Source: Acidobacteriota bacterium (lineage in GTDB: Bacteria > Acidobacteriota > Terriglobia > Bryobacterales > UBA6623). Taken from it: a DNA stretch of 64,000 nucleotides. A model generated the notes under the pieces. It ran no database searches and was not told where the DNA came from. It worked only from the letters and a program-made list of their open reading frames with translations. The position numbers and the translations under genes are program-made. Of this stretch, positions 1-64,000 are shown piece by piece (within the stretch, counting starts at the first letter, position 1; every line of letters starts with the position of its first letter). The stretch covers positions 1,467,896 to 1,531,895 of the forward strand of contig WGMB01000003.1 in assembly GCA_016125275.1 (NCBI GenBank), in the 5' to 3' direction.

Positions 1-944
1 GTCATCGAGCGATCGGTCCAAAGGTCCGCGTGCGCGCCGCCGTAGGCCATCGCCAGGGAGCCCTTTTCGCCGTACCAGCGGGCCCTCTCGCCGTGGGCGG
101 GCGTCATCCAGAAGACGTTGCAGCGCGACATGTGGCCCTGGTCGGTCTGCATCAGTGCAGATTCGCACCAGAAGGGATTGTTGTAGGCGTTGTCAGTGGT
201 CAGGGGATGCTCTTGGCCCCAGCCGAGGGCGGAGACCTTGGCGATGCGTTCGCGGGTGACGCCGACCAGGAAGCCCAGACAGTGCGTCGGGTAGAGCATG
301 GGCGGCAAGCCCCAGCGCCAACTGTGGGAGCCGTCGGGGTTGTAGTGCCGGGTGGTCTTGTCGGTGAGGATGCGGTTCAGGTCGCCGCGGTCGTGATAGT
401 ACTCGAGCTCGGTGCAATAGAGTTCGCCGAAGCCCTGCTTGCGGTGCAGCTCGCGCGCGTAGATCGAGGCGCCGCGGTAGTAGCTGGTCTCAGCCATCAT
501 GTAGCGCCGCCCGGTGCGCTCCTTGGTCGCCCGGAGGCGCTCGGCGTCTTCCAGCGACATGCAGGCGGGGACTGCCGAGATGACGTGCAGCCCGCGCTCC
601 ATCGCCAGGCAGGCGTGGTCGACGTGGTCCGGCGCGCCGGAGAAGACCGCCACGGCGTCGAGCCGATCGCCGGCCTTGGCCAGCATCTCGTCGTAGGAGG
701 AGAAGGCGTAGTCGCAGCGGTAGGCGTCGCGCAAGGCTTGGCGGCGGTCGGCGCGCAGGTCCGTGACCGCGGCGACCTCGCACTGGGGGTGCTCGTGCCA
801 AAAGAACTGCGTCCCGAAACCGCCTCCCAGCACGCCGATGCGGATCTTCTTGTCCGACGGCGGCGGAGCGGCGCGCCCCGGCTGCAAAGCCGTCAGGGCC
901 AACAGCCCGGCGGAGGCGAGGAACTCGCGGCGATCGGCAGGCAC
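1..944 (-). CDS. Gfo/Idh/MocA family oxidoreductase, Tat-exported (3' end outside window)
   Basis: NAD(P)-dependent sugar-type oxidoreductase of the Gfo/Idh/MocA family; about 314 residues are inside the window and the C-terminus is cut off. The start is GTG at 944: it begins a Tat-like leader (DRREFL followed by a hydrophobic stretch), and an extended -10 TATACT ends 6 bases upstream. The Rossmann motif GVLGGGFG follows the leader, then the usual strand order of the family. The family's catalytic EKP motif is replaced by AVPA in the segment HVISAVPA, so redox activity of the classical type is uncertain; such variants occur among exported members. The substrate cannot be told from sequence. 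It is divergent from the esterase at 1021, which may serve the same carbohydrate pathway (inference). Confidence 0.85.
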   Translation of the reverse strand, partial: MPADRREFLASAGLLALTALQPGRAAPPPSDKKIRIGVLGGGFGTQFFWHEHPQCEVAAVTDLRADRRQALRDAYRCDYAFSSYDEMLAKAGDRLDAVAVFSGAPDHVDHACLAMERGLHVISAVPACMSLEDAERLRATKERTGRRYMMAETSYYRGASIYARELHRKQGFGELYCTELEYYHDRGDLNRILTDKTTRHYNPDGSHSWRWGLPPMLYPTHCLGFLVGVTRERIAKVSALGWGQEHPLTTDNAYNNPFWCESALMQTDQGHMSRCNVFWMTPAHGERARWYGEKGSLAMAYGGAHADLWTDRSM

Positions 945-950
945 GGCGGC

Positions 951-956
951 AGTATA
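951..956 (-). promoter_or_regulatory. -10 element (TATACT, extended TGA) 6 nt before GTG start
   Basis: Reading the minus strand, TGATATACT is an extended -10 (TGN-TATACT) followed by six bases and the GTG at 944. The spacing places the transcript start at or next to the start codon, so a leaderless mRNA is likely. No -35 matching TTGACA is visible at 17 bases. Confidence 0.45.
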
Positions 957-1020
957 TCAGCCCCCCAAAAGCCCCTGACGCCGCCGCTTCCGGTGCAGTA
1001 GCATGGGGCGAGCCTGACCT

Positions 1021-1950
1021 ATGAAACTCATGCGCCGGCGGCTTGCCGCACTCCTCTTCGCCCTCCCCGCCCTGCCGGCATTGCCCGCACAGGCGCAGAA
1101 ACCGACTCTGGAGTTCCAGATCGTCTGGGTCAATCCGCCCGCCGAGCCGGTGGAGCGCGTCACGCACCACACCATGGCCAGCGCGTCGATGGGCCATGAC
1201 GTGGGCTACAACGTCTACCTGCCCAAGGCCTACGAGGCCGAACCGCAGCGGCGCTTTCCGGTGGTCTACTGGCTGCACGGCGCCGGCGGCAACGAGTCGT
1301 CGTCGCTGAAGATCGCCAAGGAGTACGACCGGGCCATCGAGCAAGGCGTGTTGCCGCCGGTAATCGTGGTGTTCCCCAACGGCGGACGCCGTTCGGACTA
1401 CCGCGACTGGCCGGCGCAGAACGTGATGCCGGAGACGATGATCATCCGCGAGCTGATTCCGCTGATCGACCGCGAATACCGCACGATCGCCAGCCGGGAG
1501 GGACGCGGCGCCGAGGGCATGTCGATGGGCGGCAACGGCTCGCTCAAGCTCGCCTTCAAGTACCCGGAGATGTTCATCAGCGTGGTCGCCTATGCGGGCT
1601 CCTACCGGCCGCTGCCGACGCACGGCTACCTCTACCCCACCATCGGCGCCGAGCAGAAGGCATGGATCGAGAAGATCGCGCAATGGTACGCGCCGGATGA
1701 CGACGTCTTTCGGCTCTCGGCGGCCAACCTGGAGCGGCTGGAGGGGATGAAGATTCGGGTCGTCTCCGGCTCGGAGGATGTTGCGCTTCCGGACGGCGAG
1801 GAGTTGCACGCGTATCTGCAGCGCCTGGCGATTCCGCACGAGTACGAGATGCTGCTGGGCGTGCCGCACAACCAGAACATGTACTACGAGCGCGCCGGCT
1901 TCCACGGCTTCGAGCACCACGCGCGGGCGTTCCGAGGCGTCCAGCCCTAA
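1021..1950 (+). CDS. Secreted alpha/beta-hydrolase esterase
   Basis: 309 aa putative esterase of the esterase D / feruloyl-esterase-like group. It starts with a clear signal peptide (two Arg, hydrophobic core, cleavage after AQA near residue 25). The nucleophile elbow is G-M-S-M-G (in EGMSMGGNGS), the oxyanion region is WLHGAGG, and a C-terminal His in VPHNQ would complete the triad. The protein should act in the periplasm or outside the cell on carbohydrate or phenolic esters; the precise ester is not visible. It has its own short upstream region with TAGCAT at 999-1004, and is followed by a strong hairpin terminator at 1976-2019. Confidence 0.85.
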   Translation: MKLMRRRLAALLFALPALPALPAQAQKPTLEFQIVWVNPPAEPVERVTHHTMASASMGHDVGYNVYLPKAYEAEPQRRFPVVYWLHGAGGNESSSLKIAKEYDRAIEQGVLPPVIVVFPNGGRRSDYRDWPAQNVMPETMIIRELIPLIDREYRTIASREGRGAEGMSMGGNGSLKLAFKYPEMFISVVAYAGSYRPLPTHGYLYPTIGAEQKAWIEKIAQWYAPDDDVFRLSAANLERLEGMKIRVVSGSEDVALPDGEELHAYLQRLAIPHEYEMLLGVPHNQNMYYERAGFHGFEHHARAFRGVQP

Positions 1951-1975
1951 GAGCCGCTGTCGGACGGGAAGCAGA

Positions 1976-2019
1976 AGGGGCGGAACGCCGAACCACGGCG
2001 CTCCGCCCCTTTGCTTTTT
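1976..2019 (+). terminator. Rho-independent terminator between convergent genes
   Basis: A 15-base inverted repeat (1976-1990 with 1996-2010, one mismatch, five-base loop) starting AGGGGCGGA is followed by TTTGCTTTTT on the plus strand. It terminates the esterase. The opposite side is less T-rich, so use by the converging receptor gene (ending at 2034) is possible but weaker. Confidence 0.8.
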
Positions 2020-2033
2020 CGAAGCCGCTCCGG

Positions 2034-5000
2034 TCAGAACAGGTACTTGAGACCGAACTGAATGCGGCGCGGTTCGTCGGCTTGGTTGATGGTGCCGGTG
2101 GAGGCCGAGAGCATCCCGCCGTTGGGCTGCCCGAAGCGCGGTGTGTTGGTGAAGTTGAAGGCCTCGAAGCGGAGCTGCACCGTGTGGCCTTCCCAAGGCA
2201 TGCGGAAGCGCTTGCCGAGCATGAAGTCGAAGCTCTTGGCCCCGGGACCGTTGAGCACGTTGCGCGCGGTGGTGCCGTAGACGCCGGGGGCGCTGATCAC
2301 GAAGGCGGACTGGTCGAACCAGTTGTTGATGGTCGGGTTGTCGAGCTTGCCATCGGCGATGCGGTCGCCGCGGTTGGTGGTACCGGTGTTCTGCGGGTCG
2401 CCCGGGAAGGTCACCTCGAAGGGGAACCCGGTGCGCAGGCTCAGGATTCCGCCCACCTGCCAGCCGCCCAGGATGGCGTCGGCGGCGCTGTTCCAGCTCG
2501 ACCCGAAGGTGCGTCCGCGGCCGAACGGCAGCTCCCAGGTGACGCTGGTGGTGAAGTTGTGCCGCATGTTGATGTTGGCCGTGGCTCGCTCGGCGGACCG
2601 GTCGTAGACGTTGGCGACGTTCGACAGGCCCGTGTCGAGGAACTGCGTGTTGTTGTCGATGTTGTGCGACCAGGTGTAGGAGGTCAGGAAGGTGAAGCCC
2701 TTGGTGAAGCGCTTCTCGAGCCGGGTGACCAGGGCGTTGTAGTTGGCGACGGCGCCCGGCTCGAAGACCGTGACGGCGCTGCGGTCAGGCCGCAGGCGGC
2801 GGGTTCTGGCGGGGACGCTGGGGTCCGGGCCGGGGTTGTTGACGTCGAGGCGGTACATCAGGTGGCTGGTGCTCGAGCCCTGGTAGCCGACGCTCCAGAC
2901 CATGTCGGCCGGAAGCTCGCGCTGGATGTCAAAGAACCACTGCCCGGCGTACTGGTTGGGAATTTTGGGATAGAACGACGTGGCGCCGGTGTTGGGCAAC
3001 GGCTCAGCGGCCGGCAAGGTGACGGGCAGGAAGCCGTCCTTGACCAGGGTGACCGGAGTGATGTTGTCGAACGTCGGGGTGGCGATCTCGGTGAAGTCCG
3101 GCGTCTGGCGCGCCCAGGCCGTCCCCTCGGTCACGATGTCGGCCTCGCCGTAGAAGATGCCGCCGCTGGCGCGGATGACCGTCTTGCTGTTCAGGCGGTA
3201 GGCGAGCCCCACGCGGGGCGCAAAGTTGTTCTTGTCCTGCTGGCAGCCGCAGTCGTGCTTGCTGGTTGGACGAATCCAGTGCTCCTGGTCGCCGGGCGCC
3301 AGGCCGTTGAAGACTGTGAGGTAGTTGCTGACGCCGGTGCGCCCCGGGGTTTGCCCGTGCGGGTAGAAGCCGCGGTGAAACAGCTCCCAGCGCAGGCCGA
3401 GCGTGAGGGTCAGCTTCTGGGAGACCTTCCAGTCGTCCTGGATGTAGGTCCCGTAGTAAGGGATCACGGCGTTCTCGCCGGCCGGGTTGCCGACCTGGGT
3501 GTTGCTGACCATGCCGAGCAGCATGTCCGCCAAGCCGTTGCCCGTCTGCGCGCGGCTGGAGGCCACGTTGGGCATCTCGGCGGTGAAGACCTTGTTGAAG
3601 GTGAACTGCCCGCGCCGGAAGCGCATCGCCTCGCGGTAGATGTTCAGCCGGCGGGTGTCGAAGCCCATCTTCAGGCTGTGTTTGCCCTTCTGCCACAGCA
3701 GATTGTCCACGAACTGCACGTTGTCCATGTTGTTGATGTTGGGCCAGCAGCAGGGCGTGCCGAGATTGTTGTAGCCGTTGATGTTGAAGTGGCTGAAGCC
3801 TTGGTTGAGGCCGTCGCCGAAGCTGTCGCCGGGCGAGTTCTTGATGCCGAGCTGCTCGTTGAGGGGCTCTTGGATGAGGGTGTCGAAGCGCGAGGGGAAG
3901 TGCGTGAACCCGAACCGCATCTCATTGTGCATAGTGGGCGTAAAGGTGTGCGCCCAGTTGAAGGCCAGGTTGTCGGCGTTGAGGTCCACGGTTTGGCCGC
4001 CCTCGCCACCGGCCTCTACGGGCAGCGGCCCGTTGTTGACCCGGAACTGGCGGCGGACGCTCATGCGCCCGAAGATCCGGTCGCGGTCGGAGAAGTTGTG
4101 GTCGATCCGGAAGTCGTACTGGTTGGTGTCGTCCGAATCCGACGGCGCGCGGAAGTAGTTATTGAAGCCGAACTCCAGCCCTTGCACGTTGGAGGAGGGG
4201 AACCGGCTGAGCAAGGGGGAGCTCACGGGGTCCCAGCGAGAGCCCGGGATGGTGTTGTTCGGGAAGGGGTCGCGGATGGCTGCCGCGCCGGTTCCCACGG
4301 TCGTCAGCGGATCGTAGATTTGGTTGAGGTTGACGCGCTCGTTGGAGAAGTCGCCGTTGCGGGCGGCGGCGCTGGGCACCGTGGCCAGAAACGTCTTGCC
4401 CAGGCGAATCCGCGTGCCCTGGTAGCTGAAGAAGCCGAACGTGCGGTTCTTGATGAGCGCGCCGCCGATGGTGCCGCCGAACTGGTTCTGCCGCAGCGTG
4501 GGCTTGACGGACCCGGAACGGTTGGCGAAGAAGTTGGTGGCGTCGAGCTTCTCGTTGCGGATGAACTCGAACAGCGTGCCGTGCAACTGATTCGTGCCGG
4601 ACTTGATCGACACCAGCACCTTTGGTCCCATGCGGAAGCCGTATTCGGCGGAGAAGTTGTTGGTGACGACCTTGAACTCGCCCACGGCGTCGACCGACGG
4701 CTTGGAGGCCTGAGCCTCGAAGCCGAGCGGGCCGCCGCCGGCGCGGGCGCCGTTGTCGACGCCGTCGATCATCACGTTGTTCTGGTAGCCGCGCATGCCC
4801 ATACCCACGTAGCCGGCCTCTTCACGGCCGGGACGGGTGCCGGCGCCGACCGTCGCGCCGGGCAGAATGCCGACCGAGAGCTGCGCCAGCTCCAGGTAGT
4901 TGCGCTTGTTGAGCGGCATCTCCACGATGCGCTTGTTGTCGATGACTTGGCCCATGGTGGCCTGCTCGGATTCGAGCAGTGCCGCCGCCGCGGAGACCTC

Positions 5001-5345
5001 CACCACTTCGGTGACCGCGCCGACCGACAGCTTGAAGTCGATGCGGGCGATCTGCTGGACGTCGAGCTTGAGGCCCTCACGCGTGGCGCCGGCGAAGCCC
5101 TCGGCCGAGGCGCTGATCTTGTACGTTCCGGGATTGAGGAGCGGCACGGCGTAGAAACCGCGCTCGTTGGTCTGGGCGGCGCTCTCGACGCCGGTGTCCA
5201 CGTTCGTCACGACCACGCGGACGGCGGGGATCACACCTCCGCTCTCGTCGGTCACCACCCCTTGAATGCCGGAATTCTGGGCCCACAGCCCCAGCGGCAC
5301 GAGCAGAACCCCGAGGGCCCGCCACAGGCCGAGCGTCGATCTCAT
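2034..5345 (-). CDS. TonB-dependent-receptor-like outer membrane protein 1 (carboxypeptidase-regulatory domain)
   Basis: 1103 aa outer-membrane beta-barrel protein of the large acidobacterial family with an N-terminal carboxypeptidase-regulatory-like domain (about residues 25-105, starting NSGIQGVVTDESGG and containing NPGTYKI). A plug-like domain follows (VIDNKRIVEMPLNKRNY, later VMIDGVDNGAR), then a barrel of some 800 residues ending in aromatic LKYLF, as expected for BAM recognition. The ATG at 5345 was chosen because it gives a signal peptide (MRSTLGLW... cleaved near LWAQ) and has GGGGGT about 9 bases upstream. It probably imports or binds a complex nutrient. No SusD partner, TonB or ExbBD gene is nearby. 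It is a tandem paralog of the next protein, with long identical stretches and the same length. Confidence 0.9.
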   Translation of the reverse strand: MRSTLGLWRALGVLLVPLGLWAQNSGIQGVVTDESGGVIPAVRVVVTNVDTGVESAAQTNERGFYAVPLLNPGTYKISASAEGFAGATREGLKLDVQQIARIDFKLSVGAVTEVVEVSAAAALLESEQATMGQVIDNKRIVEMPLNKRNYLELAQLSVGILPGATVGAGTRPGREEAGYVGMGMRGYQNNVMIDGVDNGARAGGGPLGFEAQASKPSVDAVGEFKVVTNNFSAEYGFRMGPKVLVSIKSGTNQLHGTLFEFIRNEKLDATNFFANRSGSVKPTLRQNQFGGTIGGALIKNRTFGFFSYQGTRIRLGKTFLATVPSAAARNGDFSNERVNLNQIYDPLTTVGTGAAAIRDPFPNNTIPGSRWDPVSSPLLSRFPSSNVQGLEFGFNNYFRAPSDSDDTNQYDFRIDHNFSDRDRIFGRMSVRRQFRVNNGPLPVEAGGEGGQTVDLNADNLAFNWAHTFTPTMHNEMRFGFTHFPSRFDTLIQEPLNEQLGIKNSPGDSFGDGLNQGFSHFNINGYNNLGTPCCWPNINNMDNVQFVDNLLWQKGKHSLKMGFDTRRLNIYREAMRFRRGQFTFNKVFTAEMPNVASSRAQTGNGLADMLLGMVSNTQVGNPAGENAVIPYYGTYIQDDWKVSQKLTLTLGLRWELFHRGFYPHGQTPGRTGVSNYLTVFNGLAPGDQEHWIRPTSKHDCGCQQDKNNFAPRVGLAYRLNSKTVIRASGGIFYGEADIVTEGTAWARQTPDFTEIATPTFDNITPVTLVKDGFLPVTLPAAEPLPNTGATSFYPKIPNQYAGQWFFDIQRELPADMVWSVGYQGSSTSHLMYRLDVNNPGPDPSVPARTRRLRPDRSAVTVFEPGAVANYNALVTRLEKRFTKGFTFLTSYTWSHNIDNNTQFLDTGLSNVANVYDRSAERATANINMRHNFTTSVTWELPFGRGRTFGSSWNSAADAILGGWQVGGILSLRTGFPFEVTFPGDPQNTGTTNRGDRIADGKLDNPTINNWFDQSAFVISAPGVYGTTARNVLNGPGAKSFDFMLGKRFRMPWEGHTVQLRFEAFNFTNTPRFGQPNGGMLSASTGTINQADEPRRIQFGLKYLF

Positions 5346-5404
5346 CAGTTGATACCCCCTATTGCGGCTCGCAGGCGCGAAAGAACGCCCCTGAATCGAC
5401 GCCG

Positions 5405-5433
5405 ATAGGACCACCTGAGTTTACAGGTGTCAA
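5405..5433 (-). promoter_or_regulatory. Promoter of receptor 1 with embedded palindrome
   Basis: On the minus strand: -35 TTGACA (5428-5433), 17-base spacer, -10 TCCTAT (5405-5410). The spacer holds the perfect inverted repeat CACCTG-N6-CAGGTG (5412-5429), which overlaps the -35 and is well placed for a repressor or activator. The transcript would carry a leader of about 50 bases. The -10 is a weak match. Confidence 0.5.
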
Positions 5434-5661
5434 GCAAGCCACAGAGCGTTCAACCCACGAAACCGGCGAGAATGCGGAGCATCCCACTATATTGCTGTTT
5501 TTGAGTGAGTTATACGTGGCCGTGGAGAAAGCTACGCCTGGCCGCTGCGTTCGCTGGAACCGTCCAAAGTTTTCCACAGTGAAACTGCGAGCGCCCGGGC
5601 GAGCGTGGCGAATCAAAGGGGACGAGACATGCCGATCGGACGGGGGACCAAGCCTACGCGG

Positions 5662-5702
5662 CAAAAAAAGACGGCGGAGTGCGCCGGTCGTCGCGCTCCG
5701 CC
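5662..5702 (-). terminator. Rho-independent terminator after receptor 2
   Basis: Inverted repeat GGCGGAGTGCG (5673-5683) with CGCGCTCCGCC (5692-5702), 10 of 11 pairs, eight-base loop. On the minus strand it is followed within two bases by a run of seven T (5663-5669). It lies about 40 bases after the stop of receptor 2 and insulates receptor 1 from it. Confidence 0.85.
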
Positions 5703-5740
5703 AGGGGGTATTGCAGAAACGTCTCGTCTTGCAGAAACGG

Positions 5741-8700
5741 CTAGAAAATGTACTTCAAGCCGAACTGGATCCGGCGGGGCTCGTCGGCCCGGTTGATGGT
5801 GCCGGTGGAGGCCACCAGCATGCCGCCGTTGGGCAATCCGAAGACCGGCGTGTTGGTCATGTTGAACGCCTCGAAGCGGAGCTGCACGTGGTGCCCTTCC
5901 CAAGGCATGTTGAAGCGCTTGCCCAGCATGAGGTCGTAGCTCTTGCCGCCGGGACCGACGAGCACGTTGCGTCCGTTGTTGCCGTAGACGCCGGGCGCGC
6001 TGATGACGAAGGCCGATTGGTCGAACCAGTTGTCGATGGTCGGGTTGTCGAGCTTGCCGCTGGCGATGCGGTTGCCGCGGTTGGTGGTGCCGGTGTTCTG
6101 GGGATCGCCGGGGAAGGTCACCTCGTACGGCAGGCCCGCCCGCAGCGTGAGGATGCCGCCGACCTGCCAACCGCCCAGGACCGCGTCCGTGACGCCGTTC
6201 CAGCCCGCGCCGAAGCTGCGGCCCTTGCCGAAGGGAAGCTCCCAGGTGAAGCTGGTGGTGAAGTTCTGGCGGATGTCCAGGTTGGCCGACGAGCGCTCGG
6301 CGTTGCGGTTGTAGACGTTGGCGACGTTCGAGAAACCCGAGTCGAGCGGCTGTGTATTGTTGTCGATGTTGTGCGACCAGGTGTAGGAGGTCAGGAAGGT
6401 GAGTCCCTTGCTGAACCGCTTCTCCAGGCGCGTCACGAAGGCGTTGTAGTTGGCGATGGCGCCGGGCTCGTTGATATTGACCGCCGTGCGCTCGGGACGC
6501 AGCCGCCGGCGGGCCGCCGGAATCGAGGGGTCGGGGCCGGGGTTGTTCACGTCGAGCGAGTAGAGGATGTTGCTGGTCGACGAGCCCTGGTAGCCGATGA
6601 CCCACACCATGTCGCCGGCCAGCTCGCGCTGGACGTCGAAGAACCACTGCGCCGAGTGCTGGGTGGGCTGCCGGCGATACGAAGCCGTCGCGCCGGTGTT
6701 GGGTAGCGGCTCGGCGGCCGGCAGCGTGACCGGCAGGAAGCCGTCCTTGACCAGCGTGACGGGCGTGATGTTGTCGAGCGACGGCGTCGCGATCTCGGTG
6801 AAGTCCGGCGTCTGGCGAGACCAGACCGTGCCCATCGTCACGCTGTCGGGCTCGCCGTAGAAGACGCCGGCGCTGGCCCGGATGACGGTCTTGTTGTCGA
6901 GCTTGTAGGCCAAGCCCAGCCGCGGAGCGAAGTTGTTGAGGTCCTGGTCGCAACCGCAGTCGTGGGCGCTGGTGGGACGCGCGAAGTACTCGTCCTGCCC
7001 CGCCTGCAGCCCGTTGAACACCGTGATGTAGTTGCTCACGCCGGTTCGACCGGGCACGGTGCCGTGGGGATAGAAGCCGCGGTGGAAGAGCTCCCAGCGC
7101 AGGCCCAGCGTGACGGTGAGCTTGGAGGTGGCGCGCCAGTCGTCCTGAATGTAGGTCCCGTAGTAGGGCACCACGGCGTTTTCGCCGGCCGGATTGCCGA
7201 CCTGGGTCGACTGCACGTAGCCCAGCAGCATGTCCGCCAAGCCGTTGCCGGTGGCGTTGCGGCTGGCGGCGACGTTGGGCTTTTCGGAGGTGAAGACCTT
7301 CGTGAAGGCGAACTGGCCGCGGCGGAAGCGCATGGCTTCGCGGTAGATATTGAGCCGCCGCGTGTCGAAGCCCATCTTGATGCTGTGGTTGCCGCGCTGC
7401 CACATCAGGTTGTCGCTGAAGTGGACGTTGTCCATGTTGTTGATGTTCGGCCAGCAGCAGGGCGTGCCCAGGTTGTTGTAGCCGGTGATGTTGAAGAAGC
7501 TGAAGCCCTGGTTCAAGCCGTCGTCGAAGGAGTCGCCGGGCGAGTTCTTGATGCCGTACTTGGCGTTGAGGGGCTCCTGGATGAGGGTGTCGAAGCGCGA
7601 GGGGAAGTGCGTGAAGCCGAAGCGCGTCTCGTTGTGCACGGTGGGCGTGAACGAGTGCGTCCAGGTGAAGCCGAGGTTGTTGCCGTCCAGGTCGACGGTC
7701 TCGCCGCCCTCGCCGCCGGCGCTGACGGGCAAGGGGCTCTCGGTGACGCGGAACTGGCGCCGCAGGCTCATGCGGAAGAACACTCGGTCGCGGTCGGAGA
7801 AGTTGTGGTCCACACGGAAGTCGTACAGGTCGGTGTCGTCAGAGTTCGACGGCGACCGGAAGTAGTTGTTGAAGCCGAACTCGAGGCCCTGGATGTTGCT
7901 CTGCGGGTAGAGAGCCATCAGGGGGGCGCTGACGGGGTCGAAGCGAGAGCTCGGAATCACGTCATTGGCGAAGCGCTGGCGGGTCGCCGCCGCGCCGGTT
8001 CCCACCGTCGTCAGGGGATCGAAGATCATGTTCGAGTTGAGCCGCTCGTTGGCGAAGTCGCCGGCGCGAGCCGCCGCGCTCGGCACGGTGGCCAGCAGGC
8101 TGCTGCCGATGCGGATGCGGGTCCCCTGGTAGCTGAAGAATCCGAAGGTCTTGTTCTTGATGATCGGGCCGCCGAAGGTCCCGCCGAACTGGTTTTGCCG
8201 CAGCGTCGGCTTGGCGGAGCCGGAGCGGTTGGCGAAGAAGTTGGTGGCGTCGAGCTTGTCGTTGCGGATGAACTCGAAGGCGGTGCCGTGCAACTGGTTG
8301 GTGCCCGACTTGATCGAGACCAACACCTTGGGGCCCATGCGGTAGCCGTACTCGGCCGAGAAGTTGTTGGTGACGACCTTGAACTCGCCGACGGCGTCCA
8401 CCGACGGCTTGGTCGCTTGCGCCTCGAAGCCGAGCGGGCCGCCGCCGGAACGTGAGCTGTTGTCGACGCCGTCGATGAGCACCTCGTTCTGGTAGCCGCG
8501 CATGCCCATGCCCACGTAGCCGGCCTCGTTCTGGCCGGGCCGGGTGCCTGCGCCGACGTTGTTGCCCGGCAGGATGCCGACCGATAGCCGCGCCAGCTCC
8601 AGGTAGTTCCGTTTGTTCAGCGGCATCTCCACGATGCGCTTGTTGTCGATGACCTGGCCCATGGTGGCCTGTTCGGATTCCAGCAGCGCCGCCGCCGCCG

Positions 8701-9052
8701 AAACCTCCACGGTCTCGGCCACAGTGCCGATGGACAGCGTGAAGTCGACGCGCGCGATCTGCTGAACGTCGAGCTTCAGGTTCTCGCGCACGGCCGGCGC
8801 GAAGCCTTCGCCCAGGGCCTGGACCTGATAAGTCCCCGGGTTCAGGAACGGAATCGAGTAGAAGCCGACGTCGTTGGTCTGCGCCGTGTATTTGACGCCC
8901 GTGTTGGTGTTCGTCACCGTGAGCTCCACGGCGGGAATCACCGCGTCCGTGGAATCCTTGACGACGCCCTGAATGCCCGAGTTTTGGGCTTGGATCGCTG
9001 TTGCAGCCAGGAACAGCAGAGCCAGGCTCCGAAGAGCCGAAAGTCGTTGCAT
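5741..9052 (-). CDS. TonB-dependent-receptor-like outer membrane protein 2 (carboxypeptidase-regulatory domain)
   Basis: 1103 aa, same architecture as the protein encoded just downstream: signal peptide (MQRLSALRSL..., cleaved near IQAQ), carboxypeptidase-regulatory-like domain starting NSGIQGVVKDSTD, plug-like domain with an identical block around VIDNKRIVEMPLNKRNY, and a long barrel ending LKYIF. The ATG at 9052 is preceded by AGGGGT and matches the start of the paralog. Extended identity (for example DVQQIAR and AALLESEQATMGQ) indicates a recent tandem duplication; differences concentrate in the early domain and in scattered loops. Presumed function is outer-membrane nutrient binding or uptake, with the divergent regulator at 9357 as a plausible controller (inference). 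Confidence 0.9.
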   Translation of the reverse strand: MQRLSALRSLALLFLAATAIQAQNSGIQGVVKDSTDAVIPAVELTVTNTNTGVKYTAQTNDVGFYSIPFLNPGTYQVQALGEGFAPAVRENLKLDVQQIARVDFTLSIGTVAETVEVSAAAALLESEQATMGQVIDNKRIVEMPLNKRNYLELARLSVGILPGNNVGAGTRPGQNEAGYVGMGMRGYQNEVLIDGVDNSSRSGGGPLGFEAQATKPSVDAVGEFKVVTNNFSAEYGYRMGPKVLVSIKSGTNQLHGTAFEFIRNDKLDATNFFANRSGSAKPTLRQNQFGGTFGGPIIKNKTFGFFSYQGTRIRIGSSLLATVPSAAARAGDFANERLNSNMIFDPLTTVGTGAAATRQRFANDVIPSSRFDPVSAPLMALYPQSNIQGLEFGFNNYFRSPSNSDDTDLYDFRVDHNFSDRDRVFFRMSLRRQFRVTESPLPVSAGGEGGETVDLDGNNLGFTWTHSFTPTVHNETRFGFTHFPSRFDTLIQEPLNAKYGIKNSPGDSFDDGLNQGFSFFNITGYNNLGTPCCWPNINNMDNVHFSDNLMWQRGNHSIKMGFDTRRLNIYREAMRFRRGQFAFTKVFTSEKPNVAASRNATGNGLADMLLGYVQSTQVGNPAGENAVVPYYGTYIQDDWRATSKLTVTLGLRWELFHRGFYPHGTVPGRTGVSNYITVFNGLQAGQDEYFARPTSAHDCGCDQDLNNFAPRLGLAYKLDNKTVIRASAGVFYGEPDSVTMGTVWSRQTPDFTEIATPSLDNITPVTLVKDGFLPVTLPAAEPLPNTGATASYRRQPTQHSAQWFFDVQRELAGDMVWVIGYQGSSTSNILYSLDVNNPGPDPSIPAARRRLRPERTAVNINEPGAIANYNAFVTRLEKRFSKGLTFLTSYTWSHNIDNNTQPLDSGFSNVANVYNRNAERSSANLDIRQNFTTSFTWELPFGKGRSFGAGWNGVTDAVLGGWQVGGILTLRAGLPYEVTFPGDPQNTGTTNRGNRIASGKLDNPTIDNWFDQSAFVISAPGVYGNNGRNVLVGPGGKSYDLMLGKRFNMPWEGHHVQLRFEAFNMTNTPVFGLPNGGMLVASTGTINRADEPRRIQFGLKYIF

Positions 9053-9138
9053 GCGTGTACCCCTGTGAAACGCCGAGCCCGGCGCGCCGCTCGGCACGGG
9101 GGCCCCCAAGAGATCCGCTCGTTGGACGGACCGGGCAC

Positions 9139-9167
9139 ATCTCATCAGCGGCTCGGGAACCCGTCAA
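9139..9167 (-). promoter_or_regulatory. Candidate promoter of receptor 2
   Basis: Minus strand: TTGACG (9162-9167), 17-base spacer, TGAGAT (9139-9144). The -35 is good and the -10 poor, but the TTGAC-17-T...AT layout resembles the candidate promoters at 5405 and 15578. Confidence 0.3.
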
Positions 9168-9305
9168 GAGAGCCGCGCAGTTTCGTCTGATACAACGCCG
9201 GGCGCCCCCGAAACGGCGGGGGCGCCGCGAGGCTTCTTCATTGAGAAACGCCGGAGCCGGGCCGCCGCCGGGCGCCCGAATCCGAAGGGATCGTCGGCGT
9301 TTTGG

Positions 9306-9334
9306 TTGATTTCATACAGTGCAACAAGTAGACT
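9306..9334 (+). promoter_or_regulatory. Promoter and Shine-Dalgarno of the IclR-HTH regulator
   Basis: -35 TTGATT (9306-9311), 17-base spacer, -10 TAGACT (9329-9334). GGGAGGAG at 9343-9350 is a strong ribosome binding site for the ATG at 9357 and decides the start against an earlier in-frame ATG at 9306, which lies inside the promoter. Confidence 0.55.
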
Positions 9335-9356
9335 CGATTCCCGGGAGGAGAGCATC

Positions 9357-10490
9357 ATGCTGGCTGGCGCCGAGACGCGCTACCACGTAGAAGCCGTCGT
9401 CAGGGCCTGCAAGATCCTTTCGGCGTTCCGGTCGGAGGACGATCGCCCCCGCCTGCAAGAGCTGGCGGAGCGGGCAAACCTCAACCGATCGACGGCCCTG
9501 CGGCTTCTGCGAACCCTGGAATCGTGCGGTTTCGTCGCCAGGACCTCGGCGCAACGCTACCGCTGTCTGGTCCACCAGCCCCGCAAAGCCGACTGCCGCA
9601 TCGGATACGCCGTCGACAGCCTGGGCAAGAGCTTTCGCCAGGAGGTCTCCGACGGGCTGGAACAGGCCGCCGCCGAGCACGGGGTGGAGCTGATCGCCTT
9701 TGACGACCGCGGCGATAAGCGCAGCGCCGTGCGCGTGGCCGAAGCCGTCATTCGCGCGAAGGTCGACCTGGTGATCGACTTCCAGACCGGCTATGAGGTC
9801 GGACCGGTCGTCGCCGCCAAGTACCTGGAGGCGGGCATCCCCTGCATCGCCGTCGACACGCCGCACCCCGGAGCGACGTTTTTCGGCGTGAACAACTACG
9901 TCGCGGGCCGAGACGGCGGGCGCTGGCTGGCCGGCTGGGTGCGTGAGAACTGGCAAGGCAACCTGGACGCCATCGTGCTGGTAGCGGCCGGCCAGGGGGG
10001 CGTGATCTCCTCGCGGGTGCGCGGCGCGGTCGCCGGCTTGCAGGAGAAGCTCAAGAGCGCCGCCTCGCCCCGCATTCTGGAGTTGCCGACGAACGCCTTG
10101 TTCGAACCAAGCTTCCGGGCGGTGCGGGCGCTGATGAACAAAATCCGCCGCGGACGCATCCTGATCCTGGAGCCGGCCGACCCGGGCGTGATGGGGGCGG
10201 TGATGGCCCTGGAAGAGGCAGGATCTTCGGTGGAAGCCGCCGTGTTCGGGTTCGGCGGCAATCTGGAGACCCGCCTAGCCATTCGCGAGCCGCGGTCGCG
10301 GCTGATCGGCTGCGTGGGCTTCTGCCCGGAGACCTACGGCCGCCAGCTCATTCCGGCGGCGCTGCGCTTGCTGGAAGGCAAGACGGTTCCGCCGGCGCTG
10401 TTCATCGAGCACCAGATCATCACGCGCGACAATGTGGACCTGCTCTACCCCAACGACCACTCGGCCGCCAGCGTCAAGATGACCGTCTAG
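9357..10490 (+). CDS. IclR-type HTH regulator fused to a periplasmic-binding-protein-like sugar domain
   Basis: 377 aa. Residues about 6-70 form an IclR-type winged helix (VVRACKILSAF..., LQELAERANLNRSTALRLLRTLESCGFV). From about residue 80 the protein is a type-1 periplasmic-binding-protein fold (RIGYAVDSLGKSFRQEV, FDDRGDK, VDLVIDFQTGYEV, IPCIAVDTPHPGATFFGVNN). No signal peptide is present, so it is a cytoplasmic transcription factor in which a ribose/LacI-type ligand domain replaces the usual IclR effector domain. It sits divergently from receptor 2 and probably senses a sugar relevant to it or to the first genes of the window (inference). Confidence 0.8.
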   Translation: MLAGAETRYHVEAVVRACKILSAFRSEDDRPRLQELAERANLNRSTALRLLRTLESCGFVARTSAQRYRCLVHQPRKADCRIGYAVDSLGKSFRQEVSDGLEQAAAEHGVELIAFDDRGDKRSAVRVAEAVIRAKVDLVIDFQTGYEVGPVVAAKYLEAGIPCIAVDTPHPGATFFGVNNYVAGRDGGRWLAGWVRENWQGNLDAIVLVAAGQGGVISSRVRGAVAGLQEKLKSAASPRILELPTNALFEPSFRAVRALMNKIRRGRILILEPADPGVMGAVMALEEAGSSVEAAVFGFGGNLETRLAIREPRSRLIGCVGFCPETYGRQLIPAALRLLEGKTVPPALFIEHQIITRDNVDLLYPNDHSAASVKMTV

Positions 10491-10501
10491 CGGAACGGGG
10501 G

Positions 10502-11611
10502 CTACTCGTATAGCGCCTCGATGGTTTTCTGGACCTCGGCGATGAAGTCGCGGGCCTGCGCCGAAGGCATCTGGGTAAAGATCGCCGCGACCAGGCCGCG
10601 CTCGCGGTCGACCAGCAACTGGGTCCCGTAAGCGCCGCCGTGCCCGAATCCCAGAGCCTGGCCGTCAGGCGCCAGCCGGCCTCTCTTCCAGCCCAGCCCG
10701 TACTCTTCGCGAGCGTCGCCCGTCTGGCGGGCCTGCATCGCCTCGACCGAGGCGCGGGAGAGGATGCGGCGGTCGCCGGAGACGCCGCCGTTGAGGTGCA
10801 TCTCGAGAAACCGGACCGTCTCCAGGGGGCTGGCGTAGAGCCCTCCGGCGGCCAGGATGAAGCCGTCGGGGCGCGGGCCGCGGCGGCCGGGAAGCTCCAT
10901 GACGGCCGGCTTCGGCTCGAAGCCGCCCTGGGTCCGTTCGTACATCTGAGGGACGCGGGCGGAGAGGTCTTGTTTGGAGCGGAAGCAGGCCTCCCGAATG
11001 CCCAGAGGCTCGAACAGGACACTGCGCATATAGTCGTCGAACTCCCGGCCCGTGAGCTTCTGCGCGATGCCGGCGGCGACGCAGAACGAAGCCCCGCCGT
11101 AGGAGAACTTCGAGCCCGGCTCGTAGAGCAACGGCTTCTTCACGATCAGGTCGACGGCCAGGCTCAAGGAGCGGTCGAAGTTGCGGATCGGCTCGACCAT
11201 CTCCCGGGGCGCGTCGTTGCCGAAGATGCCGGAGGTGTGCGAGAGCAATTGGCGAATCGTGGAGGAGCCTGCGAACTCGGGATAGAACTTGCGGACCGGA
11301 TCATCCAGGCTGAGCTTGCCTGCGTCGACGAGCGTCATGATCGTGGTCGCAGTGAAGGGCTTGGTGCTGGAGGCGATCATGAACAGATCGTCAGGACGCA
11401 TCTCGCGGCGCTCTTCGATCACCGCGTAGCCGGCCGCCAGCTCGACCACATTGCGGCCGTCCTTGCGAACGATCACCACGGCGCCGGGAATCTCACCCGC
11501 TTCGATCGCCTTGTCCATGACGCGCCGGATCGCGGCGGCGGGGTCTTCGCCGCGGGGCGCGGCCGTGAGGACCGCCGCCGAGAGCAGCAACAGCAGGCTG
11601 CGAAGCATCAT
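10502..11611 (-). CDS. Serine hydrolase, beta-lactamase/class C family
   Basis: 369 aa exported beta-lactamase-fold hydrolase. A signal peptide (MMLRSLLLLLSAAVLTAAPR) precedes the domain. The catalytic S-x-x-K is STKP in IASSTKPFTATT near residue 80, and the second-motif Tyr is in KFSYGGASF. Such proteins act as esterases, D-aminopeptidases or penicillin-binding-like enzymes; beta-lactamase activity is not implied. The ATG overlaps the TGA of the DUF1501 gene by four bases (ATGA), so it is the third gene of a PSD1-DUF1501-hydrolase operon. Confidence 0.85.
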   Translation of the reverse strand: MMLRSLLLLLSAAVLTAAPRGEDPAAAIRRVMDKAIEAGEIPGAVVIVRKDGRNVVELAAGYAVIEERREMRPDDLFMIASSTKPFTATTIMTLVDAGKLSLDDPVRKFYPEFAGSSTIRQLLSHTSGIFGNDAPREMVEPIRNFDRSLSLAVDLIVKKPLLYEPGSKFSYGGASFCVAAGIAQKLTGREFDDYMRSVLFEPLGIREACFRSKQDLSARVPQMYERTQGGFEPKPAVMELPGRRGPRPDGFILAAGGLYASPLETVRFLEMHLNGGVSGDRRILSRASVEAMQARQTGDAREEYGLGWKRGRLAPDGQALGFGHGGAYGTQLLVDRERGLVAAIFTQMPSAQARDFIAEVQKTIEALYE

Positions 11612-13062
11612 GCCAGGATCTCCTCGAGAACGCGTCCGCCGGTGTCCGTGAGCCGCTTGAAGCGGCCTTGGTGCAGGAAGGTCAGCGCCATCTGGTCGAG
11701 ACCCATCAGGCGCAGCACGGTGGCGTGCAGGTCACGGATGCGGAGGGTCTCTCCGGCGGCCCGCAGCCCGAATTCGTCGGTCTGGCCGGCGGTCGCCCCG
11801 GCCTTGACGCCCGCTCCGCAGAACCAGCTCGCCATGCCCCACTGGTTGTGGTTGCGCCCGGGGTACTGGGGGTTGCCCTGGACGAACGGCGTGCGGCCCA
11901 TTTCGGAGGTCCACACGACCAGGGTGTCCTGCAAGAGGCCGCGCTGATCCAGGTCCGTGAGCAGGCCGGCGACGGGCTTGTCGATCTCGCGGGAGCGCGC
12001 GGGCAGCAGCGTCTCGAGCTCCTTGTGGTGGTCCCAACTGAACTGCCCGTTCTCCCAGCCGTGCACCAGCAAGACGAAGCGCACGTCCTTCTCCACCAGG
12101 CGGCGGGCCATCAGACACTGCCTGGCGAAGGGCTCGGTCACCGGATCGTCCATGCCGTAGAGCTTGCGGACGGAGTCGGGCTCATTCGAGAGATCGGTGG
12201 TCGCAGCGGCCTCGGTCTGCATCCGGAAAGCCAGCTCGTAAGCGGCGATGCGAGCGTCGAGCTCGTCGCGCGCCGGCCGTTCGGCCGCGTGCTGCTCGTT
12301 GAGGCGTCGCAACAGGTCGAGCTCACGGCGCGACCGGGCGCGATCCACTCCGGGCGGCGAATCCAGGTGCAGCACGGCCGGCTCGGACGGGCGGAACGGC
12401 GTGCCTTGATAGGTGGCAGGCAGGTAGCCGCTCTGCCAGACGGCCGGCCCGTTGACGGGGCCCCCGCGCGGATCGTGCAACACCACGTAGCCGGGCAGAT
12501 TGCGGTTCTCGCTGCCCAAGCCGTAGGTAACCCAGGCGCCGACCGACGGGTTGCCTTGGAAGGGCGAGCCCGTGTTGATCTGCATGGTGGCGGGCGAATG
12601 ATTGTTGCTCTCACCCTTGACGCCGTAGACGAAGGCCAGCTTGTCGGCCAAGGGGCCCAGGTTCTCGAACAGCGTGGAGATGGCCCGCCCGCTCTCGCCG
12701 TACTGGCGGAACTCGAAGGGGCTCGGCAGTGTGGTCGCGCCGTTGCGCAGGAACGCCTCGATCTCACCCTCGACGTTCGGCAGCTCGGGCATGCGCTGCC
12801 CGGCGTACTTGGCCAGCGCCGGCTTGTAGTCGAAAGTGTCCACCTGGCTCACGCCGCCGGAGGCGAACACGAAGATGCAGCGCTTGGCCTTGGCGGGGAA
12901 GTTCGGCTCCTTGGGCGCCAAGGGATTGGGCAGCTCCCGCGGCGCCGAGCGCGCCTCGTCGGCCAGCAGGGACGCCAAGGCCAGCGAGCCCAAGCCGTTC
13001 CAGCTGCGGCGCAGCAGCTCGCGCCGGGAGGGTCGCCAAGGCTCCAGCAGGTCAATCGACAT
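11608..13062 (-). CDS. DUF1501 domain protein, Tat-exported
   Basis: 484 aa member of the DUF1501 family (sulfatase/alkaline-phosphatase-like fold). The N-terminus has a Tat motif (SRRELLRRSWNGLGSLALASLL). Typical family segments are CIFVFASGGVSQVDTFDYKP, WVTYGLGSEN and TLVVWTSEMGRTPFVQG...GRNHNQWGM. The ATG at 13062 starts inside the end of the upstream gene (11-base overlap), and the stop overlaps the next gene. DUF1501 proteins are regularly encoded directly after PSD1/DUF1549-DUF1553 cytochrome-like proteins in Planctomycetes and Acidobacteria; the shared function is not established, though degradation of sulfated or complex organic matter has been suggested from genomic context. Confidence 0.88.
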   Translation of the reverse strand: MSIDLLEPWRPSRRELLRRSWNGLGSLALASLLADEARSAPRELPNPLAPKEPNFPAKAKRCIFVFASGGVSQVDTFDYKPALAKYAGQRMPELPNVEGEIEAFLRNGATTLPSPFEFRQYGESGRAISTLFENLGPLADKLAFVYGVKGESNNHSPATMQINTGSPFQGNPSVGAWVTYGLGSENRNLPGYVVLHDPRGGPVNGPAVWQSGYLPATYQGTPFRPSEPAVLHLDSPPGVDRARSRRELDLLRRLNEQHAAERPARDELDARIAAYELAFRMQTEAAATTDLSNEPDSVRKLYGMDDPVTEPFARQCLMARRLVEKDVRFVLLVHGWENGQFSWDHHKELETLLPARSREIDKPVAGLLTDLDQRGLLQDTLVVWTSEMGRTPFVQGNPQYPGRNHNQWGMASWFCGAGVKAGATAGQTDEFGLRAAGETLRIRDLHATVLRLMGLDQMALTFLHQGRFKRLTDTGGRVLEEILA

Positions 13063-15565
13063 AGACGAACTCGTTCGTATTGAAGAGGATGCGGCACAGG
13101 CCCAGCAAGGCGTCCTGTTCCTCGGTCGCCAAGAAGTCCTTGGCCTGGGCCAGCTCATCGGCCGTCGGCGGACGGCTCAAGGCCAGCTCGAAGGCGCGCC
13201 GGGCTTGTCGTCCCAGGTCTTCCCCGCTCTCCCGCACGACGCGTGCGGCGAACTCGCGGGCCTCGTCGTTGACCAGCTCGCCGTTGAGCAGGGTCAGCGC
13301 CTGCAGGGCCGTCGTCGAGACCGGCCGTGTCTCTCGCGGCGCCTGCAAGACGGGCGCGTCCATGACGGCCAGGAAGGGAAACTCGATCTGCCGCCGCTGG
13401 AAGATGTAGAGCGAACGGCGCCGCGATTGCGGGCCGTCGGTGGGCTCCCAGGCCGTGAAGTTCTTGATGCGCACGCTGTCCTTGAGCGGCTCGGGCAGGC
13501 GCGGGAACATTCCGGGCCCTTCCATCTCCTCGTTGAGGCGTCCGCTGACGGCCAACACCGCGTCGCGAATGATCTCGCCCTCCAGCCGCCGCCGGTTCAT
13601 GCGCCACAGCAGGCGGTTGCCGGGGTCGGCCTCGCGGGCTTCTTCGGAGTCGATGCGCGAGTCTTGCCGGTAGGTCGCCGAGGTGAGCATCAGCCGATGG
13701 ATGGCCTTGAGGCTCCAGCCTTGCTCCATGAGCTCCACGGCCAGCCAGTCGAGCAGCTCGGGATGCGTGGGGCGGGCGCCGTTGCGTCCGAAGTCGCTGG
13801 GCGTGGCGACGATCCCCGCGCCGAAGCGCTTCTGCCAGATGCGGTTGACCATCACCCGGGCGGTCAAGGGGTTGTCCTTGGAGGCGATCCAGTCGGCCAG
13901 GGCCACCCGCCAGTTGCGCACGTTGCCAAAAGTGTCCGTGGGCAGCCGGGCGGGCTCTTCCGCGCCGGTGATGGCCGTCAGAAAGCCCGGCTCCACGCGC
14001 TCGCCGAGGCGGTTGTACTCGCCGCCCAGCTTGACGAAGTGCACCGGCGGCGCGGCGTTGAAGCCGGAAACCGTCAAGTTGCGCACTACATGCGCCCGCG
14101 GCTTGTGGCGCTCGATCTGGCGACGAAACACGCCTTTATCGCGTCCGCCCATGCTGTCGTCCACGTAGTCGAGCAGGTCCAGAAAGCGCTTCTTCTCTTC
14201 GAGGGAAAAGGTCGGATCGTCGTTGGGCACCAAGCCGTTGGCGATGGCCGTCAGCAGCTTGTTCTTCAGGTTCTTGGCGGCGATCTCTTCGCCCTCGCAG
14301 GATTGCCCTTCACAGGCCGCGCGCCACTTGGCGAGCAGCACGTCCTGGTAGGCGTCGAGCTTCTCCTGGCGAGCGGCCAGCCGCCCTTCGGCTTCCTGGC
14401 GCTCCTCGTCCATCCGGCGGCGCAGGGTCTCGTCGGCGAAAGGCAGGTCCGTCTGGACCAGCTCCATCGGCGCGAAGAAGGCTTGCAGGCGGTAGTAGTC
14501 CTTCTGGGGAAAGGGATCGTACTTGTGGTCGTGGCACTGGGCGCAGCCCACCGTCAGCCCCAGAAAGACGGAGCTGACCGTGCCGGTGATCTCGTCGAGC
14601 AGCATCTGGCGCAACTGCGCCGCGATCGTCGTCTGGAAGACCGGCCCGAGCCTCAGGAAGCCGGTGGCGATGAGCGCGTCGGGGTCCTTGGGCGCGATCT
14701 CGTCGCCGGCGAGTTGCTCCTTCACGAACTGGTCGTACGGCTTGTCGGCGTTGAGTGAGCGGACCACGTAGTCCCGGTAGCGCCACATGTGGTACTGCTC
14801 GCGGTCCGCCTCGAAGCCCATGCTGTCGGCATAGCGGGCCAGATCGAGCCAGTGGCGCCCCCAGCGCTCGCCGTAGCGGGCGTCGGCCAGCAGGCGGTCC
14901 ACGACCTTCTCATAGGCCTCCGGGCTGTCGTCGGCCAAGAAGGCCGCGGTCTCTTCCGGCGTGGGCGGCTCGCCCGCCACGTCGAAGTACACGCGGCGCA
15001 GCAGGGTGCGCTTGTCGGCCTCGGGCGAGGGTTGCAGTCCCTTGGCTTCGAGCGCGGCCAGCACGAAGCGGTCGATGGGGTTGCGAGTCCAGGCCTCGTT
15101 TTCCACTGCCGGGGCTGCGGGCCGCTGCGGCGCCTCGAAGGGATTCCAGCCGCCGGCCTCAGAGCTCCGGGCGGGGGGCTGGAACTCGCGGATCCAAGCG
15201 GCCAGGGTCTCGATCTGCCCGCTCGACAGAGGGGGCTTGCCCATCGGCATCTGCGGCGTCAGGGAACCCTCCAGGGCGCGAATCAACGGGCTCTGCTCGG
15301 GATGGCCGGGCGTGATCGCCGCGCCTTGCCTGGCGCCGCCGGCCAGCAGAGCCTCGACCGAGGTGACCGCCAGCCCGCTCATGTGCGTCTCCGGCCCGTG
15401 GCAGGGCAGGCAGTTCTGTTCGAGGATCGGCTGGACTTCCTGCGCGAAGCGGGAGTCGGACTGCCCCGCCGCCGGTTCGATCCAGCCGAGGCCCGAGCAG
15501 AACGCAAGGCAGACGACCGCCGACCCGGCCAAGGAGCGGCGGAGGAAACCGTAGAGATGCATCAT
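13052..15565 (-). CDS. PSD1 / planctomycete cytochrome C domain protein (DUF1549-DUF1553)
   Basis: 837 aa exported c-type-cytochrome-like protein. A signal peptide (FLRRSLAGSAVVCLAFC...) is followed by a PSC1-type heme domain with one CxxCH (NCLPCHGPETHMSG, about residue 60). The DUF1549 region (NPIDRFVLAALEAKGLQPSPEADKRTLLRRVYFDVAGEPPTPEE) and the DUF1553 region (ARVMVNRIWQKRFGAGIV, RRRLEGEIIRDAVLAVSGRLN) follow. ATG at 15565 or 15562; AAGGG lies about 10 bases upstream. It is the first gene of an operon with DUF1501 and a serine hydrolase. Predicted periplasmic or surface electron-transfer or substrate-processing role; the function of the two DUFs is unknown. Confidence 0.9.
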   Translation of the reverse strand: MMHLYGFLRRSLAGSAVVCLAFCSGLGWIEPAAGQSDSRFAQEVQPILEQNCLPCHGPETHMSGLAVTSVEALLAGGARQGAAITPGHPEQSPLIRALEGSLTPQMPMGKPPLSSGQIETLAAWIREFQPPARSSEAGGWNPFEAPQRPAAPAVENEAWTRNPIDRFVLAALEAKGLQPSPEADKRTLLRRVYFDVAGEPPTPEETAAFLADDSPEAYEKVVDRLLADARYGERWGRHWLDLARYADSMGFEADREQYHMWRYRDYVVRSLNADKPYDQFVKEQLAGDEIAPKDPDALIATGFLRLGPVFQTTIAAQLRQMLLDEITGTVSSVFLGLTVGCAQCHDHKYDPFPQKDYYRLQAFFAPMELVQTDLPFADETLRRRMDEERQEAEGRLAARQEKLDAYQDVLLAKWRAACEGQSCEGEEIAAKNLKNKLLTAIANGLVPNDDPTFSLEEKKRFLDLLDYVDDSMGGRDKGVFRRQIERHKPRAHVVRNLTVSGFNAAPPVHFVKLGGEYNRLGERVEPGFLTAITGAEEPARLPTDTFGNVRNWRVALADWIASKDNPLTARVMVNRIWQKRFGAGIVATPSDFGRNGARPTHPELLDWLAVELMEQGWSLKAIHRLMLTSATYRQDSRIDSEEAREADPGNRLLWRMNRRRLEGEIIRDAVLAVSGRLNEEMEGPGMFPRLPEPLKDSVRIKNFTAWEPTDGPQSRRRSLYIFQRRQIEFPFLAVMDAPVLQAPRETRPVSTTALQALTLLNGELVNDEAREFAARVVRESGEDLGRQARRAFELALSRPPTADELAQAKDFLATEEQDALLGLCRILFNTNEFVYVD

Positions 15566-15577
15566 CAGGGCGCCCTT

Positions 15578-15606
15578 ATGCGACCACCCCGGTTTGCGAG
15601 TGTCAA
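15578..15606 (-). promoter_or_regulatory. Candidate promoter of the PSD1 operon
   Basis: Minus strand: perfect -35 TTGACA (15601-15606), 17-base spacer, TCGCAT (15578-15583). A better A/T hexamer (GCATAA) lies two bases nearer the gene. The leader would be very short. Confidence 0.4.
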
Positions 15607-15713
15607 GTGGGCGGCCGAGTTTCATCAGATGAGACAAATCGGCGGTTTCCGGCGCGGGGACTGCATCGGCTGCAAGGCCCCGGCCTGGGCGATTCGAACC
15701 GGATACGGCGGAC

Positions 15714-15728
15714 GCCGGACGGTCCGGC
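15714..15728. repeat. 15-base palindrome after the TPR gene
   Basis: GCCGGAC-G-GTCCGGC is a perfect 7-base inverted repeat in the 200-base gap between the PSD1 operon and the TPR gene ending at 15766. There is no T-run, so it could be a rho-assisted pause hairpin or a protein site. Confidence 0.3.
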
Positions 15729-15765
15729 CCCGCGCCCTCGCATTGCACGCCGTGAAACAAACCGC

Positions 15766-16692
15766 TCAGGGCGGAGAAAGCGCCCGGAAGCGTTCGACGG
15801 CTTGGCGGGCTTCGTCCATCCGGCCGAGCCGGCGATAGACCTGCGAGAGGGCATAGGGAATGCGGGCGTCCCGGGGCGCCAGCTCGGCGGCGCGTTCCAA
15901 CGCCCGGGCCGCCTCCGGCCAGCGCTCGAGACGGCGCAGCGCCATGCCCCACTCGTAGGCGGCGTCGGCGTGGCCGGGGTCGATCGCCAACGCGGCCTGC
16001 AGGGCTTGGGCGGCGTCGCCGGGCCGGCCGGTTTCGAGCAGCAGACGTCCCAGGCGATAGCCCGGCCCGGCGGAGGGGCGCGAGCCGCGACGATCCTTCT
16101 CCACCGCCGTCCGGTAGGCGTCGAGGGCTCCGGGCATCTGATTGCGACCCTCCAGGGCCTGCCCCAAGCGGTCATACGGCGAGGCGGAGTCCGGCGCGAG
16201 CTCGATGGCGCGGCGAGCCTGTTCGGCGGCCAGGTCGAACCATTGGTAGTCCTGGAAGATGCCCGCCAGCGCCTCGGCGTAGAGCGGATTGCGAGGCTCT
16301 TCCCGCGCTAGACGCTCGATCTCGCGGCGCGCCCAGTGGCGCTTCTGCAACCCCAGGTAGGCCTTCGCCAGCGCCAGGCGAGCTGCAGGGCGCAACGGTT
16401 CGAGGCGGTCGGCTCGGCGGTAGGCCGTGGCCGCCTGCAAATAGCGGCCGCATTGCAGATGGACCGCGCCGAGCGCCTCCAGCAGCCGCGCCGAAGGCGT
16501 CTCCGTCTGCGCCAGCCCGTAGAGCAGAGCCTCGGCGCGAGGCCATTGCGCATCGTCCAGCGCGCGGCGCAGATCCGCCTCGACGGCTTCGGGCAACGCC
16601 AGTCCCCGCAGGTCGAGCGAGAGGGTTTGCGCCCGGGCCGAGGTCGGCAGCCAGAGCGGCAGCAACGCCAAGGCCAGCAGCGCGGCTCTCAC
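15766..16692 (-). CDS. Secreted tetratricopeptide repeat protein
   Basis: 308 aa. A signal peptide (MRAALLALALLPLWLPTSARAQ) is followed by about seven TPR units (LLEALGAVHLQCGRYLQAATAYRRAD, YDRLGQALEGRNQMPGALDAYRTA, AYEWGMALRRLERWPEAARALERA, PYALSQVYRRLGRMDEARQAV). It is a periplasmic protein-protein interaction scaffold with no enzymatic motif. The ATG overlaps the stop of the preceding TPR gene by four bases, so the two are translationally coupled and probably act together. They are divergent from a CRTAC1/ASPIC protein, a recurrent grouping in Acidobacteria. Confidence 0.8.
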   Translation of the reverse strand: MRAALLALALLPLWLPTSARAQTLSLDLRGLALPEAVEADLRRALDDAQWPRAEALLYGLAQTETPSARLLEALGAVHLQCGRYLQAATAYRRADRLEPLRPAARLALAKAYLGLQKRHWARREIERLAREEPRNPLYAEALAGIFQDYQWFDLAAEQARRAIELAPDSASPYDRLGQALEGRNQMPGALDAYRTAVEKDRRGSRPSAGPGYRLGRLLLETGRPGDAAQALQAALAIDPGHADAAYEWGMALRRLERWPEAARALERAAELAPRDARIPYALSQVYRRLGRMDEARQAVERFRALSPP

Positions 16693-17663
16693 GGGGCCTT
16701 CAGCGCCTCCAGCCGCGCACGGACTTCTTCGGCGGCCATCCCGTCGGGCTCCGCCGCCAGATACTGCTCATAGGCTTGCCGGGCTTCCTCGGTTCGGCCG
16801 CCGCGCTCGAGCAGGACCCCGCGCAAGTGATGCACGGGGCCGAAGGAAGCGCCTTCTGGGCCGCTGCGGATCGCTTCGACCTCAGCCTCGGCTCCGGCCG
16901 TGTTTCCCAACTCCAGGCTGGCGAGCCCATGGTAGTAGCGGATGTCCGCCAGGTAAGGGTTGAGGCGAAGCAGTTGGGCGCTGCGGTCCCGGACCTCCGC
17001 CCACCGTCCCAGCCCCAGCTCGAGCAGCAGCAAGGGGCGATAGGGGCTGACGTACCAAGGGTCGGCTTCGAGCGCCCGCCGCAGGGCTTCCCCGCCCCCT
17101 TCGGCGTCCTGGCGAGCGAGCCGCAACCGTCCCAACTGGTACCAGGCTTCGGCAAAGCTGGGGTCCGCCTCGGCGGCGCGCGCAAAGCCCCGCTCGGCCC
17201 GCTCCAGGCCCTGTCGCCCGCCGGCGCGCAGGGACTCCACAGCCTCGGCGAACAGGCGTCGGGCGTGGGGATCGACAGACAGAGAGGTCGCGCTGAGGGC
17301 GTAGCCGCTCCAGCGGCCCGCCCGTTGCAAGACCAAGCCGCCGATGTCGGGATTCTCCGGCAGGCGGTCGAGCGCTTCGCTGGCGGGCTCATAGCCGGCG
17401 GCCGAAGCCGCGAGCCGGCAAGCGGCCCGGGCGCTCTTCTCCGGCAAGGGGAGTGCGAAGCGGCCTTCGGCATCGGCCGTGGTCTCGGCCCGCGTGTTGC
17501 CGCCGCAGTCCAGCCGGACGGCGATGGGCGTCGACGGCGGAATCACGTCATCGAGCAGCACGCGGGCGCGCAGGGTCTCCGCCGCGGCGGCCGCAGCCGG
17601 TAGAGCCAGGCAAGCTCCGAACGCCGCGGCGCAGACTCTCCGGCTTGGCTTCCGCCCCCCCAC
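16689..17663 (-). CDS. Secreted TPR protein with N-terminal beta domain
   Basis: 324 aa, GTG start at 17663 preceded 8 bases upstream by TACACT. A signal peptide (RRVCAAAFGACLALPAAAAAAE) precedes a carboxypeptidase-regulatory-like beta domain (about residues 30-110: VRLDCGGNTRAETTADAEGRFALPL...). TPR units then extend to the C-terminus (FAEAWYQLGRLRLARQDAEGG, VHHLRGVLLERGGRTEEARQAYEQYL). It probably folds in the periplasm as an assembly partner for the downstream TPR protein. Function unknown. Confidence 0.75.
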   Translation of the reverse strand: MGGRKPSRRVCAAAFGACLALPAAAAAAETLRARVLLDDVIPPSTPIAVRLDCGGNTRAETTADAEGRFALPLPEKSARAACRLAASAAGYEPASEALDRLPENPDIGGLVLQRAGRWSGYALSATSLSVDPHARRLFAEAVESLRAGGRQGLERAERGFARAAEADPSFAEAWYQLGRLRLARQDAEGGGEALRRALEADPWYVSPYRPLLLLELGLGRWAEVRDRSAQLLRLNPYLADIRYYHGLASLELGNTAGAEAEVEAIRSGPEGASFGPVHHLRGVLLERGGRTEEARQAYEQYLAAEPDGMAAEEVRARLEALKAP

Positions 17664-17671
17664 GAGTAGCT

Positions 17672-17688
17672 AGTGTAGATTGTAGGGT
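17672..17688. promoter_or_regulatory. Divergent -10 elements of the TPR operon and CRTAC1 gene
   Basis: Minus strand TACACT (17672-17677) ends 8 bases before the GTG at 17663. Plus strand TAGGGT (17683-17688) ends 6 bases before the ATG at 17695. Only 31 bases separate the two start codons, so both transcripts must start at or close to their start codons. Confidence 0.45.
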
Positions 17689-17694
17689 CGAATC

Positions 17695-19383
17695 ATGGCG
17701 GCCCCTGTTCGGACGCTCGGCTGGCCCGGCATCGGCCTGCTGCCGTTGTTGCTTTGCGCGCCTGCGGAGGCCCAGGTCGTCTTCGAGGAGGCCACGGCGG
17801 AAGCCGGCCTGCGCTTCGTCCACCACGGCTCCCCGACGCCCCGGAAGTATTTGCCGGAGACGATGTCGGGCGGCGTGGCGATTCTCGACTACGACCGAGA
17901 CGGCTGGATGGACGTCTTCTTCGTCAACGGCGCCGAGCTGCTCTATCCCCAGCCCCAGGGCGTCGAGCCGAACAAGTCGTCCCCGGAATTTTGGAACCGA
18001 ATGTTCCGCAACCGCGGCGACGGGACGTTCGACGATGTGACTGAAAGCGTCGGGCTCGAGGGACGTGGGTACGGCATGGGCGCCGCCGTGGGCGACGTCG
18101 ACAACGACGGCTATCCCGACTTGCTGGTGACGCAGGCCGGGTCCGGGAGCGTCCCGGCGCTGACGCTGTACCGCAACGAGGGCGGCCGGCGTTTTCGGGA
18201 CGTCACCGCGGAGGCGGGCCTCGCCGCGCAGGGCTGGGCGACCAGCGCGGCCTTCCTGGACTACGACCGCGACGGCCTGCTGGACCTCTTTGTCGCACGC
18301 TACATGGACTACCGCTTCGATATCGACCACGGCTGCGGACTGGAGACGCCGGCCGGCCGGGCCTACTGCCATCCCGACCTGTTCGAGCCCGTTCCGGGCC
18401 TGCTGTTCCACAACGAGGGGGGCGGTAGGTTTCGCGACGTCAGCCGGGAGTCCGGCATCGGCGCGCATCCCGGCAAGGGGCTCGGCGTGGCCGTGGCCGA
18501 CTTCGACGGCGACGGGTTCGCGGACATCGCCGTCGCCAACGACTCGCATCCACAGTTTCTATTCCGCAACCAGGGCGACGGAACATTCTCCGAGGAAGCC
18601 ACCCTCTCGGGCTGCGCCTACGACGCCGACGGCCGAGAGTTCGCCGGCATGGGGATATCCGCCGCCGATCTCGATGCAGACGGCCGGCCGGACCTGTTCA
18701 TCACCACGCTGTCGCAGCAGCGCTACGCCTACTTTCGGAACCTGGGCGGCGGCCTGTTCGACTACCAAACCGACGCAAGCGGGCTGGGGACGCTCACCCG
18801 TCTGCTGGCGGGCTGGGGCGTGCAGGCGGCCGACTTCGACAACGACGGCCGGCGAGAAGTCTTCTTGGTCAACGGGCACGTGATGGACACGATCGAGCGC
18901 TCGCAACCGCACGTGCAGTATCTGCAAGCGCCGCGGCTGCTACGGTTTGCCGGCGAAGGCTTCGAGGACGTCTCGGAAACGGCCGGACCGCTGTTCGCGG
19001 TCGCCCGGGCCGGACGCGGCGCCGCCGTCGGCGACCTCGACAACGACGGAGACCTGGACGTGGTGGTCTCGAACCTCAACCAGCCCGCCTACCTGGCGCG
19101 CAACCAAAGCCGCGGCGGCTCGTGGATCGCCTTCGACCTGCGCGGCCGGGCGGACGCGATCGGCGCCAAGGCGACGGTCGTCCTGCCGGACGGGACCGAG
19201 CGCTCCGGCACGGCGGCGCCCTCCGGGAGCTACCTGTCGTCAAGCGACCCGCGCGTCTACCTGGGGCTGGGCGAGGCCGAGACGATTCGAGCCGCGCGCA
19301 TTGTTTGGCCGGACGGGCGGGAACAAGACCTGGGCGCGCTGGAGACCGGCAAAATCCACCAGATCCGCGAACCGGAACGTTAG
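17695..19383 (+). CDS. CRTAC1-family FG-GAP/VCBS repeat protein with ASPIC/UnbV domain
   Basis: 562 aa exported beta-propeller protein. A signal peptide (cleaved near APAEAQ) is followed by repeated FG-GAP/VCBS units, each with a D-x-D-x-D-G calcium-type loop (DYDRDGWMDVFFVNG, DVDNDGYPDLLV, DYDRDGLLDLFV, DFDGDGFADIAV, DLDADGRPDLFI, DFDNDGRREVFLVNG, DLDNDGDLDVVV). The C-terminus is an ASPIC/UnbV domain (GRADAIGAKATVVLPDG...LGLGEAETIRAARIVWPDG). These are predicted surface or periplasmic calcium-binding proteins in adhesion or polymer binding. The stop lies 25 bases before the CCA end of the converging tRNA-Phe, and overlaps by four bases the end of a reading frame coming from the other strand. 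Confidence 0.9.
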   Translation: MAAPVRTLGWPGIGLLPLLLCAPAEAQVVFEEATAEAGLRFVHHGSPTPRKYLPETMSGGVAILDYDRDGWMDVFFVNGAELLYPQPQGVEPNKSSPEFWNRMFRNRGDGTFDDVTESVGLEGRGYGMGAAVGDVDNDGYPDLLVTQAGSGSVPALTLYRNEGGRRFRDVTAEAGLAAQGWATSAAFLDYDRDGLLDLFVARYMDYRFDIDHGCGLETPAGRAYCHPDLFEPVPGLLFHNEGGGRFRDVSRESGIGAHPGKGLGVAVADFDGDGFADIAVANDSHPQFLFRNQGDGTFSEEATLSGCAYDADGREFAGMGISAADLDADGRPDLFITTLSQQRYAYFRNLGGGLFDYQTDASGLGTLTRLLAGWGVQAADFDNDGRREVFLVNGHVMDTIERSQPHVQYLQAPRLLRFAGEGFEDVSETAGPLFAVARAGRGAAVGDLDNDGDLDVVVSNLNQPAYLARNQSRGGSWIAFDLRGRADAIGAKATVVLPDGTERSGTAAPSGSYLSSSDPRVYLGLGEAETIRAARIVWPDGREQDLGALETGKIHQIREPER

Positions 19384-21599
19384 AACGAATCGAAAGGGAG
19401 GGGGGAGATGGTGGCCAGGGACGGATTTGAACCGCCGACGCCAGCCTTTTCAGGGCTGCGCTCTACCAACTGAGCTACCTGGCCGCAGTTCTGATCGTAG
19501 CCGCCTGGGGAAACGGCTGTCAATTGGGCCGGCTCCGGCAGCCCCGGCGGACCGCTCAGCCGGCAGACCGACAGAGCGTCGTCTCGGAAGCGTTCTTCGC
19601 AGCTCCAGCCGTCGGGCAAGCGTTCCAGGGCCTGCTCGGCGCGGTCCGCCGGAACGATCAGCCAGTCGTAGCGGGCGATGCGCAGATAGTCCGGCAGGAC
19701 GAGGAGCCCGTAGTCCGGGTCGGTCAGATTCTCATAGCGGATGCGGCCGGGATCGGGCGCGTACGCCCCGGAGTTGGCGCCGATGCTGAGGATCCAGTCC
19801 CGGGGCTTGGCCGCGGAGGACAGGTACTCGAGCGCGGGATAGGTGATGAGGGTGCGGCGCAGGTATTCGCGCTCGGAGATGCGGCCGGCGAAGAGCTCGA
19901 GCTGCGGGCCGTTGACGCTGGAGATCAGCGCAGGCATCAAGCAGAAGGCGAAGTTGGCGGCCAGTGCTACGTCGAGGGCCAGCCGGACTCTGGGGCCCAC
20001 AGCCTCGCGCCATGCGGCCAGACCGCCGGCGGTCATCAACACAAGGGCGCTCAAGGGCACGATGGCGTAGCGGATGATCGGCCAGACCGAGCCCCAGTAG
20101 AGGAAGAACAGCGCCGTGAAGACGAGCGTAGCGAGCCGCGCCGCACGTCCCGTGGCCGCCCGCCGAAAAAGCCAGCCGGGAACAAACAGCAGCAAGAAGA
20201 AGCCCATGGGGTTGGCCGAGGGGGACTCGAAGGCGTTGGGCCCGTCGAAATGGATCGTCCAAGGGATCTTCCAGTAGGGGATGCTGCGGGTCTCCACGGG
20301 GCGCATCTCGTTGGGCCGCAGCGACTCGACGGCCCAACTCATTTGGCTGGGATGAACGGGGTTGCCGGTCAGCAAATAAGCGCGCAGCGGCCAACCCAGC
20401 GCGAAAACGCTGAAGAGCCCAACCCAGAGCAAGGCTTCACGGACCGGGCGCCGCAGGCGGGGCAGGCGCCACAGGTAGAGCGCGCCCATGGGAGCGACAA
20501 CGAACGTCGCCGTATATTTGACGGCCATGCCGGAGGCCAGAAAGAAGACGCTCAACCGGAGCCAGCGAGAATCGTCCGCGCTCCGCAGCCGGCAGTACAA
20601 AGCGAGCGCGGCGAACAGGGCCAGCGCCAGATCGTTCTTGACCACGCTGCCCGTCCAGTGCACGAACGGCAGCGCGAACACGCTCGCCACGCCCACCCAG
20701 CGGGCCGCCGGCGACAGACCGAGCGTTTTGCCGACCAGCGCCAGCGCCGCCAGAGTCAGCGCGAACAGCAAGGGGGAAAGGAGTTGCGCGCCGGCCTGTC
20801 CGCCGAAGGGCCACTGGGCGGCCATCAGCAGCTCGAAGCTTTGCGGGTAGTAGGAGTAGTCCAGGAACGGTAACGGCTGCAGGGCGTGGCGCTCCACGTA
20901 GAAGCGAGCGGCCGGCAGGTGCATGGCGAGTGCGTCGTGCGCCAGCGCCGGCGCCAACGCGACCATGGCGGCCGGAACGATGAACACGGCGGCGAAGAAG
21001 CTGGAGACGCCGGCGGGAAAGCTTGTGGCGGCGCCAGAGGCCGCCCAGGCCGCCACGCTTCGGCGCAGCAACGGAATGCAGGCGGGCAAGTCGCGACGGC
21101 CCGCGAGCAGCGCCGCAAGCGTCAGCAAGCCGACCGGGCCCGGAGACAGTCCGCCGAGGAGGCCCACCAGGAACAGGGCGAAGGAGATCAGGGCGAACCC
21201 GCAGCCTGCCGCCAAAACCAGCGCCTCCAGCGGGTCGTCCTCGAGAAAGCCCAAACGGCGTAGAACCAGATGACCCAGCGCAAACGCCGCGGCAGCCAGG
21301 ACCAGGACGGTGAGGGCGGCAAGGGGCTTCCAGACCAGGACGGGCGCCGCCGCCAACGCGGCCAGCGCCGCCGGCTCGATGCGCCGGAGCCACCGCGGAC
21401 GCGCCCAGGCGTAGAGCAGAGAGGCGCCGACGAGCGCCGGCGCGACGATCCGGATCAGCGAGCCGAATAGAGGCGCCGAATCGTCGAAGGCGGCGAAGTG
21501 GCGCTGCACCGGATCGACGAACAGGACCGCCCAAGCGGCCAGCCAAGCCAGGGTGACGCCGCCCACGCGCACGGTCGGCCATCGACGAGGGCTTTCCAA
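19380..21599 (-). CDS. Polytopic membrane glycosyltransferase-like protein, frame reads through tRNA-Phe
   Basis: 739 aa as an open frame. It has 10-13 hydrophobic segments and resembles GT-C (GT39/GT83-like) enzymes: ALAHDALAMHLPAARFYVE in the first large loop, YYPQSFELL, and WTGSVVKNDLALALFAALALY. Such proteins transfer sugars from polyprenyl-phosphate donors on the outer face of the membrane. The start TTG at 21599 is supported by TAGATT ending 6 bases upstream; a GTG at 21572 is an alternative. The soluble C-terminus seems to finish around SVCRLSGPPG. The frame then continues through the spacer and the whole tRNA-Phe to a TAA at 19380-19382, giving a tail (AQLVERSPEKAG...) that is translated tRNA. 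A TGA in another frame at 19520-19522 suggests a small frameshift or sequence error. The last 40 or so residues are doubtful. Confidence 0.7.
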   Translation of the reverse strand: MESPRRWPTVRVGGVTLAWLAAWAVLFVDPVQRHFAAFDDSAPLFGSLIRIVAPALVGASLLYAWARPRWLRRIEPAALAALAAAPVLVWKPLAALTVLVLAAAAFALGHLVLRRLGFLEDDPLEALVLAAGCGFALISFALFLVGLLGGLSPGPVGLLTLAALLAGRRDLPACIPLLRRSVAAWAASGAATSFPAGVSSFFAAVFIVPAAMVALAPALAHDALAMHLPAARFYVERHALQPLPFLDYSYYPQSFELLMAAQWPFGGQAGAQLLSPLLFALTLAALALVGKTLGLSPAARWVGVASVFALPFVHWTGSVVKNDLALALFAALALYCRLRSADDSRWLRLSVFFLASGMAVKYTATFVVAPMGALYLWRLPRLRRPVREALLWVGLFSVFALGWPLRAYLLTGNPVHPSQMSWAVESLRPNEMRPVETRSIPYWKIPWTIHFDGPNAFESPSANPMGFFLLLFVPGWLFRRAATGRAARLATLVFTALFFLYWGSVWPIIRYAIVPLSALVLMTAGGLAAWREAVGPRVRLALDVALAANFAFCLMPALISSVNGPQLELFAGRISEREYLRRTLITYPALEYLSSAAKPRDWILSIGANSGAYAPDPGRIRYENLTDPDYGLLVLPDYLRIARYDWLIVPADRAEQALERLPDGWSCEERFRDDALSVCRLSGPPGLPEPAQLTAVSPGGYDQNCGQVAQLVERSPEKAGVGGSNPSLATISPLPFDSF
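19409..19484 (-). tRNA. tRNA-Phe (GAA)
   Basis: 76 bases, read on the minus strand. The acceptor stem GGCCAGG/CCTGGCC, D-arm GCTC...GAGC, anticodon stem CAGCC/GGCTG with loop CTGAAAA (anticodon GAA), and T-loop TTCAAAT are all visible. The 3' end A-CCA is encoded in the DNA. The gene lies in line with, and downstream of, the membrane glycosyltransferase gene whose reading frame has no stop before it. No integrase or duplicated 3' end is nearby. Confidence 0.97.
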
Positions 21600-21605
21600 G
21601 CGTCG

Positions 21606-21627
21606 AATCTAACACGGCTGCTACGAT
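21606..21627. promoter_or_regulatory. Divergent -10 elements of two glycosyltransferase genes
   Basis: Minus strand TAGATT (21606-21611) ends 6 bases before the TTG at 21599. Plus strand TACGAT (21622-21627) lies 30 bases before the GTG at 21658, which has the Shine-Dalgarno GGGGGAGGT at 21645-21653. One transcript therefore looks leaderless and the other has a conventional short leader. Confidence 0.4.
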
Positions 21628-21657
21628 GTCTTGTCTGCATCCCCGGGGGGAGGTGCG

Positions 21658-23340
21658 GTGGACAGCGCCCGGACGAACGGCTCCATAGCGGTCGCTTTGG
21701 TCGCATTGCTGGCGATCGGCCTCTGGCTGCGCCTGGACGGCAACGCCGAGCGGACGATCTCCCACATCGAGAGCTATGCACCGGGCATCGCTTACCCGGC
21801 GGGCTTCAGCGACCCTCCGGCGCGGCTCGATCAGCGAGCCAACCTGCTGTGGGCGATCAACGACGTCCATGGGCCGTTCTGGTACCTGTGGATGCTGCCC
21901 TACGCGCAGCTCTTCGGCACGGACTTGGCGACCCTGCGGCTGCCGGCGGCGCTGTGCGGCGTAGCGACGATCCTGGGAGTATTTCTGCTGGGGAAGCGCG
22001 CCGGCGGGGCCTGGGCGGGGCTGGCGGCGGCGGCGCTGCTCACCGGCGCAGGGCACCAGGTGTACTGGTCGCAGCGGGCTCGGTTCTACGCCTCGGCTAT
22101 CTGCTTGGCCGTCTGGACCACCGTCTGGCTGCTGGATCTGCTCGACCGCAAGAGCTTCTCGCCGGGACGCCTTGCGGCGCTGCTGGCGGGCAGCTTTGCG
22201 GGCCTGGCGACGCTGTACTACTACTGGCCGCTGTTCCTCGCGCAACTGCTGTGGACGGCTCTGGCCGAAGCCAAGCGGGGCCTGCGGCTGACGCTCTGGC
22301 TGGCCGTCTTGGGCCTGGCCGCCAGTCCTCTGCTGACGCTGGCCGTCTACCAGGCCCGCCCGGCGCCGTACTTGGCCTATCCCACCGCGGAGACCCTGGC
22401 GGGCTACTTCTCGTTCGGGTTCCTGTATGACCCGGCGATCGACGACGGGGTGATCGAGCGCGGTCAGGTGGGCGGCCGGGAGCTCGGCTTGGCGGTTGGC
22501 GCCGTGTTGCTGGCGCTGGCCTTGGCGAGCCGCGGCTCGGCGCCGCGGGTGGAGCCGAGCGGGGCGATCCCGGCGCCGCCGCTGTGGTTGGCCGCGCTGG
22601 CGACGGCCTCGTGCACGCTTCTGATCTTGGCGAGCGTCGGGCCGGCGGCGGAAGCGTTTCCACACAAGACGCGGTTGCTGTGGGCGACAGCGGCGTTCCC
22701 CGCGCTCGGGCTGGCGGCCTTCGCGGCGCTGGCGGGGCGCGGCGGGGAGCTTCTGCGGCGGATCGCCAAGACCGGCCCGACGTGGCTCGGCTCGCCCGTT
22801 GCGGCCTTGTTCATGCTGGCCTTGGGACCGCTGGCGATGGTGACGGCGGTGCACGAGATCACGCCCTTCTTCGCCCCGCGCGGCATGGCGCTATTTTCGC
22901 CGTTCCTGCTGGCGTTGTGCGGCGTGGGGCTGGCTCGCCTGGCGCGCAGCGGCGGCGCCGGAGCCCTGGCCGCGGCCGGGCTGCTGGTGGCGATGGTCGG
23001 GGTGCAGGCGGCCTCGATCCGCATCGTGCACAGCGAGCCGGGGGCCTTCGACTATCGCCGCATGGCGCTCGAGGTCCGCGAGCACATGGGGCCGGAAGAC
23101 CGGATCTTCGTGGGCCCGCACTGGTCCGTCACGCCCCTGTTCTACTACTGGCGCAACGAAGCAGACCGACTGGTGGGAGACCACTGGGCGCAGGCCGCCG
23201 GCCAGACCCGCCGCGTTTGGCTGGTGGAGGCCGAACGGCAGCCCCTGCCCGCCGACATGCTGCCCGCCCTGGCCGGATGGCGGCAGAGCGAGCAGCTCTC
23301 TGCCCGGGCCCTGCACGCCAAACTGTTCGAACGGCCGTAG
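21658..23340 (+). CDS. GT39-like membrane glycosyltransferase
   Basis: 560 aa polytopic protein of the PMT/ArnT-like GT-C superfamily (family GT39 style). Features are an early acidic loop after TM1 (HIESYAPGIAYPAGF), NLLWAINDVHGPFWYLWMLPYAQLFGTDL, LRLPAALCGV, and the characteristic YWSQRARFYASAICLAVW. About 11 TM segments precede a small C-terminal soluble part. GTG at 21658 was chosen for its strong Shine-Dalgarno; an upstream in-frame TTG at 21631 is less likely. It would transfer a sugar from a lipid-phosphate donor to a lipid or protein in the periplasm. It is the first gene of a seven-gene plus-strand glycan cluster. Confidence 0.8.
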   Translation: MDSARTNGSIAVALVALLAIGLWLRLDGNAERTISHIESYAPGIAYPAGFSDPPARLDQRANLLWAINDVHGPFWYLWMLPYAQLFGTDLATLRLPAALCGVATILGVFLLGKRAGGAWAGLAAAALLTGAGHQVYWSQRARFYASAICLAVWTTVWLLDLLDRKSFSPGRLAALLAGSFAGLATLYYYWPLFLAQLLWTALAEAKRGLRLTLWLAVLGLAASPLLTLAVYQARPAPYLAYPTAETLAGYFSFGFLYDPAIDDGVIERGQVGGRELGLAVGAVLLALALASRGSAPRVEPSGAIPAPPLWLAALATASCTLLILASVGPAAEAFPHKTRLLWATAAFPALGLAAFAALAGRGGELLRRIAKTGPTWLGSPVAALFMLALGPLAMVTAVHEITPFFAPRGMALFSPFLLALCGVGLARLARSGGAGALAAAGLLVAMVGVQAASIRIVHSEPGAFDYRRMALEVREHMGPEDRIFVGPHWSVTPLFYYWRNEADRLVGDHWAQAAGQTRRVWLVEAERQPLPADMLPALAGWRQSEQLSARALHAKLFERP

Positions 23341-23395
23341 GAACACGCCGCCGAGTGAGCCTCGCGGCCGCGGCCGAAGCAGTCAAAGGCCGTAG

Positions 23396-23401
23396 TACAC
23401 T
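23396..23401 (+). promoter_or_regulatory. -10 element (TACACT) upstream of the radical SAM gene
   Basis: GTAGTACACTAGGG; the same TACACT hexamer precedes starts at 17663, 26125 and 30487 in this window. It would give a leader of about 20 bases for the ATG at 23429. No clear -35. Confidence 0.35.
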
Positions 23402-23428
23402 AGGGTTTTCAGCAAGTTATTCCGGTTC

Positions 23429-24616
23429 ATGAACCTTTTCGAGCGCATCGCCCGGCACGCCCGTCTGACCTCGCAAAGCCTGCTGGGCGCGCCGAGCCCG
23501 CCGTTCCTGATCCTTTTCATCAACTCGATTTGCAACCAGAAATGCGACCACTGCTTCTACTGGCGCAACCTGAATCGCCGCGATGACTTGAGCTTCGAGG
23601 AGCTGGTGGCGCTGTCGGAATCGCTGGGCCGCATCGAGAACCTCAACCTCTCCGGCGGCGAGCCCTTCCTGCGCAAGGAGTTCGGCGCGGTCTGCCGGCA
23701 GTTCATCCGCCGCAACAAGGTCCGCCAGATCTACTGCCCCACCAACGGCTACTTCACCGACAAAGTGGCGGCGCAGGTCCAGGAGACGCTGAAAGAGCCC
23801 GGCCTGGAGCTGTTCGTCGCCGAGATCTCCCTCGACGGGCTGGGCGAGTTTCACGACCGCTTTCGGCACTCGCCGCACGCCTTCGAGAAGGCGATGCAGA
23901 CCTACGACGCGCTGGCGGAGATCCAGCGGCGCGACCCGCGGCTGCGCATTCACGCGATCTCGACCGGCACGGCGGTCAACATGGACGAGATCCGGCGGTT
24001 GACGACGTACCTGTTCGACCGCTGCCCGCAGATGGATCATCACAACCTGGTGCTGATCCGAGGCGACCGCAAGAATCCCTCGTTGGAAGGCCCTCAGCTC
24101 GAGGAGTTCCGCGAGCTCTACGGCTACATGCAACGGCTGTGGAAGTCGCGCGAGGAGGGCCGCTACGGCGCCCTCGCCGAGCCGGTGACGCAGTGGACGA
24201 AGACGCGTACCGCACAGGAGAAGCGCCAGGTGGCGCCGTGCCGGGCCGGCAACCTGAGCGCGGTCGTCTACTCCAACGGCGATGTCTCGGTCTGCGAGAA
24301 CCATCCGCCCATCGGCAACCTGCGGGAGGCGAGCTTCCCCGCGATCTGGCGCAGCGCGCCGGCTCGCGAGCGGCGGCAGTCGATCGCTCGCAAGCAGTGC
24401 TGGTGCACGAACGAGACCTTCCTGTGGCCGAGCGTGATCTACCACCCCTGGATGCTGGCGCGCTCTCTGGTCGGGGCGCGGGTGTGGCGGCCCGTGGAGG
24501 GGCTGCGGCCCGCCGAGAAGACCAACGTTTCACTGGCCCCGGACGCTCGTTCCGAAGCCAGCCTGGAACGCCTGGTCCAGATTCAAGCGCCCGGCGAGTC
24601 GGGCGTCCGCGGCTAG
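23429..24616 (+). CDS. Radical SAM protein with SPASM-like C-terminal cluster domain
   Basis: 395 aa. The radical SAM cluster motif C-x3-C-x2-C is CNQKCDHC at about residues 33-40, followed by the SAM-binding GGEP motif ([13 protein letters not shown]). The C-terminus has a reduced SPASM-like set of cysteines ([19 protein letters not shown], then KQCWC), which should hold an auxiliary Fe-S cluster. SPASM-type enzymes modify peptides, sugars or proteins. No precursor peptide is visible here, and the position between a GT-C enzyme and a flippase argues for a glycan or lipid substrate (inference). Its TAG stop lies inside a 15-base tandem repeat leading to the next gene. Confidence 0.88.
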
Positions 24617-24642
24617 TTTGCTGATTCCTAGTTTCCTGATTC
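24613..24642 (+). repeat. Tandem 15-base direct repeat before the flippase gene
   Basis: CTAGTTTGCTGATTC (24613-24627) is immediately repeated as CTAGTTTCCTGATTC (24628-24642), one difference. The first copy contains the stop of the radical SAM gene, and the second ends at the base before the flippase ATG. Each copy has a TANNNT hexamer (TAGTTT), the second 8 bases from the ATG, so the duplication also doubles a possible -10 element. Confidence 0.75.
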
Positions 24643-26073
24643 ATGGCGAAGCCCGGACTGGCGCGAAACTTTCTGTGGCTGACGGTCGGAGAGACCGCCG
24701 CCAAGGTCTTCAGTTTCCTGGCCTTCACGCACTTGGGGCGCACGCTCGGGCCGGAGCGCTACGGCGATCTGGAGTTCAGCATCGCCACGGTCGTCTTCTT
24801 CACGCTGTTCGTGCAGATGGGGTTGGGCTCCTACGGCGCACGGGAGATCGCCCGGACGCCTGAACGGGCGCAGGACCTGCTGGGCGAGATCTTCCAGTTG
24901 AGGTTGGCGATGGCAGCGCTCTCAGTGGCGGTGCTGCTGGGCTTCGCCGCGGTGATTCCCAAAGCGACCGACGTCCGGGAGCTGCTGGCGGCCTACGGGC
25001 TGAGCCTGCTGGTGACGCCGCTGCTGCTGCTGTGGTTCTTCCAGGGCCATGACGCCATGCACTGGGTGGCGGGGGCCAACTTGTTGCGGATCAGTGCGTT
25101 CGCCACGGCGGCCTTTCTGCTATTCCAGAAGTCCAGCCCGCTGTGGGCGGTGGGATTGTATGAGACCGGCGCGGTGCTGCTGTCGGCCGGGTTCGGGTTT
25201 TGGGCCGCCGGGGCCCGGATGGGCTACCGGCTGCCGCGGCTGCGCTGGAAGCCGGCGGCGCTGTGGCTCCACATGCGCAAGGGAGCGCCGATCGGCGGCT
25301 CGAACCTGGCTTGGGCCGCGCTGTGGTTCTTCCCGGTCGTGATCTTGGGGTTGCTGCGAACCGACGAGTCAGTGGGCTGGTTCGGAGCCGCGCATCGGGC
25401 AACGATGTCGGTTCACACGTTCGTCTGGTGGTACTTCTTCAACCTGTTGCCGGCGATCTCGCGCACGACCGCGCAGCCGCGCGAGGAGTTGCGCCGGCTG
25501 ATTGCGCCCTCGCTCGAGCTGACCAGTTGGGGAGGTCCGGCGCTGGCCTTGGCGCTCTCGCTGCCGGCCACGCAGTTGCTCAGCGTGGCTTACGGCGCGC
25601 AGTTCGCCGGAGCCGGACCGCTGCTGGCCGCGCTGATCTGGGCCATCCCGGTAACGCTGCTCAGCGGGCACTACCGGTTCATCCTGATCGCCTTCGACCT
25701 GCAGGACCGGTTGCTCTGGTGGACGCTGCTCTCGGCGGCGCTGGCGAGCGTGCTGACGATCGCGCTGGCGCCGCGATTCGGCGCGCTGGGGGCCGCTTGG
25801 GGCTTGGTCTCGGGCAACTTGCTGTGCTTCGCGCTGTGCTGCTGGACGGTCTACGAAGCCGTGGAGCCCATCGGCTTCGTCGGGGCCGTTTGGGGGCCGG
25901 CGCTGGCGACGCTGACAGCTCTGCTCGCCTCGGCGCCGTGGAGGGGCCAGCCGTGGCTCCGGACGGCCGGGGCCTTGGCCGTCTACTGCACGATCTTTGT
26001 GATCGTGGAGCGGCGGCGGATTCCACAGTGGAGCCGCCGGCTGCTCGGCGGAGCGGCCGTAGCCGTTCCGTAG
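24643..26073 (+). CDS. Wzx-like polysaccharide/lipid flippase
   Basis: 476 aa polytopic membrane protein of the MOP superfamily (Wzx/RfbX, polysaccharide biosynthesis protein). About 13-14 TM segments are visible. The N-terminal family signature is NFLWLTVGETAAKVFSFLAFTHLGRTLGPERYGDLEFSIA, with a mid-protein GAPIGGSNLAWAALWFFPVVILGLL. It would move polyprenyl-pyrophosphate-linked glycans from the cytoplasmic to the periplasmic face. Its neighbours (GT2, GT-C enzymes, radical SAM enzymes) and the O-antigen-ligase-like protein at 40844 fit a surface glycan pathway. Confidence 0.88.
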   Translation: MAKPGLARNFLWLTVGETAAKVFSFLAFTHLGRTLGPERYGDLEFSIATVVFFTLFVQMGLGSYGAREIARTPERAQDLLGEIFQLRLAMAALSVAVLLGFAAVIPKATDVRELLAAYGLSLLVTPLLLLWFFQGHDAMHWVAGANLLRISAFATAAFLLFQKSSPLWAVGLYETGAVLLSAGFGFWAAGARMGYRLPRLRWKPAALWLHMRKGAPIGGSNLAWAALWFFPVVILGLLRTDESVGWFGAAHRATMSVHTFVWWYFFNLLPAISRTTAQPREELRRLIAPSLELTSWGGPALALALSLPATQLLSVAYGAQFAGAGPLLAALIWAIPVTLLSGHYRFILIAFDLQDRLLWWTLLSAALASVLTIALAPRFGALGAAWGLVSGNLLCFALCCWTVYEAVEPIGFVGAVWGPALATLTALLASAPWRGQPWLRTAGALAVYCTIFVIVERRRIPQWSRRLLGGAAVAVP

Positions 26074-26076
26074 TCG

Positions 26077-26082
26077 TACACT
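26077..26082 (+). promoter_or_regulatory. -10 element (TACACT) before the GT2 gene
   Basis: TACACT directly abuts an ATG at 26083. A transcript from here would start around 26089 and exclude that ATG, which favours the in-frame ATG at 26125 as start. Confidence 0.35.
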
Positions 26083-26124
26083 ATGGAGTTGGCCCGCCGA
26101 GGCCGCCTCCCCCGCAAGAGCCTG

Positions 26125-26889
26125 ATGTCCGCCGCCGCCCGACGTTTGGATGTGGTGATTCCCGTGCTCAACGAGGCGCATGTCCTGCGTCACAGCGTGG
26201 AGACCGTCCTGGCGTTCCTGGAGCGCAGCTTCGACTTGGACTACCGCCTCGTGATCGTCGACAACGGCTCGACCGACGGCACCCACGAGCTAGCGCAGGA
26301 GCTGTCGTTCGAGCACGCCAGGGTGTACGCTCTGCGGCTGGAGCAGAGGGGGCGGGGGCGGGCGTTGCGGTACGCCTGGACGCACAGTCAGGCCGATTGC
26401 GCCTGCTACATGGACGTGGACCTATCGACCGACCTCGACGAGCTCCCCCTGCTGGTCGGCGCGATTCTGGACGAAGGCTACGACATCGCCATCGGCTCGC
26501 GGCTGCTGCCGCAGTCGCGGGTGACGCGCTCGCTGAAGCGGACCATCATCTCGCGCGCGTACAATCGGTTCTTGAAAGTCGCCCTGGCAACCCGACTCAG
26601 CGACGCCCAGTGCGGCTTTAAAGCCGTCAACCAGCGCGTGATCCGCGAGATCGTACCGCAGGTGCGCGACGAGAGCTGGTTCTTCGACACCGAGATGCTG
26701 GCCCTGGCCGAGCGCCGCGGCCTGCGTATCAAGGACTTGCCCGTGGTGTGGGCCGAGGACGACGACAGCCGCGTGAAGATTCTGCAGACCGCCTGGGACG
26801 ACATCCAGGGCGTGTTGCGGCTGCGCCGGCAGTTTCGCGCCGACGGCGAGCGCGTGAGCCGCGCCGCAGCCGCCGGGGGACCGCAATGA
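26125..26889 (+). CDS. Family 2 glycosyltransferase (polyprenyl-phosphate-sugar synthase type)
   Basis: 254 aa cytoplasmic GT2 enzyme of the dolichyl-phosphate glucose/mannose synthase type. Motifs: LDVVIPVLNEAHVL at the N-terminus, VDNGSTDGTHEL, the metal-binding acidic motif CYMDVDLSTDLDELPLL, and GFKAVNQRVI with a downstream WFFDTEMLALAERRGLRI. It lacks the C-terminal TM segments of some relatives. It would make a lipid-phosphate sugar donor for the GT-C enzymes on either side. The ATG at 26125 is chosen because a -10 abuts the alternative ATG at 26083. The stop overlaps the next gene by four bases (ATGA). Confidence 0.85.
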   Translation: MSAAARRLDVVIPVLNEAHVLRHSVETVLAFLERSFDLDYRLVIVDNGSTDGTHELAQELSFEHARVYALRLEQRGRGRALRYAWTHSQADCACYMDVDLSTDLDELPLLVGAILDEGYDIAIGSRLLPQSRVTRSLKRTIISRAYNRFLKVALATRLSDAQCGFKAVNQRVIREIVPQVRDESWFFDTEMLALAERRGLRIKDLPVVWAEDDDSRVKILQTAWDDIQGVLRLRRQFRADGERVSRAAAAGGPQ

Positions 26890-28250
26890 AGGTCCTGCTG
26901 GTCAACCCTTCCCAGGTCCGCTTGGTGCAGAAGAAGGGCCGGATCTACGCTCGCCGCTGGCCCCCGCTGGATTTGGCGACGACGGCCGCAGCGCTCGAGC
27001 GCGAGGGCGTGACGACCGACGTGATCGACGGCAACGCCGAAGGCCTGGCGCCGTCGGAGTTGGCGGCGCGAGCGCGCGGCTACGACAAGATCTTCGTCAC
27101 CTCCACCAGCCTCGACCGCTGGCAGTGTCCGCATTTGGACCTGCGGCCCTTTCTGGCCACGGTCGAAGCCTTGCGGCCGCTGGCGCCGGAGCTCTATGTG
27201 CTGGGCAGCCACGGCACCGTGCGGCCGGCCGAGATGCTCGAGGCGACCGGGGCGACGGCGGTGGTCCGCGGCGAGCCGGAACGGACCGTCGTCGAGCTGG
27301 CCGCCGGAGGGAGCTTGGCCGCCACCCGGGGCCTCACCTGGCGCGACGGCGACCGCACCGTCCACAACCCCGAGCAGGCGCCCGTGAAGCTCGACGAGCT
27401 GCCGCTGCCGGCCTTCCACAAGCTGCCGATGGAGCGCTACAGCTACGAGGTGCTGGGCGACCGCTTCAGCCTGTTCGAGATGTCCCGCGGCTGCGCCTCC
27501 AACTGCAACTTCTGCTTGCTGGAGACCTACGGCGTGGGCGTGCGCAAGAAGTCCGTCGACACGCTGGCGCGCGAAGTGGAGCATGCGGTCAAGAACTTCG
27601 GCGTGAAGACGGCTTACTTCATCGACCTGGAGTTCACGGTGCTGCGCAAGCAGGCGCTGGAGTTCTCCGACTGGCTGGCTCGCCAGAGCTACGACTTTCG
27701 CTGGTGCTGCCAGACGCGGTTCGACCTGGTGAATCCGGACATGCTGCGGCAGATGAAGCGGGCCGGCTGCCGGCTGATCCACTTTGGCGTCGAGGCCGGC
27801 AGCGAAGAGCTGCTGGACTGGACCAACAAGAAGATCACCATGCGGCAGATCGAGGACGGGATGCGGATGGTGAAGGAAGCCGGCATCGAGTCGGCCTGCT
27901 TCTTCATCTTCGGCTTCCCCGGCGCGCGCCAGAAGGAGATGGACGACATCTACCGCTTCGCCGTGAAGCTGAACCCGACCTACGCCCTGTTCCACGTGGC
28001 CGCGCCATACCCCGGCACGGCGCTCTATGAGCAGGTGAAGAACGACCCGAACGTACGATTCAGCGACGACACGCTGTTCCCGGAAGCGATCGAGGGACCG
28101 CTGACGGTCTCCGAGCTCAAGCGGATGACCCGCACGGCCTACCTGAAGTACTACACGCGGCCGTCGTACTTGCTCTCGCGGCTGGGCAAGGGCGAAGTGC
28201 GGGCGCTGTGGAACCAAGCGAATCTGTTCTGGCAGTTCGTGCGCGCCTGA
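26886..28250 (+). CDS. B12-binding-domain-type radical SAM protein
   Basis: 454 aa. The N-terminal 160 residues have a cobalamin-binding-like Rossmann domain (MKVLLVNPSQV, PPLDLATTAAALEREGVTTDVIDGNAEG) but no DxHxxG motif. The radical SAM domain has CASNCNFC (SRGCASNCNFCLLE), then the BchE/Elp3-like order FIDLEFTV and HFGVEAGSEELLDWTNKKIT. Members of this class carry out methylations, rearrangements or lipid modifications such as hopanoid side-chain chemistry. The ATG overlaps the GT2 stop, so both are co-translated. A role in modifying the glycan or its lipid anchor is inferred from position. Confidence 0.87.
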   Translation: MKVLLVNPSQVRLVQKKGRIYARRWPPLDLATTAAALEREGVTTDVIDGNAEGLAPSELAARARGYDKIFVTSTSLDRWQCPHLDLRPFLATVEALRPLAPELYVLGSHGTVRPAEMLEATGATAVVRGEPERTVVELAAGGSLAATRGLTWRDGDRTVHNPEQAPVKLDELPLPAFHKLPMERYSYEVLGDRFSLFEMSRGCASNCNFCLLETYGVGVRKKSVDTLAREVEHAVKNFGVKTAYFIDLEFTVLRKQALEFSDWLARQSYDFRWCCQTRFDLVNPDMLRQMKRAGCRLIHFGVEAGSEELLDWTNKKITMRQIEDGMRMVKEAGIESACFFIFGFPGARQKEMDDIYRFAVKLNPTYALFHVAAPYPGTALYEQVKNDPNVRFSDDTLFPEAIEGPLTVSELKRMTRTAYLKYYTRPSYLLSRLGKGEVRALWNQANLFWQFVRA

Positions 28251-28270
28251 GGGCGCGGAGACCTCATTTC

Positions 28271-29875
28271 TTGTCTCGCAGAATCGCGGTTCAGCTCCTG
28301 GGCTCGGCCCTGTTGGCGGCGGCGCTGATCCCGTCAGCTAGCTGGGAGGCGGTTCTGGGCGCCGAACCGGGCGCACTCGAGTGGGGGCCGGCGCTGTTCC
28401 GTGCGCTGCTGGCGTTCCATGGGGCCGCGTTGGTTTGGGCCGGACGCCGCCCTTGGGATCTCTGGCTGCGCGGCCCGGGCTTCGAGCGGAGCGAGTGGCT
28501 GGCGCTGGGGGGCCTCGTGGCGGCGGCGCTGGCGCTGCGGCTCTACCGCCTGAACACGCAGCTCTGGGTGGACGAGGTGTTCATGCTGCTCGACTTCGGC
28601 CGGGCGCCGCTCGAGCGCATTCTCACGATGTTTCCGTCGCAGAACCAGCACATGCTCTACTCGCTTTCGGCGCGGGCGTGCGTGGGGCTGTTCGGCGAGA
28701 GCCCTTGGGCCCTGCGGCTGCCGGCGGCGCTGCTGGGCGCAGCCACGACGGTTCCGCTGTATGGGCTGGGCCGCAAGCTCTGGGACCGCCGGATCGCGCT
28801 GGCGGCGGCGGGCTTGCTGACGGTCTCTTACCACCACATCTGGTTCTCGCAGAACGCCCGCGGCTATTCGGCCCTGCTGCTGTTCGCCGTGTGGGCGACG
28901 TGGCTGTGGCTGGAAGCGGTCGACCGCAACGAACCGGCGCTATGGATCGGGTACGGGGCGACGCTGGCGCTGGGGCTGGGCTTCCACCTGACGATGCTGT
29001 TCGTGGCGGCGGCGCACGGGCTGGTCTGGCTGGCCGGGCTGGCGCGCGGTGCGGGCATTCCGGTGAGGGGGCCTCTGCTGGCTTGGCTGTTCGGCGCGAC
29101 GGCCACGTTGCAGATCCATGCGCTGGCGCTGCCGGAGTTCTTCTCGTCGGCGCTGCATGAGGCTTCGATGGATTCGGAATGGACCGAGCCGCTGTGGGTT
29201 CTGGCGGAGATGGTGCGAAACCTGAAGATCGGCTGGTCCGGCAGCGCCGTGCTGGCCGTGGGCGGCGTGGTGCTGGCGGCCGGTTGGCTGGATTTGGCGC
29301 GGCGACGCTGGGACGCGGCCTGGATCTTCGGGCTGGCGCCCGCGCTGGGCGGCGGCCTGACGTTGGCGATGGGTCACAACCTGTGGCCGCGCTTCTTCTT
29401 CTTCGCCATGGGCTTTGCGTTGCTGCTGGCGCTGGGGGGCGCGTTCGCACTGCCACGGCGGCTGTTCGGCGAACGGGCCGGCGCAAGGTGGGGAACGGCC
29501 GTTTCCGCCTTGCTGATCGCGGCTTCGGCAGCCACGCTACCGCGCGTCTACGCCCTGCCCAAGCAGGATTTCGAGGGCGCCCGCGCCTTTGCGGAAAGCG
29601 GTTCGGCGGCCGTCATCGCGCCGGGCATCGCCGGACGCATCTACCACGGCTACTACGCGCCGGCTTGGCTCGCGGTCGAGACCCCCGAGGAGCTGGCGGC
29701 GGCCCGCTCCCGCGCTCCCGGCGCCTGGCTGGTCTACACCCTGGCGCCGGAGATCCGAGCCTTCCAACCGGCCGTGTGGGACACCATCGAGCGCGACTAC
29801 GAACCGGTACGACGCTTTCCGGGCACGCTCGGCGAGGGCGAGATCGTGGTCTGCCGCCCCAAGGAGAACCGCTGA
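28271..29875 (+). CDS. GT39-like membrane glycosyltransferase
   Basis: 534 aa polytopic GT-C protein. The first periplasmic loop has the acidic D-E pair (LNTQLWVDEVFMLLDFG), then LRLPAALLGAATTVPLYGLGRKL and WFSQNARGYSALLLFAVWATWLWLEA, closely matching GT39-type enzymes. About 11 TM segments and a short C-terminal soluble part (about residues 440-534) follow. TTG at 28271 with GGAG about 10 bases upstream is preferred; a GTG at 28208 inside the previous gene is the alternative. Its last base overlaps the next gene (TGATG). It differs clearly from the GT-C enzyme at 21658, so the two probably add different sugars or act on different acceptors. Confidence 0.78.
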   Translation: MSRRIAVQLLGSALLAAALIPSASWEAVLGAEPGALEWGPALFRALLAFHGAALVWAGRRPWDLWLRGPGFERSEWLALGGLVAAALALRLYRLNTQLWVDEVFMLLDFGRAPLERILTMFPSQNQHMLYSLSARACVGLFGESPWALRLPAALLGAATTVPLYGLGRKLWDRRIALAAAGLLTVSYHHIWFSQNARGYSALLLFAVWATWLWLEAVDRNEPALWIGYGATLALGLGFHLTMLFVAAAHGLVWLAGLARGAGIPVRGPLLAWLFGATATLQIHALALPEFFSSALHEASMDSEWTEPLWVLAEMVRNLKIGWSGSAVLAVGGVVLAAGWLDLARRRWDAAWIFGLAPALGGGLTLAMGHNLWPRFFFFAMGFALLLALGGAFALPRRLFGERAGARWGTAVSALLIAASAATLPRVYALPKQDFEGARAFAESGSAAVIAPGIAGRIYHGYYAPAWLAVETPEELAAARSRAPGAWLVYTLAPEIRAFQPAVWDTIERDYEPVRRFPGTLGEGEIVVCRPKENR

Positions 29876-30447
29876 TGGGCCCGTTGCGCCTCTACCTGTT
29901 TCTGGGGCTGGTGGCCCACAAGGCGGTTTGGGAAGTCTTGAAACGGCGTCTGCCGCCCGAGCGTCGCCGGACCAAGCGAGCCCTGCCGGCGATCGCGCAG
30001 CTCGCCAAGGCCGTCAAGGTCGTCCTGCTGCTGGGCTTTCTGGCCCAGCCGTTCCTGCCGACCCTCCTACCCATCGCCCCGGACCCGGCGCCGCTGGAAC
30101 TGCTGGGCGGGCTGCTGTACACGGTCGGGCTGGCGACGGCGATCGCGGGGCGGGTGCAGCTCGGCTCGCAGTGGTCGGACATCGAAGCGGCCGGGCTGTT
30201 GCCGGGCCACAGACTGGTCGGCGAAGGGATCTACCGCTACCTCCGCCACCCGATCTACGCCGGAGACTTGACGATGCTGCTGGGCTTCGAGCTGGCGCTG
30301 AACTCCTGGCTCGCCTTGGGGGTCGGGCTCCTCGTCCCGGTGGTGGCGCGCCAAGCGCTGCAAGAGGAGAAGCTGCTCGCCGCGAAGCTGCCGGGCTACG
30401 CGGAGTACCGCCGCCACACCAAAGGCTTCATCCCCTTCATCGTCTGA
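29875..30447 (+). CDS. Isoprenylcysteine carboxyl methyltransferase-like membrane protein
   Basis: 190 aa, 4-5 TM segments, ICMT/PEMT-type fold. The C-terminal SAM-binding signature is recognisable: GIYRYLRHPIYAGDL..., with RQALQEEKLLAAKLPGYAEYRRHTKGFIPFIV at the end. Bacterial homologues methylate lipids or small isoprenoid-linked substrates; a CaaX protein substrate is not expected. The ATG shares its A with the TGA of the GT39-like gene, so it closes the glycan cluster. It may methylate the lipid carrier or a sugar head group (inference). Confidence 0.82.
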   Translation: MGPLRLYLFLGLVAHKAVWEVLKRRLPPERRRTKRALPAIAQLAKAVKVVLLLGFLAQPFLPTLLPIAPDPAPLELLGGLLYTVGLATAIAGRVQLGSQWSDIEAAGLLPGHRLVGEGIYRYLRHPIYAGDLTMLLGFELALNSWLALGVGLLVPVVARQALQEEKLLAAKLPGYAEYRRHTKGFIPFIV

Positions 30448-30474
30448 GCTCCGGCTCACGGGCCACTTTGTTCC

Positions 30475-30480
30475 TACACT
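30475..30480 (+). promoter_or_regulatory. -10 element (TACACT) 6 nt before the thioesterase ATG
   Basis: TACACT-GAATCC-ATG. The spacing implies a leaderless transcript. No Shine-Dalgarno is present before the ATG at 30487. Confidence 0.45.
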
Positions 30481-30486
30481 GAATCC

Positions 30487-30966
30487 ATGGAGCCCCGCCC
30501 GGTTCGCGCCTCGCATTCCACACTCTCCGAGCTCGCCCTGCCGAACGAAGCCAACGGCCTGGGGACGCTGCTCGGCGGACGCATCATGCATCTGATCGAC
30601 ATCGCCGGAGCGCTGGCGGCGGCGCGTCACGCCCGTCAGTTCGTCGTCACGGCCTCGTTCGACCACATGGATTTTCTGGAGCCGGTGATGATCGGCGAGC
30701 TCGTCGAGCTGCACGCCTCGGTGAACCGGGCGTTTCGGACGTCGATGGAGGTGGGAGTCAAAGTCTTTGCCGAGGACCTGCGCAAGGCCTCTAGGCGGCA
30801 CGTCGCCTCGGCGTACCTGACCTTCGTGGCGCTCGACGCGGACCGACGGCCGCAGCCGGTGCCCCCGGCGCTGCCCGAGACCGACGAGGAGAAGCGGCGC
30901 TATGAGCAGGCCGGCGAACGCCGCACCTACCGGCTCAGCCAGCGCCAGCGCCGGCGGGCGCAGTAG
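30487..30966 (+). CDS. Acyl-CoA thioesterase, hotdog fold (YciA/BFIT type)
   Basis: 159 aa single hotdog domain. Family features are PNEANGLGTLLGGRIMHLIDIAGALAAARHA (helix with the catalytic Asp) and VVTASFDHMDFLEPVMIGELVEL. It hydrolyses acyl-CoA in the cytoplasm. The basic, Arg/Gln-rich tail (about residues 135-159) is probably disordered. The stop codon directly abuts the stop of the converging reductase gene, with no intergenic base. Confidence 0.88.
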   Translation: MEPRPVRASHSTLSELALPNEANGLGTLLGGRIMHLIDIAGALAAARHARQFVVTASFDHMDFLEPVMIGELVELHASVNRAFRTSMEVGVKVFAEDLRKASRRHVASAYLTFVALDADRRPQPVPPALPETDEEKRRYEQAGERRTYRLSQRQRRRAQ

Positions 30967-31674
30967 TCAGTAGCGCTCGAAGAGCAGGGAGTCTGCCGCG
31001 ACGCCGCGGGCGCGCAGCAGCTCGTAGCAGTCGGCGATCATCTCCGGACGGCCGCAGAAGTAGACGTCCACAGCGGATTCCCGGCCGGCGACGGCGGCTT
31101 CCAAGTGCCCCTGCACGCGACCCGCGCCGCCGCTCCACTCCGGGTGCGGCTGGGTGACCGTGGGGGTGAAGCGGAAGCCCGGATACTGCCGCGCAAGCTC
31201 CTCGAAGCGCTCCCGCTCGAGCAGCCGCTCCGGGAAACGGGAGCCGTAGATCAGCTCGAAGCGCCCTTCCGGCGCCTCGAGCAGGGCTGTTTCCAGCATG
31301 GCGCGCAGGGGGGCTATGCCGGTGCCGGTGGCAACGAAGATGGCGTCCCGCAGCGGCCGCCGCAGCCCGAAGTGGCCGCTCGGTCCCCAGGCCGCCAGCT
31401 CCTGGCCCAGCGGCATCGCGCGCAGGAATCGGCCGCCCTCGTCGTCGCTCAACTGCATCAGCAGCTCGAAGCGGTTGTCTTGGCCCGGCGGCGAGGCGAT
31501 CGAGTAGTAACGATCCTCGGCCCAGTCGCCCCTGCGCAGGCCCAGCCGCAGGTGTTGCCCCGGAAGGAACTCGAACCGCTCGCGGTCTTCGGCTTCGAAG
31601 ACGCAGGCGCGGACGTCGTCGCACAGGAACCGAGCCTCGACCAGCCGCGCAGGGAAAGCTCCGGCGGCGATCAT
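30967..31674 (-). CDS. FAD/NAD(P)-binding oxidoreductase (ferredoxin-NADP reductase-like)
   Basis: 235 aa, the flavoreductase core only. The FAD-binding R-x-Y-S motif is in DRYYSIASPPG, the NAD(P)-binding motif in FVATGTGIAPLRAMLE, and the C-terminal CGRPEMIADCYELLRARGV is typical. No 2Fe-2S domain is attached, so it needs a separate ferredoxin or other acceptor. It is translationally coupled (ATGA overlap) to the upstream CbiX-like gene, so it may supply electrons for a tetrapyrrole-dependent reaction or metal reduction (inference). Confidence 0.85.
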   Translation of the reverse strand: MIAAGAFPARLVEARFLCDDVRACVFEAEDRERFEFLPGQHLRLGLRRGDWAEDRYYSIASPPGQDNRFELLMQLSDDEGGRFLRAMPLGQELAAWGPSGHFGLRRPLRDAIFVATGTGIAPLRAMLETALLEAPEGRFELIYGSRFPERLLERERFEELARQYPGFRFTPTVTQPHPEWSGGAGRVQGHLEAAVAGRESAVDVYFCGRPEMIADCYELLRARGVAADSLLFERY

Positions 31675-32042
31675 GACAACGCTTCAGCGGCCCGCTCGGC
31701 CAAGGCCTTCGCCAGCGCGGGATGGCCGCCCAGGGGCTCGCTCAGTATCAATTCGAGGTCGGGGCTCGCGGCCGAGGCTTCCGCCAACAGCGCCGGCAGG
31801 TCGTTCTTGAGATGGACGCCCATCACCAAAAAGTATGGCGTGACGACGATGCGCCGCGCACCGCGCCCGGCCAGCCGCTCCACGGCCTGCGCCAGGGTCG
31901 GCTCGGCGAGCTCGAGGAAAGCTTCCTGCCACAGCGCGAAACCGGCCTGCCGGGCGGCCTCGCCGGCGACGTCGCGAACGGACTGATTGGCCTCCGGCAC
32001 ACGCGAGCCGTGAGCGAAGACGATGAGGGCTTCGGATCGCAA
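31671..32042 (-). CDS. CbiX/SirB-like sirohydrochlorin chelatase
   Basis: 123 aa short single-domain chelatase of the CbiX family. The metal/substrate His is in VFAHGSRVPEAN, and a second conserved stretch is IVVTPYFLVMGVHLKNDLP. The family inserts Co2+ or Fe2+ into sirohydrochlorin for cobalamin or siroheme. The start is TTG at 32042; TAGACT ends 5 bases upstream, which supports it and a leaderless transcript. It forms a two-gene operon with the flavin reductase; no other cobalamin or siroheme gene is in the window. Confidence 0.85.
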   Translation of the reverse strand: MRSEALIVFAHGSRVPEANQSVRDVAGEAARQAGFALWQEAFLELAEPTLAQAVERLAGRGARRIVVTPYFLVMGVHLKNDLPALLAEASAASPDLELILSEPLGGHPALAKALAERAAEALS

Positions 32043-32047
32043 GACTC

Positions 32048-32053
32048 AGTCTA
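32048..32053 (-). promoter_or_regulatory. -10 element (TAGACT) 5 nt before the cbiX-like TTG
   Basis: Minus strand TAGACT-GAGTC-TTG. It fits the TANNNT near-start pattern of the window and decides the unusual TTG start. Confidence 0.4.
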
Positions 32054-32065
32054 GCTGCAGGCCCT

Positions 32066-33508
32066 TCAGGCCCGCCCCGTCCGCTCGTAGGCGTCGGCGA
32101 GCTTCAGCATGCGGGCCTCGTCGAAGTGCTTGGCGAGAATCTGCAGGCCGACCGGCAGGCCCTCGGTCTGCGTCACCCCGCAGGGCACGCTCACGCCGCA
32201 GATGCCGGCCAGCGAGGCCGTCACGGTGTAGATGTCGCTGAGGTACATCGCCAGCGGATCGGCCGTCAGCTCGCCGAGCTTGAACGGCGGCGTGGGCGAG
32301 ACCGGCGTGACGATGGCGTCGACCGTTTCAAAGGCCTTCTCGAAGTCCTGAGTAATCAGCCGGCGGACCTTCTGCGCCTTGCGGTAGTAGGCGTCGTAGT
32401 AGCCCGAGCTCAGCACGTAGGTCCCCAGGATGATGCGGCGGGTGACCTCCTTGCCGAAGCCTTCGTGGCGGCTGTCGCGGTACATCGCCCGCAGGTCGCC
32501 GCCCTTCTCCGACCGGCGCGTGTAGCGCACACCGTCATAGCGCGCCAGGTTGGCGCTGGCTTCGGCGGTGCAGATCAGGTAGTAGGTGGCGATGGCGTAC
32601 TCGGTGTGCGGCATCGAGATCTCGACCGGCTCGCAGCCGAGCTTTTCGAGCGCCTGGATGGCCTGCTGAATGCGCGCGCCCACTTCCGGGTCGAGCCCTT
32701 CGGCGAAGTACTCCTTGGGAATGCCGATCTTGAGGCCTTTCACCTGGCCGTCCAACGCGGCGACATAGTCGTCGACCGGGGCGCCGGCGGAGGTCGAATC
32801 CTTGGGATCGCGCCCGGAGATCAGCTCCATCACGCGCGCCGAGTCCTTGACGTTCTTCGAGAACGGCCCGATGTGGTCGAGCGAGCTGGCGAAAGCCGCC
32901 AAGCCGTAGCGCGAGACGCGGCCGTAGGTGGGCAGCACGCCGACCACGCCGCAGAAGGACGCCGGCTGGCGAATCGAGCCGCCGGTGTCCGAACCCAGCG
33001 CAATCGGCGCCATGCCGGCGGCCACCGCGGCGGCCGAGCCGCCCGAGGAGCCGCCCGGCGCCCGTCCGGGGGCGGCTGGGTTCTGTACGGGATAGAACGC
33101 GGAGTTCTCGTTCGACGAGCCCATCGCGAACTCATCGCAATTGGCCTTGCCCAACATCATCGCGCCGGCAGCCTCGAGCCGCCGGACAGCGGTGGCGGTG
33201 TAAGGCGGCACGAAATTCTCCAGGATCTTCGAGGCGCACGTGGTCCGCACGCCCTCGGTCATGATCACGTCTTTGATCGCCACCGGCACGCCGTCGAGCG
33301 GTAGCAGCTCTTCGCCGGCGGCCAGACGCGCATCGGTCGCCGCCGCGGCAGCCAGCGCGGACTCGGGCGTGAAGTGCAGGAAGGCGCCGATCTCCTGGTT
33401 CGAAGCCTGGGCGAAACGGATCGCTTCCGCGGCCAACTCGGTGGCGCTGAACGCCTTGTCGCGCAGACCGGCGTGAATCGAGTCGATAGTAAGGCTCGGG
33501 TAGTCCAT
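32066..33508 (-). CDS. gatA: Aspartyl/glutamyl-tRNA amidotransferase subunit A
   Basis: 480 aa amidase-signature enzyme that releases ammonia from glutamine and passes it to GatB for Glu-tRNA(Gln)/Asp-tRNA(Asn) transamidation. The Ser-cisSer-Lys triad is visible: Lys in PVAIKDVIM, cis-Ser in [14 protein letters not shown], and the nucleophile Ser in [16 protein letters not shown]. Full length for the family. gatC lies 16 bases upstream; gatB is not in the window. Confidence 0.96.
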
Positions 33509-33524
33509 GGTGCGGCTCCTGGGG

Positions 33525-33824
33525 CTAGCGCTCGATCACCAAGGGAACCTTGAAGTGGCCCGCGCCGGCCAGCGGCGCGTTGGCCAGGGCCTGCTCGCGG
33601 TCCAGACTCGGCTCGAGCTCGTCGGGGCGCAACGCGGCCTCTTCCGCGCCCTCGAAGAGCACATGCGACATCGGCTCCACCGAGGCCGTGTCCAGCTCGT
33701 TGAGCTTGTCCACGTAGGTCAAGATCTCTTCGAGATCGCCCTGGTAGGCCTTGACCTCCGAGTCCGTCAAGCTCAAATGCGCCAACTCGGCGATGTACCG
33801 AACCTCTTTCTCGCTGATCTTCAT
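33525..33824 (-). CDS. gatC: Aspartyl/glutamyl-tRNA amidotransferase subunit C
   Basis: 99 aa small subunit that clamps GatA to GatB. N-terminal signature [24 protein letters not shown], followed by [22 protein letters not shown]. Directly upstream of gatA and surely co-transcribed. A TAGAAT hexamer at 33843-33848 overlaps the stop codon of the preceding gene and would give an 18-base leader. Confidence 0.95.
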
Positions 33825-33845
33825 GGCGATATCAAACTCTTGATT

Positions 33846-34250
33846 CTAGCGTCGATCCGCCAAGCGCTTGGAGCGCTCGTAGGCGGCGCGGCGCATGGGG
33901 TCGGCGACCGAACCCTCTTCCCGGCCCGAGGCGGTCATGGCTCGCATCGGCGGCTTCGAAGGCAAGAAGCGTCCGGGTCGAAACACGATGCGCCGCAAGG
34001 CCGCGCGTCCGGCGCGCTGATTGAGGCGGCGGCGCAGCTCGGGCTCGAACTCCTTGAGTTGCTCCACCCACTCCGGCCCAGCCACCTCGACGTACAGGAT
34101 TCCGTTGCGCAGCCCGGCCGCCCGCGTGCAAGCGGCCAAGGCGTCTCCGGCGACCAGCGGCCACTGCGAGGGAAGCCAGTCGGAGACGTCGGCCACCGGA
34201 CCGTCGGCGGCGTTGAACAGACCGGCAATGATGTCGCGCGCGGGCTTCAC
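33846..34250 (-). CDS. DUF721/DciA-like protein
   Basis: 134 aa. The DUF721 domain (about residues 8-95) contains VADVSDWLPSQWPLVAGDALAACTRAAGLRNGILYVEVAGPEWVEQLKEFEPELRRRLN. DciA proteins of this family load the replicative helicase in bacteria without DnaC; whether this short protein does so is inference. The C-terminus is basic and probably disordered. GTG start at 34250, with TAGACT (34287-34292) about 36 bases upstream. It precedes gatC by 21 bases on the same strand. Confidence 0.75.
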   Translation of the reverse strand: MKPARDIIAGLFNAADGPVADVSDWLPSQWPLVAGDALAACTRAAGLRNGILYVEVAGPEWVEQLKEFEPELRRRLNQRAGRAALRRIVFRPGRFLPSKPPMRAMTASGREEGSVADPMRRAAYERSKRLADRR

Positions 34251-34390
34251 GGGGAGGCGCTCGGGGCTGGAGCGGTCGAAAGGGACAGTCTATCACGCCC
34301 CTTGGGCTGGAGCGACCGTGTCGCGCGGCGGGACAAAGGTGTGTCACAAGGCCTCACCGGTCGCCTTATCGAAACACTAAGTCTCGATGT

Positions 34391-34396
34391 TAGAAT
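34391..34396 (+). promoter_or_regulatory. -10 element (TAGAAT) of the metalloprotease operon
   Basis: TAGAAT in an A/T-rich island (about 34365-34410) of an otherwise G/C-rich gap; leader about 38 bases, with GGGCGGGAG before the ATG at 34441. The possible -35 (TTATCG) is poor and 19 bases away. Confidence 0.35.
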
Positions 34397-34440
34397 GAGT
34401 TGAGAAAAGGCGCCCGAATTGCTCCGACGGGCGGGAGACC

Positions 34441-34992
34441 ATGCGCAACCTACGCCTGTTCGGGTTGGTTCTAGCGGCCACATCGCTCTGCGGCGCAACG
34501 ACGTTGCAGAGGCTTTCCCTCGAAGACCTCGTCCGAGAGTCGGTGGCGGTCGTGCGCGGCCGTGTGGCGGAGGTGCGGACCGAGCGCGTCGGCGCGATGA
34601 TCTACACCGTCGCCCGCCTGGAGCTCAGCCAAGTCTGGAAGGGCTCGGAAGCGGAAGGCGGCAGCGTGGAGGTCTCCTCGCCGGGCGGCGCCTGGCAGGG
34701 GCTGGAGCAGCGCTTCCCCGGCGCGCCGCGACTGGAAGCCGGCCGCGACTACGTGCTGTTCCTGTGGGCGGGCCCGAGCGGGCGCATCCAGCTCACCGGC
34801 TTCAGCCAGGGCGTGCTGGAGGTCGTGGAAGGGCCGGGCGGCGGGGTGCGCGTGACGCGCGAGGCGTTGTCGGAGGAGCTGTTGCTGCCCGACGCGCAAG
34901 GGCCGCAGGCCGCCTCGGAGAAGCTCGATCTGTCGCTCGAAGAGCTCGACGAATTGCTGCGGCAAGCCTTGGCGACGGAGGCGTCGCGGTGA
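34441..34992 (+). CDS. Secreted protein of unknown function upstream of matrixin
   Basis: 183 aa. A signal peptide (MRNLRLFGLVLAATSLCGA) is followed by a beta-rich domain: LEDLVRESVAVVRGRVAEV...YTVARLELSQVWKGSE...VEVSSPGGAW...LEAGRDYVLFLW. The pattern resembles the OB-like exported proteins that often accompany metalloproteases, but I do not recognise a named family. Its stop overlaps the GTG of the matrixin gene by four bases, so the two proteins are made together; it could be a chaperone, inhibitor or partner of the protease (inference). Confidence 0.7.
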   Translation: MRNLRLFGLVLAATSLCGATTLQRLSLEDLVRESVAVVRGRVAEVRTERVGAMIYTVARLELSQVWKGSEAEGGSVEVSSPGGAWQGLEQRFPGAPRLEAGRDYVLFLWAGPSGRIQLTGFSQGVLEVVEGPGGGVRVTREALSEELLLPDAQGPQAASEKLDLSLEELDELLRQALATEASR

Positions 34993-37556
34993 GAGCTTTG
35001 TGGCGCGCCGCCGCCCTGCTGCCGCTGTTGGCGCTGGGCTCCTCGGCCTACTATCATTTCGTACACTTTCGCAACGGCCAGCGGGTCGTGGAGCGGTACG
35101 ACCTCGACGAGCTGGTGGACCAGACGCTGGACTTCTACGTCTCGCTCGAACAGGCCCCGCGGCTGAGCTCCAACGACAGCTTCGAGGGCGTGCTGAGCCA
35201 GATTCGGCAAGCTCTCTCGGTGTGGGACTCGGTGTCGACCTCGGCGCTGCGGGTGCGCTTCGGCGGTGTGATCGAGGGCGACCTGCCCGGGTCGGGGCCG
35301 GCCGGCGAGATCGTCTTCGCGGAGCTGCCGCCCGGCGTGCTGGGCATGAGCTCGCCCACCACGTTCAGCGAAGTGCGGGGAGACTTCCGCCCGATTCGCC
35401 GCTCGCAGGTAATCCTGTCGAGCGAGTTGGCGCAAGGCTCTCGACCGCGCCAGAGCTTTTCGGAGCTGTTCTTCGGAACGCTCGTGCATGAGATCGGCCA
35501 CGCCTTGGGGCTGCAGCACACCATCGCCAGCGCGGCCATGAGCACCGACGTGACGCGCGGGACCAGCCGGGCAAGGCCGCTGAGCGAGGATGACATCGCC
35601 GGCGTCTCGCTGCTCTACCCTACTTCGGCGCTGGCTCGCCAGACGGGCTCGATCGAAGGCCGCGTGACGGCGACCAGTGGCGGGCCGGTCGCGTTGGCGT
35701 CCGTGGTGGCGGTTCACCCGGGCGGCGCGGTCGTCTCCGCGCTCACCGACCCGGACGGGACCTACGAGCTGGCGGGCCTGCTGCCGGGCGCCTATCGGGT
35801 CTACGTGCACGCCCTTCCGCCGGCTTCGCTGGCCGGCGCCGGACCAGCCAACGTGGTGTTGCCGGAGAGCGCAGACGGCGTGAACATCGCCGCCGGGCCG
35901 TCCTTCTACACCCAGTTTTATGGCGGCCGGGACCGCCCGGAAGCTTCGCCGCGCGTGGACGTCGCCGCCGGACAGGTGCGCGGCGCCACGGATTTCCAGG
36001 TGCGCCTGCGCGATCAGGTCGGCATCTACAACGTCACCACCTACAGCTTCCCGGGCAACGGCGCGCCGGGAGTGCACCCGGCGTTTCTACATCTGACGCG
36101 CAATAGCGACTTCCTGCTGGGGGCCGGGCAGAACCTCACCCAGGCGGCCTCCCTGTTGACCGTGGAGCCGCTGGACGCCCCGGTGGAAATCCAGGCCGGC
36201 GCGCCGCATCTCTACAGCCTCGATCAGCGCTTCGTGCAGCTCGACTTTGCCGCCTCGCCGTTCGCCGCGCCCGGGCCGTTGCACCTGCTGTTCCGCACGC
36301 CGGACGACCTATACGTCTTGCCCTGGGCGGCGACGCTGGCCTCCGAGCAGGCGCCGATCATCTACTTCCTGACGCCGGACTTTCTCTCCGGCGGGGCCGT
36401 GTGGCGGCTGCGGGGCGACAATCTCGAAGCCGGGTCGCAGGTGTATTTCGACGGGCGTCCGGCCAAGGTGCTGGACTACGAGCCGGACTTTCAAGAGCTG
36501 CTGGTGGAGCCGCCCCCCGGACCGCCTGGGCACCGCGCCGTGGTGACGGTCTACAACCCGGATGGGCAGAGCTCGGCGCTGACGCTGCCCGACGGCAACG
36601 CCATGTTCGAGTATCCTTCCGGGCCGGCTTTGTCCTTCCGGCTGTCGCCGGACTCGATCGCTTCGGACGAAGAAACGGTGATCGAGATCACCTCGGACAC
36701 GATGGAGCTCTCGGCCGGCGATATCAGCGTGGGATTCGGATCGAGCGACGTGGTCGTGCGCCGCGTGCAGGTCGTCGACGCACATCGCCTGCTGGCGGTG
36801 GTCGCAGCCGCGCCCGGCGATGGCGGCAACCTGACGGCGACCGTGGTCAGCGGTATCCAGACAGCCATTCAAACGCAGGCCTTGCAGGTGACCGGCGCCG
36901 CTTTGACGACCGCGAACCGGCCGGCCTTGCGCTACGGAGGGCTGGTAAACAGCGCCAGCGGCCAGCCGGATCTCGCTCCCGGCGTATTGGCTTCGCTGTT
37001 TGGCCGGAGCCTGACCGTGGCCGGCCGAGAGAGCGAGGCCCGCGTGACGATCGGCGGACAGCCGGCGCAGGTGCTGGCGGCGTCGGAAGGGCAGATCAAC
37101 TTGGTCATCCCGGAAGGCCTGGCGAGCGGGGCCGTGGAGTACCGCGTGTTCAACGGCGAGGCCGAGAGCGCGCCGATGTTGGCGGACCTGCGCGCGACTG
37201 CGCCGGGCGTCTTCCGGGCCGTGACGGGCAACGACCTGACGCTCAGCAAGACCGTCGAGGCGGGGATCTCTCTCGGGCTGCTGTGCACGGGCATCGGCGA
37301 CGGCGACTCGGCGGCGGTGGTGGTCGTGGCGAACGGCCTACGGCTGACCCCGACGGCGATCGAACGCACACCGACGCCGGGCGTGTGGGTGGTCCGCTTC
37401 CAGTTGCCCGCGGCTCTCAACGAGAGCTCGCGGGTCTTCTTGGCATTGTGGGCCGGCGGCCGCAGGAGCAACACCGTGCTGCTGCCCGACGGGCTCCTCT
37501 CCGGCGTCGCGCCGACCCTGCAGCCCTCCCCGGGCCTCCAGGTCGCGGTCCGGTAG
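34989..37556 (+). CDS. Secreted matrixin-type metalloprotease with TIGR03437 C-terminal domain
   Basis: 855 aa, GTG start overlapping the upstream stop (GTGA). A short N-terminal hydrophobic segment serves for export. The protease domain spans about residues 30-205, with the zinc motif HEIGHALGLQH (first His at residue 167) and a Met-turn (AAMST), the order of matrixin/M10 metzincins. A carboxypeptidase-regulatory-like domain (about 220-290, GSIEGRVTATSGG...PGAYRVYV), an Ig/TIG-like region (about 455-545, FLTPDFLSGGAVWRLRGDNLEAGSQVYFDG) and a TIGR03437-type domain follow (about 650-855, GLVNSASGQPDLAPGVLASLFGRSL, VTIGGQPAQVLAASEGQINLVIPEG). The last is characteristic of Solibacter relatives. 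Probably an extracellular protease. Confidence 0.85.
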   Translation: MRALWRAAALLPLLALGSSAYYHFVHFRNGQRVVERYDLDELVDQTLDFYVSLEQAPRLSSNDSFEGVLSQIRQALSVWDSVSTSALRVRFGGVIEGDLPGSGPAGEIVFAELPPGVLGMSSPTTFSEVRGDFRPIRRSQVILSSELAQGSRPRQSFSELFFGTLVHEIGHALGLQHTIASAAMSTDVTRGTSRARPLSEDDIAGVSLLYPTSALARQTGSIEGRVTATSGGPVALASVVAVHPGGAVVSALTDPDGTYELAGLLPGAYRVYVHALPPASLAGAGPANVVLPESADGVNIAAGPSFYTQFYGGRDRPEASPRVDVAAGQVRGATDFQVRLRDQVGIYNVTTYSFPGNGAPGVHPAFLHLTRNSDFLLGAGQNLTQAASLLTVEPLDAPVEIQAGAPHLYSLDQRFVQLDFAASPFAAPGPLHLLFRTPDDLYVLPWAATLASEQAPIIYFLTPDFLSGGAVWRLRGDNLEAGSQVYFDGRPAKVLDYEPDFQELLVEPPPGPPGHRAVVTVYNPDGQSSALTLPDGNAMFEYPSGPALSFRLSPDSIASDEETVIEITSDTMELSAGDISVGFGSSDVVVRRVQVVDAHRLLAVVAAAPGDGGNLTATVVSGIQTAIQTQALQVTGAALTTANRPALRYGGLVNSASGQPDLAPGVLASLFGRSLTVAGRESEARVTIGGQPAQVLAASEGQINLVIPEGLASGAVEYRVFNGEAESAPMLADLRATAPGVFRAVTGNDLTLSKTVEAGISLGLLCTGIGDGDSAAVVVVANGLRLTPTAIERTPTPGVWVVRFQLPAALNESSRVFLALWAGGRRSNTVLLPDGLLSGVAPTLQPSPGLQVAVR

Positions 37557-37561
37557 ACCGC

Positions 37562-37567
37562 TATAAT
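37562..37567 (+). promoter_or_regulatory. Consensus -10 TATAAT 7 nt before the S41 protease GTG
   Basis: TATAAT-CGCCCTT-GTG: a perfect consensus -10 directly after the stop of the preceding gene, at leaderless spacing. It also decides the GTG start at 37575, which lacks a Shine-Dalgarno. Confidence 0.6.
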
Positions 37568-37574
37568 CGCCCTT

Positions 37575-39083
37575 GTGGCAAGAGCGCTTCCGATCGCCTG
37601 CGGGCTGCTAACTCTGGCCTGCGCGCTCGGCGCGCAAGCGCCGGAGTCCGGACCCGACTTCGATCCCGCCGAGCTCGAAACGTCCGTTCACCAGATCGCC
37701 GAGGTCTTCTCGCTGCTCGAACAGCGGCTGGCCGACCCCTTCGACGTCAATCAGGCTTTCTACGCCGGGGCCATTCCGGCCATGGTGCGGACGCTCGATC
37801 CGCATTCGGCTTTCCTGGACCCGCAGCAGTTCGAGTCGCTGCAGCAGATGCAGCGGTCGACCGAGAAAGGGTTCGGCAGTGTCGTCTCGATCAGCCTGGG
37901 CCGCGTGACGGTGCTGCAAACCCTGCCGGAGAGCCCCTCGATGCGGGCCGGGCTGTCGCCGGGCGACGAGATCGTGGCCATCAACGGATACGTGCTGTCG
38001 CAGCTCTCGGTGGAGCAGTTGGTGGGCCTGCTCTCGCAGTCGCGGCAGCAGCCTGCCCAGTTGATGGTGCAGAGGCCGAACTTCGCGCGACTGATTCCGC
38101 TGACGCTGGTTCCGGAGGAGATGGCCGACCCCAGCGTCCGCAACCCGTTTCATCTGGAGGACGGGATCGGGTACGTCAAGCTCGGCAGCTTCGGCGGCGC
38201 CACGGACGTGGAGTTGCATGAAGCCATCGAAAGCCTGGGCGGCCGGGACCTCAAAGGCCTGGTGATCGACTTGCGCAAGAACCCCGGCGGAGTCGTCGAG
38301 GCGGCCATCGGCGTGGCGGCGCTGTTCCTGGAGCCGAACCAGCGCATTCTCTGGATCCAAGGCCGCAACGGGCCGCAGGAGGAGGTGCGGGCGCCGGCCG
38401 ACAACGAGCCTTACCGCTTTCCGGTCGCCGTGGTGGTCAACGAGGAGACGGCCAGCGCCTCCGAGATCGTCTCGGGAGCGTTGCAGGATCACGACCGGGC
38501 GGCCATCGTGGGAACGCGAACCTACGGCAAGGGCTTGGTGCAGCGGGTCTATCCTCTGTCGGAGGACTCCGGGCTGGCGCTGACCACGGCTTTGTATCTC
38601 TCTCCCAGTGAGCGTCCGATTCAGCGGCCCATGGGCGACTGCCAGGAGTTCCAGCTCGCTTCCTGCGAGCAACAGGAGGCCGGAGAGTACGCCACCGATT
38701 CGGGCCGCATGATCCCCGGAGGCGGCGGCGTGCAGCCGGACGTGGTAGTCGCGCCGCGTTCCTATTCGCGGTTCGAGATCGCAATTGCGGCCAGCAACTC
38801 CTACCTGGACTTCGCCCGCAAGATCGTCGAGGAGCGCAAGGAAGCCGTCGGCCCGGACTTCCAGGTGACGCCGGCCATTCTGGACGACTTCCAGTTGTTT
38901 CTCTCCAAGCGCAGCATCCGGCCCACTCTGTCGGAATGGACCGCCACGGTCGAGCTGATTCGGGCCGGTCTGCAGCAGGAGGTCTTGAACCTGGCGGTGG
39001 GGGTGGACGCGGGCGAGCGGATCGAGTTGCGGGTGGACCCGCAGATCAAGGCCGCCCTGGCGCAGATCCGCGCCAAGCGCTGA
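37575..39083 (+). CDS. S41 family C-terminal processing peptidase
   Basis: 502 aa CtpA/Prc-like protease. It has a signal peptide (LPIACGLLTLACALGAQ), an N-terminal cap with the DPHSAFLDPQQF motif, a PDZ domain (about residues 95-170, with RAGLSPGDEIVAINGY), and the S41 core. The catalytic Ser is about residue 296 in TASASEIVSGAL and the Lys about residue 319 in GTRTYGKGLVQ. It cleaves periplasmic proteins near their C-terminus. GTG start with TATAAT 7 bases upstream. It lies directly after the matrixin gene but has its own promoter. Confidence 0.93.
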   Translation: MARALPIACGLLTLACALGAQAPESGPDFDPAELETSVHQIAEVFSLLEQRLADPFDVNQAFYAGAIPAMVRTLDPHSAFLDPQQFESLQQMQRSTEKGFGSVVSISLGRVTVLQTLPESPSMRAGLSPGDEIVAINGYVLSQLSVEQLVGLLSQSRQQPAQLMVQRPNFARLIPLTLVPEEMADPSVRNPFHLEDGIGYVKLGSFGGATDVELHEAIESLGGRDLKGLVIDLRKNPGGVVEAAIGVAALFLEPNQRILWIQGRNGPQEEVRAPADNEPYRFPVAVVVNEETASASEIVSGALQDHDRAAIVGTRTYGKGLVQRVYPLSEDSGLALTTALYLSPSERPIQRPMGDCQEFQLASCEQQEAGEYATDSGRMIPGGGGVQPDVVVAPRSYSRFEIAIAASNSYLDFARKIVEERKEAVGPDFQVTPAILDDFQLFLSKRSIRPTLSEWTATVELIRAGLQQEVLNLAVGVDAGERIELRVDPQIKAALAQIRAKR

Positions 39084-39125
39084 GACCGTCGATTCGGCCC
39101 GACCCGTGATACTCTGCGATTCGGA

Positions 39126-39779
39126 ATGAAATCCAAGGTCCTCGAGTACAAAGGCCGGGACATTACCGTCTCCTACGACGTAGCGCGCTGCATCCACGCA
39201 GCCACCTGCGTCAAGCGGCTGCCGGCCGTGTTCGACGTCCAGAAGAAGCCCTGGGTGCAGCCGGACCATGCCGAAGCGGACGCCGTGGCGACCGTAGTGG
39301 CCCGCTGCCCCACCGGCGCGCTGCACTCGGAACGCGTAGCGGACGTGCATGCCGAAGAGGCCCCGACGACCAGCTCCGTGCGCGTCTCCCCCGACGGTCC
39401 GCTGTTCGTCCACGCTCGGACCAAGCTGCAACAGCTCAGCGGCGGCGCTCTGCTCGAGGACACGCGCATGGCCCTGTGCCGCTGCGGCGCCTCGCAGAAC
39501 AAACCGCTGTGCGACAACGCGCATCGCGAAGCCGGCTTTCGGGATGGCGGGGCGCTGGGCAAGGCGGCCGGAGACGGCGCCGATGCGAGCGAGCACGGCG
39601 ACTTGACGGTCAGCGCGGCGCCGAACGGCCCACTGCTGCTCGACGGCTCCTTTGTGATTCACGGCTCCGACGGCGCCGAGCATCGCGCCCGCAAGGCCGC
39701 CCTGTGCCGCTGCGGCCTCTCCGGCAACAAGCCCTACTGCGACGGCTCGCACGCGACCGGCGGATTTCGGGCCGAGTGA
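39126..39779 (+). CDS. Iron-sulfur protein: Fer4_19 domain plus two CDGSH domains
   Basis: 217 aa. The N-terminal divergent single-cluster ferredoxin domain is at residues about 1-65 (YDVARCIHAATCVKRLPAVFD...VVARCPTGAL). Two CDGSH zinc-finger-like 2Fe-2S domains follow: CRCGASQNKPLCDNAH (about 118-133, where Gly of CDGSH is replaced by Asn) and CRCGLSGNKPYCDGSH (about 196-211, canonical C-x-C-x8-C-x3-H). The architecture is known in bacteria; an electron-transfer or redox-sensing role is likely but not defined. TACTCT lies 10 bases before the ATG. Cytoplasmic. Confidence 0.88.
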   Translation: MKSKVLEYKGRDITVSYDVARCIHAATCVKRLPAVFDVQKKPWVQPDHAEADAVATVVARCPTGALHSERVADVHAEEAPTTSSVRVSPDGPLFVHARTKLQQLSGGALLEDTRMALCRCGASQNKPLCDNAHREAGFRDGGALGKAAGDGADASEHGDLTVSAAPNGPLLLDGSFVIHGSDGAEHRARKAALCRCGLSGNKPYCDGSHATGGFRAE

Positions 39780-39787
39780 GCGCACCG

Positions 39788-40024
39788 ATGACCGACTTTC
39801 GAGAAGCTTGGGACCGCGTGGCGGCCCTTCAGGGCGAGACCTTCCGCACCGAACGCGGCCAGGAGTTCAGCTACCAGTTCAAGAAGACCTTCGTGGTGGT
39901 GAGCCCGGGAGATCAGTCCATCCCCCGCACCAACTTCGAGAAGGTCTTCAAGCAGTCGCCGAAGCCGGTGCAGGGCCAGCGCCACATCGAGGCGATCTAC
40001 GCCGACGAGCGCTTCCGGGCCTGA
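39788..40024 (+). CDS. Small hypothetical protein
   Basis: 78 aa, ATG at 39788 only 8 bases after the Fe-S gene, so probably in the same transcript. It is charged and aromatic (FREAWDRVAALQGETFRT, FSYQFKKTFVVVSPG, QRHIEAIYADERF), soluble, with no signal or TM segment. I do not recognise the family. The compact beta-strand-rich centre followed by a helix-like end suggests a small folded domain, perhaps a nucleic-acid- or protein-binding one. Confidence 0.6.
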   Translation: MTDFREAWDRVAALQGETFRTERGQEFSYQFKKTFVVVSPGDQSIPRTNFEKVFKQSPKPVQGQRHIEAIYADERFRA

Positions 40025-40038
40025 GCGGGCCCCAAGCG

Positions 40039-40854
40039 TCAGCGCTGGTCGCGGCGCAGGGTCATGCCGCCGTCCGCCGTCAGGACTTGGCCGGTGACAT
40101 AGCTGTCCGGCTCGATCAAGAAGCGCACCGTGCGGGCGATGTCTTCGGCCCGGCCGAAGCGCGGGATCACTCCCGAGGCGACGAACGGATCGTACTTGCC
40201 GCTGCGCAGGCTCGTCTGCGCCATGCCCGCCATGGTCGCGCCGGGCGCCACCACGTTGACGCGAATGTTGGGCCGTCCGCCCACCTCTTTCGCCAGGACC
40301 AACGCGGCCTGCGTCAGCGCGGCCTTGGCCGAGGCGTAGGCCGTGGAGCCCTCGAACGGATAGCCGCCTTGCATGCTCGAAAACAGCACGATGGACCCCG
40401 GGGTTTCGGCGTCCCGCAGGCGCTCGGCGGCGGCGCGGGCGAGTAGGACGGGGCCCAGATAGTTGGCCTCGAGCGAAGCCCGCAGGGTCTGCTCGTCGGC
40501 GCCGCGGGCCGGATCGCCCGAAAACGCCACGAGCGCCTCGAGCGACGGGCCGGCGGCAGTGAGCAGGGCTTCGCGGGTTTCCACCGTGTTCAGGTCGCCG
40601 GCGACGAGCTCGACCGCGGGCGAGCCGGCGGCGCGGGCGGCGGAGGCCAGGGCCTCGGCGCGTTCGCGGTTCGAGCGATAGCCGAGGACGAGCCGCGCGC
40701 CTTCGCGCGCCAGCAGAATCGCAGTGGCTGCACCGAGGCCTCCCGAGCCGCCGGCCAGTACGACCGTCCGGCCGGCCAGCGTCCGCTCGGGAAAATCGAA
40801 CTCGAAGCGCTCGTAGCGCGCCGCGAGGGATTCGTCGAAGTAGTCAGACGGCAT
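40039..40854 (-). CDS. Short-chain dehydrogenase/reductase
   Basis: 271 aa SDR enzyme. The cofactor motif is VVLAGGSGGLGAATAILLAREGARLVLGYRSN (the Arg after the second strand suggests NADPH). Catalytic Ser is in IVLFSSMQGG and Y-x3-K is YASAK, followed by the usual NIRVNVVAPGATM. The substrate is unknown. ATG at 40854 overlaps the end of the O-antigen-ligase-like gene by 11 bases, so it is co-translated with it; this hints at a sugar or lipid substrate. It converges on the small hypothetical gene. Confidence 0.88.
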   Translation of the reverse strand: MPSDYFDESLAARYERFEFDFPERTLAGRTVVLAGGSGGLGAATAILLAREGARLVLGYRSNRERAEALASAARAAGSPAVELVAGDLNTVETREALLTAAGPSLEALVAFSGDPARGADEQTLRASLEANYLGPVLLARAAAERLRDAETPGSIVLFSSMQGGYPFEGSTAYASAKAALTQAALVLAKEVGGRPNIRVNVVAPGATMAGMAQTSLRSGKYDPFVASGVIPRFGRAEDIARTVRFLIEPDSYVTGQVLTADGGMTLRRDQR

Positions 40855-42058
40855 GATCTCGAAGGGGCTCGCTGTCGGTGCGCTGCGCGGCGTAGCCAAC
40901 GGCGATCAGGGTGAGCCACAGCGCCAACACCTCGCTGTCTCCCAAGGTGACGTCGAAGGCGCCGACCACCAAGACGGCGAGCGTTCCGGCCAGTCCGGCC
41001 TGGATGGCCGCGCGGTCGTCACTGCGGCCCGGGGGCGTGCGTCGCAGCGCGCGGGCGTGGTCGAGCAGGATCTTGCCGAGCAGCCAGAGCAGAAACAAGA
41101 GAGCCGGCAGCCCTCGCTCGGCCGGAAAGTGTACATAGATGCTGTGCAGGTGGCCGTAGTAGGCCGGCGGCAGCTCGGTCACGTCCGGGTCCAGATAGTC
41201 GCGGAACAACGGGCCGACGCGCTCGGGGCCCACGCCGAACAGCGGATGGTCTTCGATCATTCGCGCGCCGGTCTTCCACATCAGCAGGCGCCCGGCGTTG
41301 GCGGAGGCGTCGCCGATCGAACGCACCCGCTGCTGCAAGGCCGCCGGCGAAGCCGCCAGCAGAGCCACGACACCGATCGGGGCCAGCCACAGCAGCTTCG
41401 GCCGCGCCTGTGCCACGAAGTACGCCGCCAGCGCCAGCAACGCCAGCCAGACGCTGCGAGTGAAGGTCAAGACCAGACCGGCGGCCAAGCACACGGCCAC
41501 GGCCCGCCAGGTCCACATGGCGCGCCGCACCGAGGTCCCGAAAAGCAGGCTGGCGACCAGCGCCAGGAACACCAGCAGGCCGGCTTGGGAGAACGTCATC
41601 CAGTGGCTGAAGAAGCCCGTGATGCGGTCCGGCGCGTAGAACGTGCCAAAATCCACGCCCGCAGCCCGAGCCGCCAGCACGCGCACGGCGAACTGCGCCA
41701 CGCCAACCGCGATGGCGATGAAGCAGGCCACGAACCAGCCCTGCAGCAGCCTCCGTCGGCGATCGGTCGAGTCGAAGAGTGTGTACGCCACCGGCAGCGC
41801 CAGGAAGACGTAGAACTTCTTGAATTGGGGAGCCGCTTCGGCGAAGTGCCCGTTGGCGATGGCCGAAACGATCGTCCAACCCAAGAACAGGCCCAGCGGG
41901 AGCGCGATCGACGGCATGCGCCAGCGCTTGCGCGACGCCAACAGCAAAGCGAGCGTCAGCCCCAGGGCCAGGTGGGAGAGGGCGATCGAAAACAAGCCCG
42001 CGACCGAGAACACGAAGGCCCCGGCCGCGGCGGCTTCTTCCAGGCGCTGCTGGGACAT
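40844..42058 (-). CDS. O-antigen ligase / Wzy-like polymerase family protein
   Basis: 404 aa polytopic membrane protein with about 10-11 TM segments. The characteristic large periplasmic loop between late TMs contains FGVGPERVGPLFRDYLDPDVTELPPAYYGHLHSIYVHFPAERG, matching the Wzy_C / WaaL signature. It transfers or polymerises polyprenyl-linked glycans in the periplasm. It may work with the flippase and glycosyltransferases at 21.6-30.4 kb although it is 10 kb away (inference). The start ATG at 42058 has CATACT ten bases upstream. Confidence 0.87.
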   Translation of the reverse strand: MSQQRLEEAAAAGAFVFSVAGLFSIALSHLALGLTLALLLASRKRWRMPSIALPLGLFLGWTIVSAIANGHFAEAAPQFKKFYVFLALPVAYTLFDSTDRRRRLLQGWFVACFIAIAVGVAQFAVRVLAARAAGVDFGTFYAPDRITGFFSHWMTFSQAGLLVFLALVASLLFGTSVRRAMWTWRAVAVCLAAGLVLTFTRSVWLALLALAAYFVAQARPKLLWLAPIGVVALLAASPAALQQRVRSIGDASANAGRLLMWKTGARMIEDHPLFGVGPERVGPLFRDYLDPDVTELPPAYYGHLHSIYVHFPAERGLPALLFLLWLLGKILLDHARALRRTPPGRSDDRAAIQAGLAGTLAVLVVGAFDVTLGDSEVLALWLTLIAVGYAAQRTDSEPLRDHAV

Positions 42059-42095
42059 CGACTGTCCCAGTATGCCACTCCCGATCGCCGGCGGT

Positions 42096-43826
42096 TCAGG
42101 CCTTCGCCCGCTGCGTGCGCGGCAAGCCGCGGCGCATCGGCTTGAGCGTGAAGTAGCCCTTGGCGAGCTGCGGCTTCAGCCGGATCGCCTGCTCGAAGCT
42201 CTCGAGCGCCTCATCCTCCTCGCCCATGGCCTGCAGGGCCACGGCCAGGTTCAAGTGCGCTTCGGCCAGCTTGTCGTTGCGCTCCACGGCGGCGCGGTAG
42301 TAGTCGGCCGCTTTGGAGTGATTCTCCGCCTTCTGCTCCAGCAGCCCGGCGTTGAAGAGCACCTCGGCGGAATCGCCCTTCAGGCCGGCTAGCTTGTTGT
42401 AGATCTCGCGGGCCTGGTCGTAGTTCTTCTGCACGACCCGCACCGAGGCCAACCCCAACAAGGCTTCCGGCTCGTCGGGCCGCAGGCTCAGGACCTTCTC
42501 GAACGACTCGGCGGCCTTGTCGTACTCCTGCAGGCGCAGGTGGGCGATGCCGCGGTTGAGCCAGGCTTCCGGCCACTCCGGCTTGTGCTTGATGCAGCGC
42601 TCGTAGAGCATCGAAGCCTGCTTCCACTGGCCGTTCTTGTGCAGGGTGGTGCCGAGCCGGAACAGCGGCTCGGGCGAGCTGGTGGCTTCAGCGACGCGGT
42701 CGTAATAGGCCACGGCCTTGTCCCACTCCTGGTTGCGCTCGTGCATCACCGCCAGGGAGTAGAGCGCCGGCAGCGAATCGTCGTCGAAGCCCAGCACGGA
42801 TTCGTACAGCTTGCGGGCCTCGTCGTTGCGGTCGAGTTCCTGGAAGCAGGCCGCCAAGTTCAGGTGGGCCTCCACGGAGTCTTCGCGCACGTCCAGAGCC
42901 TTGCGGTACGACGGAATCGCCGCCTCGTAGTCGGCGCGCTTCTGGCTCACCAACCCGAGGTTGTACCAGCCCTCGTAGGAGTCGGACTCGAGCTCGGTGA
43001 GCCGCTGGTAGTGCTCCTGGGCTTCGTCGAGCTTCTCCTGGCGATAGAGCACGTAGGCCAAGCCCTCGTGCGCCTTGGCGTTGTCGGGCGCGATCTTGAG
43101 CAACTGTCGGAAGCAGTTCTCGGCGTCCTCGAAGGCGCCGGTCTTCACGTACACGCCGGCCAGGTTCGTGAGCACCTCAGCCGAATCGGGCCGCTTGTCC
43201 AGCGCCAGCACGTAGTGCTCGATGGCCTTCTGGTGATCGTCGGCGAGCTGGTAGGCCACGCTGAGACCGAAGGCGGCGGTGAAGGAGTCCTCGTCGCTGC
43301 GCAGGTAAGTCTCGTAGGCCTTGCGAGCGCCCTCGGCGTCGCCGACCTTCAGGCAGGCGCCGCCCAGTCCCAGCCAAGCCTCGGTCAGATCCGGCTGTTC
43401 GTCCACGGCGGCCTGGAAGGCCGTGCGCGCTTCCTGGTAGCGCTCGAGGGCTTCCAACGCCAAGCCGTAGTTGAACTGCGCCGCGGGATTGTTGGGATCG
43501 AGGGCCAGCAATTCCTGATAGGCCCCGACGGCCTGTTCGAACTCGCGCCGCTCGAGGTAGATCTGGGCCACGGCCGTGCAGACCTCGGCCAGGTCCTCGC
43601 CCGCTTCCTTGGCTTGCTCCAACTCCCCGAGAGCGACGTCGAAGTCGCCCCGCAGGTAGGCCCGCACGGCCGCCGCGTAGTGGTCGGCGCCGCCTTCGTC
43701 TTCGTCGAGATCCGGCGGGGGAGCGTCGGAGAGATCCGGCGGCGGAACCGTGATCGGCTCCATCGGCGGCTCTCCGCCGCGCTCTTCGCCACGATCCAAA
43801 AAGTTCAAATCACCCAGGATTCTCAT
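42096..43826 (-). CDS. Large tetratricopeptide repeat protein
   Basis: 576 aa, without signal peptide or TM segment, so cytoplasmic. A short Pro/Asp-rich head (about residues 20-48) is followed by around 14 consecutive TPR units of 34 residues (AVGAYQELLALDPNNPAAQFNYGLALEALERYQEARTAFQ..., through VALQAMGEEDEALESFEQAIRLKPQLAKGYFTL), then a basic tail (RRGLPRTQRAKA). AGAGGG lies about 9 bases before the ATG. It is 44 bases downstream of the acidic zinc-finger gene on the same strand; the basic tail and that acidic partner could interact (inference). Confidence 0.85.
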   Translation of the reverse strand: MRILGDLNFLDRGEERGGEPPMEPITVPPPDLSDAPPPDLDEDEGGADHYAAAVRAYLRGDFDVALGELEQAKEAGEDLAEVCTAVAQIYLERREFEQAVGAYQELLALDPNNPAAQFNYGLALEALERYQEARTAFQAAVDEQPDLTEAWLGLGGACLKVGDAEGARKAYETYLRSDEDSFTAAFGLSVAYQLADDHQKAIEHYVLALDKRPDSAEVLTNLAGVYVKTGAFEDAENCFRQLLKIAPDNAKAHEGLAYVLYRQEKLDEAQEHYQRLTELESDSYEGWYNLGLVSQKRADYEAAIPSYRKALDVREDSVEAHLNLAACFQELDRNDEARKLYESVLGFDDDSLPALYSLAVMHERNQEWDKAVAYYDRVAEATSSPEPLFRLGTTLHKNGQWKQASMLYERCIKHKPEWPEAWLNRGIAHLRLQEYDKAAESFEKVLSLRPDEPEALLGLASVRVVQKNYDQAREIYNKLAGLKGDSAEVLFNAGLLEQKAENHSKAADYYRAAVERNDKLAEAHLNLAVALQAMGEEDEALESFEQAIRLKPQLAKGYFTLKPMRRGLPRTQRAKA

Positions 43827-43870
43827 GATCTATCCCTCTTCACGGCGTCGGCGGCTGGTCGGTTCGACGC

Positions 43871-45988
43871 TCATCGGTAGCCGCTCCGGCGCAGGCCGGC
43901 CGAGGACGATGTCGCCGGCTGCTCATTCAGGAAATCGTCACTCAGGTCCACGCCGCCCATGCCGTCGTCCACGGCGCCGGCGTCCTCCCATTCCTCGTCT
44001 TCCAGGAGACGCTCTTCAGGCGGAACGGAGTCGAAGAACAAGCCTCGCGGCGCCGCCGGGACAGCCTGGAATCGAAGCGCGTCCAGCTCCCCCGCAGAAG
44101 ACTCGGCCAGCGCGCCCAAGACCGGCTCCGCGCTCATCGCGCCGACTCCCTCGCAAACCGAGTAGGCGGGGCGCAGCGCCATGGCGGAGTCCAGGTCGAC
44201 AATCAATGCCCGGGGGGCCTCCGGTCGAGCGTCGTCGTGCACGGCCTCCAAAGCCGGGCGGGGCGCGGGCTCCTCGGTCGGCTCGGCCGGCCGGCAGAAG
44301 GTCAACGGTAGGCCGGAGCGGCCTTGGAAGCGGCGATCGGGGCCGAAGGCTTCCACCTCTTGGCCAACCAGTCCCGCCGGCGACGGCGGTTCGAAGCCGT
44401 GCGCTTCGGGCGAGCCAGCCTCGCCCCACGCCGACGCCACGGCCCGCGCACGCCAAGTCTCGAGCGGATCGCCCTGGAACGAACCCAGCAGCGAGGGCTC
44501 CACGCCCGCCATCACCATCGAGGGCCGGAAGCGCGTACGAACTTTGTTCGCCCGCGAACGGTCCGGGCGGGCCGGTTTGGCCGGCGGGGTTTTGGCCGCT
44601 TCGGCACGCTGGGGCAGCGGGTTGTCCTCGAGCTCTTCCTCGGAGCGGGCGGCGATCTCCGCGGCGTGGGGCTTCGTCCCGTTGCGCGGTTTGTCCCGGC
44701 TCGGCCCCGGGAACGGCACGATCTTGAGGCTCCGCTCCAGCTCGCCGAAGTCGACGTTCTCGATGACCGCGTCGTCGAGCTCGGCGGTCTCCTCACCCTC
44801 GGGGGCGGTCGACGCCACGGTTTCGGCGGCGTCTTCGTTCTCGGCGATCTCCTCGCCCTCGGCGGCTTCGACGGCGTCTTCAGACTCCGCCTCCTCCAGG
44901 CGAATCAGCTCGTCGAGGGGGTCGTCTCCGCTTTCGTCGAGATCGTCGATCTCCTCGCCGATCAGCGCCGCCAGGGGATCGTCCTCGTCTTCCACCGTTG
45001 GCTCGCCGGCGGTCGCGCCGACTTCGAGCGGCTCCTCGAAATCAAAGTCCGGCTCGGGCGCGTCTTCCAGGCTCGGCTGCACTTCAGCGCCAGCGGGAGC
45101 TGGTTCAGACGCCTGGGCCGAGCGCGCGTCCGGCGCAGGCCAGTCCGCCGTGGGATCCTCGAGCAACCGCTCCAGGATCGACGGCCCCGCGTCGTCTTCC
45201 CCAGCCGCACTCTTGGCGGCGAGCTCGTCCTCTTCGCTCTCCAGATCGGCGGGAAAGTCCGTTTCCGGGACCGGGTCCAGCATCCCGTCGAGGGACGCAA
45301 AATCGAGGTCCAGATCGCCCAGGAGGTCGTCGTCTAGCAAGTCGCTGCCGGGCAGTTCGGCGGGCGTCATGCGATCGTCGATCGGAGAGGAACCGCGACC
45401 AAAGGCGTCCAGGCCGGAGCGAGACGTCGACGGTCCGCTCTCGGTCAACCGCTGGAGAATGTCGTCGCGCGAAGCCGCGTCGGGCGCCGGACGGTCCGGG
45501 CCGGGCGAGGACTTGGAGGCCAGCATGCGCAGGGCCCGCAAGGCGTCCTCGGCGGATTGGTTACGTACATCGTCGGGCGCGTCGCCGGAGGCGTGGTAGC
45601 CGAGCCCGCCGCGCTCCGGGCGGCCGACCTCCTCGGCCAAACGCCAGAGCTCTTCGACGCCTTCCTGGGGATCGGCTTCGAGCTCCTTCTCGAACGAGTC
45701 GATGAAGTCATCCTCCCGAGAAACAGGGCGGGGCGCTTGCGCCTTTGGTGCAGGAGCAGCGGGCTCGACCGGCGTGAACGACATCTCGTCGTCCACGAAC
45801 TCAGCAGATTCGTCCTTGGCGAGCGGCAGCGGGCTGGGCGGCTTTTTGCGGGCCGCATTCTGGTCGGTCAGGAGCCTTTCGAGGGTCTGCTTCTTATACA
45901 GCGCGGCGTGTTCGTCAGAGCAGAACTCAGACTTTGTACGCCAAGCGCGCAGCCGCGGAATCTTCTCGTGGCATAGCAGACAATACAT
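43871..45988 (-). CDS. Acidic low-complexity protein with N-terminal zinc-finger-like motif, unknown function
   Basis: 705 aa. The first 40 residues form a zinc-finger-like knuckle C3-x2-C6-x16-C23-x3-H27 followed by a basic helix. Then about 470 residues are strongly acidic (Asp/Glu/Ala/Pro/Leu-rich, e.g. LLDDDLLGDLDLDFASLDG) and almost certainly disordered. A moderately ordered C-terminal third follows (from RTRFRPSMVMAGVEPSLLGSF), with another acidic end. No signal or TM. I do not recognise a family beyond the zinc knuckle. GGAAGG lies about 12 bases before the ATG. It shares a strand with the TPR gene. Codon use is like the neighbours, so it is not obviously acquired. Confidence 0.75.
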   Translation of the reverse strand: MYCLLCHEKIPRLRAWRTKSEFCSDEHAALYKKQTLERLLTDQNAARKKPPSPLPLAKDESAEFVDDEMSFTPVEPAAPAPKAQAPRPVSREDDFIDSFEKELEADPQEGVEELWRLAEEVGRPERGGLGYHASGDAPDDVRNQSAEDALRALRMLASKSSPGPDRPAPDAASRDDILQRLTESGPSTSRSGLDAFGRGSSPIDDRMTPAELPGSDLLDDDLLGDLDLDFASLDGMLDPVPETDFPADLESEEDELAAKSAAGEDDAGPSILERLLEDPTADWPAPDARSAQASEPAPAGAEVQPSLEDAPEPDFDFEEPLEVGATAGEPTVEDEDDPLAALIGEEIDDLDESGDDPLDELIRLEEAESEDAVEAAEGEEIAENEDAAETVASTAPEGEETAELDDAVIENVDFGELERSLKIVPFPGPSRDKPRNGTKPHAAEIAARSEEELEDNPLPQRAEAAKTPPAKPARPDRSRANKVRTRFRPSMVMAGVEPSLLGSFQGDPLETWRARAVASAWGEAGSPEAHGFEPPSPAGLVGQEVEAFGPDRRFQGRSGLPLTFCRPAEPTEEPAPRPALEAVHDDARPEAPRALIVDLDSAMALRPAYSVCEGVGAMSAEPVLGALAESSAGELDALRFQAVPAAPRGLFFDSVPPEERLLEDEEWEDAGAVDDGMGGVDLSDDFLNEQPATSSSAGLRRSGYR

Positions 45989-46037
45989 GACCAGCAGCGC
46001 CTTCCGCCGTCAAAAAGCAACGGAGTGGTATGACGTT

Positions 46038-46053
46038 GGGTCTCGGGAGACCC
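46038..46053. repeat. 16-base palindrome (GGGTCTC-GG-GAGACCC)
   Basis: A perfect 7-base inverted repeat with a 2-base centre, 50 bases upstream of the ATG at 45988. The short centre makes a protein-binding site more likely than an RNA hairpin. Confidence 0.5.
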
Positions 46054-46276
46054 TCGTCCAATCTGCATTCTGGAGCAGCCGGGGGATTCAGGCGATCCGC
46101 TCCAAACCCTAGTAGTCTCCGTAAGAATACGTAGTACAGGCCCTGCGGACCGCGAAAACGCTCCGCGAATTGGGTTTGGAATCAGTAACTTGAGGGATAA
46201 GACTGGATGCTGCGCGGCAGGTGTGGCGAAATCAGGGATTTTCCGGCCGTGGTGGTACGACTGTCGGCGTAGAGCC

Positions 46277-46307
46277 CCAAGGCGTCCGCGCCGGGCGGAC
46301 GCCTTGG
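46277..46307 (-). terminator. Hairpin after atpF
   Basis: A perfect 13-base stem (CCAAGGCGTCCGC with its complement, five-base loop) begins five bases after the atpF stop. No T-run follows on the minus strand, so it is either a processing/stability hairpin or a rho-assisted terminator. Confidence 0.6.
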
Positions 46308-46311
46308 CGAC

Positions 46312-46824
46312 TTACTGAACCCGAGCTTGAGGCGCCTCGCGGAGGAAATCCTCGACGAGACGGCGCTGCTCGTCCGCGTTCATCGACGAGCGGATGAGCT
46401 TGGCGGCGGCCTGCACAGCCAGATCCGCAGCTTCGCGGCGCACTTGTTGCAGGGCGGCGCGCTGCTCGGCTTCCACGCGACGCAGCCCCTGGTCGACGAC
46501 CTTCTGGGACTCAGCCTTGGCTTCTTCGACCATGCGCTCACGCAACTGCTGGCCTTCGAGCTTGGCCTGCTTGAGCGTCTCTTCGGATTTGCGCAGAGCC
46601 GCAGCGGACTCTTCGCGAGCCTTGGCGATAGCGGCCTCGGCCTCCTTGTTCGCCTTCTCGGCCTGCGAGAGGGCGTCCTGGATGCGCTGCTCCCGCTCGT
46701 CGAGCGCTTTGAGCAGCGGCCCCCAGGCGATCTTACGCAGCACGAGCAGGGTGAAGAAGAAGACGACGATCGTCCAAATCATCAACCCCGGCTCGAACTG
46801 CAGGAGCGGGTTCTGTCCGTCCAT
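46312..46824 (-). CDS. atpF: ATP synthase F0 subunit b
   Basis: 170 aa. One N-terminal TM segment (LMIWTIVVFFFTLLVLRKIAWGPLL) is followed by a long Ala/Glu/Arg-rich coiled coil (LDEREQRIQDALSQAEKANKEAEAAIAKAREES...), the peripheral-stalk pattern. Last gene of the F0 operon, five bases after atpE. The delta, alpha, gamma, beta and epsilon genes do not follow; only one b-type gene is present. Confidence 0.95.
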   Translation of the reverse strand: MDGQNPLLQFEPGLMIWTIVVFFFTLLVLRKIAWGPLLKALDEREQRIQDALSQAEKANKEAEAAIAKAREESAAALRKSEETLKQAKLEGQQLRERMVEEAKAESQKVVDQGLRRVEAEQRAALQQVRREAADLAVQAAAKLIRSSMNADEQRRLVEDFLREAPQARVQ

Positions 46825-46829
46825 CGACC

Positions 46830-47201
<372 letters not shown>

Positions 47202-48110
47202 CTAATGTGAGGAATGGATGACCATTCCGATGAACAGAGACGACAGAAGCGTAAACACGTAGGCCTGGATGAAGGCGACGATGATCTCGAGGACCGTAAT
47301 CGCCACCGCCAGCGGGATCGCGAGCGGCGCAACCAGGAGGCTCTTGAAGACGAAGATGAAGCCCAACATCACGATGATCACGATGTGGCCCGCGGTCATG
47401 TTGGCGCCAAGACGAATCATCAGCGCGACCGGCTTCACGAACAAGCTGAGTACTTCAATCACGATCAGCAGCGGGGCCAGCGCCATCGGCGTGCCGGCCG
47501 GCACCATGTGCTTGATGTAGCCGATCGGCCCTTGCACGATCACGCCCGAGACCACGATCAGGACCAAAGTCATGGCGGCCAGCGCCCCAGTGACGTTGAG
47601 GTTACTGGTGGCGGTGTAGGAGCCAGGCACCATGCCCAGCAGATTGCAGGCCAGGATGAAGAAGAACAGCGTGCACAGGAACGGCGTGAACATCCGGCCG
47701 TACTTCTTGCCCATCGCGTTGTAGGCGATCTCGTCGCGGATGTAGAGCACGATCGCCTCGAGGGCGTTCGCCAGTCCTTTCGGGGCGGCGCCGGAGCCGA
47801 AGCCGCGCATCGCCATCAGGAACATCACGATCAGGCCGACAGCCGCGATCGCCATCATGACGACGGCCTTGCTTACGCCCCACTCGGACAGCAAGGGATG
47901 GTCGATCTGGCTGTTGGAGATATGGTGCATGAGCACCGAAGACAGCGTCTGCTCGTGCTCGCCGCCGGCGCCGTGGCCTTCCTCGGCGTGCTCCGCCGCA
48001 CCCAGCGCCAACGACGTCAATAGCGCCATCGGCAGCAGCCTGCTCAGGCCCGAAATCTTCCGTTGCGCCGAACGCGTCATCTGCGACCGTGTCCCTCTCG
48101 CCAGCGTCAT
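47202..48110 (-). CDS. atpB: ATP synthase F0 subunit a
   Basis: 302 aa. A hydrophobic N-terminal segment (LLPMALLTSLALGAAE) and a His/Glu-rich stretch precede the five-to-six-helix core. The essential Arg is in LMIRLGANMTAGHIVI, and the C-terminal helix pair ends AFIQAYVFTLLSSLFIGM. The ATG at 48110 overlaps the stop of the upstream small membrane protein (ATGA); a second ATG ten codons later is possible. Confidence 0.94.
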   Translation of the reverse strand: MTLARGTRSQMTRSAQRKISGLSRLLPMALLTSLALGAAEHAEEGHGAGGEHEQTLSSVLMHHISNSQIDHPLLSEWGVSKAVVMMAIAAVGLIVMFLMAMRGFGSGAAPKGLANALEAIVLYIRDEIAYNAMGKKYGRMFTPFLCTLFFFILACNLLGMVPGSYTATSNLNVTGALAAMTLVLIVVSGVIVQGPIGYIKHMVPAGTPMALAPLLIVIEVLSLFVKPVALMIRLGANMTAGHIVIIVMLGFIFVFKSLLVAPLAIPLAVAITVLEIIVAFIQAYVFTLLSSLFIGMVIHSSH

Positions 48111-48409
48111 CCCCGAGACTCCGCGAATTTCTTGTAGCGCAGGCCTTCCACGACCTGCGAAGCCAAATAGGCCGTCATCAAAGCAGCGGCGAAGGCCTGC
48201 GGGGCTTCGTCGCACAGGAGCACTCCGGCAATCAGTGCGACCAGCATCCACGCCGCCCGCACCAACATCCCGGCAAAGACCACCTGCAAGGCCGCCCACT
48301 CCGGACGCCGCCGCCACAGCGCCAACAGGGTCTCCGAAATCGCAGGGAACATCGCCCCGGCGACGCACCCCCACCCTGCCGCGCCGGTCCATTCCGCTGC
48401 GTCGATCAT
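48107..48409 (-). CDS. Small membrane protein, ATP synthase subunit I-like
   Basis: 100 aa with three hydrophobic segments (AGWGCVAGAMFPAISETLLAL, AALQVVFAGMLVRAAWMLVALIAGVLLC, AFAAALMTAYLASQVVEGL). Size, topology and position directly before atpB fit the AtpI family, thought to assist c-ring or F0 assembly, though sequence similarity is weak. Its ATG shares one base with the upstream stop (TGATG), and its stop overlaps atpB. Confidence 0.7.
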   Translation of the reverse strand: MIDAAEWTGAAGWGCVAGAMFPAISETLLALWRRRPEWAALQVVFAGMLVRAAWMLVALIAGVLLCDEAPQAFAAALMTAYLASQVVEGLRYKKFAESRG

Positions 48410-48651
48410 CACAACAATCCCATCACACGGGCCAGATTGTAGAACCCGACCACAAGCCCGACGAACAGTCCCGCCACCGTGGCCGCCGGATTGAGATCCC
48501 AACCCTCGCCGATCAGGTACCCGAGCAACAAGCACCCGAGGACCGCCCCGCTCATGGTCCACCCGGCGTCAGCCGCTCGACCCCCGACACGGCCCCAGAG
48601 AGGCGGTTTTTCGTCCTCGTTGCTCGGCGGATCAGGCAGCGAGTCGTTCAT
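48409..48651 (-). CDS. AtpZ/AtpI-family protein
   Basis: 80 aa. A hydrophilic head (about 25 residues) is followed by two TM helices with the AtpZ/I pattern: AGWTMSGAVLGCLLLGYLIGEGWDLNPAATVAGLFVGLVVGFYNLARVM. Members sit at the front of atp operons and are thought to help F0 assembly or Mg2+ supply. First gene of the operon. Confidence 0.85.
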   Translation of the reverse strand: MNDSLPDPPSNEDEKPPLWGRVGGRAADAGWTMSGAVLGCLLLGYLIGEGWDLNPAATVAGLFVGLVVGFYNLARVMGLL

Positions 48652-48765
48652 TTCGACCAGCTTGCCGACGGCTTGTTGGGCACGGGACCTCGGAAGGGGT
48701 GAGCTCGGACGTGGAATCCGAATGGAATCAGTTTCTTCGACGATACCAAACCGCCGCTGGCGCGA

Positions 48766-51024
48766 TCAACCTTTGTCGCCGACCGCAGCGGCGATTTTCG
48801 GGAAACCGATGCGCTCCATCAGCTCAGCGTAGCGCGGATGGCTCCGAATCGGGTCATAGGTGGGCTCGCATTGCAGAAACAACAGCAATTGATCCTTGCG
48901 CTCGACGCTGTCGAAGAACAGCTCCACCGCGCGATCGATCTCGCCGATTCCGATGTCCACCAAGGCGAACACGGAAGTCGGGATGACCCGGTCGCGCGCC
49001 ATCGCCTCGATCTTGACCCGCTCGGCCCTCGCCGCCTCTAGATCGCCCGTCACGCCGTAGAAACGAGCCATCATCACGGACTTACGGATCGGGTCTGGGT
49101 CCATCCGGGCGATGTAGTCGATCATCTTCCGGGCCTCGTCCTCCAAACCCACGACGCCGCAGCTCACCAGTAGATCAAACGCCGCCTGCACGAAGCTGGG
49201 GTCGAGCTCGAGGGTGCGGCGGCACTGCGCCATCGCCGCCTCGTAGTCACGCGAGAAGTGCAGAATGCGCCCCACCGCCGTCGAGATGATCGGCGAGAGC
49301 GGATCGAGCTCATGCGCCCGCCGGATCTGCTCCAACGCTTCTGGAATCCGCATCACGAACGCCAAGTACATGGCGTACTGATGCCGGGCGGTGGCGTAGC
49401 TCGGATTGAGCGCGATCGCCCGCTTGAACGACGCCTCGGCGACGGCGAAATCCCAGTCCGCGCGCAGGGCGACCAAGGCCAGCGCAACGTAGGCCTCCGA
49501 GCGTCTCTTGTCGAGCAACACGGCGCGGCGGGCCCAGGCGCGGGCTTCGTCGAAGGCGGCTTGCGGGCCCCCTTCATCGAACGACCCCGCCGCACGCAGC
49601 ACGTAGGCCTCGGCCAGCCCGGCAGCCGCCGGCGCGAAGCGCGAATCGAGTTGGACGGCCGACCGGAACGCCTGGATGGCACGGTCGATGGACTCCGGGC
49701 GCCGCTGGTTTAGATACCAGCGCCCAGACAGGTAGAGATCGTAGGCTTCCAGGCTTTCAGTGGGACGCCCGTGGCGCTCCGCGCGGGCCAGCCGCAGCCG
49801 GAAGCTCGCCGCTACGGCCTGCGCGATCTCGTCCTGCACCTGGAAGACATCGCCCAGGTCCCGGTCAAACCGGTCGGCCCACAGGTGCCGCCCGCTGGAC
49901 ACCTGTACGTGCTGCACCGAGATGCGCAGCTTGTCGCCGTGCTTCCGGACGCTGCCTTCGAGCACCGTCTCCACGCCCAGCCGCTCGCCGATCTCGCGCA
50001 CGTCATAGGCTTGGCCCTTGAACTGGAACGAGGAGCCCCGGGAGACGACCTTGAGGCCCTCCACGGCGGAGAGGGCGCCCAGGATCTCCTCGGCCACGCC
50101 ATCGCAAAAGACCTCCTGGTCCCGCTGCGGGCTCATGTCCACGAAGGGCAGCACCGCCACGGTGGGCTCGGAGGTCCGGCGCAAGACCGGAATCGACTGC
50201 GTGCGCTCGAGGCTCGCCTCGTCGCCCGCCTTTGCCAGCGCCTCGACGACGGCGTCCATCGATTCGTAGCGGTCGGCGGGCTTCTTCTGGAGCAGGCGCT
50301 CGACGATGGCTTCCAGCGGCGCGGGCGCGTCGGGCCGTAGCGAGCGCAGCGACGGCGTCGGCGTGTGCACGATGTCGTAGAGCACCTCGGCCTGGTTGTC
50401 GGCCTCGAAAGGCGTGCGTCCGGCGAGCAGTTCGAACAGCAGCACGCCGAAGGAGAACATGTCCGAATAGGGGTCGGCCGGTGCGCCTTCAGCCTGTTCG
50501 GGAGCCATGTACGCGGCCGTACCAGCGGTTTCGAAATGCCCCGGCGCGGAACCGGCTACCTGCGCCACGCCGAAGTCCGTGAGCTTGACGTCGCCGTCCT
50601 CGGTGAGCAAGGCGTTGGCGCTCTTGACGTCGCGATGGATGATGCCGTGGCGGTGGGCGTGCGCCAGGGCGCGGCCCAAGTGGATGGCCCAGCGCAGCGC
50701 GCGAGGGACCGGCGGCGGACCGGAGGGATCGCGGGCCACGTCGCGCAGAGCGCCGCCCGGCAAGTACTCGAAGGCCAGAAAGCGATCACCCTCGTCCTCC
50801 TCCACGGCGTAAATCGTGGCGATATTCGGGTGATTGAGCCGCGAGATGGCGCGCGCCTCATGAAGGAACTGTTCCAACTCCTCCTCGCCGGCCGACCACT
50901 GCGGCGACAGGAACTTGAGCGCCACCAGCCGGTCCAGACGCGTGTCGCGGGCGCGGTAGACCACGCCCATGCCGCCTTCGGCGATGCGCTCGAGAAGCTC
51001 GTAGTGGGCGATGCGCTGCGTCAT
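48766..51024 (-). CDS. Ser/Thr protein kinase with TolB-like and TPR domains
   Basis: 752 aa. A Hanks-type kinase domain spans about residues 7-265: glycine loop IAEGGMGVVYRARD, VALKFL lysine, catalytic HRDVKSANALL, DFG in LTDFGVAQV, and APEQ. A TolB-like/FlgO-like domain (about 285-400: VAVLPFVDMSPQRDQEVFCDGVAEEILGALSAVEGLKVVSRGSSFQFKG) follows, then TPR units to the end. There is no TM segment, unlike PknB-type sensors. This architecture is common in Acidobacteria. The TPR region probably recruits substrates; targets are unknown. ATG at 51024. Confidence 0.92.
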   Translation of the reverse strand: MTQRIAHYELLERIAEGGMGVVYRARDTRLDRLVALKFLSPQWSAGEEELEQFLHEARAISRLNHPNIATIYAVEEDEGDRFLAFEYLPGGALRDVARDPSGPPPVPRALRWAIHLGRALAHAHRHGIIHRDVKSANALLTEDGDVKLTDFGVAQVAGSAPGHFETAGTAAYMAPEQAEGAPADPYSDMFSFGVLLFELLAGRTPFEADNQAEVLYDIVHTPTPSLRSLRPDAPAPLEAIVERLLQKKPADRYESMDAVVEALAKAGDEASLERTQSIPVLRRTSEPTVAVLPFVDMSPQRDQEVFCDGVAEEILGALSAVEGLKVVSRGSSFQFKGQAYDVREIGERLGVETVLEGSVRKHGDKLRISVQHVQVSSGRHLWADRFDRDLGDVFQVQDEIAQAVAASFRLRLARAERHGRPTESLEAYDLYLSGRWYLNQRRPESIDRAIQAFRSAVQLDSRFAPAAAGLAEAYVLRAAGSFDEGGPQAAFDEARAWARRAVLLDKRRSEAYVALALVALRADWDFAVAEASFKRAIALNPSYATARHQYAMYLAFVMRIPEALEQIRRAHELDPLSPIISTAVGRILHFSRDYEAAMAQCRRTLELDPSFVQAAFDLLVSCGVVGLEDEARKMIDYIARMDPDPIRKSVMMARFYGVTGDLEAARAERVKIEAMARDRVIPTSVFALVDIGIGEIDRAVELFFDSVERKDQLLLFLQCEPTYDPIRSHPRYAELMERIGFPKIAAAVGDKG

Positions 51025-51253
51025 CGAATCAGTACGCGCAAAGGTTCTTCGCTGTTCCTTCGATTATGCCAACCGCCGCGCCGTCCTGGCTTGGACCCTT
51101 CCGCCTTCGGGTCCCCGCCCCCCTGGGCGGGCCGCCGTCGGGCCTAAGGCGCGCCCGTCGATGCGACCGAGCCGAACGCCTGATTGTCGCTCGGGCGAGC
51201 TCCGGCCGATGCTTACAGGGAGGAAGCCTTTTCGGAGGGTTCGCAAACAGACC

Positions 51254-51952
51254 ATGGCGGTCATCCCACACACAGAGCTGCGCCGAGTCGAGCCCGCGGC
51301 GGCGCCGGCCGCCGACTTCGGATCGGCCCACTCCTGGCAGGGCCTGGTCGGCTTTCTGGCAGGCGGGCTGCTGACGGCGGTGCTGATGCTCGGCCCGGCG
51401 GCTGTATCCGCAACCTACTGGGTGGAGCTCGCCGGACGGTTCGGCGGCTTCGTCGTGGGCGGCTTGGTGGGAGGAGCCGCTTTGGCCTGGGGCTCTCCGG
51501 CGCGGGGCGGCTGGCGCAGCGGTGCGCTGGGCTTCGGGTTGGGCATGCTGATTCCGGCCTTTCTCGCCGGACCGGCGGTGGCGGAGCTGCTCTCTTTCGA
51601 CAAGGACCGCGACCCGGTCGCCCTGGCGCTGGCGGCCTTCATCGCCTTCTCGACCGGCTACGGCATCGGTGGCGCGCTGGGGATGAGCTTCGTGGTTCCG
51701 CGGCTGTTTTGGACGGCGGGCTGGCGGTTCTTCTTCGCCGGCGGCCTGGGCGGGCTGCTGTGCGCCTGGGGCTCTCGGCTGGCGGGCGATCCGATGGAGC
51801 TCGACACCGAGCGGGCGGTCTTGTCCACGGGGGTCGTTCTGGCCGGACACTTGACGCCCTTCGTATTGGGGGGCTGGTTGGCCGGCCGGGCTCTCGACCT
51901 GGACCGGGCGGCGCAGGAGAAGAAGGCTCGCAAGCGGCCCCGGGACCGCTGA
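51254..51952 (+). CDS. Hypothetical polytopic membrane protein
   Basis: 232 aa. A hydrophilic head of about 25 residues is followed by six or so Gly/Ala-rich TM segments (GLVGFLAGGLLTAVLMLGPAAV, FGGFVVGGLVGGAALAWGS, GALGFGLGMLIPAFLAGPAVAEL, ALAAFIAFSTGYGIGGALGMSFV...) and a basic Lys/Arg tail. No transporter or enzyme motif is visible; unknown family. ATG at 51254 with GGAGGG 12 bases upstream. Convergent with clpS. Confidence 0.65.
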   Translation: MAVIPHTELRRVEPAAAPAADFGSAHSWQGLVGFLAGGLLTAVLMLGPAAVSATYWVELAGRFGGFVVGGLVGGAALAWGSPARGGWRSGALGFGLGMLIPAFLAGPAVAELLSFDKDRDPVALALAAFIAFSTGYGIGGALGMSFVVPRLFWTAGWRFFFAGGLGGLLCAWGSRLAGDPMELDTERAVLSTGVVLAGHLTPFVLGGWLAGRALDLDRAAQEKKARKRPRDR

Positions 51953-51962
51953 GCCGGCGGCT

Positions 51963-52301
51963 CTATTCCACGGGCTCGACCAGGGCCGCCATCGCGCCCT
52001 GTGAGCGCTCCAGCCGCCAGTCGGCGCCGTAGGCGTGAATCTGATCGCGCTTGCGTTCGGCCTGCGCCAGCGGCAGCGTCACCAGCCGGCTGTGACCCTT
52101 CTTGTCCACCTCGACGGTGTGATCGTAGGCCTTGCCCTCGTCGAAGCCGAACAAGTCGACGAGCATCTCGATGACGTAATCGTAGGTGTGATCCTCGTCA
52201 TTGAGCAGGATGACGTAGTAGAGTTTTTCCTTTTCGTCGCGGAATTCCTCGCCCTCGAAGACCTCCTCTCCGAGTTCCGGCAGCACAACCGCGGAGCTCA
52301 T
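51963..52301 (-). CDS. clpS: ATP-dependent Clp protease adaptor ClpS
   Basis: 112 aa. The ClpS core is clear: YYVILLNDEDHTYDYVIEMLVDLFGFDEGKAYDHTVEVDKKGHSRLVTLPLAQAERKRDQIHAYG. It binds N-degron substrates (LNDEDHT segment and the conserved Met) and delivers them to ClpAP. The acidic N-terminal extension is flexible as usual. No clpA is in the window. AAGGTGA lies before the ATG, and TACGAT about 20 bases upstream. Confidence 0.94.
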   Translation of the reverse strand: MSSAVVLPELGEEVFEGEEFRDEKEKLYYVILLNDEDHTYDYVIEMLVDLFGFDEGKAYDHTVEVDKKGHSRLVTLPLAQAERKRDQIHAYGADWRLERSQGAMAALVEPVE

Positions 52302-52416
52302 GACGGCGTCACCTTGCGTTCATCGTATCAAAGGCGGTCGCCGCACCAGAAAGGGGAACCGCAGCGAGGACAGCCGTATCCTTTGGGTTCGCTGACGGCA
52401 ATACGACCCAGAACCC

Positions 52417-52923
52417 GTGACGCCGACCGAGCTTCAGCAGGCCTACGAGAACCACGCCGACGCCGTGTTCCGCTTCGCCTTTCGCATCACCGGCAGCGTC
52501 GCCGTGGCCGAAGACCTAGCCCACGACTGCTTTGTGGCGCTGGGGCGAGGATCGGCCGCCTACAACCCCGAAAAAGGTTCTCTTCGAGTCTTCCTGCTGG
52601 GAGTCACGCGGCGCTTGGCCGCCCGCCTGTGGCGCACCGAATCCCGCCTGGATCCTCTTGGGGAGGATGGCCGCTTCGTGGAGCCGACGAGCCTCGAGAC
52701 ACTCGAGATCCAGGACGCCGTCGCGGCCTGCGTCGGCGCCTTACCTCCTCTCCAACGCGAAGTCCTGGTGCTTGCCGAATACGAGGGCCTGACGCTACGC
52801 GAGATCGCCCAGGCCGTCGAGACCGAGGTCGGAACCGTCAAGGCGCGCCTACACCGGGCGCGCGAGAACCTGCGCAAGACGCTGGCGCCGTTCGCGCCGG
52901 CGCGGAGGAACCCAACTGCATGA
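52417..52923 (+). CDS. RNA polymerase sigma factor, ECF-type
   Basis: 168 aa. Sigma region 2 (residues about 5-75: YENHADAVFRFAFRITGSVAVAEDLAHDCFVALGRG) and region 4 (about 108-158: LPPLQREVLVLAEYEGLTLREIAQAVETEVGTVKARLHRARENL) are joined by a short linker. GTG start. The stop overlaps the next gene by four bases (ATGA), the usual layout for a sigma factor and its regulator. Confidence 0.92.
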   Translation: MTPTELQQAYENHADAVFRFAFRITGSVAVAEDLAHDCFVALGRGSAAYNPEKGSLRVFLLGVTRRLAARLWRTESRLDPLGEDGRFVEPTSLETLEIQDAVAACVGALPPLQREVLVLAEYEGLTLREIAQAVETEVGTVKARLHRARENLRKTLAPFAPARRNPTA

Positions 52924-53225
52924 AGCCCCTCGACGATGAAGAGCTCCGCCAACTGCTGGCTCAGTGGGAGACGCCGCCCGCACCGACGCGCCTCCGCCGC
53001 CGAGTCCTGTCCTCTTCCCCGCGCCGTCGCGTCGGCATTCCGCGCTACTTGCGCATTCGCACGTCCGTGGCGGCGATTTCGTTGGCCGCCCTGCTGATGC
53101 TGGCCTACTGGGCCGGGGCCAAGCGATCGCCGTCCCCGCCGGCCTCGACAGGCCTGGCTTCGTTCCAACCCGCCAAGAACCCGAATTTGCGCATTGTGAG
53201 GATCACCGAAAATGAACAAGACTAG
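52920..53225 (+). CDS. Putative membrane anti-sigma factor
   Basis: 101 aa. A cytoplasmic N-terminal half (MKPLDDEELRQLLAQWETPP) with an Arg-rich stretch is followed by a single TM helix (TSVAAISLAALLMLAYWAGA) and a short periplasmic tail. It lacks the HxxxCxxC zinc motif of ZAS anti-sigma factors. Translational coupling to the sigma gene and topology support an anti-sigma role; this is inference. It overlaps the next gene by 14 bases. Confidence 0.7.
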   Translation: MKPLDDEELRQLLAQWETPPAPTRLRRRVLSSSPRRRVGIPRYLRIRTSVAAISLAALLMLAYWAGAKRSPSPPASTGLASFQPAKNPNLRIVRITENEQD

Positions 53226-54102
53226 CTGGATCTGCCTGCTTGCCGTGTTCCTCCCTCCCTGCCCGGCCGCCGAAAACCTGACGACCGTCTGGGCCTCGAA
53301 CAGGGACGATCTCTCCGCGGAGTTCCATACGGCCGTAGAGCCCGACGCCGACGGCGTCGACCTCGATTCCTGGAGGGGCGGCGTCCAAGTCGACTCCCAG
53401 GGCGTCTTTCATCGCTACATCCTCGACGAAGCCGAACGAGTCTATTTCGGCTATAACGTGCGGCTGCGGAAGGGTTCCGAGGACGGCACCGTGGAGCTGA
53501 ACGTAGAGCCGCTTTCTCTTCGCGCCAGCGATCTACCGGTGTCGGAACCAGGCGCCTGGGCGCCCTTGGGCTCTGTGGCGTCGGCCCGCAAGACGCTGCG
53601 GACCCTCGATTCCCTGGCGATGGATCTCCTGGTGAAGGCGCCCACCGGCCAGAAGGTGGTCGATTACATCACCGTCGGGCGGGACGGACACCATCGCAGC
53701 CGGAGCGCTCCTCGCCAATTCCGGGCCGAGGAGGCCGAGATGGAACTCCACACGCCGACGGTGACGGTGAACGGTGGCGCGTCCCTGCCCGTCCGAGGCG
53801 TGTTGCGAGCGGCCGGCCCGACCCTCGGCGTCTATCTGCAAGACCGAGGGCTCTTTCTGCTCTCCCTTCTCCCGCACGAGGAGATGGGTTTCCGCAGGGC
53901 CGGGTCGGTGTCGGGGACGAGGCTCGAATTCGAGTGGGCCGGGCAAGCCTACGCGGTTGATTCCCGCAGTCGCATCGCTCCCGGCGCCGGGGCGTTTTCC
54001 ATCTACGTCGTTCATCAGCCCGCCTATGATCCCGGCGAAGAGCTGCGCAACCAGTCGCCGCTCGTCTTCAGCGCCGGTGCGCCGGAGGCGCTGCTGCGAT
54101 GA
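53212..54102 (+). CDS. Secreted protein of unknown function in the sigma operon
   Basis: 296 aa. A signal peptide (SWICLLAVFLPPCPAAE) is followed by a beta-strand-rich soluble region with segments such as GVFHRYILDEAERVYFGYNVRLRKG, KVVDYITVGRDGHH and GLFLLSLLPHEEMGF. No family recognised. Three overlapping genes (sigma, anti-sigma-like, this) indicate one regulatory unit; this protein may be the periplasmic sensor partner or the output of the sigma factor. No TM or lipobox. Confidence 0.65.
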   Translation: MNKTSWICLLAVFLPPCPAAENLTTVWASNRDDLSAEFHTAVEPDADGVDLDSWRGGVQVDSQGVFHRYILDEAERVYFGYNVRLRKGSEDGTVELNVEPLSLRASDLPVSEPGAWAPLGSVASARKTLRTLDSLAMDLLVKAPTGQKVVDYITVGRDGHHRSRSAPRQFRAEEAEMELHTPTVTVNGGASLPVRGVLRAAGPTLGVYLQDRGLFLLSLLPHEEMGFRRAGSVSGTRLEFEWAGQAYAVDSRSRIAPGAGAFSIYVVHQPAYDPGEELRNQSPLVFSAGAPEALLR

Positions 54103-54113
54103 GCCCGGCCCCG

Positions 54114-54908
54114 TCAGCCGGCCAGATCGAGCCGCGGCGACCCTTCGCGGCTCGGCCACGCGGGCTGGCCCGCCGCCTGCGCCGCCCTCTGGTAGAGTCC
54201 GCCGAGAGCCGGGCCTAGCAGAGTCGCTGCGGGCCAGAGGATCGCCGGAAAGCCCTCGGGGTGGACCAGGATGCGCTGACCTTGGGCGACGGGGTCGAGG
54301 GCCTGCGTCGCGAGAATCCAGATCCAACCCGCCGCGGCCCAAGCCGCCGTACGGCGCGCTGACTGCGCCGGGCCGCCCCCGATTAGGTACAGCGCGAGGA
54401 CGCCGCCGGCCAGCAAGCGGGCGTCGTCGGCCGGCAAGGGGGCCCAGCCGGCTGCGCCGTAGAGCGCCAGCCCCACGGCGGTCCCGAGGCGGGACGGCTC
54501 GCGCCGGTCCCGCCAAGCCGCATCCCCGGCGATCCACTCCGCCATCAGCGCCATCGCAGGCAGAATGGTCGCGAAGAACCAGCCCAGAGCGGCGTACCGC
54601 AGCAGCTCGCTCGAAGGCCAGCCCACGTAGGCCCACAGGCCGCGCTCAGCGTTGAGGGCCTCGACGCCGGTCCACAGGAAGATCGACAGGATGGCCATCC
54701 AGACCGCCGCCTGCGGCTCGCTCGCGAACGGCGATCGGCCGCGGCGACGCTTCAGCAGCCCGTCGGCCAACAGCACGAAGAAGCTGCCGGCAAGCGGCTG
54801 CAGCAGCGTCGCCGCCGGCGCCCAGCCCGCTGCAGCGGCTGCGACTGCAAGCGCCAGCCCGGCGCCGCCGACCGCCTCGCGACGGCTGATCCGAAACGGC
54901 GACGCCAT
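54114..54908 (-). CDS. Hypothetical polytopic membrane protein
   Basis: 264 aa with seven or so hydrophobic segments (VGGAGLALAVAAAAAGWAPAATLL, AVWMAILSIFLWTGVEAL, YAALGWFFATILPAMALM, LGTAVGLALYGAAGW, WAAAGWIWILATQAL, FPAILWPAATLLGPALGGLY). No enzymatic motif and no family recognised. ATG at 54908 is fixed by the TAGAGT -10 seven bases upstream. Divergent from the UvrC-like gene and convergent with the secreted sigma-operon protein. Confidence 0.7.
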   Translation of the reverse strand: MASPFRISRREAVGGAGLALAVAAAAAGWAPAATLLQPLAGSFFVLLADGLLKRRRGRSPFASEPQAAVWMAILSIFLWTGVEALNAERGLWAYVGWPSSELLRYAALGWFFATILPAMALMAEWIAGDAAWRDRREPSRLGTAVGLALYGAAGWAPLPADDARLLAGGVLALYLIGGGPAQSARRTAAWAAAGWIWILATQALDPVAQGQRILVHPEGFPAILWPAATLLGPALGGLYQRAAQAAGQPAWPSREGSPRLDLAG

Positions 54909-54914
54909 GGCTGT

Positions 54915-54921
54915 TACTCTA
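54915..54921. promoter_or_regulatory. Overlapping bidirectional -10 elements
   Basis: Within TTACTCTAG, plus-strand TACTCT (54915-54920) ends 7 bases before the GTG at 54928, and minus-strand TAGAGT (54916-54921) ends 7 bases before the ATG at 54908. The start codons are only 19 bases apart, so the two promoters exclude each other physically and both transcripts would be leaderless. Confidence 0.55.
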
Positions 54922-54927
54922 GCGGGC

Positions 54928-56118
54928 GTGTCCGGTTTTTCGCCGACAGCCCAAGAGCCGGCCGGCTGGCAGACCGTCGCGATCGACGCCCTCGACGAGG
55001 TTCCGGAGGCTCCCGGCGTCACTCTGATCGAGCCGCCTGACGGGGCTCCCTATCTAGGCAAGACGCGCAACCTACGCCGCCGCCTGCGCCGCCTGCTGGG
55101 CCTGCGGCTGGCCGACGGCAGGACCTTTGGCGAAGCCGTGGACTCGGCCTCGTACTGCCCCGTCGGCTCGCCATTCGAGTCCGAGTGGAGGCTTTGGCGG
55201 ACCGGGCGCACGGTCTGGCCGCAGCGCTACCGGGCTCGGCTCCGGCTGCGGCCCGCGCCGCTGCTCAAAGCACACTTGTCGAACCCCTACCCGCGTACTT
55301 CGGTTACCACCCAGCTCTCGGCCGGACGGTCGCTGTACTTTGGACCTTTCCGCTCGCGCGCCGCGGCTGAGGATTTCCAGGACAAGTTCCTGGACTTCTT
55401 CGGCGTCCGACGCTGCACGGAGAACCTCGATCCGACTCCGCAGCATCCCGGCTGCATCTATGGCGAGATGGGGAAATGCCTGCGGCCCTGTCAGGAGGCG
55501 GTGTCGATCGAGCAGTATCGCGGCGAGGCGGGCCGGCTGCTGGAGGCGTTGCACACGCGCGGGGACTCGTTACGTCGGGAGCTCGAGCAGGCCCGCGCTT
55601 CGGCCAGCGAGGAGCTGGAGTTCGAGGAGGCGGCTCGTCTGCACCGCCGCTTGGAGCGGCTCGACGCGGCCCTGGCCGGCCTGGACCCCGTCTCCCACGA
55701 CGTGGACCGCCTGCACGGCGTAGTGATCCAGCGTGCGGCGGAGGCCTCCGCCGTCATCCTCTGGCCGCTGTGCCGAGGCTTCTTGCTCGACCCGGTGGCG
55801 CTCTCCCTGGCCAGCGACGGCAAGCAGATCTCTCTCGATCGGCGCTTGCGGGAAGCCCTGACCGGCGCCGATCTCACGCCGCCGGACGACGACGCGGCCG
55901 GCCGGCAGGACTCGTTGGCCCTGCTACGCCGCTGGATGTGGAGCAGTTGGCGGGAGGGCGAGCTGATCGTCTTCGAGGGCTTCGACCGGATTCCCTACCG
56001 CAAGCTGGTCAACGCCGTCTCGCGCGTCGTTCGCGGAGACGCCCCGCCGGCTCTGGAGACCGCGGCGATGCGCCGAGCGGCTCGAGGGGCCGCACCGTCG
56101 CCGCACAGCGGCGCCTGA
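54928..56118 (+). CDS. UvrC-like GIY-YIG protein lacking the C-terminal nuclease half
   Basis: 396 aa. The N-terminal GIY-YIG domain (about residues 25-105) has PGVTLIEPPDGAPYLGKTRNLRRRLR: the YIG half, GK and Arg are kept, but the first Tyr (GVY) is Thr; the metal Glu is in FESEWRLWR. The cysteine region of UvrC follows, with all four cluster cysteines (RRCTENLDPTP...GCIYGEMGKCLRPCQEAV), then the UvrB-binding UVR motif (SASEELEFEEAARLHRRLERLDAAL). The RNase-H-like endonuclease and HhH domains of full-length UvrC (about 600 aa) are missing. It could make only the 3' incision, like Cho, or be a regulator. GTG start. Confidence 0.82.
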   Translation: MSGFSPTAQEPAGWQTVAIDALDEVPEAPGVTLIEPPDGAPYLGKTRNLRRRLRRLLGLRLADGRTFGEAVDSASYCPVGSPFESEWRLWRTGRTVWPQRYRARLRLRPAPLLKAHLSNPYPRTSVTTQLSAGRSLYFGPFRSRAAAEDFQDKFLDFFGVRRCTENLDPTPQHPGCIYGEMGKCLRPCQEAVSIEQYRGEAGRLLEALHTRGDSLRRELEQARASASEELEFEEAARLHRRLERLDAALAGLDPVSHDVDRLHGVVIQRAAEASAVILWPLCRGFLLDPVALSLASDGKQISLDRRLREALTGADLTPPDDDAAGRQDSLALLRRWMWSSWREGELIVFEGFDRIPYRKLVNAVSRVVRGDAPPALETAAMRRAARGAAPSPHSGA

Positions 56119-56154
56119 GCCGACTCTAAGCACGCGAACCGATCCCGCCGATGA

Positions 56155-56529
56155 GTGTTCCGAGAGGTCCAAGATCGATCAGTGGAACAAACTGTCAACA
56201 TGGATCGCCTGCGGAAGATCTCGTTCGACGATACAGAGTTCATGCAGGAACTGGTGGCCATCTACCTCGACGATGCGCCGCAACAGCTCAGAGAGCTCCA
56301 AGCGGCGGCGGAGGCGCAGGATCTGTCCGCCATCGCGGACAAGGCGCATCGCATCAAGGGCGGAGCCGCCAATGTCGGCGCGGAATCCCTGGCCGCGCTG
56401 TGCGCCGAGCTGGAACGGTCGGCTCGCCGTGGGGAAAACCAGGTTGATCTCGAGAAGCGTGTCGAAGAAGAGATGGCGCGCGTCTCGGCCCGCTTTTCCG
56501 AGATCGTTCGTGAGCTCGCCGGGTCCTGA
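56155..56529 (+). CDS. Hpt (histidine phosphotransfer) domain protein
   Basis: 124 aa single Hpt domain. The phospho-accepting His is in DKAHRIKGGAANVGAESLA, with helices FDDTEFMQELVAIYLDDAPQQLRELQAAAEAQ before and ALCAELERSARRGE after. It relays phosphate between a hybrid kinase and a response regulator, likely the one encoded 16 bases downstream. Start uncertain: GTG 56155, GTG 56182 (GAGAGG 14 bases upstream) or ATG 56200. Confidence 0.85.
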   Translation: MFREVQDRSVEQTVNMDRLRKISFDDTEFMQELVAIYLDDAPQQLRELQAAAEAQDLSAIADKAHRIKGGAANVGAESLAALCAELERSARRGENQVDLEKRVEEEMARVSARFSEIVRELAGS

Positions 56530-56545
56530 AACGGAAGTCCCGCAG

Positions 56546-57571
56546 ATGAGAGTGCTCGTGGTAGACGACGATCCCTCGGCGGCCCGCTCGGTCAGCGAGA
56601 CGGTGCGCCGGTTCGGGTTCGAGGTCGACGTCCGCTTCGACGCTCCCGCCGCTTGGTCCTTGCTCGAATCCGACGCCGTACCGATCGTGCTGACCGACTG
56701 GAACATGCCCGGCGAGGACGGAGTTTCGCTCTGCCGCCGGATTCGCTCCAACCAGCTCGCCTACTACACCTACGTCATCTTCGTGACGAGCCGCTCTCAG
56801 CACGAGGATCTGGTACAGGCTCTCTCCGCCGGCGCCGACGACCTGATCGCCAAACCGTTCGACCCCGAAGAGCTGCGTGCCCGGCTCTTGGTGGCCGAAC
56901 GCATCGTGCAGCTCGAGGCGCGGCTGCGCCGGGCCGCCGACGAGCTTCGCCGCCGCAACGAGGATCTCGACCAGCGCTCGAGGGTCGACCCACTGATGGG
57001 CATCGGCAATCGGGCGGCCTTTGATTCGAAGGTCCGCGAGATTCACGACTGGGCCGCCAGCGGACGGGCCAGCTACGGCGTGGTGATGTGCGACGTGGAT
57101 CACTTCAAGTGCTACAACGACACCTTCGGGCACCGTGGCGGCGACGAGATCTTGCGGCGTATCGCTGACGCGGTCCAGCTCGGCATCCGTTCCACGGATT
57201 CCCAGTTCCGGTACGGCGGCGAGGAGATCGTGATCGTCATCCCGGACCTGGACCTGCCGGGCGCGAAGCGCGTCGCCGAGCGCGTCCGACGTCAAGTCGA
57301 GTCGGTCGAGTTCGTGCTCGAAAACTCGGACGTCCCGTTCCGGGTGACCATCAGTTGCGGGGTCGCCGCCTACCCCGGCGAGGGTTACGCCACCGGCGGC
57401 CCAGAGCCGGTGATCGAACGCGCCGACCAAGCGCTCTACATGGCCAAGCGCAAGGGCCGCAATCGGGTGGTGACCAGCGACGAGCTGCCGGCCTCGACCT
57501 CCCGAGAAGAGATCGACAGGGCTGCCCGCGCCAGCCTCGCCGCCCTGCCCATGAGCGGATCGATACGCTAG
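56546..57571 (+). CDS. Response regulator with GGDEF diguanylate cyclase domain
   Basis: 341 aa. A receiver domain spans about residues 1-120 (MRVLVVDDDPSAARSV, phospho-Asp in VLTDWNMPGEDGV, Lys in DDLIAKPFDP), then a coiled-coil linker (ERIVQLEARLRRAADELRRRNEDL) and a GGDEF domain. The active-site motif is GGEEI (QFRYGGEEIVIVIP), with Ile in place of the usual Phe, and an inhibitory RxxD (RSTD) five residues before it. It should make c-di-GMP on phosphorylation, with product feedback. It pairs with the Hpt gene just upstream; no histidine kinase is in the window. Confidence 0.93.
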   Translation: MRVLVVDDDPSAARSVSETVRRFGFEVDVRFDAPAAWSLLESDAVPIVLTDWNMPGEDGVSLCRRIRSNQLAYYTYVIFVTSRSQHEDLVQALSAGADDLIAKPFDPEELRARLLVAERIVQLEARLRRAADELRRRNEDLDQRSRVDPLMGIGNRAAFDSKVREIHDWAASGRASYGVVMCDVDHFKCYNDTFGHRGGDEILRRIADAVQLGIRSTDSQFRYGGEEIVIVIPDLDLPGAKRVAERVRRQVESVEFVLENSDVPFRVTISCGVAAYPGEGYATGGPEPVIERADQALYMAKRKGRNRVVTSDELPASTSREEIDRAARASLAALPMSGSIR

Positions 57572-57649
57572 CCCCTTCCGTCGGCCGGCACCGCCGGAGG
57601 GGCGAGGCTCAGCGGGAAACCCTCCGCGACGCGGCCCCCGGCCCAAAGA

Positions 57650-57655
57650 TACAAT
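57650..57655 (+). promoter_or_regulatory. -10 element (TACAAT) 7 nt before the DapA-like GTG
   Basis: GATACAAT-CAGACGA-GTG. Leaderless spacing again; the only A/T-rich hexamer in the preceding 90 bases. Confidence 0.5.
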
Positions 57656-57662
57656 CAGACGA

Positions 57663-58529
57663 GTGTCCGACAGTAAGGCTTTACGCGGGATCTTCTGCCC
57701 GCTGACCACTCCGTTCAACCATCGCGGCGAGCTCTATCCGGCCAAAATCCGTTCCAATGTGGCCCGTCTGGCCCGTACGACGTTGTCCGGTTACGTGGTC
57801 GGGGACGAGCCCGGCGAGGGGTTTCGGCTGACCGCCGCCGAGCGCGAACAGTTGTTCAGCCTGTCGAGCGAGGCTGCCGGAGGCGAGAAGACGCTGATCG
57901 CGGCGGTCAGCGCCGACAGCAACGCGGAATCGCTACAGCTCGCCTGTGCGGCTCAACGCAGCGGCTACGGCTTCGTCGCCGCCCGACCGGTACGCGGCGC
58001 GGGCTCCAACGCCGAGGCGCTACAGTCGCTGTACTTCCGGACGCTGGCCGACCGCAGTCCCCTGCCCGTGCTGGTGTGCGGGGCCGACGGACTGTCGGCG
58101 GCGACCGCGCAGGCCCTGGCAGGCCATCCGAACGTGGCGGCCATTGGGCTCGACGGCGGCTCCGTGGACGCCCTCGCCGGCCTGTTGGCGGCCGGCGTGA
58201 CCACGCTGTGGGGCTCGGAAGCATCGCTGAGCGCCGCCTGGCGAGCCGGCGCGCGAGGCTTCATCCTGCCGCTCGCCAACGCTGTCCCTTTCTACCTGTT
58301 ATGCATCGAAGAGGCCCTGCGGACCCGCGACGACGCGGCGGCCGACGAGCTGACCAGCCGCGCGGCTGTCGCCTTCGAACGGGCTTACGGCGAGCTCGGC
58401 GTGGCGGGGCTGAAGCGGGCTTTGGATTTGCGAGGCGGCTACGGCGGCGTCCCGAGGCTGCCGGAGACGCCCATTTCTCCGGCGGAAGCGACCGCAATCG
58501 AGGCGATGCTCGACGGGTTGGCGAGCTAG
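57663..58529 (+). CDS. DHDPS/NAL-family TIM-barrel protein lacking catalytic residues
   Basis: 288 aa, full length for the DapA (dihydrodipicolinate synthase/N-acetylneuraminate lyase) fold: GIFCPLTTPFNHRGELYPAKIRSNVARL at the start, LTAAEREQLFSL after strand 2. The conserved GTTGE is GDEPGE (GYVVGDEPGEGFRL), the Tyr of YNVP is absent (LPVLVCGADGLS), and the Schiff-base Lys (normally G-I-K) is missing in NVAAIGLDGGSVD. Lysine synthesis or an aldolase reaction through a Schiff base is therefore unlikely. It may bind a ligand or have other chemistry. GTG start with TACAAT 7 bases upstream. Confidence 0.8.
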   Translation: MSDSKALRGIFCPLTTPFNHRGELYPAKIRSNVARLARTTLSGYVVGDEPGEGFRLTAAEREQLFSLSSEAAGGEKTLIAAVSADSNAESLQLACAAQRSGYGFVAARPVRGAGSNAEALQSLYFRTLADRSPLPVLVCGADGLSAATAQALAGHPNVAAIGLDGGSVDALAGLLAAGVTTLWGSEASLSAAWRAGARGFILPLANAVPFYLLCIEEALRTRDDAAADELTSRAAVAFERAYGELGVAGLKRALDLRGGYGGVPRLPETPISPAEATAIEAMLDGLAS

Positions 58530-58533
58530 TCCA

Positions 58534-58989
58534 CTACAGGGAGCGTTCGGCCAGCTCCCCGATCACGGGCAGGCTGTAGCGCTCGCCCGAGCTGGTCTTG
58601 ACCAGCATGAAGATCCACAGGGCCAGCAGGGCGATCTCGACCAGCGAGCTCAGCGGGATGTTGTGGCGGAACAGCATCTTGACCCAGAGGTCCACCACCC
58701 AGCGACCGAGCAGCCACACCACGAACAGGTACAACCCCTGGTAGGCGTGGAAGCGCACCTCGCGGTGGGCCCGAAAACGCTGGTTGAGCAGCACCCAGAC
58801 TGACACCAGCCAGCCCAGCCAAGGCACGTAGCAGAGGATCGACGCGCCGCGCGGGCTGAGGGCGTCGCCCGCCTGGGATGCGCGAGGGGCGCCGGCGCCG
58901 CCCGCCACACCCGGCTGGGGCGTTCCACAGCGACGGCAGAAGCGATCCCGCTCTCCCGCCTCAGCGCCGCATTTGGTGCAAAATGGCAA
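58534..58989 (-). CDS. Zinc-ribbon membrane protein (DUF4870-like)
   Basis: 151 aa. An N-terminal zinc ribbon (CTKCGAEAGERDRFCRRCG) and a flexible Gly/Ala linker lead to a three-to-four-TM region (LSPRGASILCYVPWLGWLVSVWVLL, VRFHAYQGLYLFVVWLLGRWVVDL, SLVEIALLALWIFMLVK). Matches the small DUF4870-type zinc-ribbon membrane proteins of unknown function. The TTG start is fixed by a perfect AGGAGGT. Confidence 0.8.
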   Translation of the reverse strand: MPFCTKCGAEAGERDRFCRRCGTPQPGVAGGAGAPRASQAGDALSPRGASILCYVPWLGWLVSVWVLLNQRFRAHREVRFHAYQGLYLFVVWLLGRWVVDLWVKMLFRHNIPLSSLVEIALLALWIFMLVKTSSGERYSLPVIGELAERSL

Positions 58990-58997
58990 GCCGTTGG

Positions 58998-59004
58998 ACC
59001 TCCT
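58998..59004 (-). promoter_or_regulatory. Perfect Shine-Dalgarno (AGGAGGT) for a TTG start
   Basis: AGGAGGT on the minus strand, 8 bases before the TTG at 58989. One of the few strong ribosome binding sites in the window, and it settles the rare start codon. Confidence 0.75.
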
Positions 59005-59054
59005 GCCTCAAGATACGGCGCCGGGTACGGCGGTGTTCCATGGGGCGGCCGGTT

Positions 59055-60659
59055 TCACAGCGAAACTGCTTGATGGTCCAGGCACTCCGGGCGGGTCGCT
59101 TCTTCGAGATCGTCGAGCAGCCGCGGCCCGAAACGGGCCCACAGCGGGAGGAAGGAATAGAGGCGTTCCTGCGGCGCCTTTTCCGGGAAAATCCAGTGCA
59201 GCAGCTCGCCGGCGTTGTCGGCGGCGCGGTCGGCGCGCCGCAACGCTTCGCGGGCCGTCTTGGCGCGCAGCTTGTCGATCTGGTAGCGAATCTTGGCGGC
59301 CGAGCGCTCCAGAGCCTGGGCCAGCGTCGGATCGAACTCCCGCAGCGACGACTCCAGGCGACCCAGCGTGGCGTCGATCTCCTCGCGGCTGCGCGAAAAG
59401 CGCTGCTCCTGATCGTCAGGCACCAGGAAGCGTCCCATGCGCTCTTCGAGCGCCGCACGATGGGTCCAGCAGTCCCGCACCGTCAGGCCGTACTTGGCGA
59501 GCAGCCGCGCGCGGCGCGGGTCGATGAGCGTGAACGACGCCCGCGGAAACAGGGTCGGCATCCGCCCGACCACCCGGCCGAAGACGACCTCGGCCTGCGC
59601 CCAGTAGGCGATCTCGCCCGGCCCGCCGACATAAGCGGCCACCGGCAGCAGCAGATCCTGCACGCTGGGCCGCAGTAGGGCGTTGGGCGAGAAGGTCTCG
59701 GGAGCTTCCTCCACCAGGGCCAGGACTTCGTCTTCGTTCAACCGCCGGCCGTCGAGCACGAACGAACGGCCGTCGCGGACCAGCGGGCGGCGGCGCCCGT
59801 CGCGGATCGTGAACAGCAGCGTACCGTGCTCGGGGATCTTGACCTGCTGAGGGTAGCCGCTCTCCTCCAGTGCGGCGCCGCGCTCCGCCAGGGCCTCGTG
59901 GAGACCTGCGGCCTCCGCCACGGCCGTTCGGAACGCCGGGCGGACGATGCGGCGCAGCGCCGGGTCGAGCGGGTCGAGCTGAATCAGGCCGCGGCCCTCG
60001 AAGACCTTCTCGAAGAGCTTGCGGAAGGCTTCGCCGAAGGTCGAGGGCTCGCCGTAGGCCGCCCGAGCCAACTCGAGCGCTTCGGCAGCCCAATCCAGGC
60101 CGGAGAAGGCATCCTCGAGCGCTTCGAACGCGGTCGGGCCCAGTTCCACGCGGCCGGCCGGTCCGCCGCGCCCTGCGCCCGCCGGCGCCTCCAGCTTCAG
60201 GGGGCTCCCGTCCGGGCCGGGGATCCAGGCCGAGGCGATCTCATCGAGGTCGTGGTCTTCGGTGGCGAGCCAGAAGACCGCGACGGCCTCTACGCCGCGG
60301 CGCTCGAGCGCCTTGGCCAGGCGAATCGCCGTCAGAGCCTTGTACACTGCGTAGGCGGGGCCGCCGAGATAACCCGCCTGCTGACCGGTGACGACGGCCA
60401 CGACGCCCGGCCGGGCGAGCTTGTCCAGCGCCTCGCGCACGGAAGCGTCGGCCGCTCGGTTCTGCCCCCGCAAAGCCTCAACGAGGGCGGCGCGCCGCTC
60501 GTCAGGAAACTGGATCTCGCGGGCGGAAGCCTCTAAGGAGTCCAACGTCGGGGGGCGGCGAAAAAACTGCTCGACGCGGTCGAAGCGGGAGACAAAATCA
60601 AGGAAGAGACGGTTTCCGGCGGCGGGCGTTTCGCCGTGAGGGATGCAGACGCTCTCCAT
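59055..60659 (-). CDS. bshC: Putative cysteine ligase BshC (bacillithiol synthesis)
   Basis: 534 aa. BshC adds cysteine to GlcN-malate in the last step of bacillithiol synthesis. Family features are VVAVVTGQQAGYLGGPAYAVYKALTAIRLAKALERRG, VFWLATEDHDLDEI, and the C-terminal coiled coil (about residues 400-480) that precedes the terminal domain. Length is typical. The ATG at 60659 is 66 bases from the divergent hemW start. bshA and bshB are not in the window. Confidence 0.92.
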   Translation of the reverse strand: MESVCIPHGETPAAGNRLFLDFVSRFDRVEQFFRRPPTLDSLEASAREIQFPDERRAALVEALRGQNRAADASVREALDKLARPGVVAVVTGQQAGYLGGPAYAVYKALTAIRLAKALERRGVEAVAVFWLATEDHDLDEIASAWIPGPDGSPLKLEAPAGAGRGGPAGRVELGPTAFEALEDAFSGLDWAAEALELARAAYGEPSTFGEAFRKLFEKVFEGRGLIQLDPLDPALRRIVRPAFRTAVAEAAGLHEALAERGAALEESGYPQQVKIPEHGTLLFTIRDGRRRPLVRDGRSFVLDGRRLNEDEVLALVEEAPETFSPNALLRPSVQDLLLPVAAYVGGPGEIAYWAQAEVVFGRVVGRMPTLFPRASFTLIDPRRARLLAKYGLTVRDCWTHRAALEERMGRFLVPDDQEQRFSRSREEIDATLGRLESSLREFDPTLAQALERSAAKIRYQIDKLRAKTAREALRRADRAADNAGELLHWIFPEKAPQERLYSFLPLWARFGPRLLDDLEEATRPECLDHQAVSL

Positions 60660-60725
60660 GGGGCTGGCCGGCAGACGTTGGGGGCCACGCGGCCCAACCG
60701 TTCTTGTTCGAGCATACCAGAACGT

Positions 60726-61874
60726 ATGTTGCGCCCAGCTTTCGAAGCCGAGACGACGCCGCGGGCCGCGCCGGGCCTGTATGTGTCGTTCCCGTTCTGC
60801 CGCCAGAAGTGCACCTACTGCAACTTCGCCTCGGGCGTCTTCTCGCAGGATCTGCGCCGGCGCTACGTGACGGCCTTGGCGGCGGAGGCGGCCGCGTCGG
60901 ACACGCTCGATCGGGCGGACACGCTCTATCTGGGCGGAGGCACGCCCAGCCTGCTCACCGGCGAGGAGCTCGACGAGATCCTGGGCGGGCGCCGGCGCGA
61001 ATGGGCCGAAGCGACCGTGGAAGCCGCTCCGGGCGACGTGACCGAGGAGGCCGCCCGGCTGTGGCGCGAGCGCGGCATCGACCGGGTCAGCCTCGGCGTA
61101 CAGTCCTTCGATCGGCGGGTGGCCGCAGCCGCCGGACGCAAGCACTCGGCCGAGCAGGTCGAGCAGGAAATCTCGATTCTGCGCCGTGCGGGCGTCGAAC
61201 GCATCAGCGTGGACCTGATCGCCGGCTTGGCCCATCAGAAGGAGGCCGACTGGGAGGAGTCTCTCGACTGGATCGAGCGCTTGGAGGTGGAGCACGCCTC
61301 GGTTTACATGCTCGACGCCGATGACGACAGCCGCCTGGGCGCGGAGATCCGCAGCGAAGGCGGACGCTACGGCGCCCGCGACGTGCCGAGCGACGACCAG
61401 ACCGCGGACTTCTACGAGCGAGCCATCGAGCGGCTGGCCGCGATGGGGCTGGAACACTACGAGATCTCGAACTTCGCGCGACCCGGCTGCGAGTCCGCGC
61501 ACAACCTGAAATACTGGACCTTTGCGCCGTACGTGGGCGTGGGTTCGGACGCCCATTCCTTCGACGGCGCCGAGCGTTGGAACAACGCCCGGATGGCTTC
61601 GGAGTACGTGGCGCGGTGGGAGCGAGGCGAGCTCGCCGCCGCCGAGCGGGAGACGCTCGATGCGGTCCGTCGCCGCCAGGATCGGCTGCTGACGGGCCTG
61701 CGATTGCGAGCCGGCGCGCCGCTCGAGCCGGGCGATTTGGACGGCCGGGAGGAGGCCTTGGAGCAGCTTCTGCAAAAAGGCTGGGTGGAGCGGCCCGAGC
61801 CGCAGCGACTGCGGCTGACTTCCAGCGGCGTGCTGTTCGCCAACGAAGTCTTCCTGGAATTGCTGTTTGAATGA
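60726..61874 (+). CDS. hemW: HemW-like radical SAM protein (heme chaperone)
   Basis: 382 aa. The radical SAM motif CRQKCTYC (YVSFPFCRQKCTYCNFASG) lacks the fourth Cys of true coproporphyrinogen dehydrogenase HemN, and HNLKYW (the HNxxYW heme-binding motif of HemW) is present. It carries LGGGTPSLL and SLGVQSFD. HemW binds heme and delivers it to respiratory enzymes. ATG at 60726; no clear Shine-Dalgarno. Confidence 0.92.
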   Translation: MLRPAFEAETTPRAAPGLYVSFPFCRQKCTYCNFASGVFSQDLRRRYVTALAAEAAASDTLDRADTLYLGGGTPSLLTGEELDEILGGRRREWAEATVEAAPGDVTEEAARLWRERGIDRVSLGVQSFDRRVAAAAGRKHSAEQVEQEISILRRAGVERISVDLIAGLAHQKEADWEESLDWIERLEVEHASVYMLDADDDSRLGAEIRSEGGRYGARDVPSDDQTADFYERAIERLAAMGLEHYEISNFARPGCESAHNLKYWTFAPYVGVGSDAHSFDGAERWNNARMASEYVARWERGELAAAERETLDAVRRRQDRLLTGLRLRAGAPLEPGDLDGREEALEQLLQKGWVERPEPQRLRLTSSGVLFANEVFLELLFE

Positions 61875-61928
61875 GAGGGGCCTCGGGGCCTCGCCGCCCG
61901 GCGGCAGAACGGAAAAGGACGTACACAC

Positions 61929-63014
61929 ATGAGCACCATCGTGGATCTCCGCAGCGACACGCTGACCCAGCCGACGCCGGCCATGCGCAAGGCCATGTTC
62001 GAAGCCGAGGTCGGCGACGACGTACAGGGCGAGGACCCCACCGTCAATCGGCTCGAAAGCCGCGCCGCCGAGATCCTCGGCAAGCAGGCCGCCGTCTACG
62101 TCCCCTCCGGCACCATGGGCAACCAAGCCGCCATCAAGGCCCACACCCAACCCGGGCAAGAGATCATCTGTGAGGAACGCGCCCACATCATCCTCTACGA
62201 GATGGGGATGCCGGCGGCCTTCTCCGGCTGCTTGGTGCGCGCCGTGCCCACGCCGGAAGGGATGCTGCGCTGGCAGGACATCACGCCCCGGCTGCGCCCG
62301 GCGAGCGACCACTACCGCGGCACGGCGCTGATCGAGGTCGAAAACACGGTCAACATCGCCGGCGGCCGGGTCTACCCGCTCGAACAGCTCGCCGAGATCG
62401 GCCGGGAAGCAAAGGCCGCCGGCGTGAAGGTTCACATGGACGGCGCGCGGGTATTCAACGCCGCCCTGGCTTCGGGCTGCGCCGTGTCGGACATCGCCGC
62501 CACGGTGGATTCCATGTGCTTCTGCCTGTCCAAGGGCTTGGGCGCGCCGGTCGGCTCGATCGTGGTCGGGGACAAGGACTTCATCGAGGAAGTGCGGCTG
62601 GTCCGCAAGGCCCTCGGCGGCGGCATGAGGCAGGCCGGCGTGATCGCCGCGGCCGGGCTGGTGGCGCTAGAGGAATCTCCGAAGCGCCTGCACGAGGACC
62701 ACGAGAACGCGCAATACCTGGCCGGGGAGATCCGCCGGACCGACGGATTGCGTCTCGACCCCGATGTGGTCGAGACGAACATCCTGTTCTTCACCACGCT
62801 GCCGGGCCGGATCCCCGGCGCGGAGCTGCGGCTGCGCCTCAAACAGCACGGCGTGCTGGTGAGCGGCGCGGGCGACCGCATCCGTATGGTCACGCACCAG
62901 AACGTGGACCGCGCCGGCTGTGTGCGGGCGATCGAGGCGATCCGGGCGGAGCTCGCGCCGGCCGGGGAGTCCCAGGAGCGCCAAGCCCAGCCGGTGGGCG
63001 GCAGCGCCTACTGA
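61929..63014 (+). CDS. Low-specificity L-threonine aldolase
   Basis: 361 aa PLP enzyme that splits threonine/allo-threonine to glycine and acetaldehyde. Features: VDLRSDTLTQPTPAMRKAMFEAEVGDDVQGEDPTVNRLE at the start, the PLP-ring Asp region VKVHMDGARVFNAALASG, and the Schiff-base Lys in CFCLSKGLGAPVGS. GGAAAAGGA precedes the ATG. Its last seven bases overlap the converging ACT gene. Confidence 0.95.
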   Translation: MSTIVDLRSDTLTQPTPAMRKAMFEAEVGDDVQGEDPTVNRLESRAAEILGKQAAVYVPSGTMGNQAAIKAHTQPGQEIICEERAHIILYEMGMPAAFSGCLVRAVPTPEGMLRWQDITPRLRPASDHYRGTALIEVENTVNIAGGRVYPLEQLAEIGREAKAAGVKVHMDGARVFNAALASGCAVSDIAATVDSMCFCLSKGLGAPVGSIVVGDKDFIEEVRLVRKALGGGMRQAGVIAAAGLVALEESPKRLHEDHENAQYLAGEIRRTDGLRLDPDVVETNILFFTTLPGRIPGAELRLRLKQHGVLVSGAGDRIRMVTHQNVDRAGCVRAIEAIRAELAPAGESQERQAQPVGGSAY

Positions 63015-63373
63015 GGCTCCTGCCGCTCCAGGATGCGGAGCGCCTCTTCGAACCGCTCCTGCTTGACCAGCAGGTAGTCGGTATCAAAGGTCGAGACCGC
63101 GAACACGCTGATGCCGGCTTGCGCCAGCGGCGCGGTCAGGCCCGCCAGCACGCCGACGAGGGCGAAGTCCAGAGTCCCGGCGACGCACAGGGCGCGCCAG
63201 CCGCGCTCGGCGCGAACCCCTTCGGGTACGCCCGCCGCCGCGCAGACGATCGACAGCTCTTCGGCCGTCCGGGTCACCGCGACCAAAGGTCCGCCGGCGG
63301 CCCAACTAGGGACCGCCTCGTGCGATTCCAGCCGGCACACGGCCAACTCGCCCTCCAGTGGTTGGAGCTTCAT
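63008..63373 (-). CDS. ACT-domain protein (CASTOR/ACT_7-like)
   Basis: 121 aa. Two ACT-like halves: LEGELAVCRLESHEAVPSWAAGGPLVAVTRTAEELSIVCAAAGVP and ALCVAGTLDFALVGVLAGLTAPLAQAGISVFAVSTFDTDYLLVKQERFEEALRIL. Such free-standing ACT proteins bind amino acids; the ligand is unknown. It is translationally coupled (ATGA) to the upstream M20 peptidase gene, which suggests sensing of its amino-acid product (inference). Confidence 0.85.
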   Translation of the reverse strand: MKLQPLEGELAVCRLESHEAVPSWAAGGPLVAVTRTAEELSIVCAAAGVPEGVRAERGWRALCVAGTLDFALVGVLAGLTAPLAQAGISVFAVSTFDTDYLLVKQERFEEALRILERQEPQ

Positions 63374-64000
63374 CGCCCCGACGCCGCAACCTCGACGACC
63401 ACGCCGTACAGCGTCTGCACGTAGTCCTCGAAGGCCTCCACATAGAGGTATTCGTCCTTTCCGTGAATGCCGCCGCCGGGGTCCCAGGCGCCCTTGGCCG
63501 GACCAAAGCCGTAGCTGGGGATGCCGGCCGCCCGCAACTGCGCCGAGTCCGAGGCTCCGGTCGACATGCGAGGCAGCACGACGACGCCGGGGTGGCGTTC
63601 ACCCAGCACCTTCTCGAAGGCCTGGAACACCGGGCTCGACAGCGGCGAGGGCGGGTGCGCCGGCCGCGTCACCGGGTGCGGCACCAAGTCCACCAGCGGC
63701 TCGTCCATCACGGCCTTCAGCCGCGAGAAGAACTCCTCCGGGTCCTCGCCCGGCAGCGCCCGAATATCCACGGTCGCCTCGGCGTCCGCCGGGATGACGT
63801 TCTTCTGGTAGCCGCCGCGCACAATCGTCGGCACGATCGAAGTGCGAATCATCGAGTAGTAGTAGGGGTTGATGGCGCGCAGATCCTCTTGCAGCTCCTC
63901 GCTCACGTCGCCGTCGAGCAGCCGCCGGTAGACCGCGGCTTCGGAGGGCGGCGCCACGCCGGCCAACCGCTCGAAGTACGTGCGGGTGGTCTCGTTGAGC
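63370..64000 (-). CDS. M20 family metallopeptidase (5' part outside window)
   Basis: C-terminal 209 or so residues of an M20/ArgE-DapE-like peptidase. Visible are the dimerisation domain (SIVPTIVRGGYQKNVIPADAEATVDIRALPGED) and the end of the catalytic domain with STGASDSAQLRAAGIPSYGFG and the metal-binding His in GIHGKDEYLYVEAFEDYVQTL. Substrate specificity cannot be set without the N-terminal part. It precedes the ACT gene on the minus strand with a four-base overlap. Confidence 0.88.
   Translation of the reverse strand, partial: LNETTRTYFERLAGVAPPSEAAVYRRLLDGDVSEELQEDLRAINPYYYSMIRTSIVPTIVRGGYQKNVIPADAEATVDIRALPGEDPEEFFSRLKAVMDEPLVDLVPHPVTRPAHPPSPLSSPVFQAFEKVLGERHPGVVVLPRMSTGASDSAQLRAAGIPSYGFGPAKGAWDPGGGIHGKDEYLYVEAFEDYVQTLYGVVVEVAASGR

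Follow-up and report, generated by a model that had tools for sequence, protein, structure and literature searches.

Which product could be assembled by an operon that brings two different radical SAM enzymes together with a Wzx-type flippase, a GT2 enzyme, GT-C enzymes and an ICMT-like methyltransferase? The locus lies in an Acidobacteriota genome of 7.55 Mb (G000), within a stretch of 64,000 nucleotides (C14:1467896-1531895) that was analysed as a whole and is referred to here as the window. A preliminary description had listed seven packed plus-strand genes and a divergent GT-C gene; the ORF and Pfam checks confirm all of these families, and the eight ORFs, gA to gH, sit where that description placed them. 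In our opinion, it most probably encodes the assembly of an envelope glycan on a lipid carrier, with a sugar edited by gF and perhaps also by gC.

Gene content of the locus

The features, with the basis for each assignment, are as follows.

19380..21599, minus strand: gA, divergent GT-C protein (PMT_2); Pfam.
21631..23340, plus strand: gB, GT-C protein (PMT_2, Agl23-like); Pfam, and relatives (30-36%) upstream of gC in L051, L053 and L057.
23429..24616, plus strand: gC, radical SAM protein with a twitch-like SPASM region (probably one auxiliary cluster); Pfam, invariant cysteines.
24643..26073, plus strand: gD, Wzx-type flippase; PF01943.
26083..26889, plus strand: gE, GT2 of the polyprenyl-phosphate-sugar synthase type; PF00535, ArnC 9hwj, DPM synthase 5mlz.
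26886..28250, plus strand: gF, radical SAM protein with an N-terminal B12-binding fold, in a clade of its own; Pfam, fold match, tree.
28208..29875, plus strand: gG, GT-C protein (PMT_2), exact start uncertain, ORF overlapping gF by 43 nt; Pfam, co-inheritance.
29875..30447, plus strand: gH, integral membrane methyltransferase of the ICMT/PEMT type; Pfam, motifs, 4a2n match.

The gaps from gB to gH measure 88, 26, 9, -4, about -43 and -1 nt, where -43 depends on the uncertain start of gG. The starts of gF and gH were refined to 26886 and 29875, and the ATG of gH is preceded by AAGGAG. A 4HBT thioesterase gene lies 3' of gH on the same strand (30487-30966); it was not found alongside the conserved gene set in relatives. 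Matches resembling promoters and terminators do not clearly exceed chance expectation here. Every protein of the window falls short of the NCBIfam cut-offs, and the gene order around gatA is not conserved, even within the family.

All three GT-C proteins pass the PMT_2 criterion (PF13231 above 26.1 bits), with scores of 34.6 bits for gA, 28.1 for gB and 53.2 for gG. The gA ORF reads in frame across an entire tRNA-Phe gene (19409-19484), its stop codon lying beyond it, and a promoter-like site, TTGACA-18-TACGAT, accompanies this tRNA gene in the 3' end of gA (19380-19523, minus strand). A genomic island at tRNA-Phe is unsupported: the 3' end of the tRNA is not repeated in the window, and the operon shows no compositional shift. 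Relatives of gA are absent from the syntenic loci, except for one 26% match in L128. Thus, gA, which had been counted with the locus, is not conserved with the other genes and probably stands outside it.

The flippase assignment of gD is clear (PF01943, Polysacc_synt, 100.5 bits against a cut-off of 28.2), and the export role proposed for it is supported. In gE, PF00535 (Glycos_transf_2) scores 91.7 bits, and no NCBIfam equivalog cut-off is reached; ArnC and DPM synthase, its closest relatives of solved structure, place it in the synthase type, in agreement with the earlier proposal that it makes lipid-phosphate sugars. gH exceeds the Pfam cut-offs for both PEMT and ICMT (PF04140, 35.1 bits against 24). 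Its residues R124-H125-P126, E164-E165 and Y175 are invariant, the RHP-Y-G, EE and PGY positions are kept in six homologues, and the nearest solved structure is an archaeal ICMT (4a2n, E 6.8e-9). The PF04140 match and the RHPxY...EE signature place gH in the ICMT superfamily, but not in the isoprenylcysteine methyltransferase equivalog NF040696 (49.2 against 160 bits); against the LmtA profile it scores 20 of 325 bits.

gC scores above the curated Pfam cut-offs for Radical_SAM and SPASM and carries the CX3CX2C motif, which makes it a member of the radical SAM superfamily. Eight of its cysteines are invariant in 77 sequences, namely those of CX3CX2C (C35, C39, C42), C199, C271, C289, C324 and C326. 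A full SPASM domain, with two auxiliary clusters, conserves seven C-terminal cysteines (CX9-15GX4C-CX2CX5CX3C-C); gC departs from this pattern, having only the latter five invariant outside the core motif, which would fit one auxiliary cluster, as in twitch-like regions. The predicted model of gC (pLDDT 87.5) matches SkfB (Z 24.8), BlsE (22.5), SuiB (22.0), DesII (19.9) and BtrN (16.0). SkfB acts on a peptide, and BlsE, DesII and BtrN act on sugars or cyclitols; the fold matches of the model do not decide between peptide and sugar.

gF is also a radical SAM protein by its Pfam score, above the cut-off, and by its CX3CX2C motif. The B12-binding Pfam match is just below the cut-off (31.4 against 32.1 bits), and a B12-type fold is present in the model (pLDDT 84.8), which matches AprD4 (Z 34.4, 411 residues), MgmA (32.2), OxsB (30.5) and TsrM (28.7). 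With its orthologues (38-68%), gF forms one clade of ten members, with support of 100/100, distinct from HpnJ as well as from the B12 radical SAM proteins encoded in other gC loci.

Co-inheritance and neighbourhoods of gC, gG and gH

The sample for co-inheritance comprised 396 genomes of the phylum; with the own genome set aside, 395 others remained. At E-value thresholds of 1e-100 for gC, 1e-20 for gH, 1e-60 for gG and about 1e-80 for gF, orthologues occur in 8, 6, 9 and 8 of these genomes, respectively. By one-sided Fisher tests, in which the kinship of the sampled genomes is ignored, gH is found together with gG in 6/6 gH genomes (p 2e-11) and with gC in 5/6 (p 4e-9), gC with gG in 7/8 gC genomes (p 1e-12), gF with gC in 2/8 of each (p 0.009), and gF with gG in 1 genome (p 0.17). 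Thus, gC, gG and gH are rare but co-inherited, and it is on these tests that we base the view that the grouping of the genes is more than chance. The conserved neighbourhood on which the preliminary description had staked its proposal does exist among the 395 other genomes.

The three genes share a contig, over a span of about 7-30 kb, in six genomes (G021, G334, G302, G357, G423 and G324, the last without gH). One recurring run is Wzx-GTC3-gG-GT2d-gH-FAD oxidoreductase, GT2d being a GT2 of the polyprenyl-P-sugar-synthase type; a second is GT4-GT4-deacetylase-gC-GT2e. Locus L200 (G334) has the uninterrupted run gC-Wzx-GTC3-UbiA-gG-GT2d-gH, in which the UbiA protein is a decaprenyl-phosphate phosphoribosyltransferase (258 bits, NCBIfam cut-off 234); it also encodes a glucose-1-phosphate cytidylyltransferase (375.5 bits, cut-off 300.25) and a different, KedN5-like B12-fold radical SAM protein (L200:3885-5939), the start motif of which recurs in L160 and G302. 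UbiA-type proteins are visible by a common start motif in G302, G357, G423 and G418. The earlier suggestion that the GT-C enzymes use lipid-P-sugar donors gains from the GT2d-type genes that relatives' loci add and from the phosphoribosyltransferase of L200. In the own genome, parts of the set are dispersed: an FAD oxidoreductase-GT2e pair lies at C1, and a relative of the phosphoribosyltransferase (35%) at C13.

Beyond the phylum, 84,980 species genomes were scanned and yielded 134 gC relatives; the best 80 of the 134 loci were analysed, with genes called by a simple coding-score script. Many of the relatives are MAGs, and several loci are duplicated under different identifiers (e.g., L035 = L053, L036 = L059, L037 = L089). 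These best 80 come from Acidobacteriota, Planctomycetota, Chloroflexota, Gemmatimonadota, Myxococcota, Pseudomonadota, Cyanobacteriota and Calditrichota, so that the family spans at least eight phyla, at 53-70% identity across them. Among genomes close to the host, gC orthologues at 60-69% are patchy. On the gC tree, members of one phylum tend to cluster but are spread over several places: 19 label changes, where 7 would be the minimum, lead us to reject simple vertical inheritance, and horizontal transfer appears likely. The relative in L090 is carried by a plasmid of Pseudanabaena biceps, close to GT2 and B12 radical SAM genes, which suggests mobility.

Neighbour clusters in the best 80 of 134 gC loci include GT2, often paired (38), GT4 (31), Wzx (30), FAD oxidoreductase (24), gG-type GT-C (20), GT2d (17), polysaccharide deacetylase (15) and ICMT (6), and a gD homologue is the gene immediately after gC in 16/76 loci. 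L036 and L037 contain gC, gD, gG and gH; L039 contains the first three before the contig ends. Where at least 8 kb is available on either side of gC (n=39), at least one glycan-assembly family is present in 33 loci and at least two in 28, whereas in 6 of the 39 gC is solitary, without glycan families. One solitary orthologue (58%) is that of Ruegeria sediminis (L116:10001-11104), where no gene within 10 kb belongs to a recognised glycan family. Planctomycetota copies without recognised glycan neighbours occur in L064, L065, L072 and L076, and in the latter three gC adjoins divergent genes whose large products, about 900-970 aa long, look secreted. Paralogues of gC (28-35%) have none of gD-gH nearby, except that an HpnJ-type match lies beside one own-genome paralogue, itself a weak one (28%).

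The gE-gF module and a possible pathway

A GT2 gene adjoins gF in 7/10 members of its clade. The pair gE-gF is adjacent in L152 (51%/44% identity) and L159 (58-74%/68%), and, as the window also shows, gF is flanked by PMT_2-like GT-C genes in L150, L152 and L155; in L156 the neighbours of gF are other large membrane proteins (PTPS_related, YfhO). The 16-kb contig of L159 (JACRKW010000230.1) brings together gC, a gG-like GT-C gene, GTC3, gE, gF, GT2d and ICMT; it contains no Wzx match, and its gE frame has one internal stop in the assembly. In L161, a gE homologue (62%) is found just upstream of GT2d-ICMT. Judging from these arrangements, gE-gF is a separate, swappable module, and the window order gC-gD-[gE-gF]-gG-gH therefore looks like module exchange within a glycan locus. 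The single seven-gene set first proposed stands insofar as its families recur together; it divides, however, into two modules, gC/gD/gG/gH, typical of a widespread class of glycan locus, and gE-gF, the latter of which also occurs alone beside GT-C genes.

As to substrates, step order, radical reactions and one common product of both modules, we infer the following. On the cytoplasmic side, gE would load polyprenyl phosphate with a sugar, and gF, whose gene begins within the last bases of gE, would edit this sugar by radical chemistry; enzymes of the gF fold perform deoxygenation, epimerisation or C-methylation, any of which may apply here. gC would carry out a second radical modification, perhaps on a sugar or cyclitol precursor. 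The lipid-linked glycan would then be flipped by gD, and on the periplasmic side gG and gB would add sugars from polyprenyl-P donors. Finally, gH would methylate the lipid-linked product on a carboxylate or phosphate, the groups methylated by ICMT and LmtA. We lean towards this complete scheme, in which the operon and its two modules make one lipid-linked envelope glycan, as somewhat more probable than not. Gene context lends good support to the envelope-glycan role; sugar editing can be fairly attributed to gF and with weaker grounds to gC. A more specific version, that gC and gF represent two uncharacterised families building deoxygenated, branched or carbocyclic sugars directly on the polyprenyl-linked glycan, is tentative and in our view not the likelier outcome. 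By Pfam, the operon lacks an initiating enzyme, a polymerase and a ligase; this, the solitary gC copies and the peptide-acting best fold match of gC weigh against the scheme. The nearest O-antigen-ligase-type (Wzy_C) gene lies 10 kb from the operon on the minus strand (40844-42058), adjoining a long TPR protein; it could encode the ligase for the glycan of the operon or for another one.

The two modules may instead be independent neighbours, gE-gF being a lipid-sugar module unrelated to the gC/gD/gG/gH glycan module and sharing no product with it. Most genomes have gE-gF without gC-gH or the reverse, and their joining in the window may be incidental because gF coincides with gC in so few genomes and with gG in only one. 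Yet gE-gF sits inside the window run, overlapping at the gE/gF and gF/gG boundaries, the distant L159 again has it between GTC3 and GT2d-ICMT, and the gE homologue of L161 directly precedes GT2d-ICMT. We regard independence as rather doubtful, though it deserves the most weight among the alternatives.

It is unlikely, to a greater degree, that gC is a peptide or protein maturase of the RiPP type and only happens to accompany genes for surface glycans. Peptide maturation is the role of many SPASM proteins, SkfB is the best structural match of gC and SuiB is another, and solitary copies exist; against this, no conserved ORF of 20-85 aa was found within 2 kb of gC in 76 loci, a search that did detect self-matches, the glycan context is strong, and the sugar- or cyclitol-acting BlsE, DesII and BtrN are among the matches as well. 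Very improbable, finally, is the capture by the locus of a hopanoid-modifying enzyme, with gF having HpnJ function. HpnJ (TIGR03471) is indeed the best NCBIfam match of gF, and in the pathway to bacteriohopanetetrol cyclitol ether HpnJ acts after HpnI, a GT2 (PMC12583986). The score, however, is 160.8 bits, far under the cut-off of 577.6, gF falls in its own fully supported clade, and the genome has a true HpnJ elsewhere (C7:23912-25321, 758.9 bits); the identification of gF as HpnJ itself is rejected on these grounds.

If the lipid-linked glycan pathway is right, the locus would indicate that Acidobacteriota, Planctomycetota and Chloroflexota have an envelope glycan not yet described, and gC would stand for a strongly conserved radical SAM family awaiting functional assignment, whose conserved neighbourhood makes its substrate class directly testable. 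For hopanoids, a lipid-borne sugar is known to be remodelled by radical chemistry (HpnJ); we know of no established case on a polyprenyl carrier.

Comparison with known systems

The preliminary description knew of no pathway with exactly this set, and a literature search, covering open-licence papers only, likewise gave none that was relevant. The Wzx flippase, the GT genes and the packed operon are shared with Wzx/Wzy-type polysaccharide and O-antigen loci. Unlike those, the window operon has no Wzy, initiating transferase or ligase; it adds two radical SAM enzymes and an ICMT-like methyltransferase, and GT-C enzymes dominate. The mycobacterial decaprenyl-phospho-arabinose/GT-C arabinan pathway is similar in that L200 has a decaprenyl-P phosphoribosyltransferase adjoining gG and in that the GT-C enzymes would be expected to take polyprenyl-P-sugar donors. 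The window differs in lacking a phosphoribosyltransferase gene, the 35% relative lying elsewhere, at C13, and radical SAM enzymes are, to our knowledge, not part of the arabinan pathway.

Among individual enzymes, gH resembles ICMT in its RHPxYxG and EE motif region and in its match to the archaeal enzyme, but is well under both the isoprenylcysteine equivalog and the LmtA scores. AprD4, a radical SAM 1,2-diol dehydratase (6fd2) that acts on a sugar, shares with gF a fold over its whole length, a B12-type Rossmann domain plus a radical SAM barrel; the two have 20% identity, and gF is under the cut-off of the AprD4 profile NF033070 (84.9 against 500 bits). In HpnI-HpnK-HpnJ, a GT2 and a B12-fold radical SAM enzyme remodel a lipid-borne sugar to give bacteriohopanetetrol cyclitol ether (PMC12583986). 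gF differs from HpnJ in score and clade, and the window locus has no hopanoid genes; this system is nevertheless the closest precedent for the pairing of a GT2 with a radical SAM enzyme of B12 fold in remodelling a lipid-borne sugar.
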